A stretch of 64,000 nucleotides of DNA from Halichondria panicea (Eukaryota > Porifera > Demospongiae > Suberitida > Halichondriidae): the NCBI RefSeq assembly GCF_963675165.1, contig NC_087378.1, forward strand, positions 1,605,525 through 1,669,524, given 5' to 3'. Positions 1 through 64,000 of the stretch are shown piece after piece. The position numbers and the translations under genes were made by a program. Below the pieces are notes generated by a model. The model ran no database searches, was not told where the DNA came from, and saw only the letters and a program-made list of their open reading frames with translations. Position 1 is the stretch's first letter, and every line of letters begins with the position of its first letter.

Positions 1-76
1 CCTACACTGCACCTGCAAGAGCTTATTATGCCTCAATATAATGAAAGAATTGTCATCAGCTTTATATTTGCTGTAG

Positions 77-1896
77 AGTTGAGGAAAGGACAGCTTCCTG
101 AGCAAACTGCTGAGAAGTTTGTGATTGACGATGCTACTAAGCAGTCTACTGGAGTGGTTCTGTTTGACTTCATTGCAAAGTGTGTGGCGGAATTTGTCAA
201 GAAACAGAACATCACCACAAAGCTACCCCTCGGCTTCACCTTCTCCTTCCCTGTTAAACAGTTGAGTCTCACCTCGGGCACTCTTATCCGTTGGACCAAG
301 GACTTTACAGCTACTGGGGTGGTGGGTGAGAACGTCGTCCAACTGCTCAAGGAAGCTTTCGTTAGGAGAGGAGTGAGTATGTGCATTTGTGTATTATGTA
401 GCCTGAGTTCAAACAATCTTCTACTAGCTGTAGTAATGTGCTGCAAGCCTGCAATTGATTCTATCTAGCAACCTTGTAATTTACAATGCAAAATTTACAA
501 TACAATTTGACCATGATTCTCCCGTAATCTCTAATTTAAAAGCAGCTCCAAAGCAAGTCTGCATGATTAAGTATTTCTCCCTTGTGTAGGATATTGATGT
601 GGACGTGGTGGCCCTTGTCAACGACACCACAGGAACACAACTAGCTGTGGGTTACCTTGACAACAACTGTCTGATTGGACTCATCCTGGGCACTGGTACC
701 AATGCTTGCTACATGGAGCAGCTGTCTGCAGTCGGCAAGTACACTGGCGATAAAAATAAGTACTCCCAAGTGATTATCAACTGCGAGTGGGGTGCCTTTG
801 GTGATGATGGAAGTATAGACCCGTGGCTCACCACCTATGACAAGGCACTCGATGAACTGGTGCAGAATAAGAAACAGCAGCTGTGAGTTGCGTAGAGATC
901 GTTTGTTGAGCACTTGCAGCTGGTAACTATAGTACCGCACCTTGTTGATTTCTCCCTTCTTGAACCTGATTTGTTTTGGTAGCCAACTTTAGGTTGCAAG
1001 GCTGTTATATCTGATCATCATTCTCACTAACCCTCCCTCCCTCCATTTTGGTAGGTATGAGAAGATGATCTCTGGCAAGTACCTCGGTGAGATTGTGCGA
1101 CAAGCCCTTCTCTCACTGATCAAGAATGGAGTTCTCTTTGGGGGAAAGTCTTCAGAAAAATTTAGCAAATTTGAGGGGTTTGAGACACAGTATGTTTCAA
1201 TGATAGAAGCTGGGTGAGTTGTCATTGTGCAATGTTGTATGCTAGTACTACATTGTTGATCACGTGGTAATCACAAGGATAGCCATTGAGATCCTTGGTC
1301 TAGAGAACATGCACATCATTGTATATATTCACATTCAAATCATTACCCCTTAATTTTTGCATGCACACATCACTAGAGATGTAGCCAATTGTAAGAAAAT
1401 CTTCAAGGATGTATTCTCCATTGAAGCGTCCGATGAGGACTGTCAGAGTGTTAAGAGAGTGTGTGCAGCCGTGTCCACTAGAGCAGCCAGATTGGCCGGT
1501 GCTGGGGTGGTCGCTCTCGTCAAGAAGATCAATAAGTTGGGTGGATGCACCGTGGCTGTCGATGGTTCACTGTATAAGATGCACCCGACATTCCGTCAGA
1601 AGTGAGCTAATTATGCACGCTAGATATATAGTATGTGTGCCTTCAAGCCTTCCTTGTGGAGGTGCTAAGCATACCCCACCCACCTTCTTATCACATTCCC
1701 CATATTCCATGCATGTGACCTTGAAGCCCTACATAGTCGGCTACTTTCATGTATTCCTTTTTCCCACAGTATGGATGATGCCATGAATGAGCTGGCCCCT
1801 GGAAACAAGATCACCATGAAGCTCTCTGAGGATGGGTCTGGGAGAGGAGCAGCCATTGTGGCAGCTGTTGCCTGTAGACTCACAAAGACTGAGTGA
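77..1896 (+). CDS. Hexokinase, 3' exons (5' part outside window)
   Basis: ATP-dependent hexose phosphorylation, first step of glycolysis, cytosolic. Five exons are visible: about 77-372, 590-882, 1055-1213, 1377-1601 and 1770-1896 (stop TGA 1894-1896); GT-AG boundaries and phases agree throughout. They encode about 366 residues, the C-terminal three quarters of a single hexokinase unit. Landmarks in order are LPLGFTFSFP, the catalytic-Asp region NDTTGTQLA, the glucose/ATP loop LILGTGTNACYME, EWGAFGDDG, and near the end VDGSLYKMHP and the adenosine-binding SEDGSGRGAA. The upstream exons lie off the left edge. The first acceptor (AG at 75-76) is the least certain boundary. The protein ends soon after the hexokinase core, so this is a single-unit type or the last half of a duplicated one; the window cannot say which. 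Confidence 0.95.
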
Positions 1897-2010
1897 AATA
1901 TCTCATTATAGAATAATAGTTTGTAAAAAATTATTGACCAATTGTGTAATAACGATAATTTCATTCAATTCTTGACAGAATTTTTAGCAAGAATTTGTGC
2001 ATTATAATTA

Positions 2011-3471
2011 TCATACTTTAAAATGTTCAGCAAATGCATTGAAAGTCGGTTTATCAAGTATCACAATTCGAATATCCGCCAGAACAGGAAAAGATTTGGT
2101 ATACTTGTGCTGCATAATTGAGTTGAAAATACATTTTGCAACAACTTTTTTGTTTCCTCTTAGTCCACCAGCACTAATAGCCGGAATTGCAATTGATGTA
2201 GCCTCTTCCTTCTCAGCACACTCTAACACCTCTTTAATGCATTGACATAACACCGACTGTGCTCCTGAATCTGAATCACGAATCCAACCAGGACCAAAAG
2301 CATGTAAAACCTTCTTGCAGTCCAGAGCACCTCCTGCTTCTGTTAGAAAAGGAGCTGCACACACGTTTTCACCTGGATGCTCTTCTAAGTACTGAGTGGT
2401 GTACTGCTTAAGAAGTCCATCACTAGCTTCATTGAGAGCCTTAGAAACACCCATTACATAGTCAAAATGTTCTGCTCCTGCATTAACGATAATATCAGCA
2501 TTCTCCATGGCAATGTCTCCTCGTTTGAGTTCTAACTTTCGATGACTTGAAATATCGCAAAAAACTTCCAGTTTGTGAATTCGTCTTAGTTCAGAAATCA
2601 AAACTTCTTTCCTTTGCAGTTCACGCTTCATCCATTTTGATTGTTCCTCAACATGCTTTTGAAGTTTGCTCATCGTCATTGACATTTCGTTAAACTTTGT
2701 CTCCCAATACTCAGACACCTCTCTTAGTTGCTTGTCTTTCTCTGTGAGTTGCTTGGAAGCAAAGGCAGTCTGCAAGCTGAGGTGTGTGTACACATCGTCC
2801 TGTTGATGCTGTGCCATTTTCTTCCTCAAAACTCTCTTCAGACAACCAGCGTAGCTGAACTCACACTCCACCACTTGCTCAGGACAGGCTAGCAAATGTT
2901 CAGGATAGCTAGATCTCGTAATGTTATCAGAATTGCAAGGGCATTCGATAGGGAAGGCTGGGCACTCGTGCACGTGGTCTTTTGTAACCACCTCAAACAC
3001 ATTCTCGAACCCACAGTGTTCACATGTGTACGGACGCTTGTGACAGAAACGCTCCAGGTGCTCGGCTAACTCGTACAGCTCCATCTCTTCACCACACCCA
3101 TTGGTGCACTCGACATCGATATACTCGCAGTTACCCTCCTGGGGGTCCAAATGTTTGTCTCGTGTCCCAACCTCCCCCTTCCAATTGCACCCCCTGCCTT
3201 TGAGGGGACAGATCACATCCAGCTCCATGATTTTCTTCCACTTTGGTTTGTCCACAATGCACAGATAGTCAGTCTCAAGGCACTCTTTGTTTGGGCATGG
3301 TTGTTTAGTTTGGAACAATGGCTCTATACAGCTCTTGCAGAAGTGTTTTCCACAGCAGTTGGTCAGCATTGGCTCTTGCAAGATGTCCCCACACGTTGGG
3401 CAGAAGCAGTCGCTCGAAGGAGGGTCCACAAAGTCCCATGAGTACGTAGTACCAATCTTTTCCAGCTCCAT
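2011..3471 (-). CDS. TRAF-type RING/zinc-finger protein fused to a macro domain (copy A)
   Basis: Single-exon gene, 486 residues from the ATG at 3471. The start was chosen because the next copy begins at the equivalent place; the frame is open upstream to 3657 with other in-frame ATGs, so a longer N-terminus is possible. Residues about 22-64 form a TRAF-like RING (CPTC, CCGKHFCKSC, CPNKEC). About 80-225 are Cys/His-rich TRAF-type zinc fingers. About 235-310 are charged and likely coiled coil. About 315-480 form a macro domain with GDI, IVNAGAE, MGVSKAL, HAFGPGW and AIPAISAGGL. TRAF proteins normally end in a MATH domain; none is present. By family, RING suggests E3 ubiquitin ligase activity and macro suggests binding or hydrolysis of ADP-ribose. 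The combined function is inferred. Loop 1 lacks the usual Gly triplet, so ADP-ribose binding is uncertain. The lack of introns contrasts with intron-rich neighbours. Confidence 0.85.
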   Translation of the reverse strand: MELEKIGTTYSWDFVDPPSSDCFCPTCGDILQEPMLTNCCGKHFCKSCIEPLFQTKQPCPNKECLETDYLCIVDKPKWKKIMELDVICPLKGRGCNWKGEVGTRDKHLDPQEGNCEYIDVECTNGCGEEMELYELAEHLERFCHKRPYTCEHCGFENVFEVVTKDHVHECPAFPIECPCNSDNITRSSYPEHLLACPEQVVECEFSYAGCLKRVLRKKMAQHQQDDVYTHLSLQTAFASKQLTEKDKQLREVSEYWETKFNEMSMTMSKLQKHVEEQSKWMKRELQRKEVLISELRRIHKLEVFCDISSHRKLELKRGDIAMENADIIVNAGAEHFDYVMGVSKALNEASDGLLKQYTTQYLEEHPGENVCAAPFLTEAGGALDCKKVLHAFGPGWIRDSDSGAQSVLCQCIKEVLECAEKEEATSIAIPAISAGGLRGNKKVVAKCIFNSIMQHKYTKSFPVLADIRIVILDKPTFNAFAEHFKV

Positions 3472-3756
3472 CACAGAAGTTCCCAATTTGCAATGTCTTT
3501 GAAGTGCTTGGTTCATAGATACTATAATTATGCTTGGTTGATGCATAGATATGGTTGATGGCTGGCTGCACATGTCCCGTTGGAATGCAATTAGAACCAG
3601 ACGTTTCATCGCGTGGTACACAAGGCAGGAGGGGGTGGTGTTAGTCTCGTGGGCCACTTTGAATATATCAGTGCATCACGAGACTAGGGGGTACAAACTG
3701 GGGAATCCCCGATGTTGGTCTAATTTATAATACAGATCAAAATTATGTGATCACAA

Positions 3757-5220
3757 TTACGCATCTGACATTAATTTGAGCATAAAATGAGTGGCAAATG
3801 TTTCATAGGTTGCACTATCTATGACGACTATTCTAATATCAGAAAGGATTGGAGGTGGCTTGGTGAATTTATGATGATAGATAGTGTCAAAAATGGTCCT
3901 TGCCACAAGGTGTATGTGACGTCTCAAATTACCACCGCCAATGGCAGGAATTGCAATGGAACAAGCATCTTTTTGCTCAGCAGTGGTCAGAATTTTAGCT
4001 ATAAGATGAGCTATAATAGTTTCATTACCACTGTCATCATTGATCCTTGTATACGAGCCTGGTCCAAAAGCATTTATAACCGACTTGCACTGAAGATTGC
4101 CTCCTCCCTGACTCACAACAACTGATCCCACATAAGGGCTAGGGGTAGCTTTCATCCTGAACTGCTTCTCGAGGTTACCTTTGCTAGCTTCGTTGAGAGC
4201 TCTGGCCACACCATAGTCAAATGACAAATCAGATGCTGCTGCATTAACGATCACATGAACACACTCGTTGGCGATATTTGCCTGCTTAAGGATAAGCTTT
4301 CGTCCTTGGCTGAAAGTAAGTGATAATCCCAGTTTACAAATAAGTCCTTTAAGTTTATCAATCTTCTTTGATAGCCTTACCTCTTGCTGTTCATGTTGTA
4401 CTGTAAGTTGTTCCATTTTGAGCTTCACTTCACAAAATCTTTCTTCCCAGGAATGGTAAAAATCGTTTAGCTGTTTGTCTTTCTCTGTGAGTTGCTTGGA
4501 AGCAAAGGCAGTCTGCAAGCTGAGGTGCGTGTACACATCGTCCTGTTGATGCTGTGCCATGTTCTTCCTCAAAACTCTCTTCAGACAACCAGCGTAGCTG
4601 AACTCACACTCCACCACTTGCTCAGGACAGGCTAGCAAATGTTCGGGATAGCTAGATCTCGTAATGTTATCAGAATCGCAAGGGCATTCGATAGGGAAGG
4701 CTGGGCACTCGTGCACGTGGTCTTTTGTAACCACCTCAAACACATTCTCGAACCCACAGTGTTCACATGTGTACGGACGCTTGTGACAGAAACGCTCCAG
4801 GTGCTCGGCTAACTCGTACAGCTCCATCTCTTCACCACACCCATTGGTGCACTCGACATCGATATACTCGCAGTTACCCTCCTGGGGGTCCAAATGTTTG
4901 TCTCGTGTCCCAACCTCCCCCTTCCAATTGCACCCCCTGCCTTTGAGGGGACAGATCACATCCAGCTCCATGATTTTCTTCCACTTTGGTTTGTCCACAA
5001 TGCACAGATAGTCAGTCTCAAGGCACTTTTTGTTTGGGCATGGTTGTTTAGTTTGGAACAATGGCTCTATACAGCTCTTGCAGAAGTGTTTTCCACAGCA
5101 GTTGGTCAGCATTGGCTCTTGCAAGATGTCCCCACACGTTGGGCAGAAGCAGTCGCTCGAAGGAGGGTCCACAAAGTCCCATGAGTACGTAGTAGCTTTC
5201 TTTTCCATTTTTCCATCCAT
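3757..5220 (-). CDS. TRAF-type RING/zinc-finger protein fused to a macro domain (copy B)
   Basis: Single-exon, 487 residues, ATG at 5220 (start MDGKMEKK). Same architecture as the gene immediately downstream: RING at about residues 20-60, TRAF zinc fingers to about 220, coiled coil (KLKMEQLTVQHEQQEVRLSK) to about 300, then a macro domain. The first 240 or so residues match copy A with only a few substitutions (NKKC for NKEC, CDSD for CNSD, KNMAQ for KKMAQ). The coiled coil and macro domain are strongly diverged. In the macro domain the usual GDI Asp position reads QANIAN, the second motif is IVNAAAS, and loop 2 is GGGNLRRH, so canonical ADP-ribose recognition may be altered or lost. The start lies 183 bp from the divergent TCERG1 ATG, suggesting a shared promoter region. 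Confidence 0.85.
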   Translation of the reverse strand: MDGKMEKKATTYSWDFVDPPSSDCFCPTCGDILQEPMLTNCCGKHFCKSCIEPLFQTKQPCPNKKCLETDYLCIVDKPKWKKIMELDVICPLKGRGCNWKGEVGTRDKHLDPQEGNCEYIDVECTNGCGEEMELYELAEHLERFCHKRPYTCEHCGFENVFEVVTKDHVHECPAFPIECPCDSDNITRSSYPEHLLACPEQVVECEFSYAGCLKRVLRKNMAQHQQDDVYTHLSLQTAFASKQLTEKDKQLNDFYHSWEERFCEVKLKMEQLTVQHEQQEVRLSKKIDKLKGLICKLGLSLTFSQGRKLILKQANIANECVHVIVNAAASDLSFDYGVARALNEASKGNLEKQFRMKATPSPYVGSVVVSQGGGNLQCKSVINAFGPGSYTRINDDSGNETIIAHLIAKILTTAEQKDACSIAIPAIGGGNLRRHIHLVARTIFDTIYHHKFTKPPPILSDIRIVVIDSATYETFATHFMLKLMSDA

Positions 5221-5403
5221 GTTAATTACGACGGTTAATTAATTTACTGTAAGCGGAGTGAGTTTCACAAGGTGGCGGAAACCTAGACTCGCATGCCGTC
5301 ACTGTTGCAGGCTGGCTGGCGAGTCTAGCGGAAACCCAGATGCAGTGTAATGTAGGGAAAACCCCTATCTTGGCAGATAAACCTGTGAATATAAATCAAG
5401 TCA
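5221..5403. promoter_or_regulatory. Divergent intergenic region between TRAF-macro B and TCERG1
   Basis: A stretch of 183 bp separates two start codons pointing away from each other, so both core promoters and 5' UTRs must lie here. It contains a short inverted repeat (AGACTCGC near 5286 and GCGAGTCT near 5311) flanked on both sides by GCGGAAACC. No TATA box is obvious. Bidirectional promoter function is inferred from spacing only. Confidence 0.4.
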
Positions 5404-8400
5404 ATGGATGCTCAGAATTTTCCTCCTCCAGCGTCTACTATCTCCCCCAGAGGTCAACCTCTCCTGAGCCGTCCTCCTGAACAACAGTTGATGTGAGTGA
5501 GAGGGCTACGTACCTAGCTATAGATTACTACAGCACACTGTTGCATGCCATGTGCTCTTGCAGCGTTCTAGCTAAAGTACACCATGCATTGATTGATCCA
5601 CAAAATATCTCGTTTATGAGATAATCTGACACGTAATGCATTAGTGTGTAGTACACTTTTAACGGTACAATTTCCTGCAGGTCGTCTTTGCCCCCTGGGG
5701 GGCCTCCGTCTATTTTCCCTCGTCCTCCCCCCCACACAGGTCTGATCCCCCGTCCTGGAAGCGATCCCCACCACCCCCCACAAGCAGGTGCCTGTCCCCT
5801 CCTGTCAGTGTTGGTTGTACACTAGTGACATGATGCTAATGACACGGTAGGAATGCTTTACCTGTGTCATGTGATTGTCTCTGTCTACGTGTACGTGTGT
5901 GTGTTGCTGATTTCACCCAATCAAGAGTTGCTTGTACTCCCAAACCGTTCCTTAACGTTGTGAATTGCCCCAATTTTGGCAGAAAGTTCCAGTATTCAAA
6001 TTGTACTGTATTCTTTACATGTACGTAACATTGTGCTGATTTAATGTTAATTTATGACGTGTATAGTTTTTCACCATCTACCCCCAATCACACCTCATAT
6101 TTCTATCTGTCCACAGGTCCTGGTTTTGTCCCCCGACTGCCGCTACTGGATGGACGACCTCAGCTACCATTCCCCCCTCCATTGAGGTCACCCCTCGGCC
6201 CACCCCCCCTCGGGTTACGCCCACTAATGGGCGGCATGATAGCACCACCACAACGACCCCCACAACAACCCCCTAATGTTGGTGGAAAAAGGAATTTAAT
6301 CATGCATCCTAATAAAAATCTGTAATTTTGTGTGCTGCCGTTATATTTATTAGCCCCCTTTCTCGTAGGACATGGCGTCCCCTGAGAACCAGAAAGAGGT
6401 GTGGTTTGAGCACAAGATGGGAGAGGGAAAGGTTTACTACTCCAATCCCAAAAATAACCAGACCACCTGGGAGCGGCCGCAGGATGCACAGATCATATCT
6501 CCACCTGGTCCAGGTAGCATACATGTACATGTACCCTGAAGTTGCTGGGTGGAGTAATTTTCTAGTGTGCATGCATGTGGTGTTTATAACGGTTGTATAG
6601 GTATTATATGTCATTGCATGTATCTTCACCCGAGATTTTAATCTCGGCTCCTATAATTATTTTTCAGGTCCAAATCCAAATCTTCCTTCACCTGGCGGGT
6701 TCCCATTCCATCCTCCGCCACAACTTCCCACCCCACCCTCTGGCGGACCATCCCAATTAGTGCCCACCAGGGTGTGGTCTGAGTATCATACGCCAGAAGG
6801 GAAACTGTACTTCTACAACAAGATCACGAAACAGTCCGTCTGGGAGAGACCCTCTGATGTTGACCTCATCTTACCTCTACCACCTGAATTCAGTGCCACT
6901 GGCCCTCCAACTACTGACCAGAGTATGTCATTCTATTTCTAACTATCGTATTTAATACTGGAATGTTTTGCACGTGAAAAACTGCGAATGAGCAAAATCA
7001 GACACTTTGCTATCTCACTTTGCGTTGTGGCAAAGATCGTGATGTTACAAGTACTCGTATAGGTTTTGTTTGATGCTCCTAGTAATACAGTATCTATGGT
7101 AAGCAGACTGCAATTTGGTTGTATTAAAGTTTGCTGAATTACAGCAGCTAATAAGTCTCTATTCCTAGTACATGTGTGACTGTATGTGTTGCTTTGTGTC
7201 AGGTGCAGGTGGTACCTCTCGAGACAGTGCCCCCCAACAGAGCAGTGAGACAGACCAAGAGGAGGCAGCTGACCAAGGCATGGACATGGACGGTGTTGCC
7301 GTGACAGAGGGAGAGAGCCAAGAAGAACACCTCCACAGTCCACTGGTACATGTGTAGAGTCAAGAGTAACTGTGCTACGTGACAAAATTTAGAGGAAACA
7401 AATCTATATACTTCGTGTGACTGTTTTGTCAAAGTTGTTTCAATCTCTATGTTTCTTTTACAGCTGGAGAGGCAGGTTGTAGAAGAATCTAATGTCCAAC
7501 AGAATATAGTTTCTAATTCAATGCCACTCTTCAACCACCCCCCACCACCATTCATGGTCCCACCTATGATGATGATGAGAGCACCTCCTCCTGGTATGGA
7601 GTTCCAGCCACCTCTTTTCAGACCCCCTGTGCAGAACCCACCTCTTTTAACCAAACCCCCTGGTATAGACAAACCACAGGTACAATGTATTGTATGTCAA
7701 TTCGTTGCTATGTGGTTATACACGATAACGTATGACTGAGATTCATCTTCTACTGCTCTATTCCAGACAGAAGTGGCTGAAGTGGAACAGAAGGAGGAAC
7801 CCAAGGGTCCCCGTCCCAAGTCAAATGTCCCCATTCCAGGCAGTCCCTGGTCTGTGGTATGGACAACTGATGAGCGATCATTTTTCTTCAACGTGACATC
7901 ACGTACCTCTGTATGGTCGCTGCCCAAAGACCTGGAGGGGAATCCCCATGTTTCTAAGATAATGGATAATCCACCGTGGGCCAGAAGTAAGATGTGTTCA
8001 TTCATAATAATAAATAGTACAGGGAACTATAGCAACCTACGTGTGCCTACATAACGTATCAATTACGAGTATTTGTTCTAAAGTTGATTGTGTGTAAGTA
8101 TGTACAGGTTAGGAGTGTAATCTCTCCTCTCCCCACCAGAGCGTGTTGGTGAGGTGAAACCATCTTCAGAGACTAAGAGACTGCGATTGGGCTCTCTGCC
8201 AGACGACTCTGAGGAAGAGGACAATGATGCTTCACCCGCTGCTGTGGCCAATGAGACGGAGCCAGGTCTTCTGAGTCATGAGGAGGAACAGAAACAAGCT
8301 GTAGCCAAATCAGGCAAATCACTCGAAGAGAGACAGAAAGACTTTAAGGAAATGCTCCTTGAGAGAGAAGTAAGCAAGGAATCTATTTTAAGCCACATTC

Positions 8401-10770
8401 ATAGAAGAAGAATGTCTTCTTATTGTACCGCATTTTTAGTGTGGTTTCAGCAAACAGCTTCTGTACCTATCAGTGTACTTCACTATACTTTTCCATACCT
8501 ATTATTTGAGTTACTAGTGATACACTGTGTTTCCACTCGCTCACAGGTGTCAGCATTCTCTACTTGGGAGAAAGAATTACCCAAGTTTGTGTTTGACCCT
8601 CGCTACCGCCTGCTGGTTGTCAAAGAGCGCAAGGCTTGTTTCGAATCTTTCGTCTGCTCCCGAGCGGAAGAGGAAAGAAAAGAGAAGAAGTCGAAACTTA
8701 AGGAGAAAAGGGAGCAGTATAAAGCTCTTCTGGAGGCAGCCAAACTCCACCCAAAGTGAGTTAATAAGCTTTGCAAACAAAGTACAATGTACATGTACTC
8801 TCTGACTGGCGTTGTTGAGCTGTAAAATCCATGAGAACTACATGTACATGTACATTGAGGTAAACTGCAATGCTTACATGTACATAACTATGTGGCAATA
8901 ACTACTACCTGTCCCTTCACTATAGGGCTAGCTTCAGTGAGTTTGCATCGAAGTACAGTAGAGATGAGAGGTTCAAGTCAATAGAGAAGATGAAGGAACG
9001 AGAGCAGCTGTTCTCAGAACACCTATCTGAGCTCAAGAGGCGGAGCAAACAAAAGGAGGGAGGGCAGAAACAGTCAACCAAGCACAAAGCTGAGAAAGTA
9101 CGTGTGAGCTTCCATTAGCTTTACTACCAGCCTCTTGCTAATGTGTACCACTTAAAAATAACTCCCCCCTCCCCCATATATAGACAAAGTCTGACTTCCT
9201 GGACATGCTTGGTGAGAGTGAGGCCATTACTGAGCGCTCCCAATGGAAGAAGATCAAGGTACTGTTTGAGAAGGACACTCGTTACAGAGCTGTGGAGAGC
9301 TCTGCTCAGAAGGAGGAGTGGTTCAATGAATTTGTGGGTGGTCTGTCTAGTCAGAGCAACGTAGATCAGAAGAGACGAGAGAGGATGCAGGCCAGGTAGG
9401 GAGAGTGGGGTTGCTGTGCATAAGGTGGTGTTCGTATGAGTGCTAGAATGTGCATAGTCTCCCTAAGAATTATAACACAGCAATGGGGGTGCTTCTAAAG
9501 GTAAACCAATTAAAACCTTGAGGTCATGTAAGCGCACCATGTGATTAGAGTAGCTTCCCAAAAAAGTTTAGGATTGTGCATTTTCACCTCCACATAGCTA
9601 TAATAATTATTATACAAAGACAAAAATGGGTCATCACGTCTGTGTCTTATGCATGCTTGTAGTGTATCGTCTCTTGTAGTGTCTTACACATGTATTCCCA
9701 ATGCTACCCCTAGTCTGAAGGAACGTGAAAGAGAGGTCCAGATGAGCCGCTCAGCTCAGGAGAAAGAGTGGGGGCGGGAGAGAGACCATCTCAGGAAGTC
9801 TGAAGCCATTGATGATTACAAGTCCTTTCTTGTGGACATGGTTCGCAGTGCTAATGCCACCTGGTACGACACTAAGAGGTTACTTCGCAATGACAGTCGA
9901 TGGAGAATGTTTGAGACACTGGATATTGACGAAAAAGAGGGCCTGTTTCGAGAGCACGTGAGCAACCTCTCAGAGAAAAAGAGGCTTTGGTTTCGAAAAC
10001 TACTTGAAGAGACGCCACAGGTGTGTAGGGTTAAACTATATGCAATTTACTTTCTATTTTGAACCATGTACAGTACTTGTAATTATGAGTAGTCGTGGCT
10101 ACCAGTACTCCTGCGGTTACCTATATACCTCTTCTCTCTCTCAGATATCACTCACAATGCCATGGAAGAAGGCACGCAAACTGATCAAAGAAGACCCACG
10201 CTATAAGGCCTTTGGAGACTCTGACAATGTGAGCCAGAGATACACACGACACACACACATTGTGTTCACACATGAACACTTCATTATTCCATATGTAGCT
10301 TGCACTATGGTTCCTATTTTTTCTTTTCTCTTTTAGGGCAGAGAGCGTGAATATGACAAGTTTCTACGAGACGCCATGATATCTGCCAAGAATGATTTCA
10401 AATCATTACTCAAAGAGCTGAAGCTTATCAATTACAAGTCCAAAGAGATGATCGACGAATCAGGCAGACACTACACGGACATAGTGGATGTGCTCAAGGT
10501 ACAGTTGTCCCATACTAACATTTCTGCATAGATTTACCTGCTATCAGAATTATAAATGGTTGACTTTAGCCACTGTTTGTGCTTTTACCCTGTACACACA
10601 CACAGAATGACAAACGATACTTGGTGCTCGAGTGTATAGCTGATGAAAGAGAGAAAATGCTCAAGGATTACATTGATGATCTCCACAAGAAGGGACCTCC
10701 CCCACCTCCCACTGCTACACACCCGTCAGAGAGACTCAGAAAGTCTGCGTTAGGGCCCCTAGTCACATAA
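5404..10770 (+). CDS. TCERG1: Transcription elongation regulator 1 (WW/FF protein, CA150)
   Basis: Nuclear protein linking RNA polymerase II elongation and splicing. Sixteen exons: 5404-5492, 5681-5787, 6117-6277, 6369-6513, 6668-6922, 7203-7345, 7464-7679, 7767-7986, 8140-8369, 8547-8755, 8926-9097, 9184-9395, 9714-10020, 10145-10228, 10337-10498, 10606-10770. Phases agree, giving about 958 residues (human about 1100). The N-terminus is Pro/Gly-rich. Three WW domains follow: [34 protein letters not shown], and the third, TCERG1-typical [20 protein letters not shown]. About six FF domains come next, e.g. [20 protein letters not shown] and [20 protein letters not shown]. The C-terminal [16 protein letters not shown] matches the family tail. 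The exon 3 donor (GTTGGT at 6278) is the weakest boundary. Confidence 0.95.
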
Positions 10771-11145
10771 CTCTAGCTATAATTATGAGATCACTGTTCA
10801 CACTTGTGTATTTTATACTGATTAGTTTTGACATTGATAAGCATGATAAAGTACCTTTGTTTGTGCGCTATTGAACTATTACCATGAGAAGACCCACTAC
10901 GAGGTTGTGAGGGAGGTGTATGCACAGAATTTAGTTAGTATCATCTGATCATTCTACAAAAATATGGAGATTCAACACGACTTTTCTCCTACTCTAAAAC
11001 GCTGCAACAGCTTCTTCCTATTGGGGCGACCTTTTCCGTATCTAAGCCTCGAAACAACGGTTGTTCATTTCCATGGTAACCACTTTAGATGCACAGCCAA
11101 AGATTACAATCTAACTGCTTTAGCTAGAGCTAGAAAAGATAAAGC
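10771..11145. other. Spacer between TCERG1 and EFHC1-like gene
   Basis: 375 bp without a supported gene. It must hold the TCERG1 3' UTR and the promoter of the next gene. A short open frame from 10964 runs across the start of the next gene in another frame and has no family resemblance. Confidence 0.5.
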
Positions 11146-13604
11146 ATGGCTCTACCATTTCTACCTGGAAATTCATTCAGTGATCCAACTGTGAGACTAA
11201 AAAGTTGTTGATTTTAGCATAAAATGATGGTGTTCTTTTCCATAGAAAACTCGGTTCCATGTGGCCCAAAGTTTATCGTACAAGAACGGGTACGCACTTC
11301 CCTTCCGTCCCCAGTTTGGAGTGGGCGGTAACACCCTTCCCCTGAGCCAACTCAACGAGGCTGATCTTGATGAGCTCTCAAACACTCGACCCACTCTCAC
11401 ATACGGCAACTCCTCCAAACCTGCTCCAGTCGAATTCGTTCCAGCTCATGTGGCTTTCGATAAAAAAGTACGTGTATATCTAGCTATGTAAAGCAGACAC
11501 CCAGGTGCATGGTTCTTAAAACTACCTCTGCTTATTGTAAATCACAGGTTCTTCAGTTTGATGCTTACTTCAAACAAACGGTACATGAGTCGCCCAACGA
11601 GCACTATCGCATCAGGGATGTGAAATTTTATTACTACCTGGAAGATGATTCCATTTCTGTGGTAGAACCTGCCATTTCAAACAGTGGAATTCCTCAGGGC
11701 AAACTTATCAAGAGGCAGAGACTACCCAAAAATGACCTGGGTGACTGTTGGCACTGGAAAGATCTCAACTTGGGTATTGATGTTACTTTCTATGGAAAGG
11801 TGTTCCATATCTACAACTGTGATCAATGGACAGCTGTGAGTTTTTGGTTCTCTTTAATTGACGTAGGTACCGTAGCATAATTGTTCAGAGGGTTTGTGAA
11901 CTTGTGAAGCATTATTCTAACTGCCTATAGTATAGTACATTTTGTAAGAATTTTCATCCCTTGAATTTCGTTTTGCAGGAGTTTATGGAGAGCGAGGGGA
12001 TTGAGTTGAGTAGTGCTGGCCAAAGGGCACCAGACCCTTACATGGAAACAAGACACACACATAAGCCAAATTATACTACCCCATCTGAGTATGACAAGCT
12101 GAAGCAGTTCTTGGAGTTGGACAGGAATGTTCTTCGCTTCTACTGTGTGTGGGATGATAGAGACAACATGTTTGGCGAGATGCGTCCATACGTAAGTCTA
12201 GTGATTTATTTATTGGTACAGATTTGTTATTTTCGCTAATTTCCAGTTTTTGAGCTAGCTACCTTTATGTGCCCATTGCAATCTTATGTCTTGAGAGATT
12301 ATTACACAGCGTTGCCTCTACAATATTAAATTTTTATCTACAAATCAGTGGTATTTGCATAGTTTTGCTTTTTGTTTGTTTCTATAGGAGATTCACTATT
12401 ACCTGGCTGACGATACCGTACAAATCCGGGAGATCCACGAGGCAAATGATGGGAGAGATCCATTCCCTGTTCTGCTTTGCAGACAAAAGCTCCCCAAGGA
12501 CAAAGTCAACATGCCTTGTAAGTGCTGAAAACACTACCTTCAATTGTGTATTCAGTCATTTACTCTATTCTTCCATAGCCACGTTCCCTAGTAGTGTTTT
12601 GGAGGTGTCAGACCATGAAGTAAAGGAGTGGCTCTCCCCCAAAGACTTTACCATTGGGAAGGCAGTCAACATTATGGGCAGAAGATTTCTCATGTAAACT
12701 ACGATAGCTACATATGTTTGTGCATTTTAACTACCTTTTGCTCGTTTTAGACATGACTGCGATGACTATACCAAGGCATACTACAAAAGCAAGTTTGGAG
12801 TACAAGAGTTTCAGTCAGTCCAGGTATCCCTGCCTTCACCCAAACCAACTGAGCCAGAGCTACAACCTTACAATGGGTTCGGGTCACTCGAGGACAGCAA
12901 GCAGTCTTGTCTCACTCTCATCCCTCAACCACCTAAGAAGGACGTCATCAAAATGTTGGAGAATGATGGGAAGATTCTCCGATTTGCTGCCAGAATGGTA
13001 AGTATACATGTGAGCCTTGGAAAAGGCTAATTAATTAATAGAGTAAGTATTCGTATCAATAATACTGTTTCTGTACAACTAAATAACTAATTATTATTGT
13101 TCAACCACAACACAATGTTATTCAAATCTGGTGTGTACACAAAATTAATGTACATGTAAACCCTCTCTGTTTAGGAGTCTACACGGCCTGAGGACAAGAA
13201 CAGGAAGTTCATCATAAGCTACCGTCTTGCTGACGAGATGATAACCGTCTTTGAGCCTCCACAAAGGTAAGTACCCGTAACACTCAATGAGAGGATAATC
13301 TGTTATTTTGTAATCTCATTTTACTGAAAAGTATTTCCTTTGCTCCTATAGGAATGCTGGTATACTGGGAGGCAAGTTCCTGGAGCGTACAAAAGTGGCA
13401 AAGCCGGGAAGCTCCACAGATAACCCAGACTTCTATACCCCTGGAGACTTTGCTATTGGGGCCACCATTCATGTGTTCAAACATAAATTTATCATCACAG
13501 ATGCTGACGAGTATGTGTTCAAGTACATGGAAGCTAGAGCTGACCAATTCCCTCCTGAAACAATTGAATCATTGAAACAGAAAAGAAACGGCAAAACTGT
13601 TTAG
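11146..13604 (+). CDS. EFHC1: EFHC1/EFHC2-like DM10-domain ciliary protein lacking the EF-hand tail
   Basis: Axonemal microtubule-associated family (ciliary doublet inner-junction proteins). Nine exons: 11146-11190, 11246-11467, 11548-11835, 11979-12191, 12388-12517, 12579-12693, 12751-12997, 13175-13266, 13352-13604; about 534 residues. The start [13 protein letters not shown] matches the family N-terminus. Three DM10 repeats are seen, beginning near [17 protein letters not shown] and LRFAARMES, each ending in a GKAV/GRRF-type strand. Vertebrate EFHC1 continues about 100 residues to an EF-hand region; here the frame stops at KQKRNGKTV right after the third DM10 module. A good AATAAA polyadenylation signal at 13688-13693, 84 bp past the stop, supports a true 3' end. 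EFHC1 versus EFHC2 cannot be settled by eye. Confidence 0.92.
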
Positions 13605-15455
13605 CAAGTATGAACTTCAGCTCAGTGACATTGACAGTACAGTATGTGTGACGTAGTTTACATTTAAATACATGAATTGCATTTTGCAATAAATTTTGAT
13701 GACATGAAAGTTGGCAACTTAATTAATTTAATGTTCTGCTTCTCTGGTTTATCTGAGCAATCATGTCCAACGCTTTGTGTTTTACACAGCTGAAGTTCAG
13801 AGAGCTCCCATCACCTGCATGGATAAACAGACAACGATGACAGTACTTGTGTACGTATATAGATTTATATAGAGCTTACTAAACGTGATATCTGCAGTGG
13901 GCTCAGTTCCATCCGCTCTAATGTCGGCAATAATCTCACATTTGGGATTAGTTTCTCGGATTGTTTGAGAGGAGACCCGTCTGAGTAGTTCCCTGCATGA
14001 TTAATGCATACTTTAGACTAATGGACATACGTAGTGACATAACGGTGTAGACCTACACTGTTAATAGTCCATAGATACTACATTGTAATTTATAGTATCT
14101 ATAGTTTAGTCTATAAATAGCATGCATATCGCATACTGCACACACTATTATATGTAGATATAGGGCCAAATACCTCACTGATCCAACTCTACTGTCAAAA
14201 GTAGAGAAGATTATTTTGATTTTGGAGATTTTAGCTAAAGAGAAACCTCTAATCGCTGCCATGGCCCATGTGGATGCCTTTGTTTCTATTTAATACCCAT
14301 TTTCTGTCACATGACTTTCAAATTAAACATGGCGATCCTGCCACTTCTTTTGCCAAAGAAACTCGTATTTATCTAAGCCTTGTGGAGTGTTTCTGGACCT
14401 CTTGATAATCTGGGGCTCAAGTTGTACCTATTGTCTGTAGGATAAAGGTGAGTAGAAGCTTACCAGTGTCTGTACTCCCTTCATAAGCATGCGTTTTGTA
14501 TGAGCATGTATAGGTGCATGTAGGAGGATAAACAAAGCACATACTAGAGATATTTATATTTGTTTGATGTGGTAAACAAGCTTCAAGTTGCGTAGAGTGT
14601 GTGATACGTAGTTCTGGTCACATCGAAAGGTTGTTTGTCTGTGGGTGGTGCTACAGTTGGTCGTTAATTGCAAAGCTCTAGGTATTATAGTTCCGACGTG
14701 TTACTTTTAATCCTCGTTCGCAAGTAGGCATTTTTAATACTATAAAAGGTTTTTAACATTTCATTTGATAGGTGTATATAATATAAGAGCTATTGTAGCT
14801 GGTTTTGTCCACACGTGTTGTATAAAAGTATCTGCCCTATCTAAGGCAGATACTTTATCCCTGACAAGCTTTTCATATCTGGGTAGTCTATTGTTCTCTT
14901 TCTTGCATGTAATTGTGATGCGAGGTTACATGTACATGTATATACATACTTTGCACACGTTATGCAGTGCAGTTCAGTATTCATGTTTTAGTGAGCTTGA
15001 ATGTTGTTGTACACTTCATTAATATGCATTGATTGTTGTTAGTGTGCGAGTGGTTGCGTTGCTTAATTATAGTCATGAATGAGACTCACTCTTTAATGTA
15101 TGTACTACTACACCAGAGGAGGTACGACAATATCACGTGCGTGGACAATGGAATATCAATTAACATGCAGCAAAGATGCTGATGATGGGAGGGGGCTGTA
15201 TCTTGAAACCACACCCACACTAAATTTTGCTGCTGTTGATTGAATTTCCATTGTCCATGCACGTGATGTTGTCGTACCTCCTCTGCTACTACACCCTTTA
15301 TTTGACTCGGGAATGTGTTTGCCTCCATCTGCAGGTTTTAACAAACTTTGTACCACCATTACTATGTTTTAGAGATTTTGTTTTGTTTTATTAGAGAATG
15401 AATTTTTAGCACAGATTTACAATTGTTTCTATATAATCGCTATAAATTTGAAAAA
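13605..15455. other. Intergenic region upstream of the CLK kinase gene
   Basis: 1.85 kb with no supported coding exon. It contains the EFHC1-like polyA signal (AATAAA, 13688-13693), a MITE-like element at 15114-15285, and presumably the CLK promoter and 5' UTR. AAAGGTGAGTAG near 14446 could be a donor of a non-coding first exon, but this is only a consensus match. Confidence 0.45.
15105..15294. mobile_element. MITE-like element with 9-bp target site duplication
   Basis: Element 15114-15285 (172 bp) has terminal inverted repeats of about 45 bp beginning CAGAGGAGGTACGACA. The opposite end reads TGTCGTACCTCCTCTG. It is flanked on both sides by the identical 9-mer CTACTACAC (15105-15113 and 15286-15294), a target site duplication. 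There is no coding capacity, so it is non-autonomous. A related element lies at 54131-54254. A 9-bp duplication is typical of Mutator-like elements, while the CAG start is closer to hAT; family is undecided. Confidence 0.85.
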
Positions 15456-18400
15456 ATGGCAGAGCGAAAGAGAAGAGATTTCAAAGAAGATGACTCAAGT
15501 GCTCCACGCACGAAAAGAACTCGTTATGATTATGATCGCGATTTTTATTCCTTGCCCCAATACAACAAGCCTATTTATCACCATAGATATGACTTACGAT
15601 CGATTGAGCATAGAAAACCTGTCGACTACTACTCTTCCCAATCTTCAGTCAAGACGAAAATAACTGCCACTACCACCAAGCAAATGTGCACCCGCTCATC
15701 GACGCAATCCATGCTCCCACTAGAAACCAGAAACGCTCACTCGTATTCCATCAACGCTCTTGCAACTCGATGCTCAAATTCTAGTACTGCCTCAGGACAA
15801 AGAAGAAAGCGACCAGCAGTGGGGAATGCAGCACCCAGTGCATCACTGGTGAATCTGAGACCCAGAAGAAAGAGAAAGATTACACAAGATGAGGATGTAA
15901 GCTGGTTAATTGATTAGTGTTTGTATGGCTGCACACAATTATGTTGTTCTATTTCATGCACAGTCTTCCTCTTAGTGCGTGTGCATGCAGTTTGTAATTG
16001 TGTAGCTGTAGTGTTGTGAGTCTTGTATACCCATTAGTAGCTCTTTGTTCTGTGACAGTGATTACTAGTAGTCTGATCTACCTGCCACCTGGCGGCTCCT
16101 AGTGCTAGATATCATTTCCCCTATAAGAGAGAATTGCAGATCTAGCTAGCTAGCTTGCTATTTAAATACAAGTCTGGCTCGGTGTGTCTAACAAGACCTT
16201 CCTCTCTCTCTCTCTCTCTCTCCCTCCCTCTCATAAAATCACCACTGCCTCCCACTTGGATCTTGTTACACTTTGTGTCAACTGAACCGTGCGGAATCAA
16301 TCGATCTATCAATCATCATGCTGGCTATGTGTGTGCGAAAACCGGGGGACACTGGTGGAACTCCAACCCTACAGAGCAGTATATCAGCCACAACCAACGG
16401 GTCCACCTCCAAGAGGACTAAAAGCAGAGCTCTCAAGTCCCTTCGAGCACATGTGGCCCCCAAGCAACAAGCTCAGGTCCAGCCCCAGCAACCTGCAGGG
16501 CCAGCTACCACCACTACAGCTCATGTAGATGTGGCTTGCACCGTGAAGATAAGAGATGATGTGGATGGTCACCTTATCTACCACAAGGGAGATCATGTAG
16601 ACTCGAGATGTAAGTTGCTTCTAACAACACTACTTTACTCCATGGTGTATGGTATTGCTTTGGTTTTCGCATGTATACGTACGTACTGCATTGCTAGTGT
16701 CGGTAACTTCGTATTCATGGGTTTCAGCTGAACCAGCTCTGAATGCATTTAACGCTTCCGATAGATTATTAGCTCGTGTATGTTACTGTTAATGTAAGAA
16801 TTTTCATCCTATTTCTGCATTGATTAGCCATAGCAGCTTGCACTTTCCTCAACTTACTTAAGCTTTTTGAATATGATAGCCCACAATTTGAATCGCCCAC
16901 TTATTTGTGGTCTGTTGTGAGTGGTGTGTAATGAGCCTTGTAATCCCCTAAAGCTCTTTGTTGTAGTGCTAATCAGAGTGAAATAGCACCTTCTTTCCTG
17001 TGCACCTAGTTAATGTCTAGTTGGCTGATCTTGTGACATGCATTGTTGACAGAACAATACTTATTAACACTTCTGTTATTACATGTGCTGTTTTAGCATA
17101 CAAATCCTCATTTAGCCTCATGTGTAAGCAAAAATCTGTCACTTGTATGTGAATTTGGCTTCTTTTATTATGAGCACCTCTACTTATTGGAGCCTTCATC
17201 ACACTACCTAATTATTATGGTGGTCACACAAAGTGTGTTGTCTGGCTGCATAATTATGACTGTTTGCAACATTTTGCTTCCTTACAGATGTTATTCTAAG
17301 GACTCTAGGAGAGGGTACGTTTGGCAAGGTGGTCTGCTGCAAAGACAAGTGAGTCGATGATTGTGTGTGCCTGCGTTAATGTGTCAGATTCATTGTACAA
17401 TGTCACAGGTAGTAGCTGTCAATAGGTCCCATTCATCACCCCCCTCTCCCATGTGTAGCTCCATGTGTCAAACACACTGTTTCTTTCATGATCTATTATG
17501 TGTGCCCATTTGTCATTAAAAGCTTCTGAGGTACATATGTATAATTATTATAGGCACTGTATAATTATAATACCAACATGTATTTATCTGTTTGTCTTGT
17601 GGTGCGTACAAGCTGTGGTATTGTACACATTTAGTTACACTTTCTCTTGTAATTCTGGTCCATAGTTATTACTTTAGCTTTGTGTATCTATGTGTAGTTA
17701 GTAAACAAAATCTGTATTCTCCCATAGAGAAAGCTTACCTTGTAGCTTTCAATTAGTGTTGTGTTGTCCAATTTAGCCCACAAATTTCCTTGAGTTAGGG
17801 ATGTGGTTAGCCTAGCCTCAACTAAGTCTGCTTGCATCACAGACTGTATGACAGGTTGTACATGTATTGTTAAAGAGTAGGTGGAAGAACAATGGCTTCT
17901 TCCTTATATTGATCTCATGGTGCTTTCTAGTCTTCCCTTACACACATGTATGTCCTTGTCCTCGTCCTGTATTTTGATCACCTAGAAAGCCTGAACTTTT
18001 CATTAATGCAAATTAATAATTATGTGAATCCAAGACCACACTTCAGTTTTTAGCGATTGTGCTTTAGCTTGCAAGTATAGTTGGCTGGGCTACTAGGTTG
18101 TTGTGTATGAGTTCAATGGCAGTGCCACCTTCAACAAAAGGGCTAATTGCCAACACAATTACCACACCCTCATCTTGCCTACAGTCCTGGCACTAGGCCG
18201 AAGGTTTGAAGGGGGAACTAATTGCTTACCTTGACTCCAACAGGCACGCCTTACTAGCCAATAGTGATAGCTCTAATTTTGACTACTGCATTGCACTACA
18301 ATTATTGCTTTGAGCTACACCACATAATTATTTCTGTATGTTAATATTGTATCTTCTGCCTTCGCTTGCACTCTTGCGTGTATTGAGAACAACGCGTGTG

Positions 18401-20446
18401 CTGTTCACATGTTTGGTGTGTGTTTACCTCTACACAGAATAAATGCTTTCTATAACGAGAATTATGTTGCAATGTGCTTGCCTCTTGTGTGAAAACAAAC
18501 TGTGACAGCGTAAAAACAGTTTTCATTGCATGCGGTGCATCATCAGAAGGTTTGTCACCTTGTGCCCCCTTTGTTTTTTTTTGTGTCGTTTTTGTCGTGA
18601 TCTCACTTTGATGTGGAAGACACAGTAGTAGGACAATCCTGACATGCATGTGATGCACATAGGAAGCAGCAGCTGGTTTGTATGTTTTGACTATGAGTAA
18701 TCAGCTTAGTGTGAGACTTTAAAGGGTTCTGAAGTTGTGGTTGCCAACAGATGCTGTGGGCTTGCCTTTATACTAAATATCCTTACACAGCTCCTAGTCG
18801 TAGGGGAGCTTTGTAGTGTAGTTTCACATGTTGTCACTAGCTGTCTCTGTGTTTAGCTGTTAACTAGAGAATTTGGCATAATTAGTATCCATATTGGTAC
18901 CTTCAGTGTTTTTCCGGTGAGTTCACTTTGTACTGAAACAGTTGTCTGTAGTTCATGCCAAGGTTTTGTTGCATATTTGTATTATACAGTGTAGATAAGG
19001 TAGTCAGGTCATGCTCTTGTAGCCTATAGAAATTATTGTGGTGGAAAGTGGTCTCTTTATGGAAGCCTGTTTTGTGGCTGTGGGTATTGTAAGGCATCTA
19101 TTGAGTTGATAGGGTCACAAGTCTGTTGCCATGTATGATGAGGTTTAGTATGGGATATATATGTACAGCCAGTTTTTGTATACAAACAACTCATTATTCC
19201 ATACGTTTAAAATATATACCTATAATTCGTTTCCAATATAACAATTGCTCTTATTGTACATTCTTAAAAATCCTTCGAGCCACGGTTGACCCCTAGTGGA
19301 AGTAGTTCCTGGTGGAAGGTAGAGCCCCACCATTAGAACTTTGTGTGCAGCCGTTTCCTATCGCTGACTGCTTCTATGTCTTCATTATCTTCAACTCATA
19401 AACTCCCACATTGATGTGTGTGCAACATGGTATTGTGTATTCTCTCTTGTGTCTGGAACTTTCTGGAGTGAATACTTGTTGGGTTGTTGTGACTCTATAT
19501 ATAGCCGTATTTGTCACCCCCCTCCCCCCCCACCCACCCTCCTGAACTGGTAAAATACAATAAGGAGTAAGGGTGTATGTGTGGGTGGTGTGGGCAGGGA
19601 ATTATTACAAGGTTGCCTGTTTGTGCAATGTCATATTGGGTATATGCCCACAAAATCATGTTGCGGTTATAGTGATGCTGTTTCTTAGGGAAGTAGCATC
19701 TTTATATATGACTGTACTGTGCATGTTGTGTGTATGCAAGCACAGTTGGCACTGACAGGAAGCCATCCTCCTAATGTGGTCACTCCAATTGAGTTACGAT
19801 TGAGAGAGTGGGTTTTGAATCCCACATTTGTATGGTCTATGTGCTTTGAGTGGTATTGCACCTGTGTTTAATAATATGAATTAACTTGTGTCTTCCCATG
19901 CACTCCAGGATCACAGGTAAACAAGTTGCAGTCAAGATCATCAAGAACGTACCTAAGTACAGGTGAGTCACATAATGACATGGCTATGAGATCATGACCT
20001 AGCTTCTGTGTGTTAGTCTCTGTATTCACTGTAGGAGACACCGTAGAATCACTACCTCTTCCGCATGATATTGACACTTCTTATCTAACACGTATTATAT
20101 GTATTGCAGAGCTGCAGCCAAGATAGAGATTCGTGTGCTGGAACAGATTAGAACATTACCTGGAGAAGGGCAAGCGTAAGTATTACATCATTGTGATTTC
20201 CTGCTATATTTAGACCATTATTGTGTGTTTGCATGCAGTGTAAGCTGGAGTAGTGCCAATGTACTATTAAGGTTATGTTGAGTGTTACCACTTTTCCCCC
20301 CTGCAGCTTGTGTGTACGAATGCTAGACTGGTTTGACTTCCACGGGCACATCTGTCTCACTTTTGAAATGCTAGGGCTCAGCGTCTTCGATTTCCTTGTG
20401 AGTTGTTTGTAATTGCTACATAATATCAAATCAATATGTGCACCTG

Positions 20447-20543
<97 letters not shown>

Positions 20544-22948
20544 GTGCACGTACACACAATGCACACACAATGCTGGTTTATCGTTTGATCTCTTGTGGTG
20601 TTGTACCCCTTTATAATTATTATCATACTAATCTTGTTTTCTCCTTGTAGAAAGACAACCAATATCACCCTTACCCACTGTTCCAAGTGAAGCACATCGC
20701 TTATCAGCTCACTCAAGCAATCAAATGTTAGTATTTGTACAATAAAGTGAACTCGAAGCTTGTACCAATATCACCAGGACTGTGTAGCCATGCATGAGCC
20801 TTGTTACACATGAACTTGTTGAGCTAAGCATTTCATTTATGCATGTACTTCAAATGTCACACAGCTGCTTAATGGTAGTCTAACAGGCCAGCTAACCTGG
20901 CCTGTTTGTTTTGTAACCATCTGCCTGTTATTGTAACTAATGCACACTTTCAGTTCACTATCAACTTCTCCAAAGCTAAACAAAAAGTACATGTATTGTG
21001 TGTATGGACTCTTAGCAAATTGCATGCTAGAATGAAAGCCAATAATATTCAATATGTATCCCATTGTGTTTGGCTGGTGTTCAACTGTGTGTACCCACCT
21101 TCCCTGCAGATATGCATAGGACGAAACTAACTCACACTGACCTCAAGCCTGAGAACATTCTCTTTGTCAGCTCTGACTTCGGCATTTTCTACGATGCTCG
21201 AAAGGTGTGTGTACACGCGCTACATTTGTGTGTGTGTATGCATGGCTACAGCTTTTATCTATAGTAACACAAACAGTTTAGCTGATGCTTGGCAGTGTAT
21301 ACACACATTATACATGTATCTGTGAGTTTGTTCTGTTGTTAGCCATTTTTTGGTCACTTTTATAGAAACAAGATGTCCGTGTTGTGAAGAACTCTGATAT
21401 TCGTTTGATTGACTTTGGCTCAGCTACATTTGATGATGAGCACCACAGTACAGTAGTGTCCACGAGGCACTATAGGGCACCAGAAGTCATCTTAGGTATA
21501 TACACACATACATCAATGTGTGTTTGTGTGTGTGTGTGTGTTTATAGTTAGGCAAAGGCTTCACTGGTTTTGTTTCCTTTGAACTTTTTAAACTTTTCCT
21601 GTTTCTACGTACATACTGTACATATGTACATGTATAGAGTATACGTAACAGTTCCTAACAGTTAGATATAGAGAGCTTTTCATTGAGTGCATGGTCTTAG
21701 TCAAACAATCATTGTCCATTCCTTCAATACTGTATATCATAGCTGTACCACTCTCATTAAGACCTCAACATAAGTGTATACGATGGTGTTTTTGTTTACG
21801 CTTATCTTTACACCTGGTGTTTCCTATACAGAACTGGGATGGAGCCACCCTTGTGACATGTGGAGTCTGGGCTGTATCATGTTTGAGCTGTACAGAGGAC
21901 ACACACTCTTCCAGGTAGGCACACACTGTTCCTGATCAATGTGTACACTTGTGGTTAACACTTACTGGTCACTGCTTGAGAATACAGAGATACACGTAGT
22001 TCAGAACCTTTCTCCCCCTTAAATATTTTATTGCCTAAGTCTGAGACTTGCAATGTATAACGAAATTACATGTACTAGGCATCTACAAAGAATAGGCTTG
22101 TATGCTTGGCTTAGGTTGTAAGTTTGCTTGATTTAAAGGAAACTAGACTAGCCCTCTCTCTCCCCCCAGACTCATGACAATCTGGAGCACCTGGCCATGA
22201 TGGAGGCCATCTTGGGACCTCTGCCACCCAGGTTCATCCGGGAGACGAGGAAGACCAAATACTTTTGGCACTGTCAACTAGACTGGGATCCAGAAAGCCC
22301 TGACGGAAAGTATGTCAAAGAGCACTGCAGGAAACTGAAGGTGATTGCCCCACTCAGTGGCTCTTTGTGAATGGTTGTGTGTGTGAGAGTTTGTGTGTAA
22401 TTGTGTTTTCACTATACTATACACCTACAACAACAATTCACATGTCAAGAGCCATGGCATATTTGTAGTGTCCATTGTGGACTTTGGTTACCCATTGATT
22501 TTCAGTATGAATTTAAACTGTGAAAACATGGCCTATTGATCCTTGAGTATCTTCATAGACGAAAAGTTACCAGCCTGGCATTGAGTATAGACTAGGAGTA
22601 GTACAATGTAGTTTACTTGGAATGTAGTGGCTGAGGTTGACTACTAATTCATCAAGGGTAGTGAGGGCCAATTAGTGGTCATTGTTTGCTGTACATACAT
22701 GTGTACATCTTGTTAAATTTGTATTCTCCTCTCATACACAGCGCTATATGATGTCCTCTGACCCAGAGACTGAGCAATTGTTTGACCTGATTCAGCAGAT
22801 GTTGATTTATGAGCCAAGACGGAGAATCACAGCGGCAGAAGCACTTGAACATCCTTTCTTCACATCACTGCACAGGAACAGTCATATTTCTACACAATTA
22901 AAACGTAGTATATCCGCACAAAGCTCTTCTAATAGTGAAACTGAATGA
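15456..22948 (+). CDS. CLK: CDC-like (LAMMER) dual-specificity protein kinase
   Basis: Nuclear kinase that phosphorylates SR splicing factors. Twelve coding exons: 15456-15896, 16375-16609, 17288-17348, 19909-19962, 20110-20175, 20307-20397, 20651-20726, 21110-21204, 21366-21495, 21832-21914, 22170-22340, 22742-22948; 569 residues with consistent phases. The N-terminus (first two exons) is basic, Ser/Arg/Tyr-rich and low-complexity, as in CLKs. Kinase motifs in order: [10 protein letters not shown] (Gly loop), VAVKIIKN (Lys), HTDLKPENI (catalytic loop; HTD rather than HRD is CLK-typical), [17 protein letters not shown], and the diagnostic [12 protein letters not shown]. The protein ends soon after HPFFTSL. 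The exon 2 acceptor is supported by a CT tract at 16198-16232 followed by no AG until 16374. One intron (17349-19908) is 2.56 kb, the longest here except the VPS11 intron. Confidence 0.93.
16198..16232. repeat. CT-rich polypyrimidine tract
   Basis: Run of CT dinucleotides in CLK intron 1. It lies about 140 bp upstream of the first AG (16373-16374), which is the acceptor used in the exon model. This resembles a distant branch point with an AG exclusion zone. Confidence 0.7.
17349..19908. other. Large CLK intron
   Basis: 2.56 kb between the Gly-loop exon and the catalytic-Lys exon. No open frame here resembles a known protein on either strand. It is ordinary AT-rich unique-looking sequence with short C-rich runs (near 19520). 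Confidence 0.6.
20451..20541. repeat. (CA)n microsatellite, about 45 units
   Basis: Uninterrupted AC/CA dinucleotide run of about 90 bp inside a CLK intron (20398-20650), followed by imperfect ACACAATG units. The run length in the assembly may not be exact. Confidence 0.97.
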
Positions 22949-23331
22949 TTACAATCAAGTGATCCTTGATCTCTTCATTTTTTCGTTTTTTTTTCGTTGA
23001 AATGTTTTTTCAGAGCATCACCATGTGTGTGCAGTATTGAGTGTGTACAGTTTGTATAAGGAAATGCATCAGGTTACGTGTAATTAGATTATGTCTTCGT
23101 GTCTTATTTGTGAATCATGTTGATGTATACAATTTTGTTTATGCACTTGTAAAAGATGTTCATGGTGGTGATTCACTACAAAAAGTTATACGTGAACCTT
23201 GATTTGCATGTAAAGTGAATTAAGCCTCTGGCATGATTGTAGATTATGGGATAATTTTGGTGCAATAATATTTGGAGTACATGATTGAATGCTGAAAGTG
23301 ATAATTAATGCCAATTAACAATCATAATTAA
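22949..23331. other. Convergent 3' spacer between CLK and the membrane-protein gene
   Basis: 383 bp between two converging stop codons. It holds both 3' UTRs. No gene or clear repeat seen. Confidence 0.5.
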
Positions 23332-26300
23332 CTACACGAGTTGTCCTGCTGATAATTTCTTTTCTAAATGTTTCTCAGTGTTCTCTTCAGAGCTCTCTAC
23401 CTCAATCACGGTAGAGGTGTTCAATGCAACGAGGCATCCATCTATTGTAGTGTCCGTACTACTCTTGTCCATCAGCTCGGTCTTAGGCTCGTATATAGTG
23501 TCAGTAGAAGGATCGTAGCTTGCTTCGAGATCATAACCTTCTTCCAAAGGCATACTAGTTCTGGCATTGGCTCCAAGAGCATCTGTTCCGTCCATATCCA
23601 CACTAGTTGCAATCTCCTCTGTAGGAGAACTGTTTTCATTTTCATCATCTGAAACGGTTTCTTTTTGAGTGTGTGAGGGTGTGTTGTGGTGTGAGGAGTC
23701 GATCGTGTGGCGTGTGTCCTCTGAGTGCTGGGTAAAGGTGATTGACTCAGTCGTGGTGATGGTATCACTATGGCTGTGTCCTTGAGAGGTGAGAGCATTC
23801 TTCAGGTTAGGGCTTATCCCAGGAATGTTGGATAGCTCTCCAAACACCTATACAGACAATAATAAATGCATGCATGGTGATAGTCACAAACAGCTGTTAA
23901 CAACCATACATGGGTAGTGTACATGTCGGTATTTAAATAGATGTACCCACACATACAATGGAATGCTAATGTAGGTAGGTGGCTCCAGCCAACAAATCTA
24001 TCGAGCCAAACATAATGCACTCTACATCCAATAAGTCTGCATACCATTCTGAAAATTGATTGAGGAAACTAGGCTACAGAAGTACGTAGATCTACATGAC
24101 TTGTAATAATTATACGTCTCACCCATATTATCGTAAGTGCTCCCTTAGCCTTACCCTACATACCTCAATGATGCTCCCGTCCTCCAGTCTTAGGAAGTGT
24201 CTGTAGAGCTCTCTCAGGCCGTCCAGGTGGAGAGCGTGGATGGACACATGTGTTGTCACTTGCCTACTCCTTACTGCTCTGTTTCCACCCCTCGCAGAAG
24301 ATACCTCACTCTATATAGTATAATACATTATGTAGCTTTACTGTACATTGTTATTCACCTGTGTATGAAGCTAAAACACCTCACTTTAAAAAAATACTGT
24401 ACCGTACGTACTTATTCAATTTAAAGCGACCCTCCAAATATGCGACACCCTCGATCTTTTCCAATTTTCTGACCTCTAAAAGTACAGCTTTCATTTTTAT
24501 GTCGCGTCCTAAATAGAGGTCAAACCACAGCCTTGATTCCAGGCCGCAAGAAACAATGTAATTTAAGCGGCCTATAATCGAGGATAGTAGCGTAATCTCC
24601 AATTAGATGTGACCCTCTAAATATGTGACACCTGGAATTCAACATAATTTTTCAACCTCCAAAATTAAAAAACGACCTCTGGCTTTGTAATTATTCAAAA
24701 GTGTCACTTTAAATCGAATAAGTACGGTACATGGTAATTCACTAACTATAGAAGCACTAAATAGCTATATGGCAACTACCAAGCAAAATGCATCTATATA
24801 GCAATGAGTAACGCCATAACTCTACCACCATATACCTCATCATTGGTACACACATAGTCGTGAACAGCCACTTTTCGTCTCTCCCCCTCTGCCCCTCTCC
24901 ATTGCTCAGCTTTCCGACACACCCAACCCAGTTCGTGATTGGAGACCTCCATATCACGAGGGACAAAGAAATGCTCTTCAGTATTCCCGAGTCTCTGATA
25001 GATATCTAGCAACAGCCCATTTTTGTGAACCCGTAGGAAGAACATATAGAGGCAGGCAAGGGTGAGAAAAGAAACGAAAAGGTAGAGAAAAATGAGTAGA
25101 AATATTCCGACCACTCCATTGCCTTCTAAACAATCAAAATGCCAATATAGTTTTGTCACATCAGCTGTTTGCATTTCAGGTAGAGGAGCTTGGAATCTCA
25201 ATAATGCCATGTCTACTATAAACAGCCAGTATGGATCCAGTAGGGCTTGCACTCCAAAGGCTAGGATGAACTGGGAGCCAAGGTCCGGGAAACTGCCAAA
25301 GAGACACTGAATCAACCAGCTTAGTAGGATGAGAAGGTTGAAGATGAGCGTGTTGAAGATTGGACCCAGTAGAACAATGGCAATGGTTTCCCTTGTGAAG
25401 AGCAGGCTACTTTGATAGTTCAAAATGACAGTGTGAGGGAAGAACTCGAACCTGTGTGAATGTGCAGAGGAGGGGGATTACAACAAGGTGGCCTTGCAAA
25501 GTATAGAATGTTAAAGTCAATTCTCTGATCACCATAATCTTATACTGAAGAATTGAGACATTGCTGGGGCCTTACCTAATCACTTAGGGCTGGGTGGTTG
25601 AACTACCGTATAATGGGAAGATTTGACGAGCGCGTTAATTTGGCGATTTGGCAAATTTTGAAGATTTTTCCAAATTAAATTTTACCAGAGGACGCAACGT
25701 CATTGCCATAGTAGCCATGCCTGAGACACCAATTCGGCTCATTCGCCAAATTTTCCCATTATACACTGTGTATACATGTACCACGCCATTCAATGACTAT
25801 TTGGCACCCACCTATTGACTGGTATTCTGATAGCCCTGAGAAAGACATACTGAGCCACATAGTGTAAATACAGTCTGATCCACCAGCACAGTACCAGAAT
25901 AACTACCGTGCTCCAAAACTCCAGTGACTTCCATTGCCACGGACCAAACTCAGAGAGTAACTGTCGACCAACATACTGCACCCTTTCATTTATCCTACGC
26001 TTCTTCTTGATGCAATCAGAAAATGGTTTCCTGAGGAGTAGAGTACATACATGTAGTCTTATAAAGGTAGCAGTCAAAGATGAATACTGTCAACCACATG
26101 ATCTCAGGCTGATTAAATAAGGCAGTGCATGTATCGATCTGATGTAGTAACAAAGGATTGTTCGTATAACCAGTAGCTATGACTTGACATGTATATACAA
26201 TACGGTCAGTGCGGTCAAATGTACACAGATGACGTACTTGACAGCTACGGAGTACTGTTGCAGCTCTTCCTCTTCTGAGAGTGCCTTCCTCTGTCGTTGA

Positions 26301-29300
26301 CCACGGCCCCTTTCTTGCAGCAGACGTGTGTGTGGGTACATGGTTGCAGCCTTTGCTTGCTTCTCCTCAACGGGGTTGAACGTGTGCACCTGAGGGAGGA
26401 TGTAGATATGGTGCAAGAAATTCAGTTTTCAGCTAAATGTATCCGGGGAATTTTTTGATGAAGGAATGGTGGTTAAATAGTTGTGGGGAAGAGCACACAC
26501 TTGGACTCTACAACACAAGTACGTACACTAAAGGTACCGTTCCAATGGATATACTGTACAGAACGAGTAACGTTGTTGTGGACGCCCACCTTGTAATACA
26601 AGCCAGGCTGATCCTCCACTGGTGTGAACTCTCCATCCTCCCTCTGTCCATCACCACAGCAGCTGTCTGAGTCAGAGTCTCTGGTAGGGAATAGTAGATA
26701 AAATGAACACTCTTAATCACAATACTAGGAGAGATCACAGGCATACACTACGCATCAAGTAATTGCTAGCCTTACCCAACTGGAGTTGAGTGCAGCCTGC
26801 GAGACATTCTCGACTGAAGGGGCTCACTGGACACACTCCTCCTGGCAAACCCTGAGGGGATTCCCTCCAAAGCCTGTAGCATACATTAGTACATAGTACA
26901 TGGTGAATATCACCAGCTATGGTACACATGCCTGCAACAACCTCTATATTGCTACTCACCCTGGAGGCTTCTTCATTTGCAGTGGCAATTGGAGTTTGAG
27001 GAGACTCAATCAATCTATTCACATCACCAGCAGAGTCCTCGTGTGATGTCTCATTGTCAGGTCTGATATCGTGGGTACGATCAGGGAGACCCAGGTGAGC
27101 AGACGATAACTTCAACTTCACTTGATACTCATGCATACCAGAGAGATACCTATATGGACAGAACGTTGAGAGCTAATCACACCAACCAAGACATTGCAAT
27201 GTATATACAAATATTTATTGTATAGATTTGATTTTACCTCGGAAGCTTGACAACCTCAAAGTAGAGATTACACAGCCAATTCTCCAGGTCTGAAGCCATC
27301 AATGTCTCAATCTGACTGTGTTTGGTCACCACCGGGTCCACTGGCCCTCGCAGTAAGGGACACTTGTATCTAGGAGAGAGGAAATCAATACAACTATAAA
27401 TAGTAAACCCAGTTAAACTGAAAAAGTGAGCACATATGCAGTTAGGTACTCTACCATTAACAGCTCGTCAGCCTCGGGACTTTATGACTATGTTCCAAGA
27501 TGCAATCAAAACAGCCCTACCACAAAGTGACCCAGACTAATACGTACACATACTGACTGAGCTCATACTTTCCCTCGATGATTCTGAATCCAACGTCACA
27601 GACAGGGAACACTCCCCAGCCCACCACCCTGTCAGTGGGAGAGACCACGCCTCTCAGCAGCCACACCTCAAACAGCAATACCATGGAGGGCTTCATGGTA
27701 ACCCGCGGAGGAAGCACAGTGTACACACTCTGGTCAAGCTACAGCAAGAGAGGTGTGGGCATGCACATAACAGTCATACTGACGCTTGCAGTGTACCAAA
27801 TGTATAACACTGTGAAGACGGTTTCTGAATAACACGCTTTAAACTACATATAGAAATAGTGGGAGTTTCCAATTACATGTATACATCGTACACTGTAGCA
27901 TCTCTTAATGCAGCATAATGGGTATCAAGTAGTTGGTTAGTCAGTATAATTATAGTTAGTGGAGAGAATGTCTCCCACCTTGACTTCAGTGTTGTAGTAG
28001 TGTCCTCCATGCTCTACAGGTAGAGTAGATCCTGCCCACTGTTGACCCTGGAGTCTGGACCACCTCAGCACATGACCTCCCAGACGATCGTATAGGGAGA
28101 CCAGGAGAACATAGCGACTGCCTAGTACCAGTGGAATAGTAATAACTGACACACAGTTGTTCTAGACATAAGTTACTAACAAGGAGATTTGTGGTGAGGG
28201 GATGCGAATAGCCTTTGCTTTTCTCAAAGGGCTTGGCAACAAAATTAACTATAAAGTAATAGGTGATGGATATACCTGGTAGCTTGTCTCTGACTCCTCT
28301 GAGAGACTTGAGCTTGATCTGCACCGGTTGTGGAGCTCTGTTCCAGTCCACCTTCCAGCGACGGCCCCTCACACCACTGTAGCAACCATTGGCTCTCTGA
28401 AGGTCTCCGTACAGTGTCTGTAGTGAAGTACACCAATATAGATAACTAGCTATACCAGTACTAGCTGAGTATTATGCGTACCTTCACTTCTGCTTTTCTA
28501 GCCTTTAATGCTCTGATCATCTGCTTTTGGGCTGTGTTAAAGGCGGAGTACAACTCTCTACGCTGGATCATAGACGACTGTACCACTTGAGCCTACAGTG
28601 ATAACACAAACGTTCTGTTCATTAAATTCTCTAATACTGTACTCACTTGAATCAACGCCCCCCCCCCCTTCCCACATGCCCACACACCTAAAACATTAAC
28701 TTAAAAGTGAGAAGGGGTTGAAAAATGACTTAAAAACGGCAATATGAATGAATCTATGTGGAAGGTATTACAAAGGGAGGCCTTCACCAAACGAAATTTC
28801 ACCTCTTTCTTTTTGAGGGCCCTTTTTCGTAATTTCGTAGTTTTGTTTATCTCTTTCTTTGCAACCTCCTTTGAGACAGTGATCTGCCGTTGCCTCTCCA
28901 GCTGCTTGATTGCCTCCTGCTCCTGATAAGCCAGGTGTTCCAGCTGCAGTTTCCGCTCCTCCTCCTACAAGTGGAGTGCACAAGAAAGCAACTCTAAACC
29001 AGTGAGCCATTTTTTAATAGTACGAAGTGCTTAACAACTTAATCTTGCAAATCTTGCATTTGCATTTAAATGAAAATTCTGCACATAAAAGCATTGATGT
29101 GCCAAGAGACTCACTTCAATTTGTTCTCTGGAAATTTTCCCCACTAGCAGCGACTCCTCTCGCATGTCATGTGAAAACCTTGGTATGTACGGCTTGAGGC
29201 CATCATCTTCTAGTCGTCCTTTGAGAACCTCTATCTCGGCATACTTATCTAGTTGATCTACCTGCAAATAATAGCAGTACTAATTATTATGCAGGGCTGC

Positions 29301-29813
29301 AGTGTGCAATGAAGTTACCTGTGCAAATATGTCTGGTACTTCTTTGTTAGAATCGAAATCTGTTTCTTCCTCCGTCAGATAAAGCAAATTCTGAATCTTC
29401 TCTTGAGTAAGAGCTATAAACATGGTAACCCGTAACATTTCATTGCAGAAAAATAATACGGACTCACAATATTCAGGAGGGGTGTCCTCATAATCAGGAG
29501 GCTGCATTCGTGCAGAGGGGAGGAGCTCAGTTTGCATATTCCATCCATCCTCCAGCAGTGTCACAGTCGAAGCTGGTTCACTGCTCAGCACTGGGAGGGA
29601 GAAGGTGGAGCTAGCTGTAGCTGTGCCCTCACTCAATGCACTGGCCTCCTCCTGCCTTGAAGTCTGAGCTGCTGAAGTTGGGTTGCTGCTTCCATGGATA
29701 TAAGCTGCAGTGGCTGGACAATTGCTTTCTTGCAAACGGCTTCTACTGATAGGAGATGTTCCTGGTCTCCGCCTGGAGAGTTGTCTCAGCTCTAGTGTTT
29801 GCTTTTTCTCCAT
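23332..29813 (-). CDS. Large multi-pass membrane protein with coiled-coil and C2-like regions, family uncertain
   Basis: Seventeen exons on the minus strand, all phase-consistent, about 1163 residues: 29813-29468, 29413-29319, 29261-29115, 28964-28803, 28592-28482, 28417-28276, 28121-27979, 27738-27554, 27369-27238, 27149-26960, 26873-26776, 26680-26590, 26389-26238, 26030-25812, 25451-24836, 24310-24164, 23847-23332. Residues 1-145 are Ser/Pro-rich and probably disordered. About 147-287 are a long charged coiled coil (LERQRQITVSKEVAKKE). About 290-490 form a beta-rich region, possibly C2-like (SLRGVRDKLPGSRYVLLVSL). About 690-940 hold several hydrophobic helices (WSTVVILVLCWWIRLYL; VVGIFLLIFLYLFVSFL). 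A conserved-looking cytosolic part (HALHLDGLRELYRHFLRL) and an acidic Ser/Thr tail follow. I do not firmly recognise the family; OFCC1/Ojoplano-type proteins are a weak candidate from memory only. Divergent from VPS11 (317 bp apart). Confidence 0.8.
24399..24730. mobile_element. MITE-like inverted-repeat element in an intron
   Basis: 332 bp with terminal inverted repeats: left GTACCGTACGTACTTATTCA and right end rc GTACCGTACTTATTCGATTT. Internally two related stretches recur (GACCCTCCAAATATGCGACA near 24429 and GACCCTCTAAATATGTGACA near 24611). No coding capacity. It lies in the intron between exons at 24310 and 24836 of the membrane-protein gene. Confidence 0.65.
25604..25767. mobile_element. 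MITE-like element, family 2, copy A
   Basis: About 164 bp bounded by CCGTATAATGGG and CCCATTATAC, with Phe/Gly-like TTTGGC/GCCAAA runs near each end. The centre contains AACGTCATTGC. It is related in inverted orientation to 37415-37569. Intronic, non-coding. Confidence 0.6.
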
Positions 29814-30130
29814 CACAGTGTGTTACCCTGGGAGACACTGTTAGTCACGTCAGTGCACTGGCAAGCTAGTCTCCATCAACTTCATAGCGAGGCTGCAAAC
29901 AAGAGGCTGAGAATCTCACACCTTTCAAAGGAAATTAGCTATGTGACGATGAGTGCTGATCAGCTCTTCCATCATCATCCAGATCATCAGTCTCCAGCTA
30001 GCTAGCTCCATGTTGCCTCTATGTTTACTTTCTGAAAAGCCACGTGGGTGTTGTGAGTGACAAAATTACGGAGCTGTGGAGTCTCCGTGGATCTAGCCAG
30101 CTCAGCAATAATAGCTCAAGCAAGATCTAG
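29814..30130. promoter_or_regulatory. Divergent intergenic region between the membrane-protein gene and VPS11
   Basis: 317 bp separate the two outward-facing ATGs. Both 5' UTRs and promoters must lie within it unless non-coding first exons exist. No TATA box is evident. Confidence 0.4.
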
Positions 30131-33100
30131 ATGTCTTGGAGAACCTTCAAGTTTTTCGAGCTTGAAGAGCTCAAAGATCCTGATACTAACCAGCCCTATG
30201 ACAAGCTCAAGGTACGGGCTGAATTATCTAAGAAATGCAGCTTCAGAGTGGATCTAATGTCCTACAAACACACTAAATTTCATAGAAACTTATTTTTCAT
30301 TTCAGGAGATTGGAATCACTTGCTCCAGCTGTGGCAGAGGGCAGATGATCTTGGGAGATATCCTGAAACCTATGCATATGTGCAATAATTACTCGCACAC
30401 CTTTTAGGCATCAACTATGGGTCTGTAATTAATGTATTGAAATGAGCCCCTGATTTGTAGTGTCCTTGACAACGCTGCACATGCCCAAGGGGAGGTCCAC
30501 ATCATGACCAGTCTGAGGGACATGACCTCCTTCAATGCATACCTCCTCCGAGTCAACTTCATCTACCAGCTCAAGCAGAGAAACATCTTCCTCACCGTGG
30601 GAGATGACGAGGAGTTCAAGACTCTCATAAAGTGGGTGGAGCTTGTAATCTAGTGGAGAGAGGGGTGGGGCTGGTTGCATTGAGTCAATGATTAGCGGGT
30701 CGTGGGATGTACTGTATCTGTATACAGATCCTACCCTCCTAGGGCCCCTTAATTTGTGTCTTCCTGTTTCAAATTGTTGTTTACAAACTTGTATTACATC
30801 CTCAACTCCTTGTTCATTCCTAACCCTACGTTTTATGAGATTCAATAATTATAGCTATTGGTGTTAGAGACAATGATGTGCAGTCTGAGTGCTACCCTGT
30901 TTTTGAATACCACAAATTAGCTGCGTTGTTGTCAGTATAGGATTGTTTCTGTAGGATCTGGAACTTTGAGAAGCGCACCAAAGAGGGCTTGCCCACCCTG
31001 ATGAGGACTATCCGACCCAGCGTGCCCGGGAACCCTCAGACACTAACAGTGAGTCAGTCAATATTACGGTAATTTCTTAATCTCTGTATCTCCCATATAC
31101 GCCCTTGGTATCTGTATACCTACATTTACATGTACATGCATAATGATGATTAGAGCTCCATTAATTGTATATTTGTTGAGCAATCGAGTCCATTTGTAGG
31201 AGGCCAGTTTTGACCTTCCTTACCGTATATGTGTTAATGATATTCACGACTTATGCAGGTGCTCTGTGTGACTGCCCATGAGAACATGAACCTGATAGCC
31301 GTTGGTTTCAAAGATGGTACGGTGCTCCTGATCCGAGGGAACATCACGAGGGACCGCCTCTCTCGCATCAAGCCCGTGCATCATGAGAGTGAGCCAGGGA
31401 TCTATATCACAGGTGAGGAGAGGGTATCGTACAACCTCCCAATCTCCTCCCATTAAAACAACTTCCTGTATATTTCCGGTGCAACAAGTATGGGTCGCGT
31501 GAAACAGTGTTGCTTTCCAATTCCTTTCCTCTACTACATGTATATGTATCTGTGGTAGAACTAATACTGCCACTGCTCAGATTATGTATGATTGATGATC
31601 TTGCTCTTCATTAGGTAGTGTTTCCTTTCCAATTTTAATGCTGTGTAATCATCTTTGGTTCTTTATTCGACATTATTGTACCCCCCCCCCCCCCCCCCGT
31701 CTCCTACCCCCCTCCAGGTCTTGGGTTCCGGCAGATGGGCAATAGGACGTTCCTGATGATCTCCACAACAGCTGCTGTGTACTCCATGCTCATCGGGGAT
31801 ACAGAGCAGAAGGTGAAACATGTTGTATGTAGCTCTAAAGTGAAGGAACACTTACTTACTTATGTTTGTGAAATGCTTCTTGTGTGAGTGTCCTCATACT
31901 TATGCTTGAACACACGCTAGTAGACACAGGTTGGTAGCCACTTACCTTGAGCACAACTAGTAGGCTGATATGAATAATTAGCCACTACGTTACCCCCCCC
32001 CCCCCTTATGAACTGTGTAACTACTGACTTAGCCTTGCCCTGACAACCCTCCCTCACCTCATGCAGCACCTCCTTGACTCCATTGGTTGCCTGCACAATT
32101 GCAGCACTATGACAGACCACACCCAGGAGCATAAGTTTGTCATTGCTAGGAATGAGGTAAACACACCATTCTCAACCACCGAATGTTGAGAGCTGTCGGT
32201 CTCTCATTATTTTGTTAATCTACTACTGCAAAGTAGTCCCGGTTATTTCCCTTGTACGTACCAGAGCAAATTTATCACGATTTTGCTTTTCACGATTTTG
32301 TTTTTCTACTTGCTATTATTACATGTAGATGTCTATATATATATATATATATACAAGTACTGTACTTTGGTGTGATGTGATCAGAAGTTAACATTACACC
32401 AAACTTTGTGTGTTTGCAGGCCTTCCATTTCTACACTACAGAGGCTAAGGCGCAGTGTCTAGCTTTTGAAGGTGAGCTCATGAACACTTGGTTGACTGGA
32501 AATTACCATGTACAGATAAGCTTTGTATATCAACTTGCATTTTTCTGTACTAGGTGAAAAATTTCTGATTCGCTGGTTTCGAGGCTATCTGATCTCAGTG
32601 TCCAAGGGTGGTCGAGGGGGCGGTGCTAGGGGTGGGTCTTTAGCCGCTGCCTCTGGTGGATCGGGCGAGTCCATGACCCTCACCATCTATGACATCCAGA
32701 ACCAGTTCCTGGGTGAGTGTGTGTGAGCCTATAATGAACGCTCTCTTAACTAAGATACTGATGTGAAAAAATGATAATTATGTCTGAGGAGATTTCACAA
32801 TCAGTGTGTCCTGTCATTTGCTGCAGCTTACCAGACAACATTCTCCTCTCGTGTGATAGATGTGCTCAGTGAGTGGGGATCACTCTACGTTATTCTCAAG
32901 GACGGCAGTGTAAGCTTACACACACACACACCATGCACACACCATGCACACACACACCATGCAGCTTAGATTGAATGTTCCACTCTTCCAATATCAAATA
33001 CCCCTCCCACACACGCACACAGGTGAAACGCCTGGACGAGAATGACACCAAAACAAAGCTAGAGACTCTGTTCAAGAAGAACCTGTATCCCACCGCCATT

Positions 33101-36100
33101 AGCCTCGCCAAGAGCCAGTCTTACAACGACGGGCTCATCGACATTTTCACTCAGTATGGGGACCACTTGTACACGTAAGCACATGCAGCATTGTAGGCAT
33201 ATGATCTGTAGCTACCGCCCACTTGCTTAGCTTGGGGCTATAATTATACAATCATGTTGCTTAGACAATGTAATACATAGGTGTACTTTCACAATGAACA
33301 GTACTATACATGATACATGTATAGGTGGTGATTCTCAGAAACACACTTTTATGGCTACAATTTACATTTGTGTCATGGCTATCAGTCTCACCTAACTGGT
33401 TTCACTGTGTTTTGTTGTGTCTTGCAGTAAGGGTGACTTTGATGGAGCCATTGCCCAATACATTCTCACCATTGGCAAGCTGGAGCCCTCCTATGTTATC
33501 AGGAAGGTAGGTGTTGCTTAACCATTGTGCTGTCATGCTGATGCACTTTCTGTTTCAGTTTCTGGACGCTCAAAGAATACACAATCTTACAAATTACCTC
33601 AAGGTGAATGTTTGTATACTCAACTCAATGGGCATAATTAGCAAGACACTATTTAGTTTTACTTACGATCCAAATGTGTTGATAAACTGATTGTATGGTG
33701 TCCACTATACAACTTTGTTTCTCTACCTAAGCAAATGCATCTCTCGTACTTGTAGGCACTCCATGAGAAGGGTGCGGCCAATGCTGACCACACCACCCTC
33801 CTTCTCAACTGCTACACCAAGCTCAAGGACATTGACCAGTTAGACAAGTTTGTCTCGGTAAGTGCGTATGATCTTTTCTTCACACAAAGTATGGTAGTTA
33901 TTTACCCTCAAGTGTGCCCTAGAGTATAATATAGTCAGCATACAACTTATCTTTTGCTCATAATTAACTCAGACCCACAGAGACAATGGTGGCACACTCA
34001 CTTTGCCTAGTTACATAGCTTCACATTGTTGTATAACCATTGCTTATGTAGCCACTGTATAATGTATTATCGTTACCACGTTAACAGGAGGACCAGAACT
34101 TGACGTTTGATGTGACCACGGCCATCAAGGTGTGTCGCCAGGCTAACTATCACCAACAGGCCATCACTCTCGCCAGGAAGTACTCGAAACATGACTGGTA
34201 AGCAGCTGGTGTTCGTGTAGTCATGGTCATGATGGTTCTGATATGTTATACTTTCCCTCTGTGTCCTATTCCCCAGGTACCTACGTATCCAGCTGGAGGA
34301 TCTCAGCAACAACACTGAGGGGATGGCCTACATTGCACAGTTGCCTTTTAAAGAGGTGAACTGTTTAGCCTAGCTCTGTATACCTTTAACCAACCCTAAC
34401 ACTAACCCTAGTATCTACCTGGTTTTTCCCAAGCTCTAACGTACATACTTGACTGTATGTATTATACTTAGTATGTAATGTACATGTACCTTACACATGT
34501 CCATTACAAATTTTAATTCCACCCCTCACACATCCCACTCTCTCACACCTCACACCCCTCACACCTCACAGGCAGAGGAGAATATGCGTCGTTACGGCAA
34601 GAGGCTCATGTCCTCATTCCCGGACAAGACGACCCAACTTCTCACCTCTCTCTGCACGGACTGGATACCTATTGGCCACACCAAAATAACTTGTGAGCAA
34701 GCAAGCCTCATGTGTAGCAACTAGAGGTAGCTGTGTCTTCTTTCATGTGTGTTCGATTTTTTCTTAAGCTCGCTGCTTCTATCTGTTACACCTTACAGCT
34801 TTTTGTGCATTGTATCAATTTAGTAAAACAGTTAGTGAAAAGCAGCTATTACTAAAATGAATTGCCCTCAGAACTTACTGTATTACCTCCCCTCTAGCAA
34901 GAAGTCCTGATAGAGCCGATCCAGCCAACTACATTGAGATCTTTGTCAACAACAAGCAGCACCTCATGCGGTTCCTGGAGCACATGATCAAGGTCAGTGT
35001 CTGTCCACCTACAACCAGCCTGAGAGTAAATGTGCAGCTTAGATAACACAACGCCAAGCGTAGCAGTCACTCCAGTAACTTTTGCTTATATAGCATTAGC
35101 CTCCTAACTATTACGTTAACAAGCTATGAGACTAAATTCGTTGCCGACTTGTATTGCATTGTACTTTGAACCATGATCACATGCACAGGTTCACGCCAAA
35201 CTTCGAGAGGTGGTCTACAACACTCTGTTGGAGCTCTACCTCAACGAGATTGGCACCTGTCGTACCGAGGAGGGGGTTGCCAAGGAGATGAGAGCACTGG
35301 AGCTCCTCAAACGCCCCGAGGTATGTGTGGGTCAGTTAATCATCAATTTCTTACAACAGTTTATGGTATCAGGAAATGTAGTCAAATATTTGTTCAGTAC
35401 ATTTATCACCTTCATGCTGATCACGTGACACTCTTGCCTCCTCCACTGCATACAGGCCAGCTATGACCTGGACCACGCCCTAGTGCTAGCGCAGATGCAC
35501 GACTTTAAGGACGGTATCCTCTACCTCTACGAGAAGGCTCTCTTGTGAGTGTAAATAACACACCCAACACATGTTAATATCCAGTGGCTCTTTTAACGTC
35601 ATCAGTGATATGCCCAGCATTTTCTAAGTGGTAGCTGTTTTCAATCCTCAATCTCAATTCAGCCGACAAATTTGCCTCTTGTAATAAACTAGCCTTTAGA
35701 GGTGGTTATTTTTGTTTAGAGGTGCAACCACCACCAACCAGTGTGGGCACATCCTTGGGTCATTGGCGTATACTTAGTGTGTGTGGTTGTGTGTTGTCTG
35801 TAATAAAGTGATCTCAATGCTGGTGTATTGCTGCATTACAAAGTCTGTGTAGAGCTAATCATGTCTTAGATGTCACTTCACCCCACCTCCACCTCCACCT
35901 CCACCCCCCCACCCCTCCCATGCCGCAGGTTCCAGCAGATCCTGCAGTACCACATGGAGCACAACGATTATGACCAGGTCATGGACACTTGCAAGAGACA
36001 CGGGTGAGTCAGATAGACCGTATCTCACTTTCCACATACATTGCATAAGTTGTCTCTGCTCCACTGCTAGCTTAAACATAATGTCTGTTTGACTTGAGGT

Positions 36101-39100
36101 ATTACACAGCTGTGATATGCTATGATCGTAATACCCCCCATTATAATAATGTTTTTAATCACAAAACTTTAGGTCTGTAAGCATGCTACTTTTTATAATC
36201 GTTTTCAATTCTGTTGTACAGTCGGCAGGACCCCAACTTGTGGGTGCAGGCTCTCTCCTACTTTGCCTCAGTGGAGAAGTGTAAGGACTTTATAGCCGAG
36301 GTGTTGCATCACATCGAGGCCAACCACCTCATGCCCCCCCTCATGGTCGTACAGACTCTGGCCGACAGTCAGTACGCAACCCTCAATGATATCAAGGTGA
36401 GTGGTCATTTCCAAGGCTTACACAGCCTCTGTTTTTATGTGGCCTTTTGCTCACTACATTCGACTGTCTATAACTTTAACTAGTTATGTCTAAACGATAA
36501 CCTGCATTCTGTAACCCTTGGGCAGCTCAATCACCTGGTATGCTTAGACCAATAATATCTATGCAGTTAATACTTAAGCTGGTACTGTGCCTTAATGCCA
36601 TGATGTACTGTTTTATCCACAGCCATATATCTTGAAGCACCTTCAAGAAGTCAACGATCAGATTGCCAAGGTAAGAGCCTCTCACTAAATGTGAAACCCC
36701 ACTCCTAACCGCCCACACCCTCCCTCCTCTTTCAGGACGAGCAGCTGGTCAAACAGTATCGAGACGACACTACTAAAATGAGGGATCAGATCAAAGAGCT
36801 GCAAACAAGGTACTGTACTTAAAAGCTTATCGTTTTAGCGCTGTTCGTGGTATTGTGGTATGCTGTCATTGTGCATGTGTAAAGCTTCGCGGTGCGCTAC
36901 TGAATACTGTGAAGAGCTAAATCGATACCTACCACTACCACACCCACAGTGCGAAGATCTTCCAAGTGATGAAGTGTCACTACTGTCGTCGAGGACTTGC
37001 TCTCCCTGCACTACACTTCCTCTGTGGCCACTCGTTCCATCAGGGTTGCCTTGACGATGAGTTTGACAATGAGTGTCCGACGTGTGCCCGTGAGAACAGG
37101 AAGGTACTGGACGTGATCCAACGACAGGAGCAGACGGGGAACCTTCATGAGCAGTTCCACTCTCAGGTGAAGACCAAACACCAAACAGGGGCTAATAGCT
37201 AGTGGTTCGGTTCACCCTTATCCTGTGTCATGGGCTACCTTAATATTAGTATTCAGTTGCTATTTGGTATGCTCCTTATGCTCTGCATTAAATTTTATAA
37301 AGGAGAAAAAGAATAATGTGAAATAGTGTGATAGCAATGTTTAGTTACCACAAACAGAGTTTTAGGCTCAGGCAACTTGAAGGCTTAGAAAGATTTCTTA
37401 GGGCAACAAAAGGAACCGTATAACTGGAAAATCATTTGGTGAATGAGCCATTTGAACCGACTTGGCGGTTTTAGTTTGGCGTCTCAGGCGGGCTAATACA
37501 GCAATGACGTTGTGTCCACTGGGGGAAACTTTAATTTGGCAATCTTCGCCAAAATTTCCAGTTATACTTTAAGTTTCCTTGGAGTTGGAGTCAGTTGTCT
37601 ATGTTGCCTGACGCTTTTATGGTGCGTGTGTGTGTTTGTGTGATAGGTAATCTGTTGGTGGTCACAGCCATGTGACTACTGTAGTAGTTGACTGGCTTTA
37701 GATTCTGCAGAGAGTACATAAAGTAAGTATGGCTTGTAGAGAAGAGCTATCCATACAACAACGTGATAGTGCTCTTTCTGAAAGAAGTCAAAGTAACAGT
37801 GATGCTGATGAGACTACAAAATTACTTGGGAACAAATCTCCATTGCAAAGGAATGGTTTCCCACTGCTTCGAAGGTTTAAAGAAAGTGTTCTAATAAAGT
37901 CTAAAGCTGTGAACACAATTCTCTTTTGGAATGCCTTAGCATATCTATTGTACGGGTTTTTGTATAATCCAGATACTATTTTTATTTTAGCAACCGCTCA
38001 ATCTCTTCCTCTTGGTGCACCTTTCATTGCGTTAGGATCTGGAGTTTATGGGCTGATCGCTGTTTGGTTGCTTTTCTATCCCCTTGCTGGATACTTGGCA
38101 GATGTTCGCTATGGGAGGTACAAGGTGGTCAGATGTGGTCTGCTGACAATGTGGCTGGCATTGTTCACTTTCATTGTAGTCGGACTGGCACTATTTGCTG
38201 TATGTTCGATACCTCTCCCTTTTGTTGGCTCAGTTCCTTGGCCGCCATTGGTTAACGGGGTTCTAGTTGTGTTAGGAGTATCGGGTGGCTTATTAGTCCT
38301 TCTTATTTACATAGCATTGTCAGTTGGTTTTGCTGCATTCTCAGCTAATGTCATTCAGTTTGGGATTGATCAGTTACGAGACAGTCCAACTAGAGATAGC
38401 TTTCTTTTCATACACTGGTTTGTACTAACAATGTACATAGGTTTAAGCGTTGGAAAGCTAATGTGGGTTGTATTTAGCGACATTATTTCAGTCGAATCTT
38501 TTGGAATATTTGGTATAGCATTTTTTTTTTTCTTAATCGCTGTTCCAGTTTCTCTCTGTTTTGCTAAACAAAGTTTGTTTATTCACGATACTGGCCTGGG
38601 AAACCCGTACAAAGAAGTAGCAAGAATTGTCGGCTTTGCTAGGAAGCATAGTATTCCTATTCAACGCAGTGCATTTACATTCTGGGAGGATGACATACCC
38701 ACTGGACTGAATCTAGGCAAGAACAAGTATGGAGGACCGTTTACAACTGAGCAGGTGGAGAATGTGAAAGCTTTCTTTGGAATATTGCTTGTTTTGATAT
38801 CTTTGGGGCCTTTTTTCACAGCTGATATTGCTGGATCAGCAATTCTGCCGTTAGTCAGACTCCACTTTAGTGGTTATTCATCATACAGTATTGCTAATGC
38901 TCTGTTTGCAAATGGTGGAACGTGTTATCCTTTGTTTATTGTATTGTTTATACCTATTTTCCTCAAGTTCCTTTATCCGCTGTTCCAGAGATACGCTACT
39001 AGTATTCTAGGTAGAATTGGAATTGGTCTTTGTTTGACAACTGTGAGTCTGGTATGCTCTCTCTCGATGGATAAGATAGGCCATGATTTGCTTACTGCCA

Positions 39101-41141
39101 ATATTACGTCAAGCTTGTTTGCCGCTGAAAATTTTAAAGGTCTTTATGCTAACCCCCTTAACCTCAACCCCTACATTCTTACTCCCCAAAATATTCTCAT
39201 AGCCATTTCCTACACTTTGATTTATGGTGGTGTGTTTGAATTCATCTGTGCTCAAAGCCCTCACTCCATGAAAGGCTTTCTCATTGGGATATTCTTTGCT
39301 GTGAAAGGACTATTTCAGTTGATTGGTGTTTTTGCGATTCTTCTTCCATTTAGTTTCTGGACTGATTCGCCACAAGTTGGCCTCGCCTATTTCCTATTGA
39401 ACATTGTGATCTCAATTTCTGGTGTTGTGTTTTTCATATTAGCTGCAAGACGGTACCAGTATCGTCAGCGTGAGGAGTTTTGTAATGAACGGAAGTACAT
39501 TGAAGAATTTTATGAGAAAGACGTGAGACACAATCAAGATTTTGAAGATCTTCATTTCGAGTTTGATTCTAAAGTGGACTCTGACTAAAAAACATTTTAA
39601 AGTTTGTAGCATAGATTGTCTGGTATTCTCTTGTATTAACTTTGATGGTGATATCACGTGTAATTGGTGTGTCCACAGAATGAAGCGGTGGTTATGGCAC
39701 TGGGGGTGGGTTTACCATTACTAAAGCGGGGACTCTCTCTCTATGGTGTCATTATGCGGTCATTTCCCATTTCCTTGTAAAATGTATTGGGCCTTAAATT
39801 TATAGAACTAAATATTCAGTCAGAGGACTGAATATTTCACGATACTACGTCCATGTAACTGAAGTTGTCCAGGGGGGACCAAACCTTTGGTCCTCCTGAA
39901 CAAAATCAAATTGTAGAAAAAATATTTTGTGGCAGGGTGTTTATGGCTAATCACGTTATGTTCACTTAAGCTCTCTCTGTGGGGTCATTATGTCGTTGTG
40001 CATGGGCAACGAGGTGTGTGTGCGTGTGTGTAGGCTGCTACAGCTGCTTAATGATAAATGTAAGAGCCTCTATAAATAGTAATTTTTTTAGTCATGTTTT
40101 CTTGGAAATCAGTGGATTTAAAAAATAAATGCTTCGTTCCTCGAGTTATGGTTATGGCTAGGTTTGCTTACTTTGGAGGCCATTGAAGACTCTTTAGACT
40201 CGTGTGCAGCAAAATCTGTTGGCTATTTTACTTAGTAGTTAGCTCTGCACTAGAACGCTAGCTATTGGTAGCAAGAGTCAGAAAAGAGCTGCAAAAGTTG
40301 CACTGTTTTCTTAGCTTGCAGCCATACACTGTATTTACTTGATTAAACGCCCGGGCGTTTATTTCATATCGAAGTCTGGAAAGGGGGCGTTTAAACGAGA
40401 TGGGCGCTTATTCGAAATGGGCGTTTATTGGCCATGTCTACTCCAAACTCTTGCACAATAGCAGTTATTATGCTCTTTTTGGCTGCTGCCACAGCTCTCA
40501 GCTTAAATCTTAAGTCATAGGAGTGGTGTTTCTCCCTCTGTGTTGGTATCTCTCTCTGCCATCATAAAAAGTATCTATATTCTATGCTGCCATGGTTCCA
40601 CGTGCTAGTTTAGCTCCGCCCACAGTGCCACGCCCATACATGCATGGTCGATTATTAAGATGGGAGTTTATTGACAAAGACAGAGCTTTTACCATGGGCA
40701 TTTAAACAAGATGGGCGTTTAATACGATAATTATGGACTTTTAAAGATTAAGTGGGTGATTGCTTTACCTAACTAGTTGTTAACTTTGTTTTTGTTTTAT
40801 GTCTCCCTACAGCTCTCTCGTTCTACTGATGGATTCACCGTGGTGGCAGACTACTTTGGCAGGGGAGTGTTCAACAAGGTACGTGCACATATTTACATGT
40901 AGTTCTCTGGTTTTTAGGTCATATCTAACCATCCACACTTGTATAATTATGAAAAAAAGGTATTGGATATGTCCTCATGACAGACATGGGGCACAACTGT
41001 ATATTGTTAGCATCTTTGATCTGAATAGACTGACCATGCAGTGTGTGTGATTTGTATGCTTTATAACTACAACTCTCTTTATTGCCTCCCCTGTAGACAA
41101 AGCCAGCAGAGGGAGGAAGCAAGCGACCATCTCTTATTTGA
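30131..41141 (+). CDS. VPS11: VPS11, HOPS/CORVET tethering subunit
   Basis: Core subunit of the endolysosomal HOPS and CORVET tethering complexes. Twenty-seven phase-consistent exons, about 918 residues (human 941): 30131-30211, 30306-30379, 30461-30631, 30955-31048, 31259-31412, 31718-31812, 32067-32156, 32420-32471, 32554-32712, 32827-32909, 33023-33174, 33428-33506, 33559-33603, 33756-33857, 34088-34197, 34277-34355, 34572-34692, 34898-34992, 35189-35320, 35456-35544, 35929-36003, 36222-36396, 36623-36670, 36736-36809, 36950-37166, 40813-40878, 41097-41141. An N-terminal beta-propeller is followed by an alpha-solenoid (GDHLYTKGDFDGAIAQYILT), a coiled coil, and a C-terminal RING-H2 (CHYCRRG, LCGHSFHQGC, CPTC). 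The tail exon VVADYFGRGVFNK matches the family. Intron 25 (37167-40812) is 3.6 kb and contains a complete transporter gene in the same orientation. Glycine-rich insert near 32606-32660. Confidence 0.95.
31681..31698. repeat. Homopolymeric C tract
   Basis: Eighteen consecutive C bases in VPS11 intron 5, just upstream of the exon 6 acceptor. A second C run occurs near 31993. Length may be imprecise in an assembly. Confidence 0.9.
37415..37569. mobile_element. MITE-like element, family 2, copy B
   Basis: About 155 bp with imperfect inverted ends ACCGTATAACTGGAAAAT and the reverse complement side AGTATAACTGGAAATTTTGG. The core contains GCAATGACGTTG, matching the reverse complement of the core at 25690-25705. 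It lies in VPS11 intron 25, 160 bp upstream of the nested transporter start. Confidence 0.6.
37729..39588 (+). CDS. SLC15/POT-family-like transporter 1, nested in VPS11 intron
   Basis: Intronless, 619 residues, start ATG 37729 (MACREELSIQ). A major-facilitator membrane protein with about 12 hydrophobic helices. Family clues are PLAGYLADVRYGRYKVVRCG (POT-like GYxAD..GRYK signature after helix 2-3) and EFICAQSPHSMKGFLIGIFF late in the protein, as in SLC15 peptide/histidine transporters. POT members import di/tripeptides or histidine with protons; substrate here is unknown. Cytosolic N-terminus of about 60 residues is Ser/acidic; the C-terminal tail is charged. The whole gene lies between VPS11 exons 25 and 26 on the same strand, so it needs its own promoter in 37167-37728. 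A second intact copy is at 44873-46603. Confidence 0.85.
   Translation: MACREELSIQQRDSALSERSQSNSDADETTKLLGNKSPLQRNGFPLLRRFKESVLIKSKAVNTILFWNALAYLLYGFLYNPDTIFILATAQSLPLGAPFIALGSGVYGLIAVWLLFYPLAGYLADVRYGRYKVVRCGLLTMWLALFTFIVVGLALFAVCSIPLPFVGSVPWPPLVNGVLVVLGVSGGLLVLLIYIALSVGFAAFSANVIQFGIDQLRDSPTRDSFLFIHWFVLTMYIGLSVGKLMWVVFSDIISVESFGIFGIAFFFFLIAVPVSLCFAKQSLFIHDTGLGNPYKEVARIVGFARKHSIPIQRSAFTFWEDDIPTGLNLGKNKYGGPFTTEQVENVKAFFGILLVLISLGPFFTADIAGSAILPLVRLHFSGYSSYSIANALFANGGTCYPLFIVLFIPIFLKFLYPLFQRYATSILGRIGIGLCLTTVSLVCSLSMDKIGHDLLTANITSSLFAAENFKGLYANPLNLNPYILTPQNILIAISYTLIYGGVFEFICAQSPHSMKGFLIGIFFAVKGLFQLIGVFAILLPFSFWTDSPQVGLAYFLLNIVISISGVVFFILAARRYQYRQREEFCNERKYIEEFYEKDVRHNQDFEDLHFEFDSKVDSD
40331..40730. 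mobile_element. Foldback/MITE-like element with GGGCGTTTA motifs
   Basis: About 400 bp. The left end reads GATTAAACGCCCGGGCGTTT, the right end ATGGGCGTTTAATACG, so the ends pair as TTAAACGCCC/GGGCGTTTAA. GGGCGTTTA-type motifs recur several times near both ends. No coding capacity. It lies in VPS11 intron 25, downstream of the nested transporter. Confidence 0.5.
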
Positions 41142-41395
41142 ACTCAGAACGTTATGTAGGAGTGAAACATTAGAACTATATAACTTTGTGTGTGTGTGTG
41201 TGTGTAGTCCTGAGTAAAGGGAGACAATTTGTGTGTGTGCTGCACTTTTGATTGCTGTCAATGTGGTAAAGTTTATCTATCCGTTTTGTGGTCATAAAAA
41301 GAGCAAAGTGTGTAGTTGTGTGTGGATACTCTTGAAGTAGAGCACAATATATAGGCTTTTTACTGTTGCAAGTAAGTAGAAGTATTAAACGGGTG

Positions 41396-41977
41396 TTTGA
41401 TGGAGCCATTGGCCAATACACCCCATTGGCAAGCTGGAGCCCACTGTTTACCAGGAAGGTAGGTTTTGCTATTATGCTGTCATGCTGATACACTTTCTGT
41501 TTCAGATGGATGCTAAAAAAATACCCCACCTTACAAAATGTTTGTATACTCGATCAAGACACTCTTCAAGCAAACATAGTCTTATGTGTAAAATGTGTGT
41601 GATGTACCACTACTCTTTCTAGCAATACACATGTACGTAGATACATATACGTATAAGACTCCCAACCGATAACTTGTATAAACCCTCGAATTGGGCAGCA
41701 TATGACCGATAGTCCGTCATGTGTCAAAATGTTATAGTTGCCTATGCATGTACTGTGCCTTATTGCCATGTATACTGTTCTGTCCACAGCCATACATCTT
41801 GAAGCATCTCAATTCAACGATCAGATTGCCAAAAGACCCTCTCACTAAATGTGAAATTCCACTCCTGATCCCCTCCCCACCCTCCCCTTTCAGGACGAGC
41901 AGCTGGTCAAACAGTATCGAGACGACACTGCCAAAATGAGGGATCAGATCAAAACAGCTGCAAACAAGGTACTGTAC
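41396..41977 (+). pseudogene. Relics of VPS11 exons 12-13 and 23-24
   Basis: 41396-41560 matches VPS11 exon 12, its intron and exon 13 (compare 33436-33625), including GATGGAGCCATTGGCCAATA and the intron-acceptor run CTTTCTGTTTCAG. Small deletions break the frame (CACCCCATTGG for CATTCTCACCATTGG). 41748-41977 matches exons 23-24 (compare 36590-36820): CCATACATCTTGAAGCATCT, then GACGAGCAGCTGGTCAAACA. The latter has lost bases in the exon 23 end and gained one before CAGCTGCAAACAAG. Exons 14-22 are absent between them. The 145 bp just before 41396 matches sequence that also precedes 50090, so the relic is joined directly to the VPS11 3' flank. Confidence 0.85.
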
Positions 41978-41978
41978 T

Positions 41979-42146
41979 TAACCTCAACCCTACATTCTTA
42001 TTCTCCAAAATATTCTCATAGCCATTTCCTACACTCTGATTTATGGTGGCGTGTTTGAATTCATCTGTGCTCAAAAGCCCTCACTCCATGAAAGGCTTTC
42101 TCATTAGGATATTCTTTGCTGTGAAGGGACTGTTTCAGTTGATTGC
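41979..42146 (+). pseudogene. Fragment of the SLC15/POT-like transporter
   Basis: About 170 bp closely matching the late part of both transporter genes (compare 39160-39325 and 46267-46430), covering the EFICAQ..PHSMKGF region. It has an extra A (GCTCAAAAGCCC for GCTCAAAGCCC) that shifts the frame. It abuts the VPS11 exon 24 relic with no intron sequence between, and ends at GATTGCGGATAAGATAAAAC. Confidence 0.85.
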
Positions 42147-42361
42147 GGATAAGATAAAACCCTAATAAGATAAAATCTAACCCTAATAAAATAAGAAGAT
42201 AAAATATAAAAGTGCTGACTCAGCGGGTTGGGTAGGTTGGGGTTCCTTCAATGGCTTCTGTGAATTTACTGTAGGAATTGGAGGTTACAAAGAAAGTTAG
42301 AAGATTAATTAACAACCGTGACCAACCTCCTCTGTGCATGAACATTACAGTTTGCATGTTC

Positions 42362-42815
42362 GTTCTGACTGCTTGCATGACAATACGGTATTACCGCTTG
42401 CATATTGGTTTTGACCACTTGCATGACGATACCGCTTGCATATTGGTTCTGACTGCTTGCATGACGATACCGCTTGCATATTGGTTCTGACTGCTTGCAT
42501 GACGATACCGCTTGCATATTGGTTCTGACTGCTTGCATGATGATACCGCTTGCATAATTGGTTCTGACTGTTTGCATGACGATACCGCTTGCATATTGGT
42601 TCTGACTGCTTGCATGACGATACCGCTTGCATATTGGTTCTGACTGCTTGCATGACGATACCGCTTGCATATTGGTTCTGACTGCTTGCATGACGATACC
42701 GCTTGCATATTGGTTCTGACTGCTTGCATGATGATACCGCTTGCATAATTGGTTCTGACTGTTTGCATGACGATTCATACCGCTTGCATGTTTGTTTTGA
42801 CCGCTTGCATGGCGA
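42362..42815. repeat. 38-bp tandem repeat array (about 12 units)
   Basis: Period 38 bp, unit GCTTGCATGACGATACCGCT followed by TGCATATTGGTTCTGACT. Each unit has two GCTTGCAT half-motifs. Variant units (TGATGATACCGCTTGCATAA then TTGGTTCTGACTGTTTGC) recur at about 42531 and 42722, giving a higher-order period near 191 bp. The first and last units are degenerate. Because 38 is not a multiple of three and lacks reverse-strand stops, all three minus-strand frames are open; I regard these as fortuitous. Confidence 0.95.
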
Positions 42816-44872
42816 GTTAAAATTTTGGCACCAAAAACACACCATAACTGTATCCTACAGCTGTTGACCAATGAAATCAATTAGTGGTGATGTATAAGTA
42901 TGCACGGTGTGTGTAGCCGTCTATTTATCACTATTATTTTATCAGAGGCAATCTCTTGGTGGTCACAGCATGTGACTACATGTAGCAGTTGGCTGGCTTT
43001 AGCAGTCACTACGCACACGGTCAATTCACGTGAATTTTATTTTTGTTACATAATCAAAATAGTAAACAAATTGAGAAAATGGCTGCGTATGTAGTGTCTC
43101 TGGGAAAACTCCTTTCTTGGGCTAAATACTAACTGTGATCAGATGTAAGGCAGAATTTATGAGAGAAGGAGAGTCAATAAACAAGATCTATTGAACAAAT
43201 TTTTATGTTTGCACGTCCTGAGCTATTTCCAGCCAGTTTTTTCTGGATAAAGTTTGTAAGAACTCTTGTAGCCGATCACATTTCTTTCCACTGACTGGAT
43301 ATAAAGCGTATGCACACTACAACTTCAGGATTAATAAAGGTGAGAATATAAGTAAGAGGCTCTCCAAGTAGTATATTGTGGGACCTGTCAGAAAAATAAA
43401 TATCACATGTTTATGAGCCTTACATGTAAACTCCAAGATGTAAACATGTAGGTAAACATTGATAAAAACATTGCATGCATGCAAATCAAGCTGTGGTTGA
43501 TGGTAGACTACTAGTACCACACTTCGGGTAGCACAAAAGTATGTTTCCCCAGAGCTAGGTGAGATTACTTAAAATTGTAGTCTGTTTACTGTCATTTTAT
43601 GGCTTCGAACCATTGCTCACAATTTAATGTTGATATTTTTCCGTTTCCAACACTCTTTCACACAAATATCGACTACAATGTAGATCGTCTTCTATCTGAG
43701 AGTCTGATGGATGGATGCTGGTCGTGTGGTAGCCTGTATGAGAGTCATTGTCAGTGCTGACTATCCTTTGCATCAGGAGTCCTGTTTGTATCAAGTATGA
43801 CCAGGTGAGCTGATTATTGTACACTCAAAGTTTTCCTTGAGAAACAGCTCTATTACACTTGGTTGAGTGCACGTTTTTGATGTGTGTCTCTAAGCAATGC
43901 CAAATATTATGTGGTGTGCTTTGCATACGATGCATTTTGTTGTACAAAGTGGTGTAAGTATAGGGACAGTTGCTCAAGGTAACAACTCCAATAATATGTA
44001 GCAAGGCAAACACATTGATATCACATGCTTTAACACTGCATAATTATATGTAATTATGCTCTGCTTTCTCTCTCAGATATGATACTCATTGCCAGCTAGG
44101 CATCGAGGTACAAAGGTGTCAAGTACCTTGGTTATATCGTGACGGCAAGCCTAGCAAACATTCAATACACATGGGTGCAGCGACAGTATGTATGTCTTTG
44201 TATGGTTTTTTGATGGATTAGACTATTTTGATGGTGTACCGCTCATCAAAACAAAGTGTGCAAGACAAAGTTCGCACTTTTTTGGCAAAGAGGATTGTTT
44301 CCCGACTCATCATTGTACTTGAGGCCATCTCACTCTAGTCTAGACAATGTTATTGTTACTGTGTGATATTACTGTACTGTTTTTGCATCAGTACATGTAC
44401 TAGATTGTATTCACCTGCTGTATGCTGTAGAATTCATATTTGTGGCATTGTGGTCTTGATTACACAGCTGATTATTGCTGACCCCATATCTCAGGATTCC
44501 TACCCCTGCACAACTTCATTTTTTTTGCATTGTAATTGACAATTATTGAAGTTTTGATGGCCAACCCATCAACAAAATTGCTTTGTCAGAAAAAAGATAT
44601 CACCAAAAGTCTGGGGATATATACCAATTATTGACTGAGTGTGATGTAACTTGGAAGCTATGATTTAGTGCATGCAAAGTAGGCATATGTAGGTACTCTC
44701 AGTAGAAGTCAAGTACAGTGCAAGTAAAGTATGGCACTGGTAGAGTGCATGAATTAGCAATCTCTTTCTCTAACAGGAAATTGAACTTCCTCTAAAAATA
44801 AAACTATATTGGCATCCTGTCCGTGTGCGTAGTGACTGTTAGATCGTGGTAAATAAAGTTAAGTTTATACAT
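42816..44872. other. Spacer upstream of transporter 2
   Basis: About 2 kb without a supported gene. 42948-42995 (GGTGGTCACAGCATGTGACT onwards) resembles 37656-37700 just upstream of transporter 1, so part of the 5' flank was duplicated too. The remaining sequence up to 44872 has no counterpart in the copy 1 flank and probably represents an insertion or divergent sequence. Confidence 0.5.
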
Positions 44873-46603
44873 ATGGCTTGTAATTGTAGAGAAGAGGCTG
44901 AGCTATGTGATAGTGCTCTTTCTGAAAGAATTAAAAGTAACAGTGATGCTGATGAGGCTACAAGATTACCGGGAAACGAATCTCCATTGCAAAGGAATGG
45001 TTTACCGCTGCTTCAAAGGTTTAAAGAAAGTGTGCTAATAAAGTCTAAAGCTGTGAACACAATTCTCTTTTGGAATGCCTTAGTATATCTTTTGTACGGG
45101 TTTTTGTATAATCCAGATATTGTTTTTGTTGTAGCAACCTCATATAGTGTAGTACCACCTGTTATTGGTATTAGTAACATTTTCATTATGATAGGATCTG
45201 GAGTGTATGGGCTGATCGCTGTTTGGTTGCTTTTCTATCCCCTTGCTGGGTACTTGGCGGATGTTCGCTATGGGAGGTACAAGGTGGTCAGATGTGGTCT
45301 GCTGACAATGTGGCTGGCATTGTTCACTCTCATTGTAGTCGGACTTGTACTAGCTGCTTTATGTTTTCCAGCTTTCGGTTTTGTTGATTCAGTTCCTTGG
45401 CCGCCATTAGGTGCAGGGTCTATAGTTGTTTTTGGAGTATTAGGTATTCTTATTTACATAGCATTGTCAGTTGGCTTTGCTGCATTCTCAGCTAATGTCA
45501 TTCAGTTTGGGATTGATCAGTTACGAGACAGTCCAACTAGAGATAGCTTTCTTTTCATACACTGGTTTGTATTAACAATGTACATAGGTTTAAGCGTTGG
45601 GAAGTTAACATGGACAGTCATCACCTTCTTGATCATTAGGACTACTGTATTTGGTATAGCATTTCTTATTTTCTTGATCGCAATTCCAGTTTCTCTCTGT
45701 AGAGTTAAGCGAACTTTGTTTATTCATGATACTGTCTTACTCAACCCGTACAAAGAAGTGGCAAGAATTGTCGGCTGTGCTAAAAGCCATAGTATTCCTA
45801 TTCAACACAGTGCCTTTCCGTTCTGGGAAGATGACATTCCCACTGGCAAGAACAAGTATGGAGGACCATTCACTACAGAGCACGTGAAGAATGCGAAGGC
45901 AATACTTCTTGTTTTGATATCTGTGGGGCCTTTCTTCACAGCTGATATTGCTGGGTCAGCAATTCTGTCTTCACTCAGACTCAACTTTAGTGGCACTTCC
46001 TATGCCACCAGTATTGCTAATGCTCTGTTTGCAAATGGTGGAACGTGTTATCCTTTGTTTATTGTATTGTTTATACCTATTTTCCTCAAGTTTCTTTATC
46101 CGCTGTTCCAGAGATATACTAGTATTCTAGGTCGAATTGGAATTGGTCTTTGTTTGACAACTGTGAGTCTGGTATGCTCTCTCTCTATGAATAAAATAGG
46201 CCATGCTACTGCCGATGGTACGTCAAGCTCCTTATTTGCTGCTGGAATATTTGATGCTCCTTCACTTAACCTCAACCCCTACATTCTTATTCTCCAAAAT
46301 ATTCTTGTAGCCATTTCCTACACTCTGATTTATGGTGGTGTGTTTGAATTCATTTATGCTCAAAGCCCTCACTCCATGAAAGGCTTTCTCATTGGGATAT
46401 TCTTTGCTGTGAAAGGACTGTTTCAGTTGATTGGTGTTTTTGCGATTCTTCTTCCGTTTAGCGTCTTGACTGGTTCGTCACAAGTTGGCCTCGCCTACTA
46501 CCTATTGAACAATGTGATCTCAATTGCTGGTATTGTGGTTTTCATATTAGCTGCAAGACGGTATCAGTATCGTCATGAGGAGTTTTGTAATGAACGGAAG
46601 TAA
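44873..46603 (+). CDS. SLC15/POT-family-like transporter 2
   Basis: Intronless, 576 residues from ATG 44873 (MACNCREEAEL). The frame is open 27 bp upstream but without ATG. It is a close paralogue of 37729-39588: the central helices, GYLADVRYGRYKVVRCG, VIQFGIDQLRDSPTRDSF and AQSPHSMKGFLIGIFFAVKG are shared almost unchanged. Differences cluster in extracytosolic loops (for example the segment after NPD and before YLADV, and around SLFAA). The protein stops at FCNERK, about 30 residues earlier than copy 1, whose acidic tail is present here only as out-of-frame sequence (46604-46680). The reading frame is otherwise intact, which suggests it is still functional. Substrate unknown. Confidence 0.85.
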   Translation: MACNCREEAELCDSALSERIKSNSDADEATRLPGNESPLQRNGLPLLQRFKESVLIKSKAVNTILFWNALVYLLYGFLYNPDIVFVVATSYSVVPPVIGISNIFIMIGSGVYGLIAVWLLFYPLAGYLADVRYGRYKVVRCGLLTMWLALFTLIVVGLVLAALCFPAFGFVDSVPWPPLGAGSIVVFGVLGILIYIALSVGFAAFSANVIQFGIDQLRDSPTRDSFLFIHWFVLTMYIGLSVGKLTWTVITFLIIRTTVFGIAFLIFLIAIPVSLCRVKRTLFIHDTVLLNPYKEVARIVGCAKSHSIPIQHSAFPFWEDDIPTGKNKYGGPFTTEHVKNAKAILLVLISVGPFFTADIAGSAILSSLRLNFSGTSYATSIANALFANGGTCYPLFIVLFIPIFLKFLYPLFQRYTSILGRIGIGLCLTTVSLVCSLSMNKIGHATADGTSSSLFAAGIFDAPSLNLNPYILILQNILVAISYTLIYGGVFEFIYAQSPHSMKGFLIGIFFAVKGLFQLIGVFAILLPFSVLTGSSQVGLAYYLLNNVISIAGIVVFILAARRYQYRHEEFCNERK

Positions 46604-47552
46604 ATTGTGAGAAAGACGCGAGACACAATCAAGATTTTGCATTTCGAGTTTGATTATGAAGTGGGACTCCATCTGACTAAAACACTTGTGTCTAAAATTT
46701 GTAGCTATAAGTTTGTCTGATATCCTCTTGTCTTATATAATTTTGATGGTGCATGATGCCACGTGTATGTGTATATAGTGTGTCCACAGAATGAAGTGGT
46801 GGTTGTGGGAGTGGGTTACCATAATTAGTTTGTTATTCTAAGAATCTGATGTGTGCTTATGAGAATGCAAACAGTGCTTATAATTATAATAGTTACTTTA
46901 TCATCCCTATATAATGTGCATGCATGCTCTGCAAGTAGCTGTGTCATACTCTCTCACGGAGCTTGGGTGCCCTTATTACCTCGTGCCGTGCGCAGCAGGG
47001 GTAGAGTGATTGGTGTGTGTGTGTGTGTGTGTGGACACAAAAATGAGCTGTTAGAGCGAACTAACTTTCATGGACTGCTTTAAATGCTAACGAGACAGTC
47101 CATGGTTGAAAATAATAGGCTACTGATAGTTGAAACTTGTAGGCGATCTTTGAAGTCGGCAAGAAACACTGTTTTCTAATCGTATGTGGTTTTTAGATTC
47201 ATGATCATGCATTCCCATAATGCTAAGGTCGTTACGGTAAAAATTTGTAATCTGTTTGCCGCTGGGCGATGAAGCTCAACGCATGGGGTGAATGCTCTAT
47301 GAACATCGTTTAATTATAAGCACTTACTTTTATTTAATAAAAATTAATAGATATCACAGTCCCCCCCCAATATTGTTACATGCATGTTAAAGAAATCAGG
47401 GTATTAATAAGGTGTTAAAACATTAATTTGGGACAATGGATGGTTGTGTGTTCAATGGCTTACCATTACCATCATGCATAGTCTGCAAATGGGATACAAA
47501 ATATGTGTGCTGATTCACTCTGACTTTGTTAGTTCCATGTTGTGCAGTTCAA
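46604..47552. other. Convergent spacer between transporter 2 and the fibrinogen-like gene
   Basis: About 950 bp with no supported gene. The first 80 bp match the coding 3' end of transporter 1 but out of frame. 46740-46830 resembles 39630-39730 downstream of transporter 1. A short TG run lies at 47013-47032. Confidence 0.5.
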
Positions 47553-49017
47553 CTATCGTATATATATCTCCACAATCTCTATAGGTGTGTCTTCATTATA
47601 AGCACTACTGTCATAGCAAATCCGTAGCTCGATATCGTCTGTAGTCGGCTGAGGAAGTTGCTTGCAGAACCATGGCGGGTTGTTGAACTCACAGCAAGTA
47701 CTGGTACCCCCACATCCCTGACCGTCCCAGAGTGGATCATCAGGGTAGAATTGAATCTGGACCGCATCTCTACTAGCTGTGTCACAGAAGTAGTCTTGCC
47801 CTATGAATGGCGGAACAGATCCTGTGAAGTTAATGTTTGGTCGAGTACAAGGGCAATAGTAATTGGAACTTCCTGTTTCGTCTCGAGCTCCGGCAAATGT
47901 CCAGATGTGTTGTCATGGTGATTGTCCATGAGTTAGACTGATACCATCTAGGTAGGGTGAATCAATAGTTTTTTCGTTGTCTACATCGTATAAGACAAAA
48001 GCAGTCGTACTTCCATACTGATAAGCCTTGATCCGACCACAAGCCTGTGTGTACGCTACACCATGTGTCTGATAGGTAGTTGATACGCATCCGGATTGCC
48101 CATTACTTATTCTACCACATGTACGTAGTGGTGGTGTTTCCCTGGTTACTGTTGTAAACTCAGCTGGACAATTCTGGTTTGGGTCAGTCATGTCGAGGTT
48201 AGCTACTCTCATCCACCATCCATTGCTATTGCAGCTGCAGCTCTGTTTGTTTTTCTCACAGTAAACTTCAACAAGAGAGCTACTACCTGTTATCCAGTAG
48301 TCTCCTGAAGGTCTTTCCAGAGCCAGCTCTCTGCATGAGGCGATAGGGAACAAGGAGCTGCTCAGGAGAACGTTCCAAAGTTGTGTTATTAAATTTTGAT
48401 GTTCAAGAGATGTGTTCAGTAGTTGGGCATCTGCATGTGTGAGTATAGTATCTTACATACAATTGTGACTCTACGTAATTGTCTTACTCCCAGTTAAACT
48501 ATAGCTCACTTGTTTGTGCCAGGGAACTTGCTTGTGATGATGTCTGGTTCAGTTGCATCCTCAGCACACGAATTTCGTCTTGTATGGCGTCTGTCTGCTG
48601 GTGAGACTCTGACTGGAGGCTTTGGATTTGCTGGTTGGACACAACTAGAATGAGAGCCACAGCTGCAACAGCTGTAGCCAATGCTAACAGTGCCAATATA
48701 GCTACTACACAAATAGCTAGAGGTAGCTTCATTGACTTTGGAGTACCCTGGTAGTTATGGTCTCTTGGATCGAGTGGCTCTGTTGACTGCTCCTTTGCTT
48801 CTTGTCGACGTGGCGCTCGATCCAACATCTCATACGTATTCTCTGATGTGTTTTTTACAGCATGTTTCCCATAGGCTGGGTTAAAGCTCAGCATTTCATG
48901 TTTTTCGACTGACTGTGGCACATTTTCTCTCTCTGTTTCTCTATGAGCCACAGTCGCGTACATGTTGTCTGATGCAATCGCCTCAGGATACTTGACGTAG
49001 GCTGCATTGATCTCCAT
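47553..49017 (-). pseudogene. Type II membrane protein with fibrinogen-like C-terminal domain, one in-frame TGA
   Basis: Two exons, 49017-48510 and 48430-47553, phase-consistent, 461 codons plus the final TAG. Residues about 1-100 are a cytosolic part with Tyr motifs (NTYEML, AAYVKYP). About 102-130 are one transmembrane helix (LPLAICVVAILALLALATAV). A short coiled coil (QQIQSLQSESHQQTDAIQDE) follows, then a fibrinogen-related-like Cys-rich extracellular domain (GDYWIT, VYCEKN, GWWMRVANLDMTDP, DDPLWDGQGCGG, CCEFNNPPW, DDIELRICYD). An in-frame TGA at 47915-47913 splits this domain: the frame on both sides is intact and the position would fit Arg (CGA to TGA). So this is a recent pseudogene, a polymorphic null allele, a base error, or stop readthrough. 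Tyr motifs plus lectin-like ectodomain suggest a surface receptor, by inference. Confidence 0.8.
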
Positions 49018-49253
49018 TGCTATAACTTAGTGTGCTGAAGCTTGTTCTGTACTGCATGATCATTAATGTGTGCTTCATTATATGGGCTGGTTATTCCCTT
49101 GTATAAGATGTGTTGGGAAAGGCCAACCATGTGATGTTTACTAAAGAGGACTCTCTCATCTGGGGTCATTGTATAATCTTTCGTTGTTTTCTTAGCACTT
49201 GTTAAAGTAGAGTCTTATACGGATATGTCGTAAGCTGCTTAGTGGCTAAAACT

Positions 49254-49840
49254 TGTTTTCCCAACACAGCTGTCTTGTTCCAGATGGATTCACTGTGCAG
49301 TGCATGGCAGACCGGCAGACTACGTTGGCAGGGGCGTGTTCAACAAGGTATAATTATGTCATACAGTCCCTTCCGTGTTATATTACACGGTCGCATAGCC
49401 TCAAGGCATGATTTTGGTAAGGGGTGTGTGTTGTTTTTGTTGAGAATCGCGCTGAGATTTTTAATGATTATGCCTAGAGGGGCCTATAATTCTAGGCCCG
49501 GGGGGGGGGGGACCCAACATTTTTTAAACACTCGGTCTCATGCTGTATCTATTATATAAGTTCTCTGGTATAGCCTTGTGTACATAATGAGCATTATTAA
49601 TTAACTATGGCCGGGCCTGTAATCCTTTATGGGCCCAGAGGCACAACTGTAGTTAACATCAGTGATCTGAATTGACGTTATTAAATGGACCTGTCGTTAT
49701 AAATTATGTGTGCGATTTGTATGCTTTTGTACAGCTCTTTTACTGCCTCTTTATAATTTCCCCTGCAGACAAAGCCGGTAGAGGAGCGGCCATCTGAACT
49801 CGTGCAGAACGGAATGTTATGTAGGAGTGAAACATTAAAA
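49254..49840 (+). pseudogene. Relics of VPS11 exons 26 and 27 with 3' flank
   Basis: 49254-49348 resembles VPS11 exon 26 (compare 40805-40878): GATGGATTCACTGTG and GGCAGGGGCGTGTTCAACAA are kept, but insertions break the frame. 49730-49840 resembles exon 27 and its flank (compare 41060-41180): ACAAAGCCGGTAGAGGAG and ATGTTATGTAGGAGTGAAAC. The match continues through 49900-50080 into the flank also seen at 41250-41395. A G-run lies at 49500-49510. Confidence 0.85.
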
Positions 49841-50194
49841 CTATATATAGCTGTGTGTGTAGTCCTGATCCTGAGTAAAGGGAGACAAAAATTAATTTGT
49901 GTGTTGTTGTGCTGATTGCTTGCCAATGTGACCGGATGTGGTCAAGTTTATATCCGTTTTGTGGTTATAAAACTTGTTCTACATGTATCATTGAGCAAAG
50001 AGAAAGCAGTGTGTGTGTGCGATACTCTTGAACATAAGTATTGTTACAAGTACAAGTAAGTAAGTAATGTGATGTTTAAGAATATTGTGTTTCATAATTA
50101 TTTGCATGGCTACCAGTAGTAGTAGACAGTTTGTCAACTTCATGTAGATCTAAACTATTAATTATCAAATACTCAATTTCAGAATTGAACTGAA

Positions 50195-52522
50195 ATGTCT
50201 TACGATGGTGAATCAAAAGCTGAAGCTCTTGAGCGGCAACAGAGAGAGCAAGAAGCAGACGCATTCCTAGCTGCCCTCGGTCCCTCCTTCCGAGCCCCCT
50301 CCCCTCTGTCTCAAAGGATCCAGCCGTCCCAACAAGCTGCCTCATCGGCCGCAAAGAAAGGACCCACACAGAGAGTCGTCAATGTGCCTGGACCGGTAAC
50401 CACAACTACGAGATCTATTGCCGTTGGTAAAGACAGTAAAAATGTCATTTCTTCTCTCACGACTAATCTACAACTTATGGAGGCAGAGGAAAAAAGACAA
50501 GAAGCGCTCAAGCGACTCAAAGCCACTCATCGCAGTGTAAACAAAGACAGTGTGATTGTAGCTGATCCAGCACCTGCCATATCAGTGAACCGTTCAGCTC
50601 AGAAACCGAGCACTCGAACATTCTCAAGTGGTGTAGCTAAGGACCAAACCGATGGAAAGAGCCAAACCAAGCCAGTTTCAAAACCTACTCCAGTGAATTC
50701 TGCTGCTAATCTAAAGAAAACCACGACCATTGAAAAGCCTCCACCTCCAAGTTCTGTTATAAAGAAGCCGTCACCTCCAGTCACCACCCAACAGAAGTCG
50801 CCTGAGCCACCTAAACTAGTATCAAATGGTGTTGCCGTTAACAAGCCCAATCCCCCTACTAGCTCCGGCCTACCATATGCAGCAACTGTATACGGTCAGC
50901 CCAAGAAATCGCCAACTCCTGAGGCTCCAAAATCAAGTCTTCCGTATGCAGGCACAGTTTATGGTCAGCCCAAGAGCAATTCTCAAGTATCCACAAATAC
51001 TGCTAACACTCAACAAGCTACAAAGTCTGCTACTGCCGAGGTAACCAAGCCAAGTGTACCATTCGCTGGTGCTTCTTACGGGAAGATATCACCTACACAG
51101 AAACCAATCGAAACCAAACCTATCCCACCTCCAGCTGCAGTTGCAAAGCCTAAGACACCAACAGCATCGACAGTGGTTAGTAAACCAGCCCCTCCTGTTG
51201 TGAACGTATCTCCACGAGCAAGTCCTATTTTGAACTCGGCCCCGAAAGTCGTTGCACAGCCCAAGGCACCAGTTGTGAATAAACCAGCTCCTCCTGTTGT
51301 TAACGTATCTCCACGAGCAAGTCCTATTTTGAACTCAGCCCCGAAAGTCGTTGCACAGCCTAAGGCACCAGTTGTGAATAAACCAACCCCCCCTCCTGTT
51401 GTGAACTCATCTCCAAAGCCAAGTCGTTCTGTCCCAACTGCTCCCCCTATTTCTACCCCATCTGCTCAGCAAAAATCTCCAGAGCCACCTAAGACAGTCA
51501 CACCATCTGTAACACAAGCAAAGGCTTCACCAATTGCCAAAAATACTGTTTCACAAGCCAAGGCTCAAATCACTACTCCCAATAAGCCTGCTCAACCTAC
51601 CCAAGGGACTGCCATTGCCACGCGAAAGATAGGGGATACGACCACAGTTGTTACTTGTAAACCTGGGTTTGAAAATTTGAAGGCTGCAAAATTTCTTGCT
51701 AGTGGACGAGGACCTCAAGAAACTGGACCTAAAAGCACCCTCGGCTCTGGCTTCAAAGGAGACCTCACTACAAGACTGCAGGGAAGCACAAGTCTTTTTA
51801 AGACTGAAGAAGAGCTGCTTGATGGAAAAAAGAAAAAGGTACAGCTGGGAAGAGTGCTTGATGATCCTCCAGCCCCTAAAGAGGAGCCGAAAATTCAGCA
51901 AAAGACTGAACCGAAAGTGAATGCACCAAAGGTTGTGAACTCATCACCCAGTGTACCCAAAGCCTCTATTGTCAAGGCAGCAGCTAATATACAAGTGATA
52001 CGGCCTGTTAGTCCTGCTCCCAAACCAGCTCCTCAAGCTACACCACCTCCTGTAATCAAGTCCTTACCAGTCGCTGAAAAGACTCCTGAAGCACCACCGC
52101 CCCCACCTCCACAAGCTGTACTAGCTCCACCGCCCCCACCTCCACAAGCTGTACCAGCTCCACCGCCCCCACCTCCACAAGCTGCACCAGCTCCTCCGCC
52201 CCCACCTCCACAAGCTGTACCAGCTCCACCACCCCCACCCCCACAATCGGCACCAGCTCCACCACCCCCACCTCCACAAGGGACACCATCTGGAGGACCA
52301 CCCCCTCCCCCACCCCCTGGCGGAGCGCCTCCTCCACCTCCACCGCCCCCTCCACCTCCACCTATCGGGTTCGTCCCCCCAAAGAAGCCGATGACGGATC
52401 CTTCGATGGCAGTCAGTAGCAAAAAGAGTAAACCAGCAGTGAGCAAGCCACAGTCGGTGGATATGGCAGCCATGTTCCAAGCTGAGCTAATGAACAAGCT
52501 GAAAAAGAAGAGTGGAAATTGA
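50195..52522 (+). CDS. Proline-rich, FH1-like low-complexity protein, family unknown
   Basis: Single exon, 775 residues, start MSYDGESKAEALERQQREQE. Almost all of it is predicted disordered, rich in Pro, Ala, Lys, Ser, Val and Thr. Internal repeats: (L/V)P(Y/F)A(A/G)(T/A)xYGxxK three times (about residues 225-300), and PPVVNVSPRASPILNSAPKV twice in tandem (about residues 330-395) plus a partial third. The only ordered-looking segment is about residues 480-560 (GFENLKAAKFLASGRGP, GFKGDLTTRLQGSTSLFKTE). About residues 630-730 hold repeated APPPPPPQ units and a run of Pro. The C-terminus is basic (SVDMAAMFQAELMNKLKKKS). Poly-Pro could bind profilin, SH3, WW or EVH1 domains, suggesting an actin-scaffold role; that is inference. 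Its upstream flank derives from the VPS11 3' flank. Confidence 0.8.
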   Translation: MSYDGESKAEALERQQREQEADAFLAALGPSFRAPSPLSQRIQPSQQAASSAAKKGPTQRVVNVPGPVTTTTRSIAVGKDSKNVISSLTTNLQLMEAEEKRQEALKRLKATHRSVNKDSVIVADPAPAISVNRSAQKPSTRTFSSGVAKDQTDGKSQTKPVSKPTPVNSAANLKKTTTIEKPPPPSSVIKKPSPPVTTQQKSPEPPKLVSNGVAVNKPNPPTSSGLPYAATVYGQPKKSPTPEAPKSSLPYAGTVYGQPKSNSQVSTNTANTQQATKSATAEVTKPSVPFAGASYGKISPTQKPIETKPIPPPAAVAKPKTPTASTVVSKPAPPVVNVSPRASPILNSAPKVVAQPKAPVVNKPAPPVVNVSPRASPILNSAPKVVAQPKAPVVNKPTPPPVVNSSPKPSRSVPTAPPISTPSAQQKSPEPPKTVTPSVTQAKASPIAKNTVSQAKAQITTPNKPAQPTQGTAIATRKIGDTTTVVTCKPGFENLKAAKFLASGRGPQETGPKSTLGSGFKGDLTTRLQGSTSLFKTEEELLDGKKKKVQLGRVLDDPPAPKEEPKIQQKTEPKVNAPKVVNSSPSVPKASIVKAAANIQVIRPVSPAPKPAPQATPPPVIKSLPVAEKTPEAPPPPPPQAVLAPPPPPPQAVPAPPPPPPQAAPAPPPPPPQAVPAPPPPPPQSAPAPPPPPPQGTPSGGPPPPPPPGGAPPPPPPPPPPPPIGFVPPKKPMTDPSMAVSSKKSKPAVSKPQSVDMAAMFQAELMNKLKKKSGN

Positions 52523-53743
52523 ATTAAGGTGAGTTGTTAGCCAAATATAAACCTACGCTTAAAATTGTTTGAATATGTGCTAGGAATGTTTTGGTACCAA
52601 CGGTTTCTTCCTGCTTGTTGTTTTCCCAATTTAGAGTAAATATTGAAGGGAACCTAAGAGGTGTACGCACTAGAATTGCCATTTTTGACTAGGTGTCGTG
52701 AATGTGTGGGCTTGTACTGCTTCCTAAAGTAATGTATTCTCAAAGAGCCAGCTGATGTCTGGAGTATGTGCACACCTTGTAGTAGTTCAGGAGATTTGGG
52801 GTATGTGAATTGTTATCAATGATAATTTGCCAAATTGAGTTGGTCCTAATTCTTTGACTGCCAACACTAGATGTTCTGTCTGCCCTAATATGGTTCTGTG
52901 TGTGTGTGTGTGTGTCAGCTAGTGTATATAGCTGCTGCATTATTGTCAGGATGCAGTGAGATAAGTGCTTATCTAAGGCAAAGTGAATGTATGTACATGT
53001 TCATTTTCTTAGTATAAGGAGTTTTTGTGTGTTTTGTATTGGGGGTTGGTAGATTGATCTATAGGTTATAAGCTAAATAAGCATGTCGATCAACTTCATT
53101 GTATTTTCAGTCGATATGATAGTGGCCGGGACAATACCGGTCAACACGTGCAACATGTGCAGCTATCTTACACCAATAATGAAATCACCTGACAATGTGT
53201 GTAGGGTATTGTGGTACCAAATAAATAGGGCAGGCCGAAATCAACCTGAAATAACTGACCCTTGTATAATATAATTTGTGGCCTGGCATTCATTTACAAA
53301 GCATTCCAATAATATGTATATACATAATGTCTTTTTTGTGTGGTCACCCAATTGCTCTAGTTACAGACAGCTTTGTCAATTTTTGATGGGTACGTAAGGT
53401 AACTAACTACAGTGGCGTGGCTGGGTGCATACATATATCTAGTTTTGCTCTGCTATGACATATTATTTATTCTGTCCACTTGCAGGTTTACGGTGGTGCA
53501 GTCTATCAAGCAGCTATAGATATAAATTATACAATTAACACTTTCATTTATAGTAGTGTGTGCCACTTATTTTTGTAATCAGCACAGATTGTAATCAGCG
53601 CATGTACACAGTCAGTTTCAGAATTTGCTTTATGCCAACAATTGTCACATTGAAAGTTTGGAATACATGTAGGTGTCTAAAATATGAATATGAGATCACA
53701 TAATTAATTATGAAGTGCGAAAATGTCATGGTAGTTTGTGTAA
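52523..53743. other. Convergent spacer between proline-rich gene and ABHD3-like gene A
   Basis: 1.2 kb between converging stop codons. It has a (TG)n run near 52898-52915. No gene or inverted-repeat element recognised. Confidence 0.5.
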
Positions 53744-56590
53744 TCAGACAAAAGCATCGTGTTCAAACACGGCTCTGATGAACTGTATCAGTGCTCTGTC
53801 CATGAGGTTCTTGTTGGTAGGCAGCAGTCCCTCCATGAACCCAATGTGACCACCTCTTCTCGTGGTGACCAGGATCAGGTTAGGGTTGCTCCTTGCACCC
53901 TCTTCAGGAATCACTGCACATTCAAACAAATACACAGTATGGAATTAGTGACGCAATACACAGTATGGAAGTAAGTGCTCTTAGAACATTATGAATATTC
54001 ATGCAACCTTTGATGATGATAACCTGCCAGCGGGTGATGCATTTTCTAAGCCAGATGGACCTATGACATTATGTAGTATGGCTAATAATAAATTATACCA
54101 GGTCAATTATTAGAAGCCACTATCGCAGACCAGAGGAGGAGGTCTGACACGAGTACCTCGATTAGGCTGAAATTGAGTTATTAGTCCCATGCATCAATGA
54201 CTTTACTGTTGACGTGACCAAGCCTAATCGAGGTACTCGTGTCTACCTTCTCTGATCATAGACGCAATACAGCAAGAAATTAAGAGTTCCTTCCTGTTCT
54301 TGTGTGGTTGCTAAATCATAACTGTGGTAACTCCTATTCCTTTGTACATTTATGCATGTATGTAAGTAAACAATACATTCCTTCACAATTGTATCAAAAC
54401 TTCCAATACACCTATACACCTAGTGATTTGTGAGGCAATTAGTTGGTTAAGACAACCAGCTTGTATGTTATTTGGAACCGTTATGCAGTTGGGAATTAAG
54501 TTCAGACCACTTACAAAGGCAAAAGAGTCACTGTTTGGGTGCAAGCAATGTAAGGACTTATTCTAGTTACGTGAGATTTGGACTGATAAGAGCTCACCAT
54601 ATTCAGGTGTGAATGGGTCGTCATCAGCGTTCAAGCTTAGTATTGGGATTGTGAAGTCGGAGATCAGTGCGGTTGGAGAGCAAGCACTGAAGAGATCTTG
54701 GAAATTTTTGTATCCAAACATGGGGAAGACTAGCACCTCTGTGAATTGGCGGAAGTCCGTACACTGGATGGATAATAAAGAGAGATGAGGATACACGGAG
54801 TTATGTTATGGCTACTAATAGTCAGTTAGATGGCCAACTTTAACTTCACAATGAATAAAATCGTCGTGGATGTTATCAGTAATATACCTGAAGAGCTTTG
54901 TTGTAATCAAAACATAGTTCCCCTTTCTGTGAACTTTCTTCAAAAACTGCTCTGTTTCTGTGAGAGAAAGAACCAAAGCTTAACACCACGTTGGCTATCA
55001 CTCTGTGTTTATGTTTTTGAGAAAAGTGAAAATTGAACCCGAAAACTAACATTGGCGACTACAAAAGCTATACACCTGGCTGTGGACTTACTCTCTTAGA
55101 ACATCTTTGAAGTTGTTACACAGGTGCCTATTGAGAGTGTACTTATTGAGGGGACTGTGAATCACTTTGTTTGTCTCCATGGGATCCCAGACGGTGGATA
55201 TCAGGAAGAGAGCTTTGAGTGGACAAGTCTTGCCTTGCCTCTTACACACCGCCACATACTTGAGCAGCTGCATTCTGTACATACAACAACATAGCACTGT
55301 CAATAATGAAGAAGATAATAGCTGTACAGGGAAGTCTCTTAGTGTGCAAGTGGTTCTGTTAGACTATTAGGGATTACAATGTTATGATACATACGTTCCC
55401 ATGGAAGCACCGACTGCTAGCAGTGGGGCTTTAGGGAGCTTGGTTGTGATATGGCTGATAACGTCAGTGAGGTCACTAATGTCTGATCCAACATACGTTC
55501 TGGGAGTCTAAAGCGAGTGTGTACATTGTAAGAGAATGACACCACATAAAAACTTCCATAGTTCTCAATATAATTATACGATACTTACTGACAGTTTAGT
55601 GTAGCCACAACCTCTGTAGTTAAACACAACGGCCCTAAACAGAAAAAAAGTGATCTTAAGTTGGCATACAAAAACAGATCCCAGTTTATTAAGAAATAGA
55701 AAGTAGTTAATTATTTGTTATGTTAGTAGAGCCTGAGGCTTGGGAGAAAATCATCTCCCTTAAAATAAACAAGCAGCTTTCCCTTACCTGTATCCTAGTC
55801 CTTTCATGTCGTTAATCCAGTGCCGAACATAGTTCTCGTTACTACTTCCTAGAGAGGATGAACACACAATCCATACAAAAGTAGCCATCAATAATAATTG
55901 ATTTTTAAGTGTAGTTCAACACAACAAGACGGGAATTATATACATTACAGTGATGTCATACCAGTGATTCCAGGCAGCATGAGTACAGTTGGTTGTTCAT
56001 CTGTCTTCTCATTGAACCAGTCCAAGCACACGTGACCATCATCACTCTTCATTGTCACCGTCTCCCTGAATAAAATGCACTAACTATTAAATAAAAATCA
56101 TAGCTAGTCAGAAAATAATAAAATTAAATCATTATCGCTATTGAACTTCTGACCGTCTTCTCTCTTCCTTTGGGAAAGTCTGTATAGCAACTCTAATGAT
56201 CGATTGCATGTATGCATTAGGAGCCCACGGTGTGAGTCGATACTTCTCAAAGAACACAGGACAGTGCTTCTTTAGAGCTGCCATACGTCCAGGGTCGTGA
56301 CAGACAACCTTTGGTTTCTTCACCATCACGTATTGGTAGTACGCCGAATAGAGGAGGAGCAGAGATAGACTGATTGTGAATAAGCACAGCCAGGGAATGC
56401 AGACCTCTAATACAGGTACCACGTCGTCACAGGTGAGCTCGATATTCTTAAAGTGGTCACTTTGGATTGGGAGCAGATCACTTGTTAATGTTGGAGAGAT
56501 TATGGTCTCGTTTATGAGCCGACACAGAAACCCCAGGTGAGCATTGAGCCCCAGGCTGTAGAGCACGGGCAGGGAGTAGTAGTCATCCAT
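53744..56590 (-). CDS. ABHD1/ABHD3-like alpha/beta hydrolase (copy A)
   Basis: Membrane-anchored hydrolase of the ABHD1/2/3/15 group (ABHD3 is a phospholipase on medium-chain and oxidised phosphatidylcholines). Nine exons, 449 residues: 56590-56154, 56065-55962, 55848-55788, 55634-55589, 55507-55395, 55274-55092, 54957-54888, 54763-54598, 53913-53744. One transmembrane helix at about residues 80-105 (LFTISLSLLLLYSAYYQYV). Family motifs: TPWAPNAYMQSI, VLMLPGITG (oxyanion strand), NYRGCGY, the nucleophile elbow GASMG, the acid region NADDDPFTPEY, and the catalytic His in RRGGHIGFMEGLLP. The first ATG is at 56590; the frame extends two codons upstream without ATG. It contains a MITE-like element in intron 8. 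Tandem with a paralogue of identical exon structure. Confidence 0.92.
54122..54263. mobile_element. MITE-like element related to 15114-15285
   Basis: Element 54131-54254 (124 bp) has inverted ends CAGAGGAGGAGGTCTGACAC and rc CAGAGAAGGTAGACACGAGT, sharing GACACGAGTACCTCGATTAG. The start CAGAGGAGG equals the element at 15114. Flanking 9-mers ATCGCAGAC (54122-54130) and ATCATAGAC (54255-54263) agree at 7 of 9 bases, an eroded target duplication. Located in intron 8 of ABHD3-like gene A. Confidence 0.8.
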
Positions 56591-56864
56591 CGCCACCTGA
56601 ATAGCTAGTTTATAGCACCAGTACCACTGCCTTGACTTTTAATCTTCTGTCAATCTTTGTTTGTTTAGGAAAGCTATTAATTGGAGGCGTGGCTGGCTCG
56701 TATGCACGATGATTATTGTACATGTAGGCGTGGCTCGTTCATTTTTTTGCAAAATGGTGGTCGGTGGTACACAATAATGAGATGCCTACAGCATGCATGC
56801 AATAGAACATGATTCTTGCAAATTTGAAAGAGCTAAGGGGCATTAATTGAGTCAATCATTGAGT

Positions 56865-58928
56865 CTATCTTGAGAATGCATCATGCTCGAACACAGCTCG
56901 GGCAAACTGTATTAGTGCTCTATCAATCAGTGTCTTCTTGAAAGGTAATACTCCCTCCATAAACCCAATGTGTCCACCTCTCTCCGTTGTTACCAGCATC
57001 AGGTTGGTGTTGTGCTTAGCCTCTTGTTCTGGAATAACTGTACATGAAGAATTGCAACAATAAATTAAAAAGTGGGATCCTAAGAGTATAACTCTGCTCC
57101 CTATATAGACGGCGGGGAGGGAGAATTAAGGACCAATCCAAAATACAGTATACTGAATACATTTACTAAGCTAGTGTACCATTTGTAGAGGTGAGGGGGT
57201 CGTCTGCTGCATTCAGGGCAAGAATTGGGACTGTCAGATCGTCGACTCGAGAGTGGGAATAGCACGCTTCGCACGCACCCTTGTTATTATTACGACCAAA
57301 CATAGGAGCAATCACTTTATCCACAAGTGTGCGCATATCTCTTATCTGCACAACACAGAGGTATCATTAGAATTTTTAAGAAACAATGTAACATACGTTC
57401 AGAGCTTCTTGTAAGTCAAAAGGTAACTCTCCTTTCTTGTCACTTTCTTCAAATACAGACCAATTCCTGAAAGGTTTTAATATTCACACTGTAAACACAC
57501 AATGTACATACCGTATTACTAGAATGTTTTGCGAGCATCAAACATTATGCGAACTCGCAAAGGTTTTTCACCAGCAAAATATTCTAGTAATACGGTACTG
57601 TCTACTCACTCTTTTATCATTCCTAAATAGCTGTTGACAAGGGTCCTGCTGAGAGTGTACTTGCAGAGAGGTTTATACATACATCTGTCTGTTTCAAAGC
57701 TATCCCATAATGCCGAGATAAGAAAGATAGCCTGAAATGGATTTTCCTTACATTCTACCGAATACTTTAGTAACAACATTCTGTAAAAAAGAAAAGTAAT
57801 TATTAATTAGAAGGAAGCAATTTACTTCAGTGTGATAACTTACGTTCCCATGGACGTGCCAATAGCTATCAATGGAGCACGAGGAAGCTTGCTAGTGATG
57901 TGACTGACTACTTCAACAAGATCGTCAATTTCAGACCCAGAATACATTCTCGGAGTCTATATTTAATAAAGGATAACCGATAATTGAGTTCATGTTTTTG
58001 TTATATAAGCTGACTACTTACAGTTAATTTGTAGCTGCAGCCTCTGTAGTTGAACACGACAGACCTGTGAATGAGATTCAGATAGTAATTTCGTTTCCAC
58101 AATGACATAATGGAGAGAAATAAACCAACTGCAACGTACCTGTAACCAAGTTCGGTCATATTCTGTACCCAATGACAAACGTAGTTGTCCTCACTGCTTC
58201 CTATAAATGAATGAAAATCAGTGAACATAAATTGCTCAAAACATTATTAACTGTTGGCCAATCCTAATTACTGAATGAGGTGTCATTTAATTTGTCAGGA
58301 ATGCAATTAGTATCTAGCTTTGATGTGTGTAAGGTCATACTCGAGGTCATACCAGTGATTCCAGGTAGCATGAGCACTGTTGGTTGGTTATCTGTCTTCT
58401 CATTGAACCAGTCCAGGCACACACGGCCACCATCACTCTTCATTGTTAGTTCCTCCCTGCAGGGGTTAGGGTTAGAGATATTAAATAGTACTTTTAGTTC
58501 TGAAATGCACACAAAAACAACCCTCACCGTCTTCTCTCATGAGCAGGCAAGCTTTGAAAAATGCCTCTGAGTATTGTCTGCATGTATGCATTAGGAGCCC
58601 ACGGTGTGAGTCGATACTTCTCAAATAACACAGGACAGTGCTTCTTTAGATCTTCCATACGTCCAGGGTCGTGACAGACAACCTTTGGTTTCTTTACCAT
58701 CACATATTGGTAGTACGCCGAATAGAGGAGGAGCAGAAAAAGAGTAACTTTCAATGGTTGCAACCATGACTCAGCTAAGGGGTCTGCAGTCTCATAGGCC
58801 AGCTCCATCTCTGATTCACTGCTGGGGTGTTCAATCGAGTTTCCATTTTCATCCAGGAGGGGGGGAAATGGTCCCAGATAGGGATGAATGCTCATGCTAT
58901 AGAGCTCAGGCAAGAAATTCTCACCCAT
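56865..58928 (-). CDS. ABHD1/ABHD3-like alpha/beta hydrolase (copy B)
   Basis: Nine exons, 433 residues, with the same exon junctions and phases as copy A: 58928-58528, 58456-58353, 58200-58140, 58064-58022, 57956-57844, 57780-57610, 57466-57397, 57345-57180, 57037-56865. Start MGENFLPELYSM; the frame is open to 58946 but without ATG. One transmembrane helix (VTLFLLLLYSAYYQYVM) follows a divergent, acidic luminal N-terminus of about 65 residues. The segment YSAYYQYVMVKKPKVVCHDP is identical to copy A, while the N-terminus differs completely. Catalytic elements: GTSMG nucleophile elbow, NAADDPLT acid region, RGGHIGFMEG His. All triad residues are present, so it is likely active. Only 195 bp separate its ATG from the divergent TMEM205 ATG. 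Confidence 0.92.
57509..57597. mobile_element. Short inverted-repeat element in an ABHD intron
   Basis: 89 bp, nearly a perfect foldback: left TACCGTATTACTAGAATGTT, right end rc TACCGTATTACTAGAATATT, then TTGC on both arms. It sits between exons 57466 and 57610 of ABHD3-like gene B. No coding capacity. Confidence 0.7.
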
Positions 58929-59123
58929 GTGTCTACTCAGGTCCACTTTTATATAAAGCTGGAGCTAGCTGAAATTAAGCATGTGAAAAGTGTGAGGATG
59001 TTGGAATTTGAAGGCGTGGCTGTACCGACCGGTAATTGGCACACATGCCACACCTCCTCTTTGCAAGCAAAAGCAGGCCAGGCGCTAGGCAGGAAGACAC
59101 TCCACACTTCTTCTAAAACAATC
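58929..59123. promoter_or_regulatory. Divergent promoter region of ABHD3-like B and TMEM205
   Basis: 195 bp lie between two outward ATGs. It contains TTTATATAAAG (58949-58959), a TATA-like sequence that could serve the minus-strand gene. Function inferred from spacing. Confidence 0.4.
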
Positions 59124-60049
59124 ATGGCTGCTAAATTCGATCTGCCATTCACTCAACCTTCCAGTATTGTTGCTTTCCTGTGTACTCTCATCATTGTGGT
59201 ATTTGTCTCTCCCATTGGACAAGTTGGGAGGCTTGATGCTCTCTCTACTGCTGTGAGACTGTTTCATCTTTTTTCCTTTGCAGCATGGCTCGGGGTGCAG
59301 ATCTGGGTCACCTTCTTTGCAGGTAAGTGAATGCTCTGTAATACTTAGCTAATTATGCACATTTTTTCTCCCCCAGGATTCACCATGTATCAGTACATGC
59401 CCCGTCACATGTTTGGGTTCATTCAGAGCAAGCTGTTTCCAAAGTATTTTCTACTGGGGACTATCCTCTCCTCTGTAACTATCGTCACCTTTCTTATTGA
59501 ACACCCCTTCACCGACTGGGACTTCACAGAGAAAATGCAGGTACGACTGACGATATTGTTCTATAGTATAATTATTATATTATGGCACTAAGCAAAACCT
59601 TCTGTATATTATTATGCAGACTGACATCATAATAATTTTGATGCATGCACGCACTGTACTAGTGAACTTCCTACTTCCTGTAAACCCAGAGGTCATAGTT
59701 ATGTTCTCACCACAATTCAATTATATGAACCTCTGCATTACCACTCCTACAGGGCTACTCACTTGCGGTCAGTCTACTGATGGTTATAGTCAACCTGGTC
59801 TATTTGGAGCCCCAGACAACAAAATGCACATTTTCCAAACACAAGTTTGAGAAGGAAATTAATGCTGGCAATGCAATCGGCAAATTGGAGAAAGACAAGC
59901 AGGAACAGCTAAGAAAGAACCCTCAATACTCTGCCCTGGAGAGCAAGTTCATTTGGCTCCATTCCTACGCCTCTGTGGCTAATCTGGTTGCATTGGCAGC
60001 TCAAGCTGTTCACCTGTGGTACCTTAGCTGCAAACTGACATCTATATAG
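59124..60049 (+). CDS. TMEM205: Transmembrane protein 205
   Basis: Small four-helix membrane protein of the TMEM205 family (in humans linked to platinum-drug export; molecular activity unclear). Three exons, 59124-59322, 59377-59540 and 59753-60049, giving 219 residues (human 189). Motifs: FHLFSFAAWLGVQIWVTFFA, YMPRHMFGFIQSKLFPKYF, LVYLEPQTTKCTF, then a charged loop (FEKEINAGNAIGKLEKDKQE) before NPQYSALESKF and a last helix. The N-terminus carries an extra hydrophobic stretch (SIVAFLCTLIIVVFVSPIG) relative to human, which could be a signal anchor. The next gene starts about 190 bp downstream on the same strand. Confidence 0.93.
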
Positions 60050-60239
60050 CCATTGCTCTGTTGTACTGTACTATGAAATTGTAATTCTGTTAATGTATAA
60101 TGATGAAAAAATGAAATGACAGTAGGTGATAGTCAATATTGATCTCTGTATGGGACCATCACTACCAAAACCAAACCATTCTCTCCATGTGGAGAGGTTG
60201 AAGAGGATCTAGGATGCTATGTGCATGCAGACACCTAAG

Positions 60240-63200
60240 ATGCTACCCATTTATTTGGGGCCCAAGCTGGGCTCCTTGCAGATTCCAGGGAGGAGGTATG
60301 CCCTCAGGCCTGCATGCAGTAGAAGTCTGACTAGAAATAGTGTTTAAATGAAGAACAACGTGGGATATACATGTGATGTAATATTCCGTAGGGTCTACCG
60401 TTCCTCCAAGCTCTCTGACTGTTAACCCAGAGGTGGTGTCGGCTATTGCTTCAGGACGACCAGTGATTGCCTTGGAGACGACCATCCTTACGCACGGCAT
60501 GCCGTATCCCCAGAATCTCCATACTGCTCAGCAGATTGAGAGTATCATAAGGTCACACGATGTTGTCCCAGCCACAATCGGAATTCTTAGAGGCCAAGTG
60601 ATCGTAGGTTTGTGTGCTCCTCACAATGTTTAGTGCTGTGTGATTACCTTATGGTTTGCATGGCTTGGTACAAGTTACTAAGGACTATAAACACAATGCA
60701 GCTTCACACTCTATAATAATAGTTACTGTAGGCGACATGATCACACTGAAAATTTCTATCAAATCTCAGATAACCTCTATTCCCATTTATAATTTTTTTG
60801 CTCTGATTAATATTTTAGGTTTGTGCTTATACAGTTAATCAATTGCAGGGTTGAGTCAATCTGAGATAGAAGAGCTGGGAGCACCCTCGAAGCTACCAAA
60901 GCTGAAAGTTTCACGCAGAGACTTTGCTTATGTTCTAAGCCAGGTATGTAAGCAACCCCCTCCCCCCTTTCGAGTTATTTTGTAATACCTTGTAATTTGC
61001 AGGGTTTAAGTGGTGGAACGACCGTGTCTGGTACGATGGTGTGCGCTCACAAGGTTGGTATTCCCCTATTTGTGACAGGGGGACTGGGCGGAGTGCATCG
61101 TGATGGGGAGCAGTGTGAGTTGCATAATTAAGTCGAGAAATGTGCGTCCTAGTAAGTCCATTCAGCTTTAAACCACAGACCTTATATATTTATAGCATTC
61201 CCATTCTTCCAACATGAGAATGCAAATGAGCAATCCAAACATTAATTTATGTGCTGGAATAAGATCAATTCCTTTTTTCCTGTAGCCCTTGATGTAAGTG
61301 CTGATCTGACAGAGCTTGGTAGAACACCTGTGGCCGTGGTGTGTGCGGGTGTTAAGTCTATCCTGGACATAGGACGAACCTTGGAGTATCTTGAGACACA
61401 GGGTGTGACTGTCGCTAGTTACGGAGAGTCGAGGCAGTTCCCCGCGTTCTTCACACCAAAGAGTGGCTTTGAGGCACCTTATTCTGTGCGTGATCCATTA
61501 GAGGCTGCAAAACTCATTGGTAAACTGTTTCTAGAATTGTTTGTGAGGTATTTTTGGTTTGGCCCCTGTCATACAGTTGACGGGGCTGTATTAACTTTGA
61601 TAGAAACAACTCGCTTGTTACTACATGTATGTGCATGTCACATTATGTGTACAGCAATTTGTGCAGGTGTGTAGCACACTTATTGTCTACTTATTGTCGT
61701 ATTTGTTCAACTGTACTCTACAGATTCCAGCCTCTCGTTTGGAACTGGTAATGGACTTGTAATTGGTGTGCCTATACCGAATGACGATGACCTTCTAGGA
61801 GAGAAAATTGAGACAGCCATTCAAGACGCTCTGGTGGAAGCAAAGTAAGCAATGCTTTCTCTGATCAGTCTGGGTTGACTGATACACTGATAAATGTGTA
61901 TAGAGCTGGAAAAATTGCTGGGAAGGCTGTTACTCCATTCCTGTTAGAGAGAGTTAACCAACTCACTGATGGGCAGTCACTAGAAGCCAGTATCCTTATT
62001 AACCAATGTGTACAAAACCTCTCACACAGGTTTTGTCCCTAAGGAGGTTTTTTTTTACTACATTTGTTATGATATTGAAAGCCTTGTGAAAATGGTCATC
62101 AATCGCTTTTCTGATCTGCTGCAGTGAATCTCTTTGACTTAGGCATAGACATTAGGCTGATTGAGAACAATGCAGTTGTTGGTAGCCAGATCGCTGTGGA
62201 GCTGGCTAGAGTGCGTGGAAGAAGAACTAGACCAAGAAGAAGGAAAGATATGACTCGAAACGGTCAACCTGTTGTTATCGGAGCATCTATTCTCGACTCT
62301 ACTGCCAAAGTGACTTCACCAGTTATAAAAGTTAGTTCCTTACACACATACTGATATATACCTACATGTACTGTATGTAACGGTTGCTGGTATAGCTACA
62401 ATCACTTTGTTGGGTGGTCTTGATAATTTTATCATTACTTCGCTCATAATTATGATATCTGCTTTATAGAGGGAGGGCACAAACCTGGGCAGCCTCGTGC
62501 AAACATATGGAGGTGTGGGGCGGAATATTGCAGAGTGCATGTCAAGACTAGACACTCCACCCATCTTCATCTCCTCCCTCGGGAAGGATCCCAATGGACT
62601 GACACTTTCACAGCACCTCACACAACTTAAAATTGTAAGTCTAACTCTGTACGCTTGGTGTTCAGCAACTACCACCATGTACATATCGTACACTCGACAT
62701 AAGGACTGCCATAATCTTATGTGTAATTCATCACTGAGTCTAATTCATCACTGTCTCTTTTGTCCAGCCACTGGACGGTATATATGAATGCAGTCATTTA
62801 CCCACTGCCAGCTACTGTATCGTGTTGGACCACCAAGGAGAGGTGTACTGTGCTGTAGGGGACATGAGCATCAACAACAGTATCACAGTTGACTGGGTAC
62901 GTATGATCTACTGCTAGGTACATGCAGTGTAAGGTTTACTATTAGATCACTTTTGATCGTGCATGTATGTAGCATTATTAAGTACATGTATGTATTTTGT
63001 TATTTTCCCCATGAACACAGTTGTAAGTAGCCTCAGTTGGATTTGTGCTAGAGGATTCTTTGTCTAACACAAAGTTTATATTTCTCTGCAGGTGAGTCAG
63101 TTCACAGAGGTCCTAACTAAAGCCCCTCTAGTCTGCTTGGATGGGAATTTTCCCTCTGATACAATCAAGTTTGTGTGTGAGGTCTGCTCAGATGCTGGAA

Positions 63201-63918
63201 CACCAGGTGACCAACTTGCATAGCTACATGCACGTATATGTATGTATAGTTTTAATCAACCTGGAAGTTGTCTCTTAAATTATGCAGATACGGTACTTGC
63301 TTAGGGCTAACTGGTATTATTGGCTAACTGGTATTATGCCCCTCAGTTTGGTATGAGCCTACATGCGTGGACAAAGCTATTAAGCCCATTGAAGCCGACT
63401 GCCTCTCAAAGATCACATACAGTTCACCTAACCTGATTGAATTGAGAAACATGTACAACGCTTTAACTGGCGAGTCTACGTGTCTCCAATTATCTTCTGG
63501 TAAGTGAATGTCATGGGAACACTGTAGTTGCTGGTATGATGTGCATTAGTATACAGTTCAAAAAACTTGTAGTGTACATATACATATCATGTGTTTAGAC
63601 TGTGCAGTGCCTGCCTTGTTTTCCCATACCAATACTTTTATGTTGCGTCCTGGTATTTGTACGTTTATTCAACACACCCACACACACCCACACACAACAT
63701 GTAACCCCATTCACAGAGCTAACTTTGGCTGAGAAGCTGACGGAGTGTTTGCACCTCATCCCTCCCCTCCTCACCCACGTCCCTAACCTCATTGTATCCC
63801 TCGGTCAAGATGGTGTTCTTGCATGCTCAGCAAAAGAAACTAGACACCTACACTACAGGGCAGCTGCCAAGGACCTACTTCCTGTGGGTGTGGTCAGTGT
63901 CACTGGCGCAGGAGACAG
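60240..63918 (+). CDS. Bifunctional pseudouridine-5'-phosphate glycosidase / PfkB pseudouridine kinase (partial, 3' end outside window)
   Basis: Pseudouridine catabolism: the PfkB part phosphorylates pseudouridine and the glycosidase part splits pseudouridine-5'-phosphate to uracil and ribose-5-phosphate. Exons: 60240-60290 (tentative), 60411-60607, 60849-60943, 61003-61114, 61286-61519, 61724-61844, 61904-61989, 62149-62330, 62470-62634, 62768-62896, 63092-63206, 63347-63499, 63717-63918, continuing beyond the window. Glycosidase motifs: [16 protein letters not shown] (catalytic Glu region), [35 protein letters not shown] (Lys), [26 protein letters not shown]. Kinase motifs: [25 protein letters not shown] (PfkB signature 1), VSVTGAGD (signature 2 with catalytic Asp). 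The first exon, [14 protein letters not shown], may be a targeting peptide; its join is the least certain, and an alternative acceptor exists at 60391. Confidence 0.93.
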
Positions 63919-64000
63919 GTGAGACTCAGACTATAATATTATGTGATTATTAGACTAGTACTAGTTGATAAGATCTACATGGGAAGTAACATGGAAAGTA

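Follow-up and report, generated by a model that had tools for sequence, protein, structure and literature searches.

Does the genome of the sponge Halichondria panicea encode single chains in which a TRAF-type ligase module is joined to a macrodomain, and what might such proteins do? The question is raised by a tandem gene pair on the minus strand of contig NC_087378.1, found at 2011-3471 and 3757-5220 of the stretch of 64,000 nt analysed here as a whole (hereafter the window). The original prediction had placed both genes within 2011-5220 and had read each of them continuously from a RING through TRAF zinc fingers and a coiled coil into a macrodomain.

Architecture and divergence of the gene pair

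2011..3471, minus strand: gene 1, RING / TRAF zinc fingers / coiled coil / macrodomain, 486 aa in one open frame
3292..3402, minus strand: gene 1 RING, C3HC4-like, below the Pfam cut-off
2806..2976, minus strand: best zf-TRAF stretch of gene 1 (two stretches pass the Pfam cut-off)
2724..3464, minus strand: near-identical TRAF block, gene 1 copy, 741 bp, 98.65% identical to gene 2
2602..2751, minus strand: predicted helix / coiled coil of gene 1 in the TRAF-macro junction region
2131..2487, minus strand: gene 1 macrodomain, from Pfam and structure-sequence matches
3757..5220, minus strand: gene 2, RING / TRAF zinc fingers / coiled coil / macrodomain, 487 aa in one open frame
5035..5145, minus strand: gene 2 RING, C3HC4-like, below the Pfam cut-off, aligned with the genome's other TRAF RINGs
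4549..4719, minus strand: best zf-TRAF stretch of gene 2 (two stretches pass the Pfam cut-off)
4467..5207, minus strand: near-identical TRAF block, gene 2 copy, counterpart of the gene 1 block
3898..4248, minus strand: gene 2 macrodomain, with PARP14 macrodomains as best solved matches

The tandem arrangement and exact coordinates were borne out, with the ATG at 3471 and the stop at 2011-2013 in gene 1, and at 5220 and 3757-3759, respectively, in gene 2. The continuous reading also stood, each fusion being one frame of 486 or 487 codons without internal stop or frame break. Pfam matches were judged against curated cut-offs of 27 for zf-TRAF, 27 bits for the RING (PF13923) and 22 for Macro (PF01661). 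The zf-TRAF profile (PF02176) matched at E 1.7e-13 in gene 1 and 7e-14 in gene 2, with two stretches per protein above the cut-off. Macro matched at E 5e-14 (52.7 bits) and 2.2e-12 (47.4 bits); numbered from the start Met, the hits span roughly residues 329-447 and 325-441, within the interval 315-480 where the macrodomain had been predicted. RING matches (E 1.8e-4 and 1.1e-3) were both under the curated value. Sequence matches to solved structures pointed at TRAF6 for the front halves and at PARP14, PARP15 and PARP9 for the back halves; in gene 1, TRAF6 RING-zinc-finger structures matched at E about 1e-9 (residues 78-242 of a 554-aa frame) and PARP14 macrodomains at E 1.3e-20. WWE, ART and MATH were not found in the window proteins by Pfam scan (MATH at E up to 1). 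AlphaFold modelling of the two aligned window proteins was poor overall (mean pLDDT 39, pTM 0.23), so that the pocket of the macrodomain cannot be inspected from the model; its sole run of blocks with pLDDT 64-84 was a helix at residues about 241-290. The predicted domain order held, with zf-TRAF and Macro over their cut-offs, the RING below its own and the helix in a poor model. At the level of sequence, the occurrence of a TRAF module and a macrodomain in one open frame in two genes is confirmed, and the homology of each half is established.

Up to the predicted coiled coil, this order appears to be that of TRAF2-6, in which RING, TRAF zinc fingers and coiled coil are followed by MATH; the window genes end in a macrodomain instead, and their RING has a two-residue insertion in its last knuckle (CPNKEC/CPNPEC). 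The insertion was seen in five of the 42 aligned TRAF modules, all of them in the macro-linked clade or in gene B, the clade's TRAF-only neighbour in the far cluster described below. Both genes retain the RING's Cys/His pattern, and a single RING residue differs between them (E/K); Thr precedes the second Cys (CPTC), versus Leu in the far cluster, and the CCGxxFC-type RING is widespread in the genome's other aligned TRAF modules. Since the window TRAF halves match TRAF modules of the same genome that bear kinase or MATH ends (6/10 and, over the cut-off, 2/10 of the ORFs scanned), the TRAF half is a transferable module.

Between the two genes, the TRAF halves hardly differ (dS 0.027), whereas silent changes in the macro halves approach saturation (dN 0.53, dS 1.57), which suggests gene conversion. 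Between window and far-cluster macro halves, dN/dS was 0.20-0.26 in the four of six pairs with finite dS, the other two being saturated, and these values are rough, as dS lies near or beyond saturation. In the divergence of the window macro halves, changes of amino acid are fewer than silent ones. Upstream of both genes lie hairpins with CTAGWCTCGY stems, which first appeared specific to the family; they are more likely a dispersed repeat, since close forms of the motif occur elsewhere in the window and in the fetched loci.

Macrodomain relationships

Single-macrodomain matches of gene 1 were PARP15 3v2b (4.1e-12), 4abk (4e-11) and the MD1 entry 3q6z (1.7e-10), so reader-type and MD1-type entries score alike. 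In gene 2, the best such match was PARP14 4abk, which we take to be MD3, at 4e-11 versus 2e-7 for 3q6z. The window macrodomains match non-MD1 macrodomains of PARP14 and PARP15 as well as MD1 or better. Furthermore, the MD1-type loop residues (NxxN, GG loop, SxGxFG; motifs read off alignments with PARP14) are missing in the pair, which has NAGA/NAAA, VMGV/DYGV and SAGGLRG/GGGNLRR instead. In one study, PARP14 MD1 had hydrolase activity and MD2 and MD3 showed none (PMC10499325). The absence of the NxxN, Gly-rich-loop and STGIFG features makes reading of ADP-ribose likelier than its removal in the window pair, and only the first half of the earlier proposal that the chains 'read or remove ADP-ribose' is favoured. 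In macrodomains the Asp of the GD(I) motif contacts adenine. Gene 2 has ANIA at its macrodomain start and lacks this Asp, so that it may bind ADP-ribose weakly or not at all.

In a macrodomain tree of 13 rows, those of the window and the far cluster grouped (98/99) apart from the other eight. Reading the order of fusion events from this tree was abandoned, as 6/10 inner branches were drawn open and no branch set off the four TRAF-linked macrodomains by themselves: that of far-cluster gene A, which lacks TRAF, stood among them. The same genome holds a PARP14-like macroPARP gene (L016: WWE, Macro, PARP); the window genes have macrodomain homology in common with such macroPARPs, and differ in having neither WWE nor ART, with a TRAF front half instead.

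Related genes of the far cluster

The window pair belongs to a small family: about 0.5 Mb away, the same contig carries four tandem predicted genes, A-D, with differing sets of TRAF module, related macrodomain, Death-like exon and Deltex RING-DTC. Macrodomain exons are followed by the Death-like exon and then by the Deltex RING-DTC; gene C is predicted with all four parts, and the predicted genes A and C both join macrodomain and RING-DTC. The claim that no such family had been described holds within the reach of full-text literature searches, of incomplete coverage, which found no TRAF-plus-macro description. The architecture is not confined to the window pair: two further TRAF+macro open frames lie in the far cluster. 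No stretch of viral contigs matched, and among bacterial and archaeal genome contigs 86 stretches fit a pattern with none confirmed as a relative, as expected for an animal gene.

A genome search with the DTC profile (PF18102) gave seven matches in two places, with genes A, B and C carrying RING followed by DTC and no match in the window; the best solved match of the far-cluster DTC was DTX3L. Three long matches were each listed with one internal TAA; in two genes the match continued for about two residues beyond a 98-aa exon frame, and in gene A likewise beyond the stop. The gene D macrodomain matched best PARP14 3vfq, followed by PARP14 MD1 3q6z (8.5e-24) and PARP9 9qyd (6.5e-22), the last of which we infer to be MD1. 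Far-cluster macrodomains keep NPAN, GGGV and STGIFG and resemble the PARP14 MD1 hydrolase; both PARP14 MD1 and PARP9 MD1 are hydrolases (PMC10499325).

With strict splice scores, no model was obtained for A or C and that of B left out the RING exon. The accepted models were steered, using looser splice scores and a bonus for peptides already seen in open frames, and it is on them that the predicted union of macrodomain, Death-like and Deltex exons in one gene rests. A and C disagree on the lengths of exons 4 and 5, and their introns 2-4 resemble each other about as closely as the exons do; these boundaries are therefore doubtful and the A-C agreement is weak support. Between A and C, dN was below dS in the RING-DTC (0.062, 0.15), versus 0.091 and 0.064 in the Death-like part and 0.048 and 0.025 in the proline-rich part, the latter two parts with no sign of constraint. 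The start of gene C looks damaged, with a 2-nt difference and no in-frame ATG ahead of the RING. KH domains occur in PARP14 and DTX3L, and one was therefore sought in the segment before the far-cluster macrodomain; it was rejected, as Pfam gave no family at E up to 10 in one of two segments, and in the other one meaningless match (E 0.16), with none at E up to 1 in a longer cut. The segment is therefore left unassigned.

Proposed function and alternatives

We tentatively prefer the reading, nearly balanced in probability, that each window gene encodes an ADP-ribose-guided TRAF-type E3, or E3-like scaffold, with a PARP14-family macrodomain replacing MATH. The coiled coil would bring chains together as an oligomer, the macrodomain would serve as targeting end by binding mono-ADP-ribose carried by target proteins, and an E2 would be recruited by the RING-zinc-finger half, which would build ubiquitin at the ADP-ribosylated target. 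We infer that each gene yields one transcript, that its product oligomerises, works with an E2 and binds ADP-ribose, and that it acts in immune or stress signalling. The proposal is supported by zf-TRAF and Macro above curated thresholds in both genes, with the RING weaker, and by far-cluster relatives joining TRAF module, related macrodomain and Deltex RING-DTC; it is weakened by the sub-cut-off RING scores with CPTC, and by ANIA in gene 2. ADP-ribose is ubiquitylated by Deltex ligases (PMC7615817), and ligases with RING and ADP-ribose reader exist: RNF114 and RNF166 would resemble the window architecture in having a RING-zinc-finger ligase and a reader on one chain, with a Di19-UIM module as reader instead of a macrodomain (PMC12583694). 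The proposed E3 would function like these or RNF146, built from other parts. The suggested parallel with DTX3L/PARP9 is an analogy only for the window pair, which has a putative TRAF ligase and lacks both Deltex RING-DTC and ART; the far cluster comes nearer to it, with macrodomain exons that precede the Death-like part and RING-DTC. Coupling of a RING ligase to PARP-type macrodomains would be common to the sponge genes and the PARP9/DTX3L complex with PARP14, the vertebrate proteins being separate chains (PMC13224862).

Several other readings were weighed. TRAF adaptors can act by oligomerising and docking partners, and it is conceivable, if unlikely, that the TRAF half does only this, without ligase activity, while the macrodomain senses ADP-ribosylation. 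The sub-threshold RING, with CPTC instead of a hydrophobic residue, and the coiled-coil-region helix, as the one stretch modelled with confidence, would fit such a scaffold; the Cys/His pattern kept in both genes and the wide occurrence of this RING type in the genome speak against it. Decidedly improbable is an eraser plus ligase, with the macrodomain stripping ADP-ribose off targets ubiquitylated by the TRAF half: the MD1-like matches and motifs of the far cluster and the hydrolase activities of PARP14 MD1 and PARP9 MD1 favour it, but the window pair lacks those features.

Neutral shuffling, in which TRAF modules were copied before kinase, MATH, macro and Deltex ends with no joint function, the window pair perhaps being drifting paralogues, is also rather improbable. 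The variety of ends among scanned ORFs, the absence of Death-like and Deltex parts from the pair, the start of gene C and the unconstrained parts of A and C agree with it, but two full-length open frames with dN < dS over the macro half do not. That the halves are separate products, or that both genes share one bicistronic transcript, the fusion being partly a genomic illusion, is hardly credible given frames free of stops and breaks, in spite of a gap of only 285 bp and a minus-strand scan of 3472-3759 and 1701-2013 that gave no AATAAA or ATTAAA.

Beyond the ADP-ribose-guided E3 itself, it is possible, though doubtful, that the genome holds a shuffled ADP-ribose/ubiquitin family. In A-D, one chain may hold a TRAF-type E3, an MD1-like eraser, a Death-like part and an ADP-ribose-ubiquitylating Deltex RING-DTC; the window pair would be short reader-type members, the ligase half kept uniform by gene conversion and the macro half diversifying as in a conflict-driven immune family.

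The interplay of ADP-ribosylation with ubiquitin has only recently become a field of study; its vertebrate players PARP9, DTX3L and PARP14 are separate chains. A natural fusion of TRAF ligase and PARP-type macrodomain, with relatives adding Deltex, would give independent evolutionary evidence of joint action, and such compact proteins would allow testing of the order of steps. The window pair and its relatives with Deltex-type domains hint at single-chain machines linking ubiquitin and ADP-ribose tags. If the host is an early-branching animal, these genes suggest that the link between TRAF-type signalling and ADP-ribose would not be solely a vertebrate, interferon-era invention.

Two tandem TRAF-macrodomain genes

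The original prediction described two genes reading continuously from a TRAF-type RING through TRAF zinc fingers and a coiled coil into a macrodomain, in the place of an expected MATH domain. Both open frames were found on the minus strand at exactly the predicted positions, with zero stops between RING and macrodomain. They are arranged head to tail with a gap of 285 bp, between a hexokinase exon and a gene with WW and FF domains:

Within 1-465, plus strand: hexokinase exon
2011-3471, minus strand: gene 1, 486 aa, stop-free from RING through macrodomain
3757-5220, minus strand: gene 2, 487 aa, stop-free from RING through macrodomain
From about 6601, plus strand: gene with WW, TCERG1-type WW and FF domains

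In Pfam searches, zf-TRAF and Macro exceeded the curated cut-offs in both proteins, but the RING call remained under its cut-off (E 1.8e-4 and 1.1e-3); no MATH family was matched at E up to 1. Sequence searches aligned residues 78-242 of gene 1 (554-aa frame) with TRAF6 RING-zinc-finger structures and residues within 369-553 of the same frame with PARP14, PARP15 and PARP9 macrodomains; the macro part of gene 2 matched PARP14 macrodomains best. Judging from the E-values, chance is excluded as the source of the zf-TRAF and macro matches, and the fusion had been observed correctly.

Upstream of each fusion gene lies an imperfect hairpin (3642-3686 and 5283-5328) whose stem is of the CTAG(A/T)CTCG type. 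Close forms of this short motif were also present at other loci of the genome, and the hairpins are probably a dispersed repeat.

A second cluster with Deltex domains

The genome searched comprised 131 Mb in 39 contigs (window at C2:1605525-1669524). It yielded 25 macro matches, of which the surroundings of 24 were inspected (C16:4948186 was left out). In four of these, a TRAF module (RING plus TRAF zinc fingers) was found in the same open frame, namely the window pair and two frames of 1073 aa and 870 aa in a far cluster about 0.5 Mb apart. This cluster (L014 and L015, C2:1077967-1093300) contains TRAF, Macro, Death-like and Deltex RING-DTC (Deltex C-terminal domain) parts in four different sets, as predicted genes:

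C2:1077967-1081576: gene A, unassigned segment-Macro-Death-RING-DTC, no TRAF in that stretch
C2:1081819-1084300: gene B, TRAF-RING-DTC, no macro
C2:1084513-1089799: gene C, TRAF-coil-segment (twice)-Macro-Death-RING-DTC
C2 from 1090006: gene D, TRAF-coil-segment-Macro, Death-like frame behind

Behind the macro frames, a proline-rich stretch, Death-like exons (PF00531, E 0.0017 and 0.003, under cut-off) and RING exons (PF13923, E 5e-12 and 2e-11) are encoded. The DTC exons matched PF18102 with E 1e-41 and 4e-42; the best solved match was DTX3L (E 6e-33), with DTX2 and DTX1 lower. Genome-wide, the seven DTC matches fell in two places, the far cluster (three genes) and C8:1551 kb, and no RING-DTC was seen behind gene D up to about 1096.5 kb.

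The prediction of these genes was guided by anchor peptides, and the agreement between A and C is owed in part to their being young duplicates. It is possible that Death-RING-DTC is a separate gene not joined to the macro frame, as each far-cluster macro frame runs into a stop unless spliced. One working chain of TRAF, Macro and Deltex, as modelled for gene C, is a prediction with a flaw: compared with B and D, gene C is missing 2 nt directly past the shared ATG, and its TRAF module therefore has no in-frame ATG at that place. The TRAF and Macro parts of gene D form one open frame, independent of any splicing model.

Relationships and mosaic divergence

Used as a phmmer query at E 1e-8 against open frames of 100 aa or more from the window and the examined loci, the window TRAF module gave 49 hits; among macro loci, only the window and the far cluster had any. 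After removal of seven fragments, duplicates or weak hits, 42 modules were used for a tree, where those linked to a macrodomain clustered with the module of gene B, their TRAF-only neighbour, with support of 90/86, below the starred level. This group was nested with kinase-labelled modules in a 99/99 set, with a warning from the tree tool of meeting long branches. The last RING knuckle carries two inserted residues (CPNKEC/CPNPEC) in 5 of the 42 modules, those of the window pair and of genes B, C and D, which supports a single origin of the macro-linked modules. A second tree was built from 13 macrodomains, all encoded in this genome; there the window pair grouped with genes A, C and D in one set (98/99), apart from the eight others.

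The window genes themselves are mosaic. They share a sharp-edged block of 741 bp over RING and zinc fingers at 98.65% identity, while in the coiled coil and macrodomain (codon column 241 onward) DNA identity is 43-64% per 30-column block. Correspondingly, dS is 0.027 in the TRAF half vs 1.57 in the macro half (dN 0.53). The simplest account is gene conversion, or recent copying, of the TRAF half within a tandem pair that is itself old and had diverged in its macro halves long before. The mosaic is seen only in the window pair, since far-cluster halves diverge alike (dS about 0.14 for TRAF, 0.10-0.14 for macro).

In a search of all contigs, the zf-TRAF expansion proved very large (677 first-look candidates; 150 scored, giving 150 matches, those listed all over cut-off), with many matches crowded together on C3 and C6. 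Ten TRAF-module proteins were scanned with Pfam, picked from the zf-TRAF list with long frames favoured, so that proportions carry no meaning: MATH was above cut-off in two, and six had tyrosine/serine-threonine kinase ends, their modules belonging to the same supported tree set as TRAF-macro. The kinase label on 14 tree rows was given by locus and C-terminus, and Pfam confirmed it in the six scanned. This TRAF-kinase family may merit study in its own right; each member listed (local coordinates of other stretches) has TRAF zinc-finger and kinase domains in one open frame:

L026:3698-6682
L026:7445-9742
L028:1308-3218
L028:3820-5577
L031:3694-5718
L033:4-1798

ADP-ribose recognition and known parallels

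In the alignment, far-cluster macrodomains retain NPAN, GGGV and STGIFG; at the same sites gene 1 has NAGA, VMGV and SAGGLRG, and gene 2 NAAA, DYGV and GGGNLRR. Among the best 60 of 98 matches, the gene D macrodomain was closest to PARP14 3vfq (2e-35), PARP14 MD1 3q6z (8.5e-24) and PARP9 9qyd (6.5e-22). The best single-macrodomain matches of gene 1 were PARP15 3v2b (4.1e-12) and PARP14 4abk (4e-11), followed by 9qyd (1.3e-10) and 3q6z (1.7e-10); those of gene 2 were 4abk (4e-11), 3v2b (2e-9), 9qyd (7.5e-9) and 3q6z (2e-7). We take 4abk to be PARP14 MD3 and 9qyd to be PARP9 MD1. According to PMC10499325, 3q6z is PARP14 MD1, and ADP-ribose is hydrolysed by PARP14 MD1 and PARP9 MD1 but not by PARP14 MD2 or MD3, which are described as binding modules (PMC13224862). 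Considered with these activities, the loop residues and matches suggest that the window-pair macrodomains would read rather than erase ADP-ribose, more clearly in gene 2 than in gene 1. Gene 2 also has no aspartate in its GD(I) motif, and therefore even ADP-ribose binding is in doubt there.

It should be added that Macro, WWE and PARP catalytic domains occur together in one PARP14-like frame of the same genome (1416 aa, L016:2418-6665), therefore a candidate ADP-ribose writer; a separate frame directly upstream (L016:6709-8841) looks RRM-like.

DTX3L, PARP9 and PARP14 are, unlike the fusions, separate interacting chains (PMC13224862; PMC12687431), and the RING-zinc-finger ligases RNF114/RNF166 use a Di19-UIM as reader of ADP-ribosyl-ubiquitin (PMC12583694). 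PARP14-like genes with macrodomains are known from sponges, in a source whose available part does not mention TRAF proteins (PMC4245714), and TRADD-N proteins of the sponge Amphimedon form a large family with shuffled architectures (PMC8195603). In the full-text literature searched, as far as accessible and with most subscription journals and bioRxiv outside its scope, no description of TRAF plus macro or macro plus DTC in one protein was found, nor anything on zf-TRAF together with PF01661, a weak sign of novelty.

The proposed mechanism, in which one chain would both ligate ubiquitin and read ADP-ribose, is drawn from homology alone and is plausible. The fusion is more than a curiosity, because the far cluster links the same modules to Deltex.
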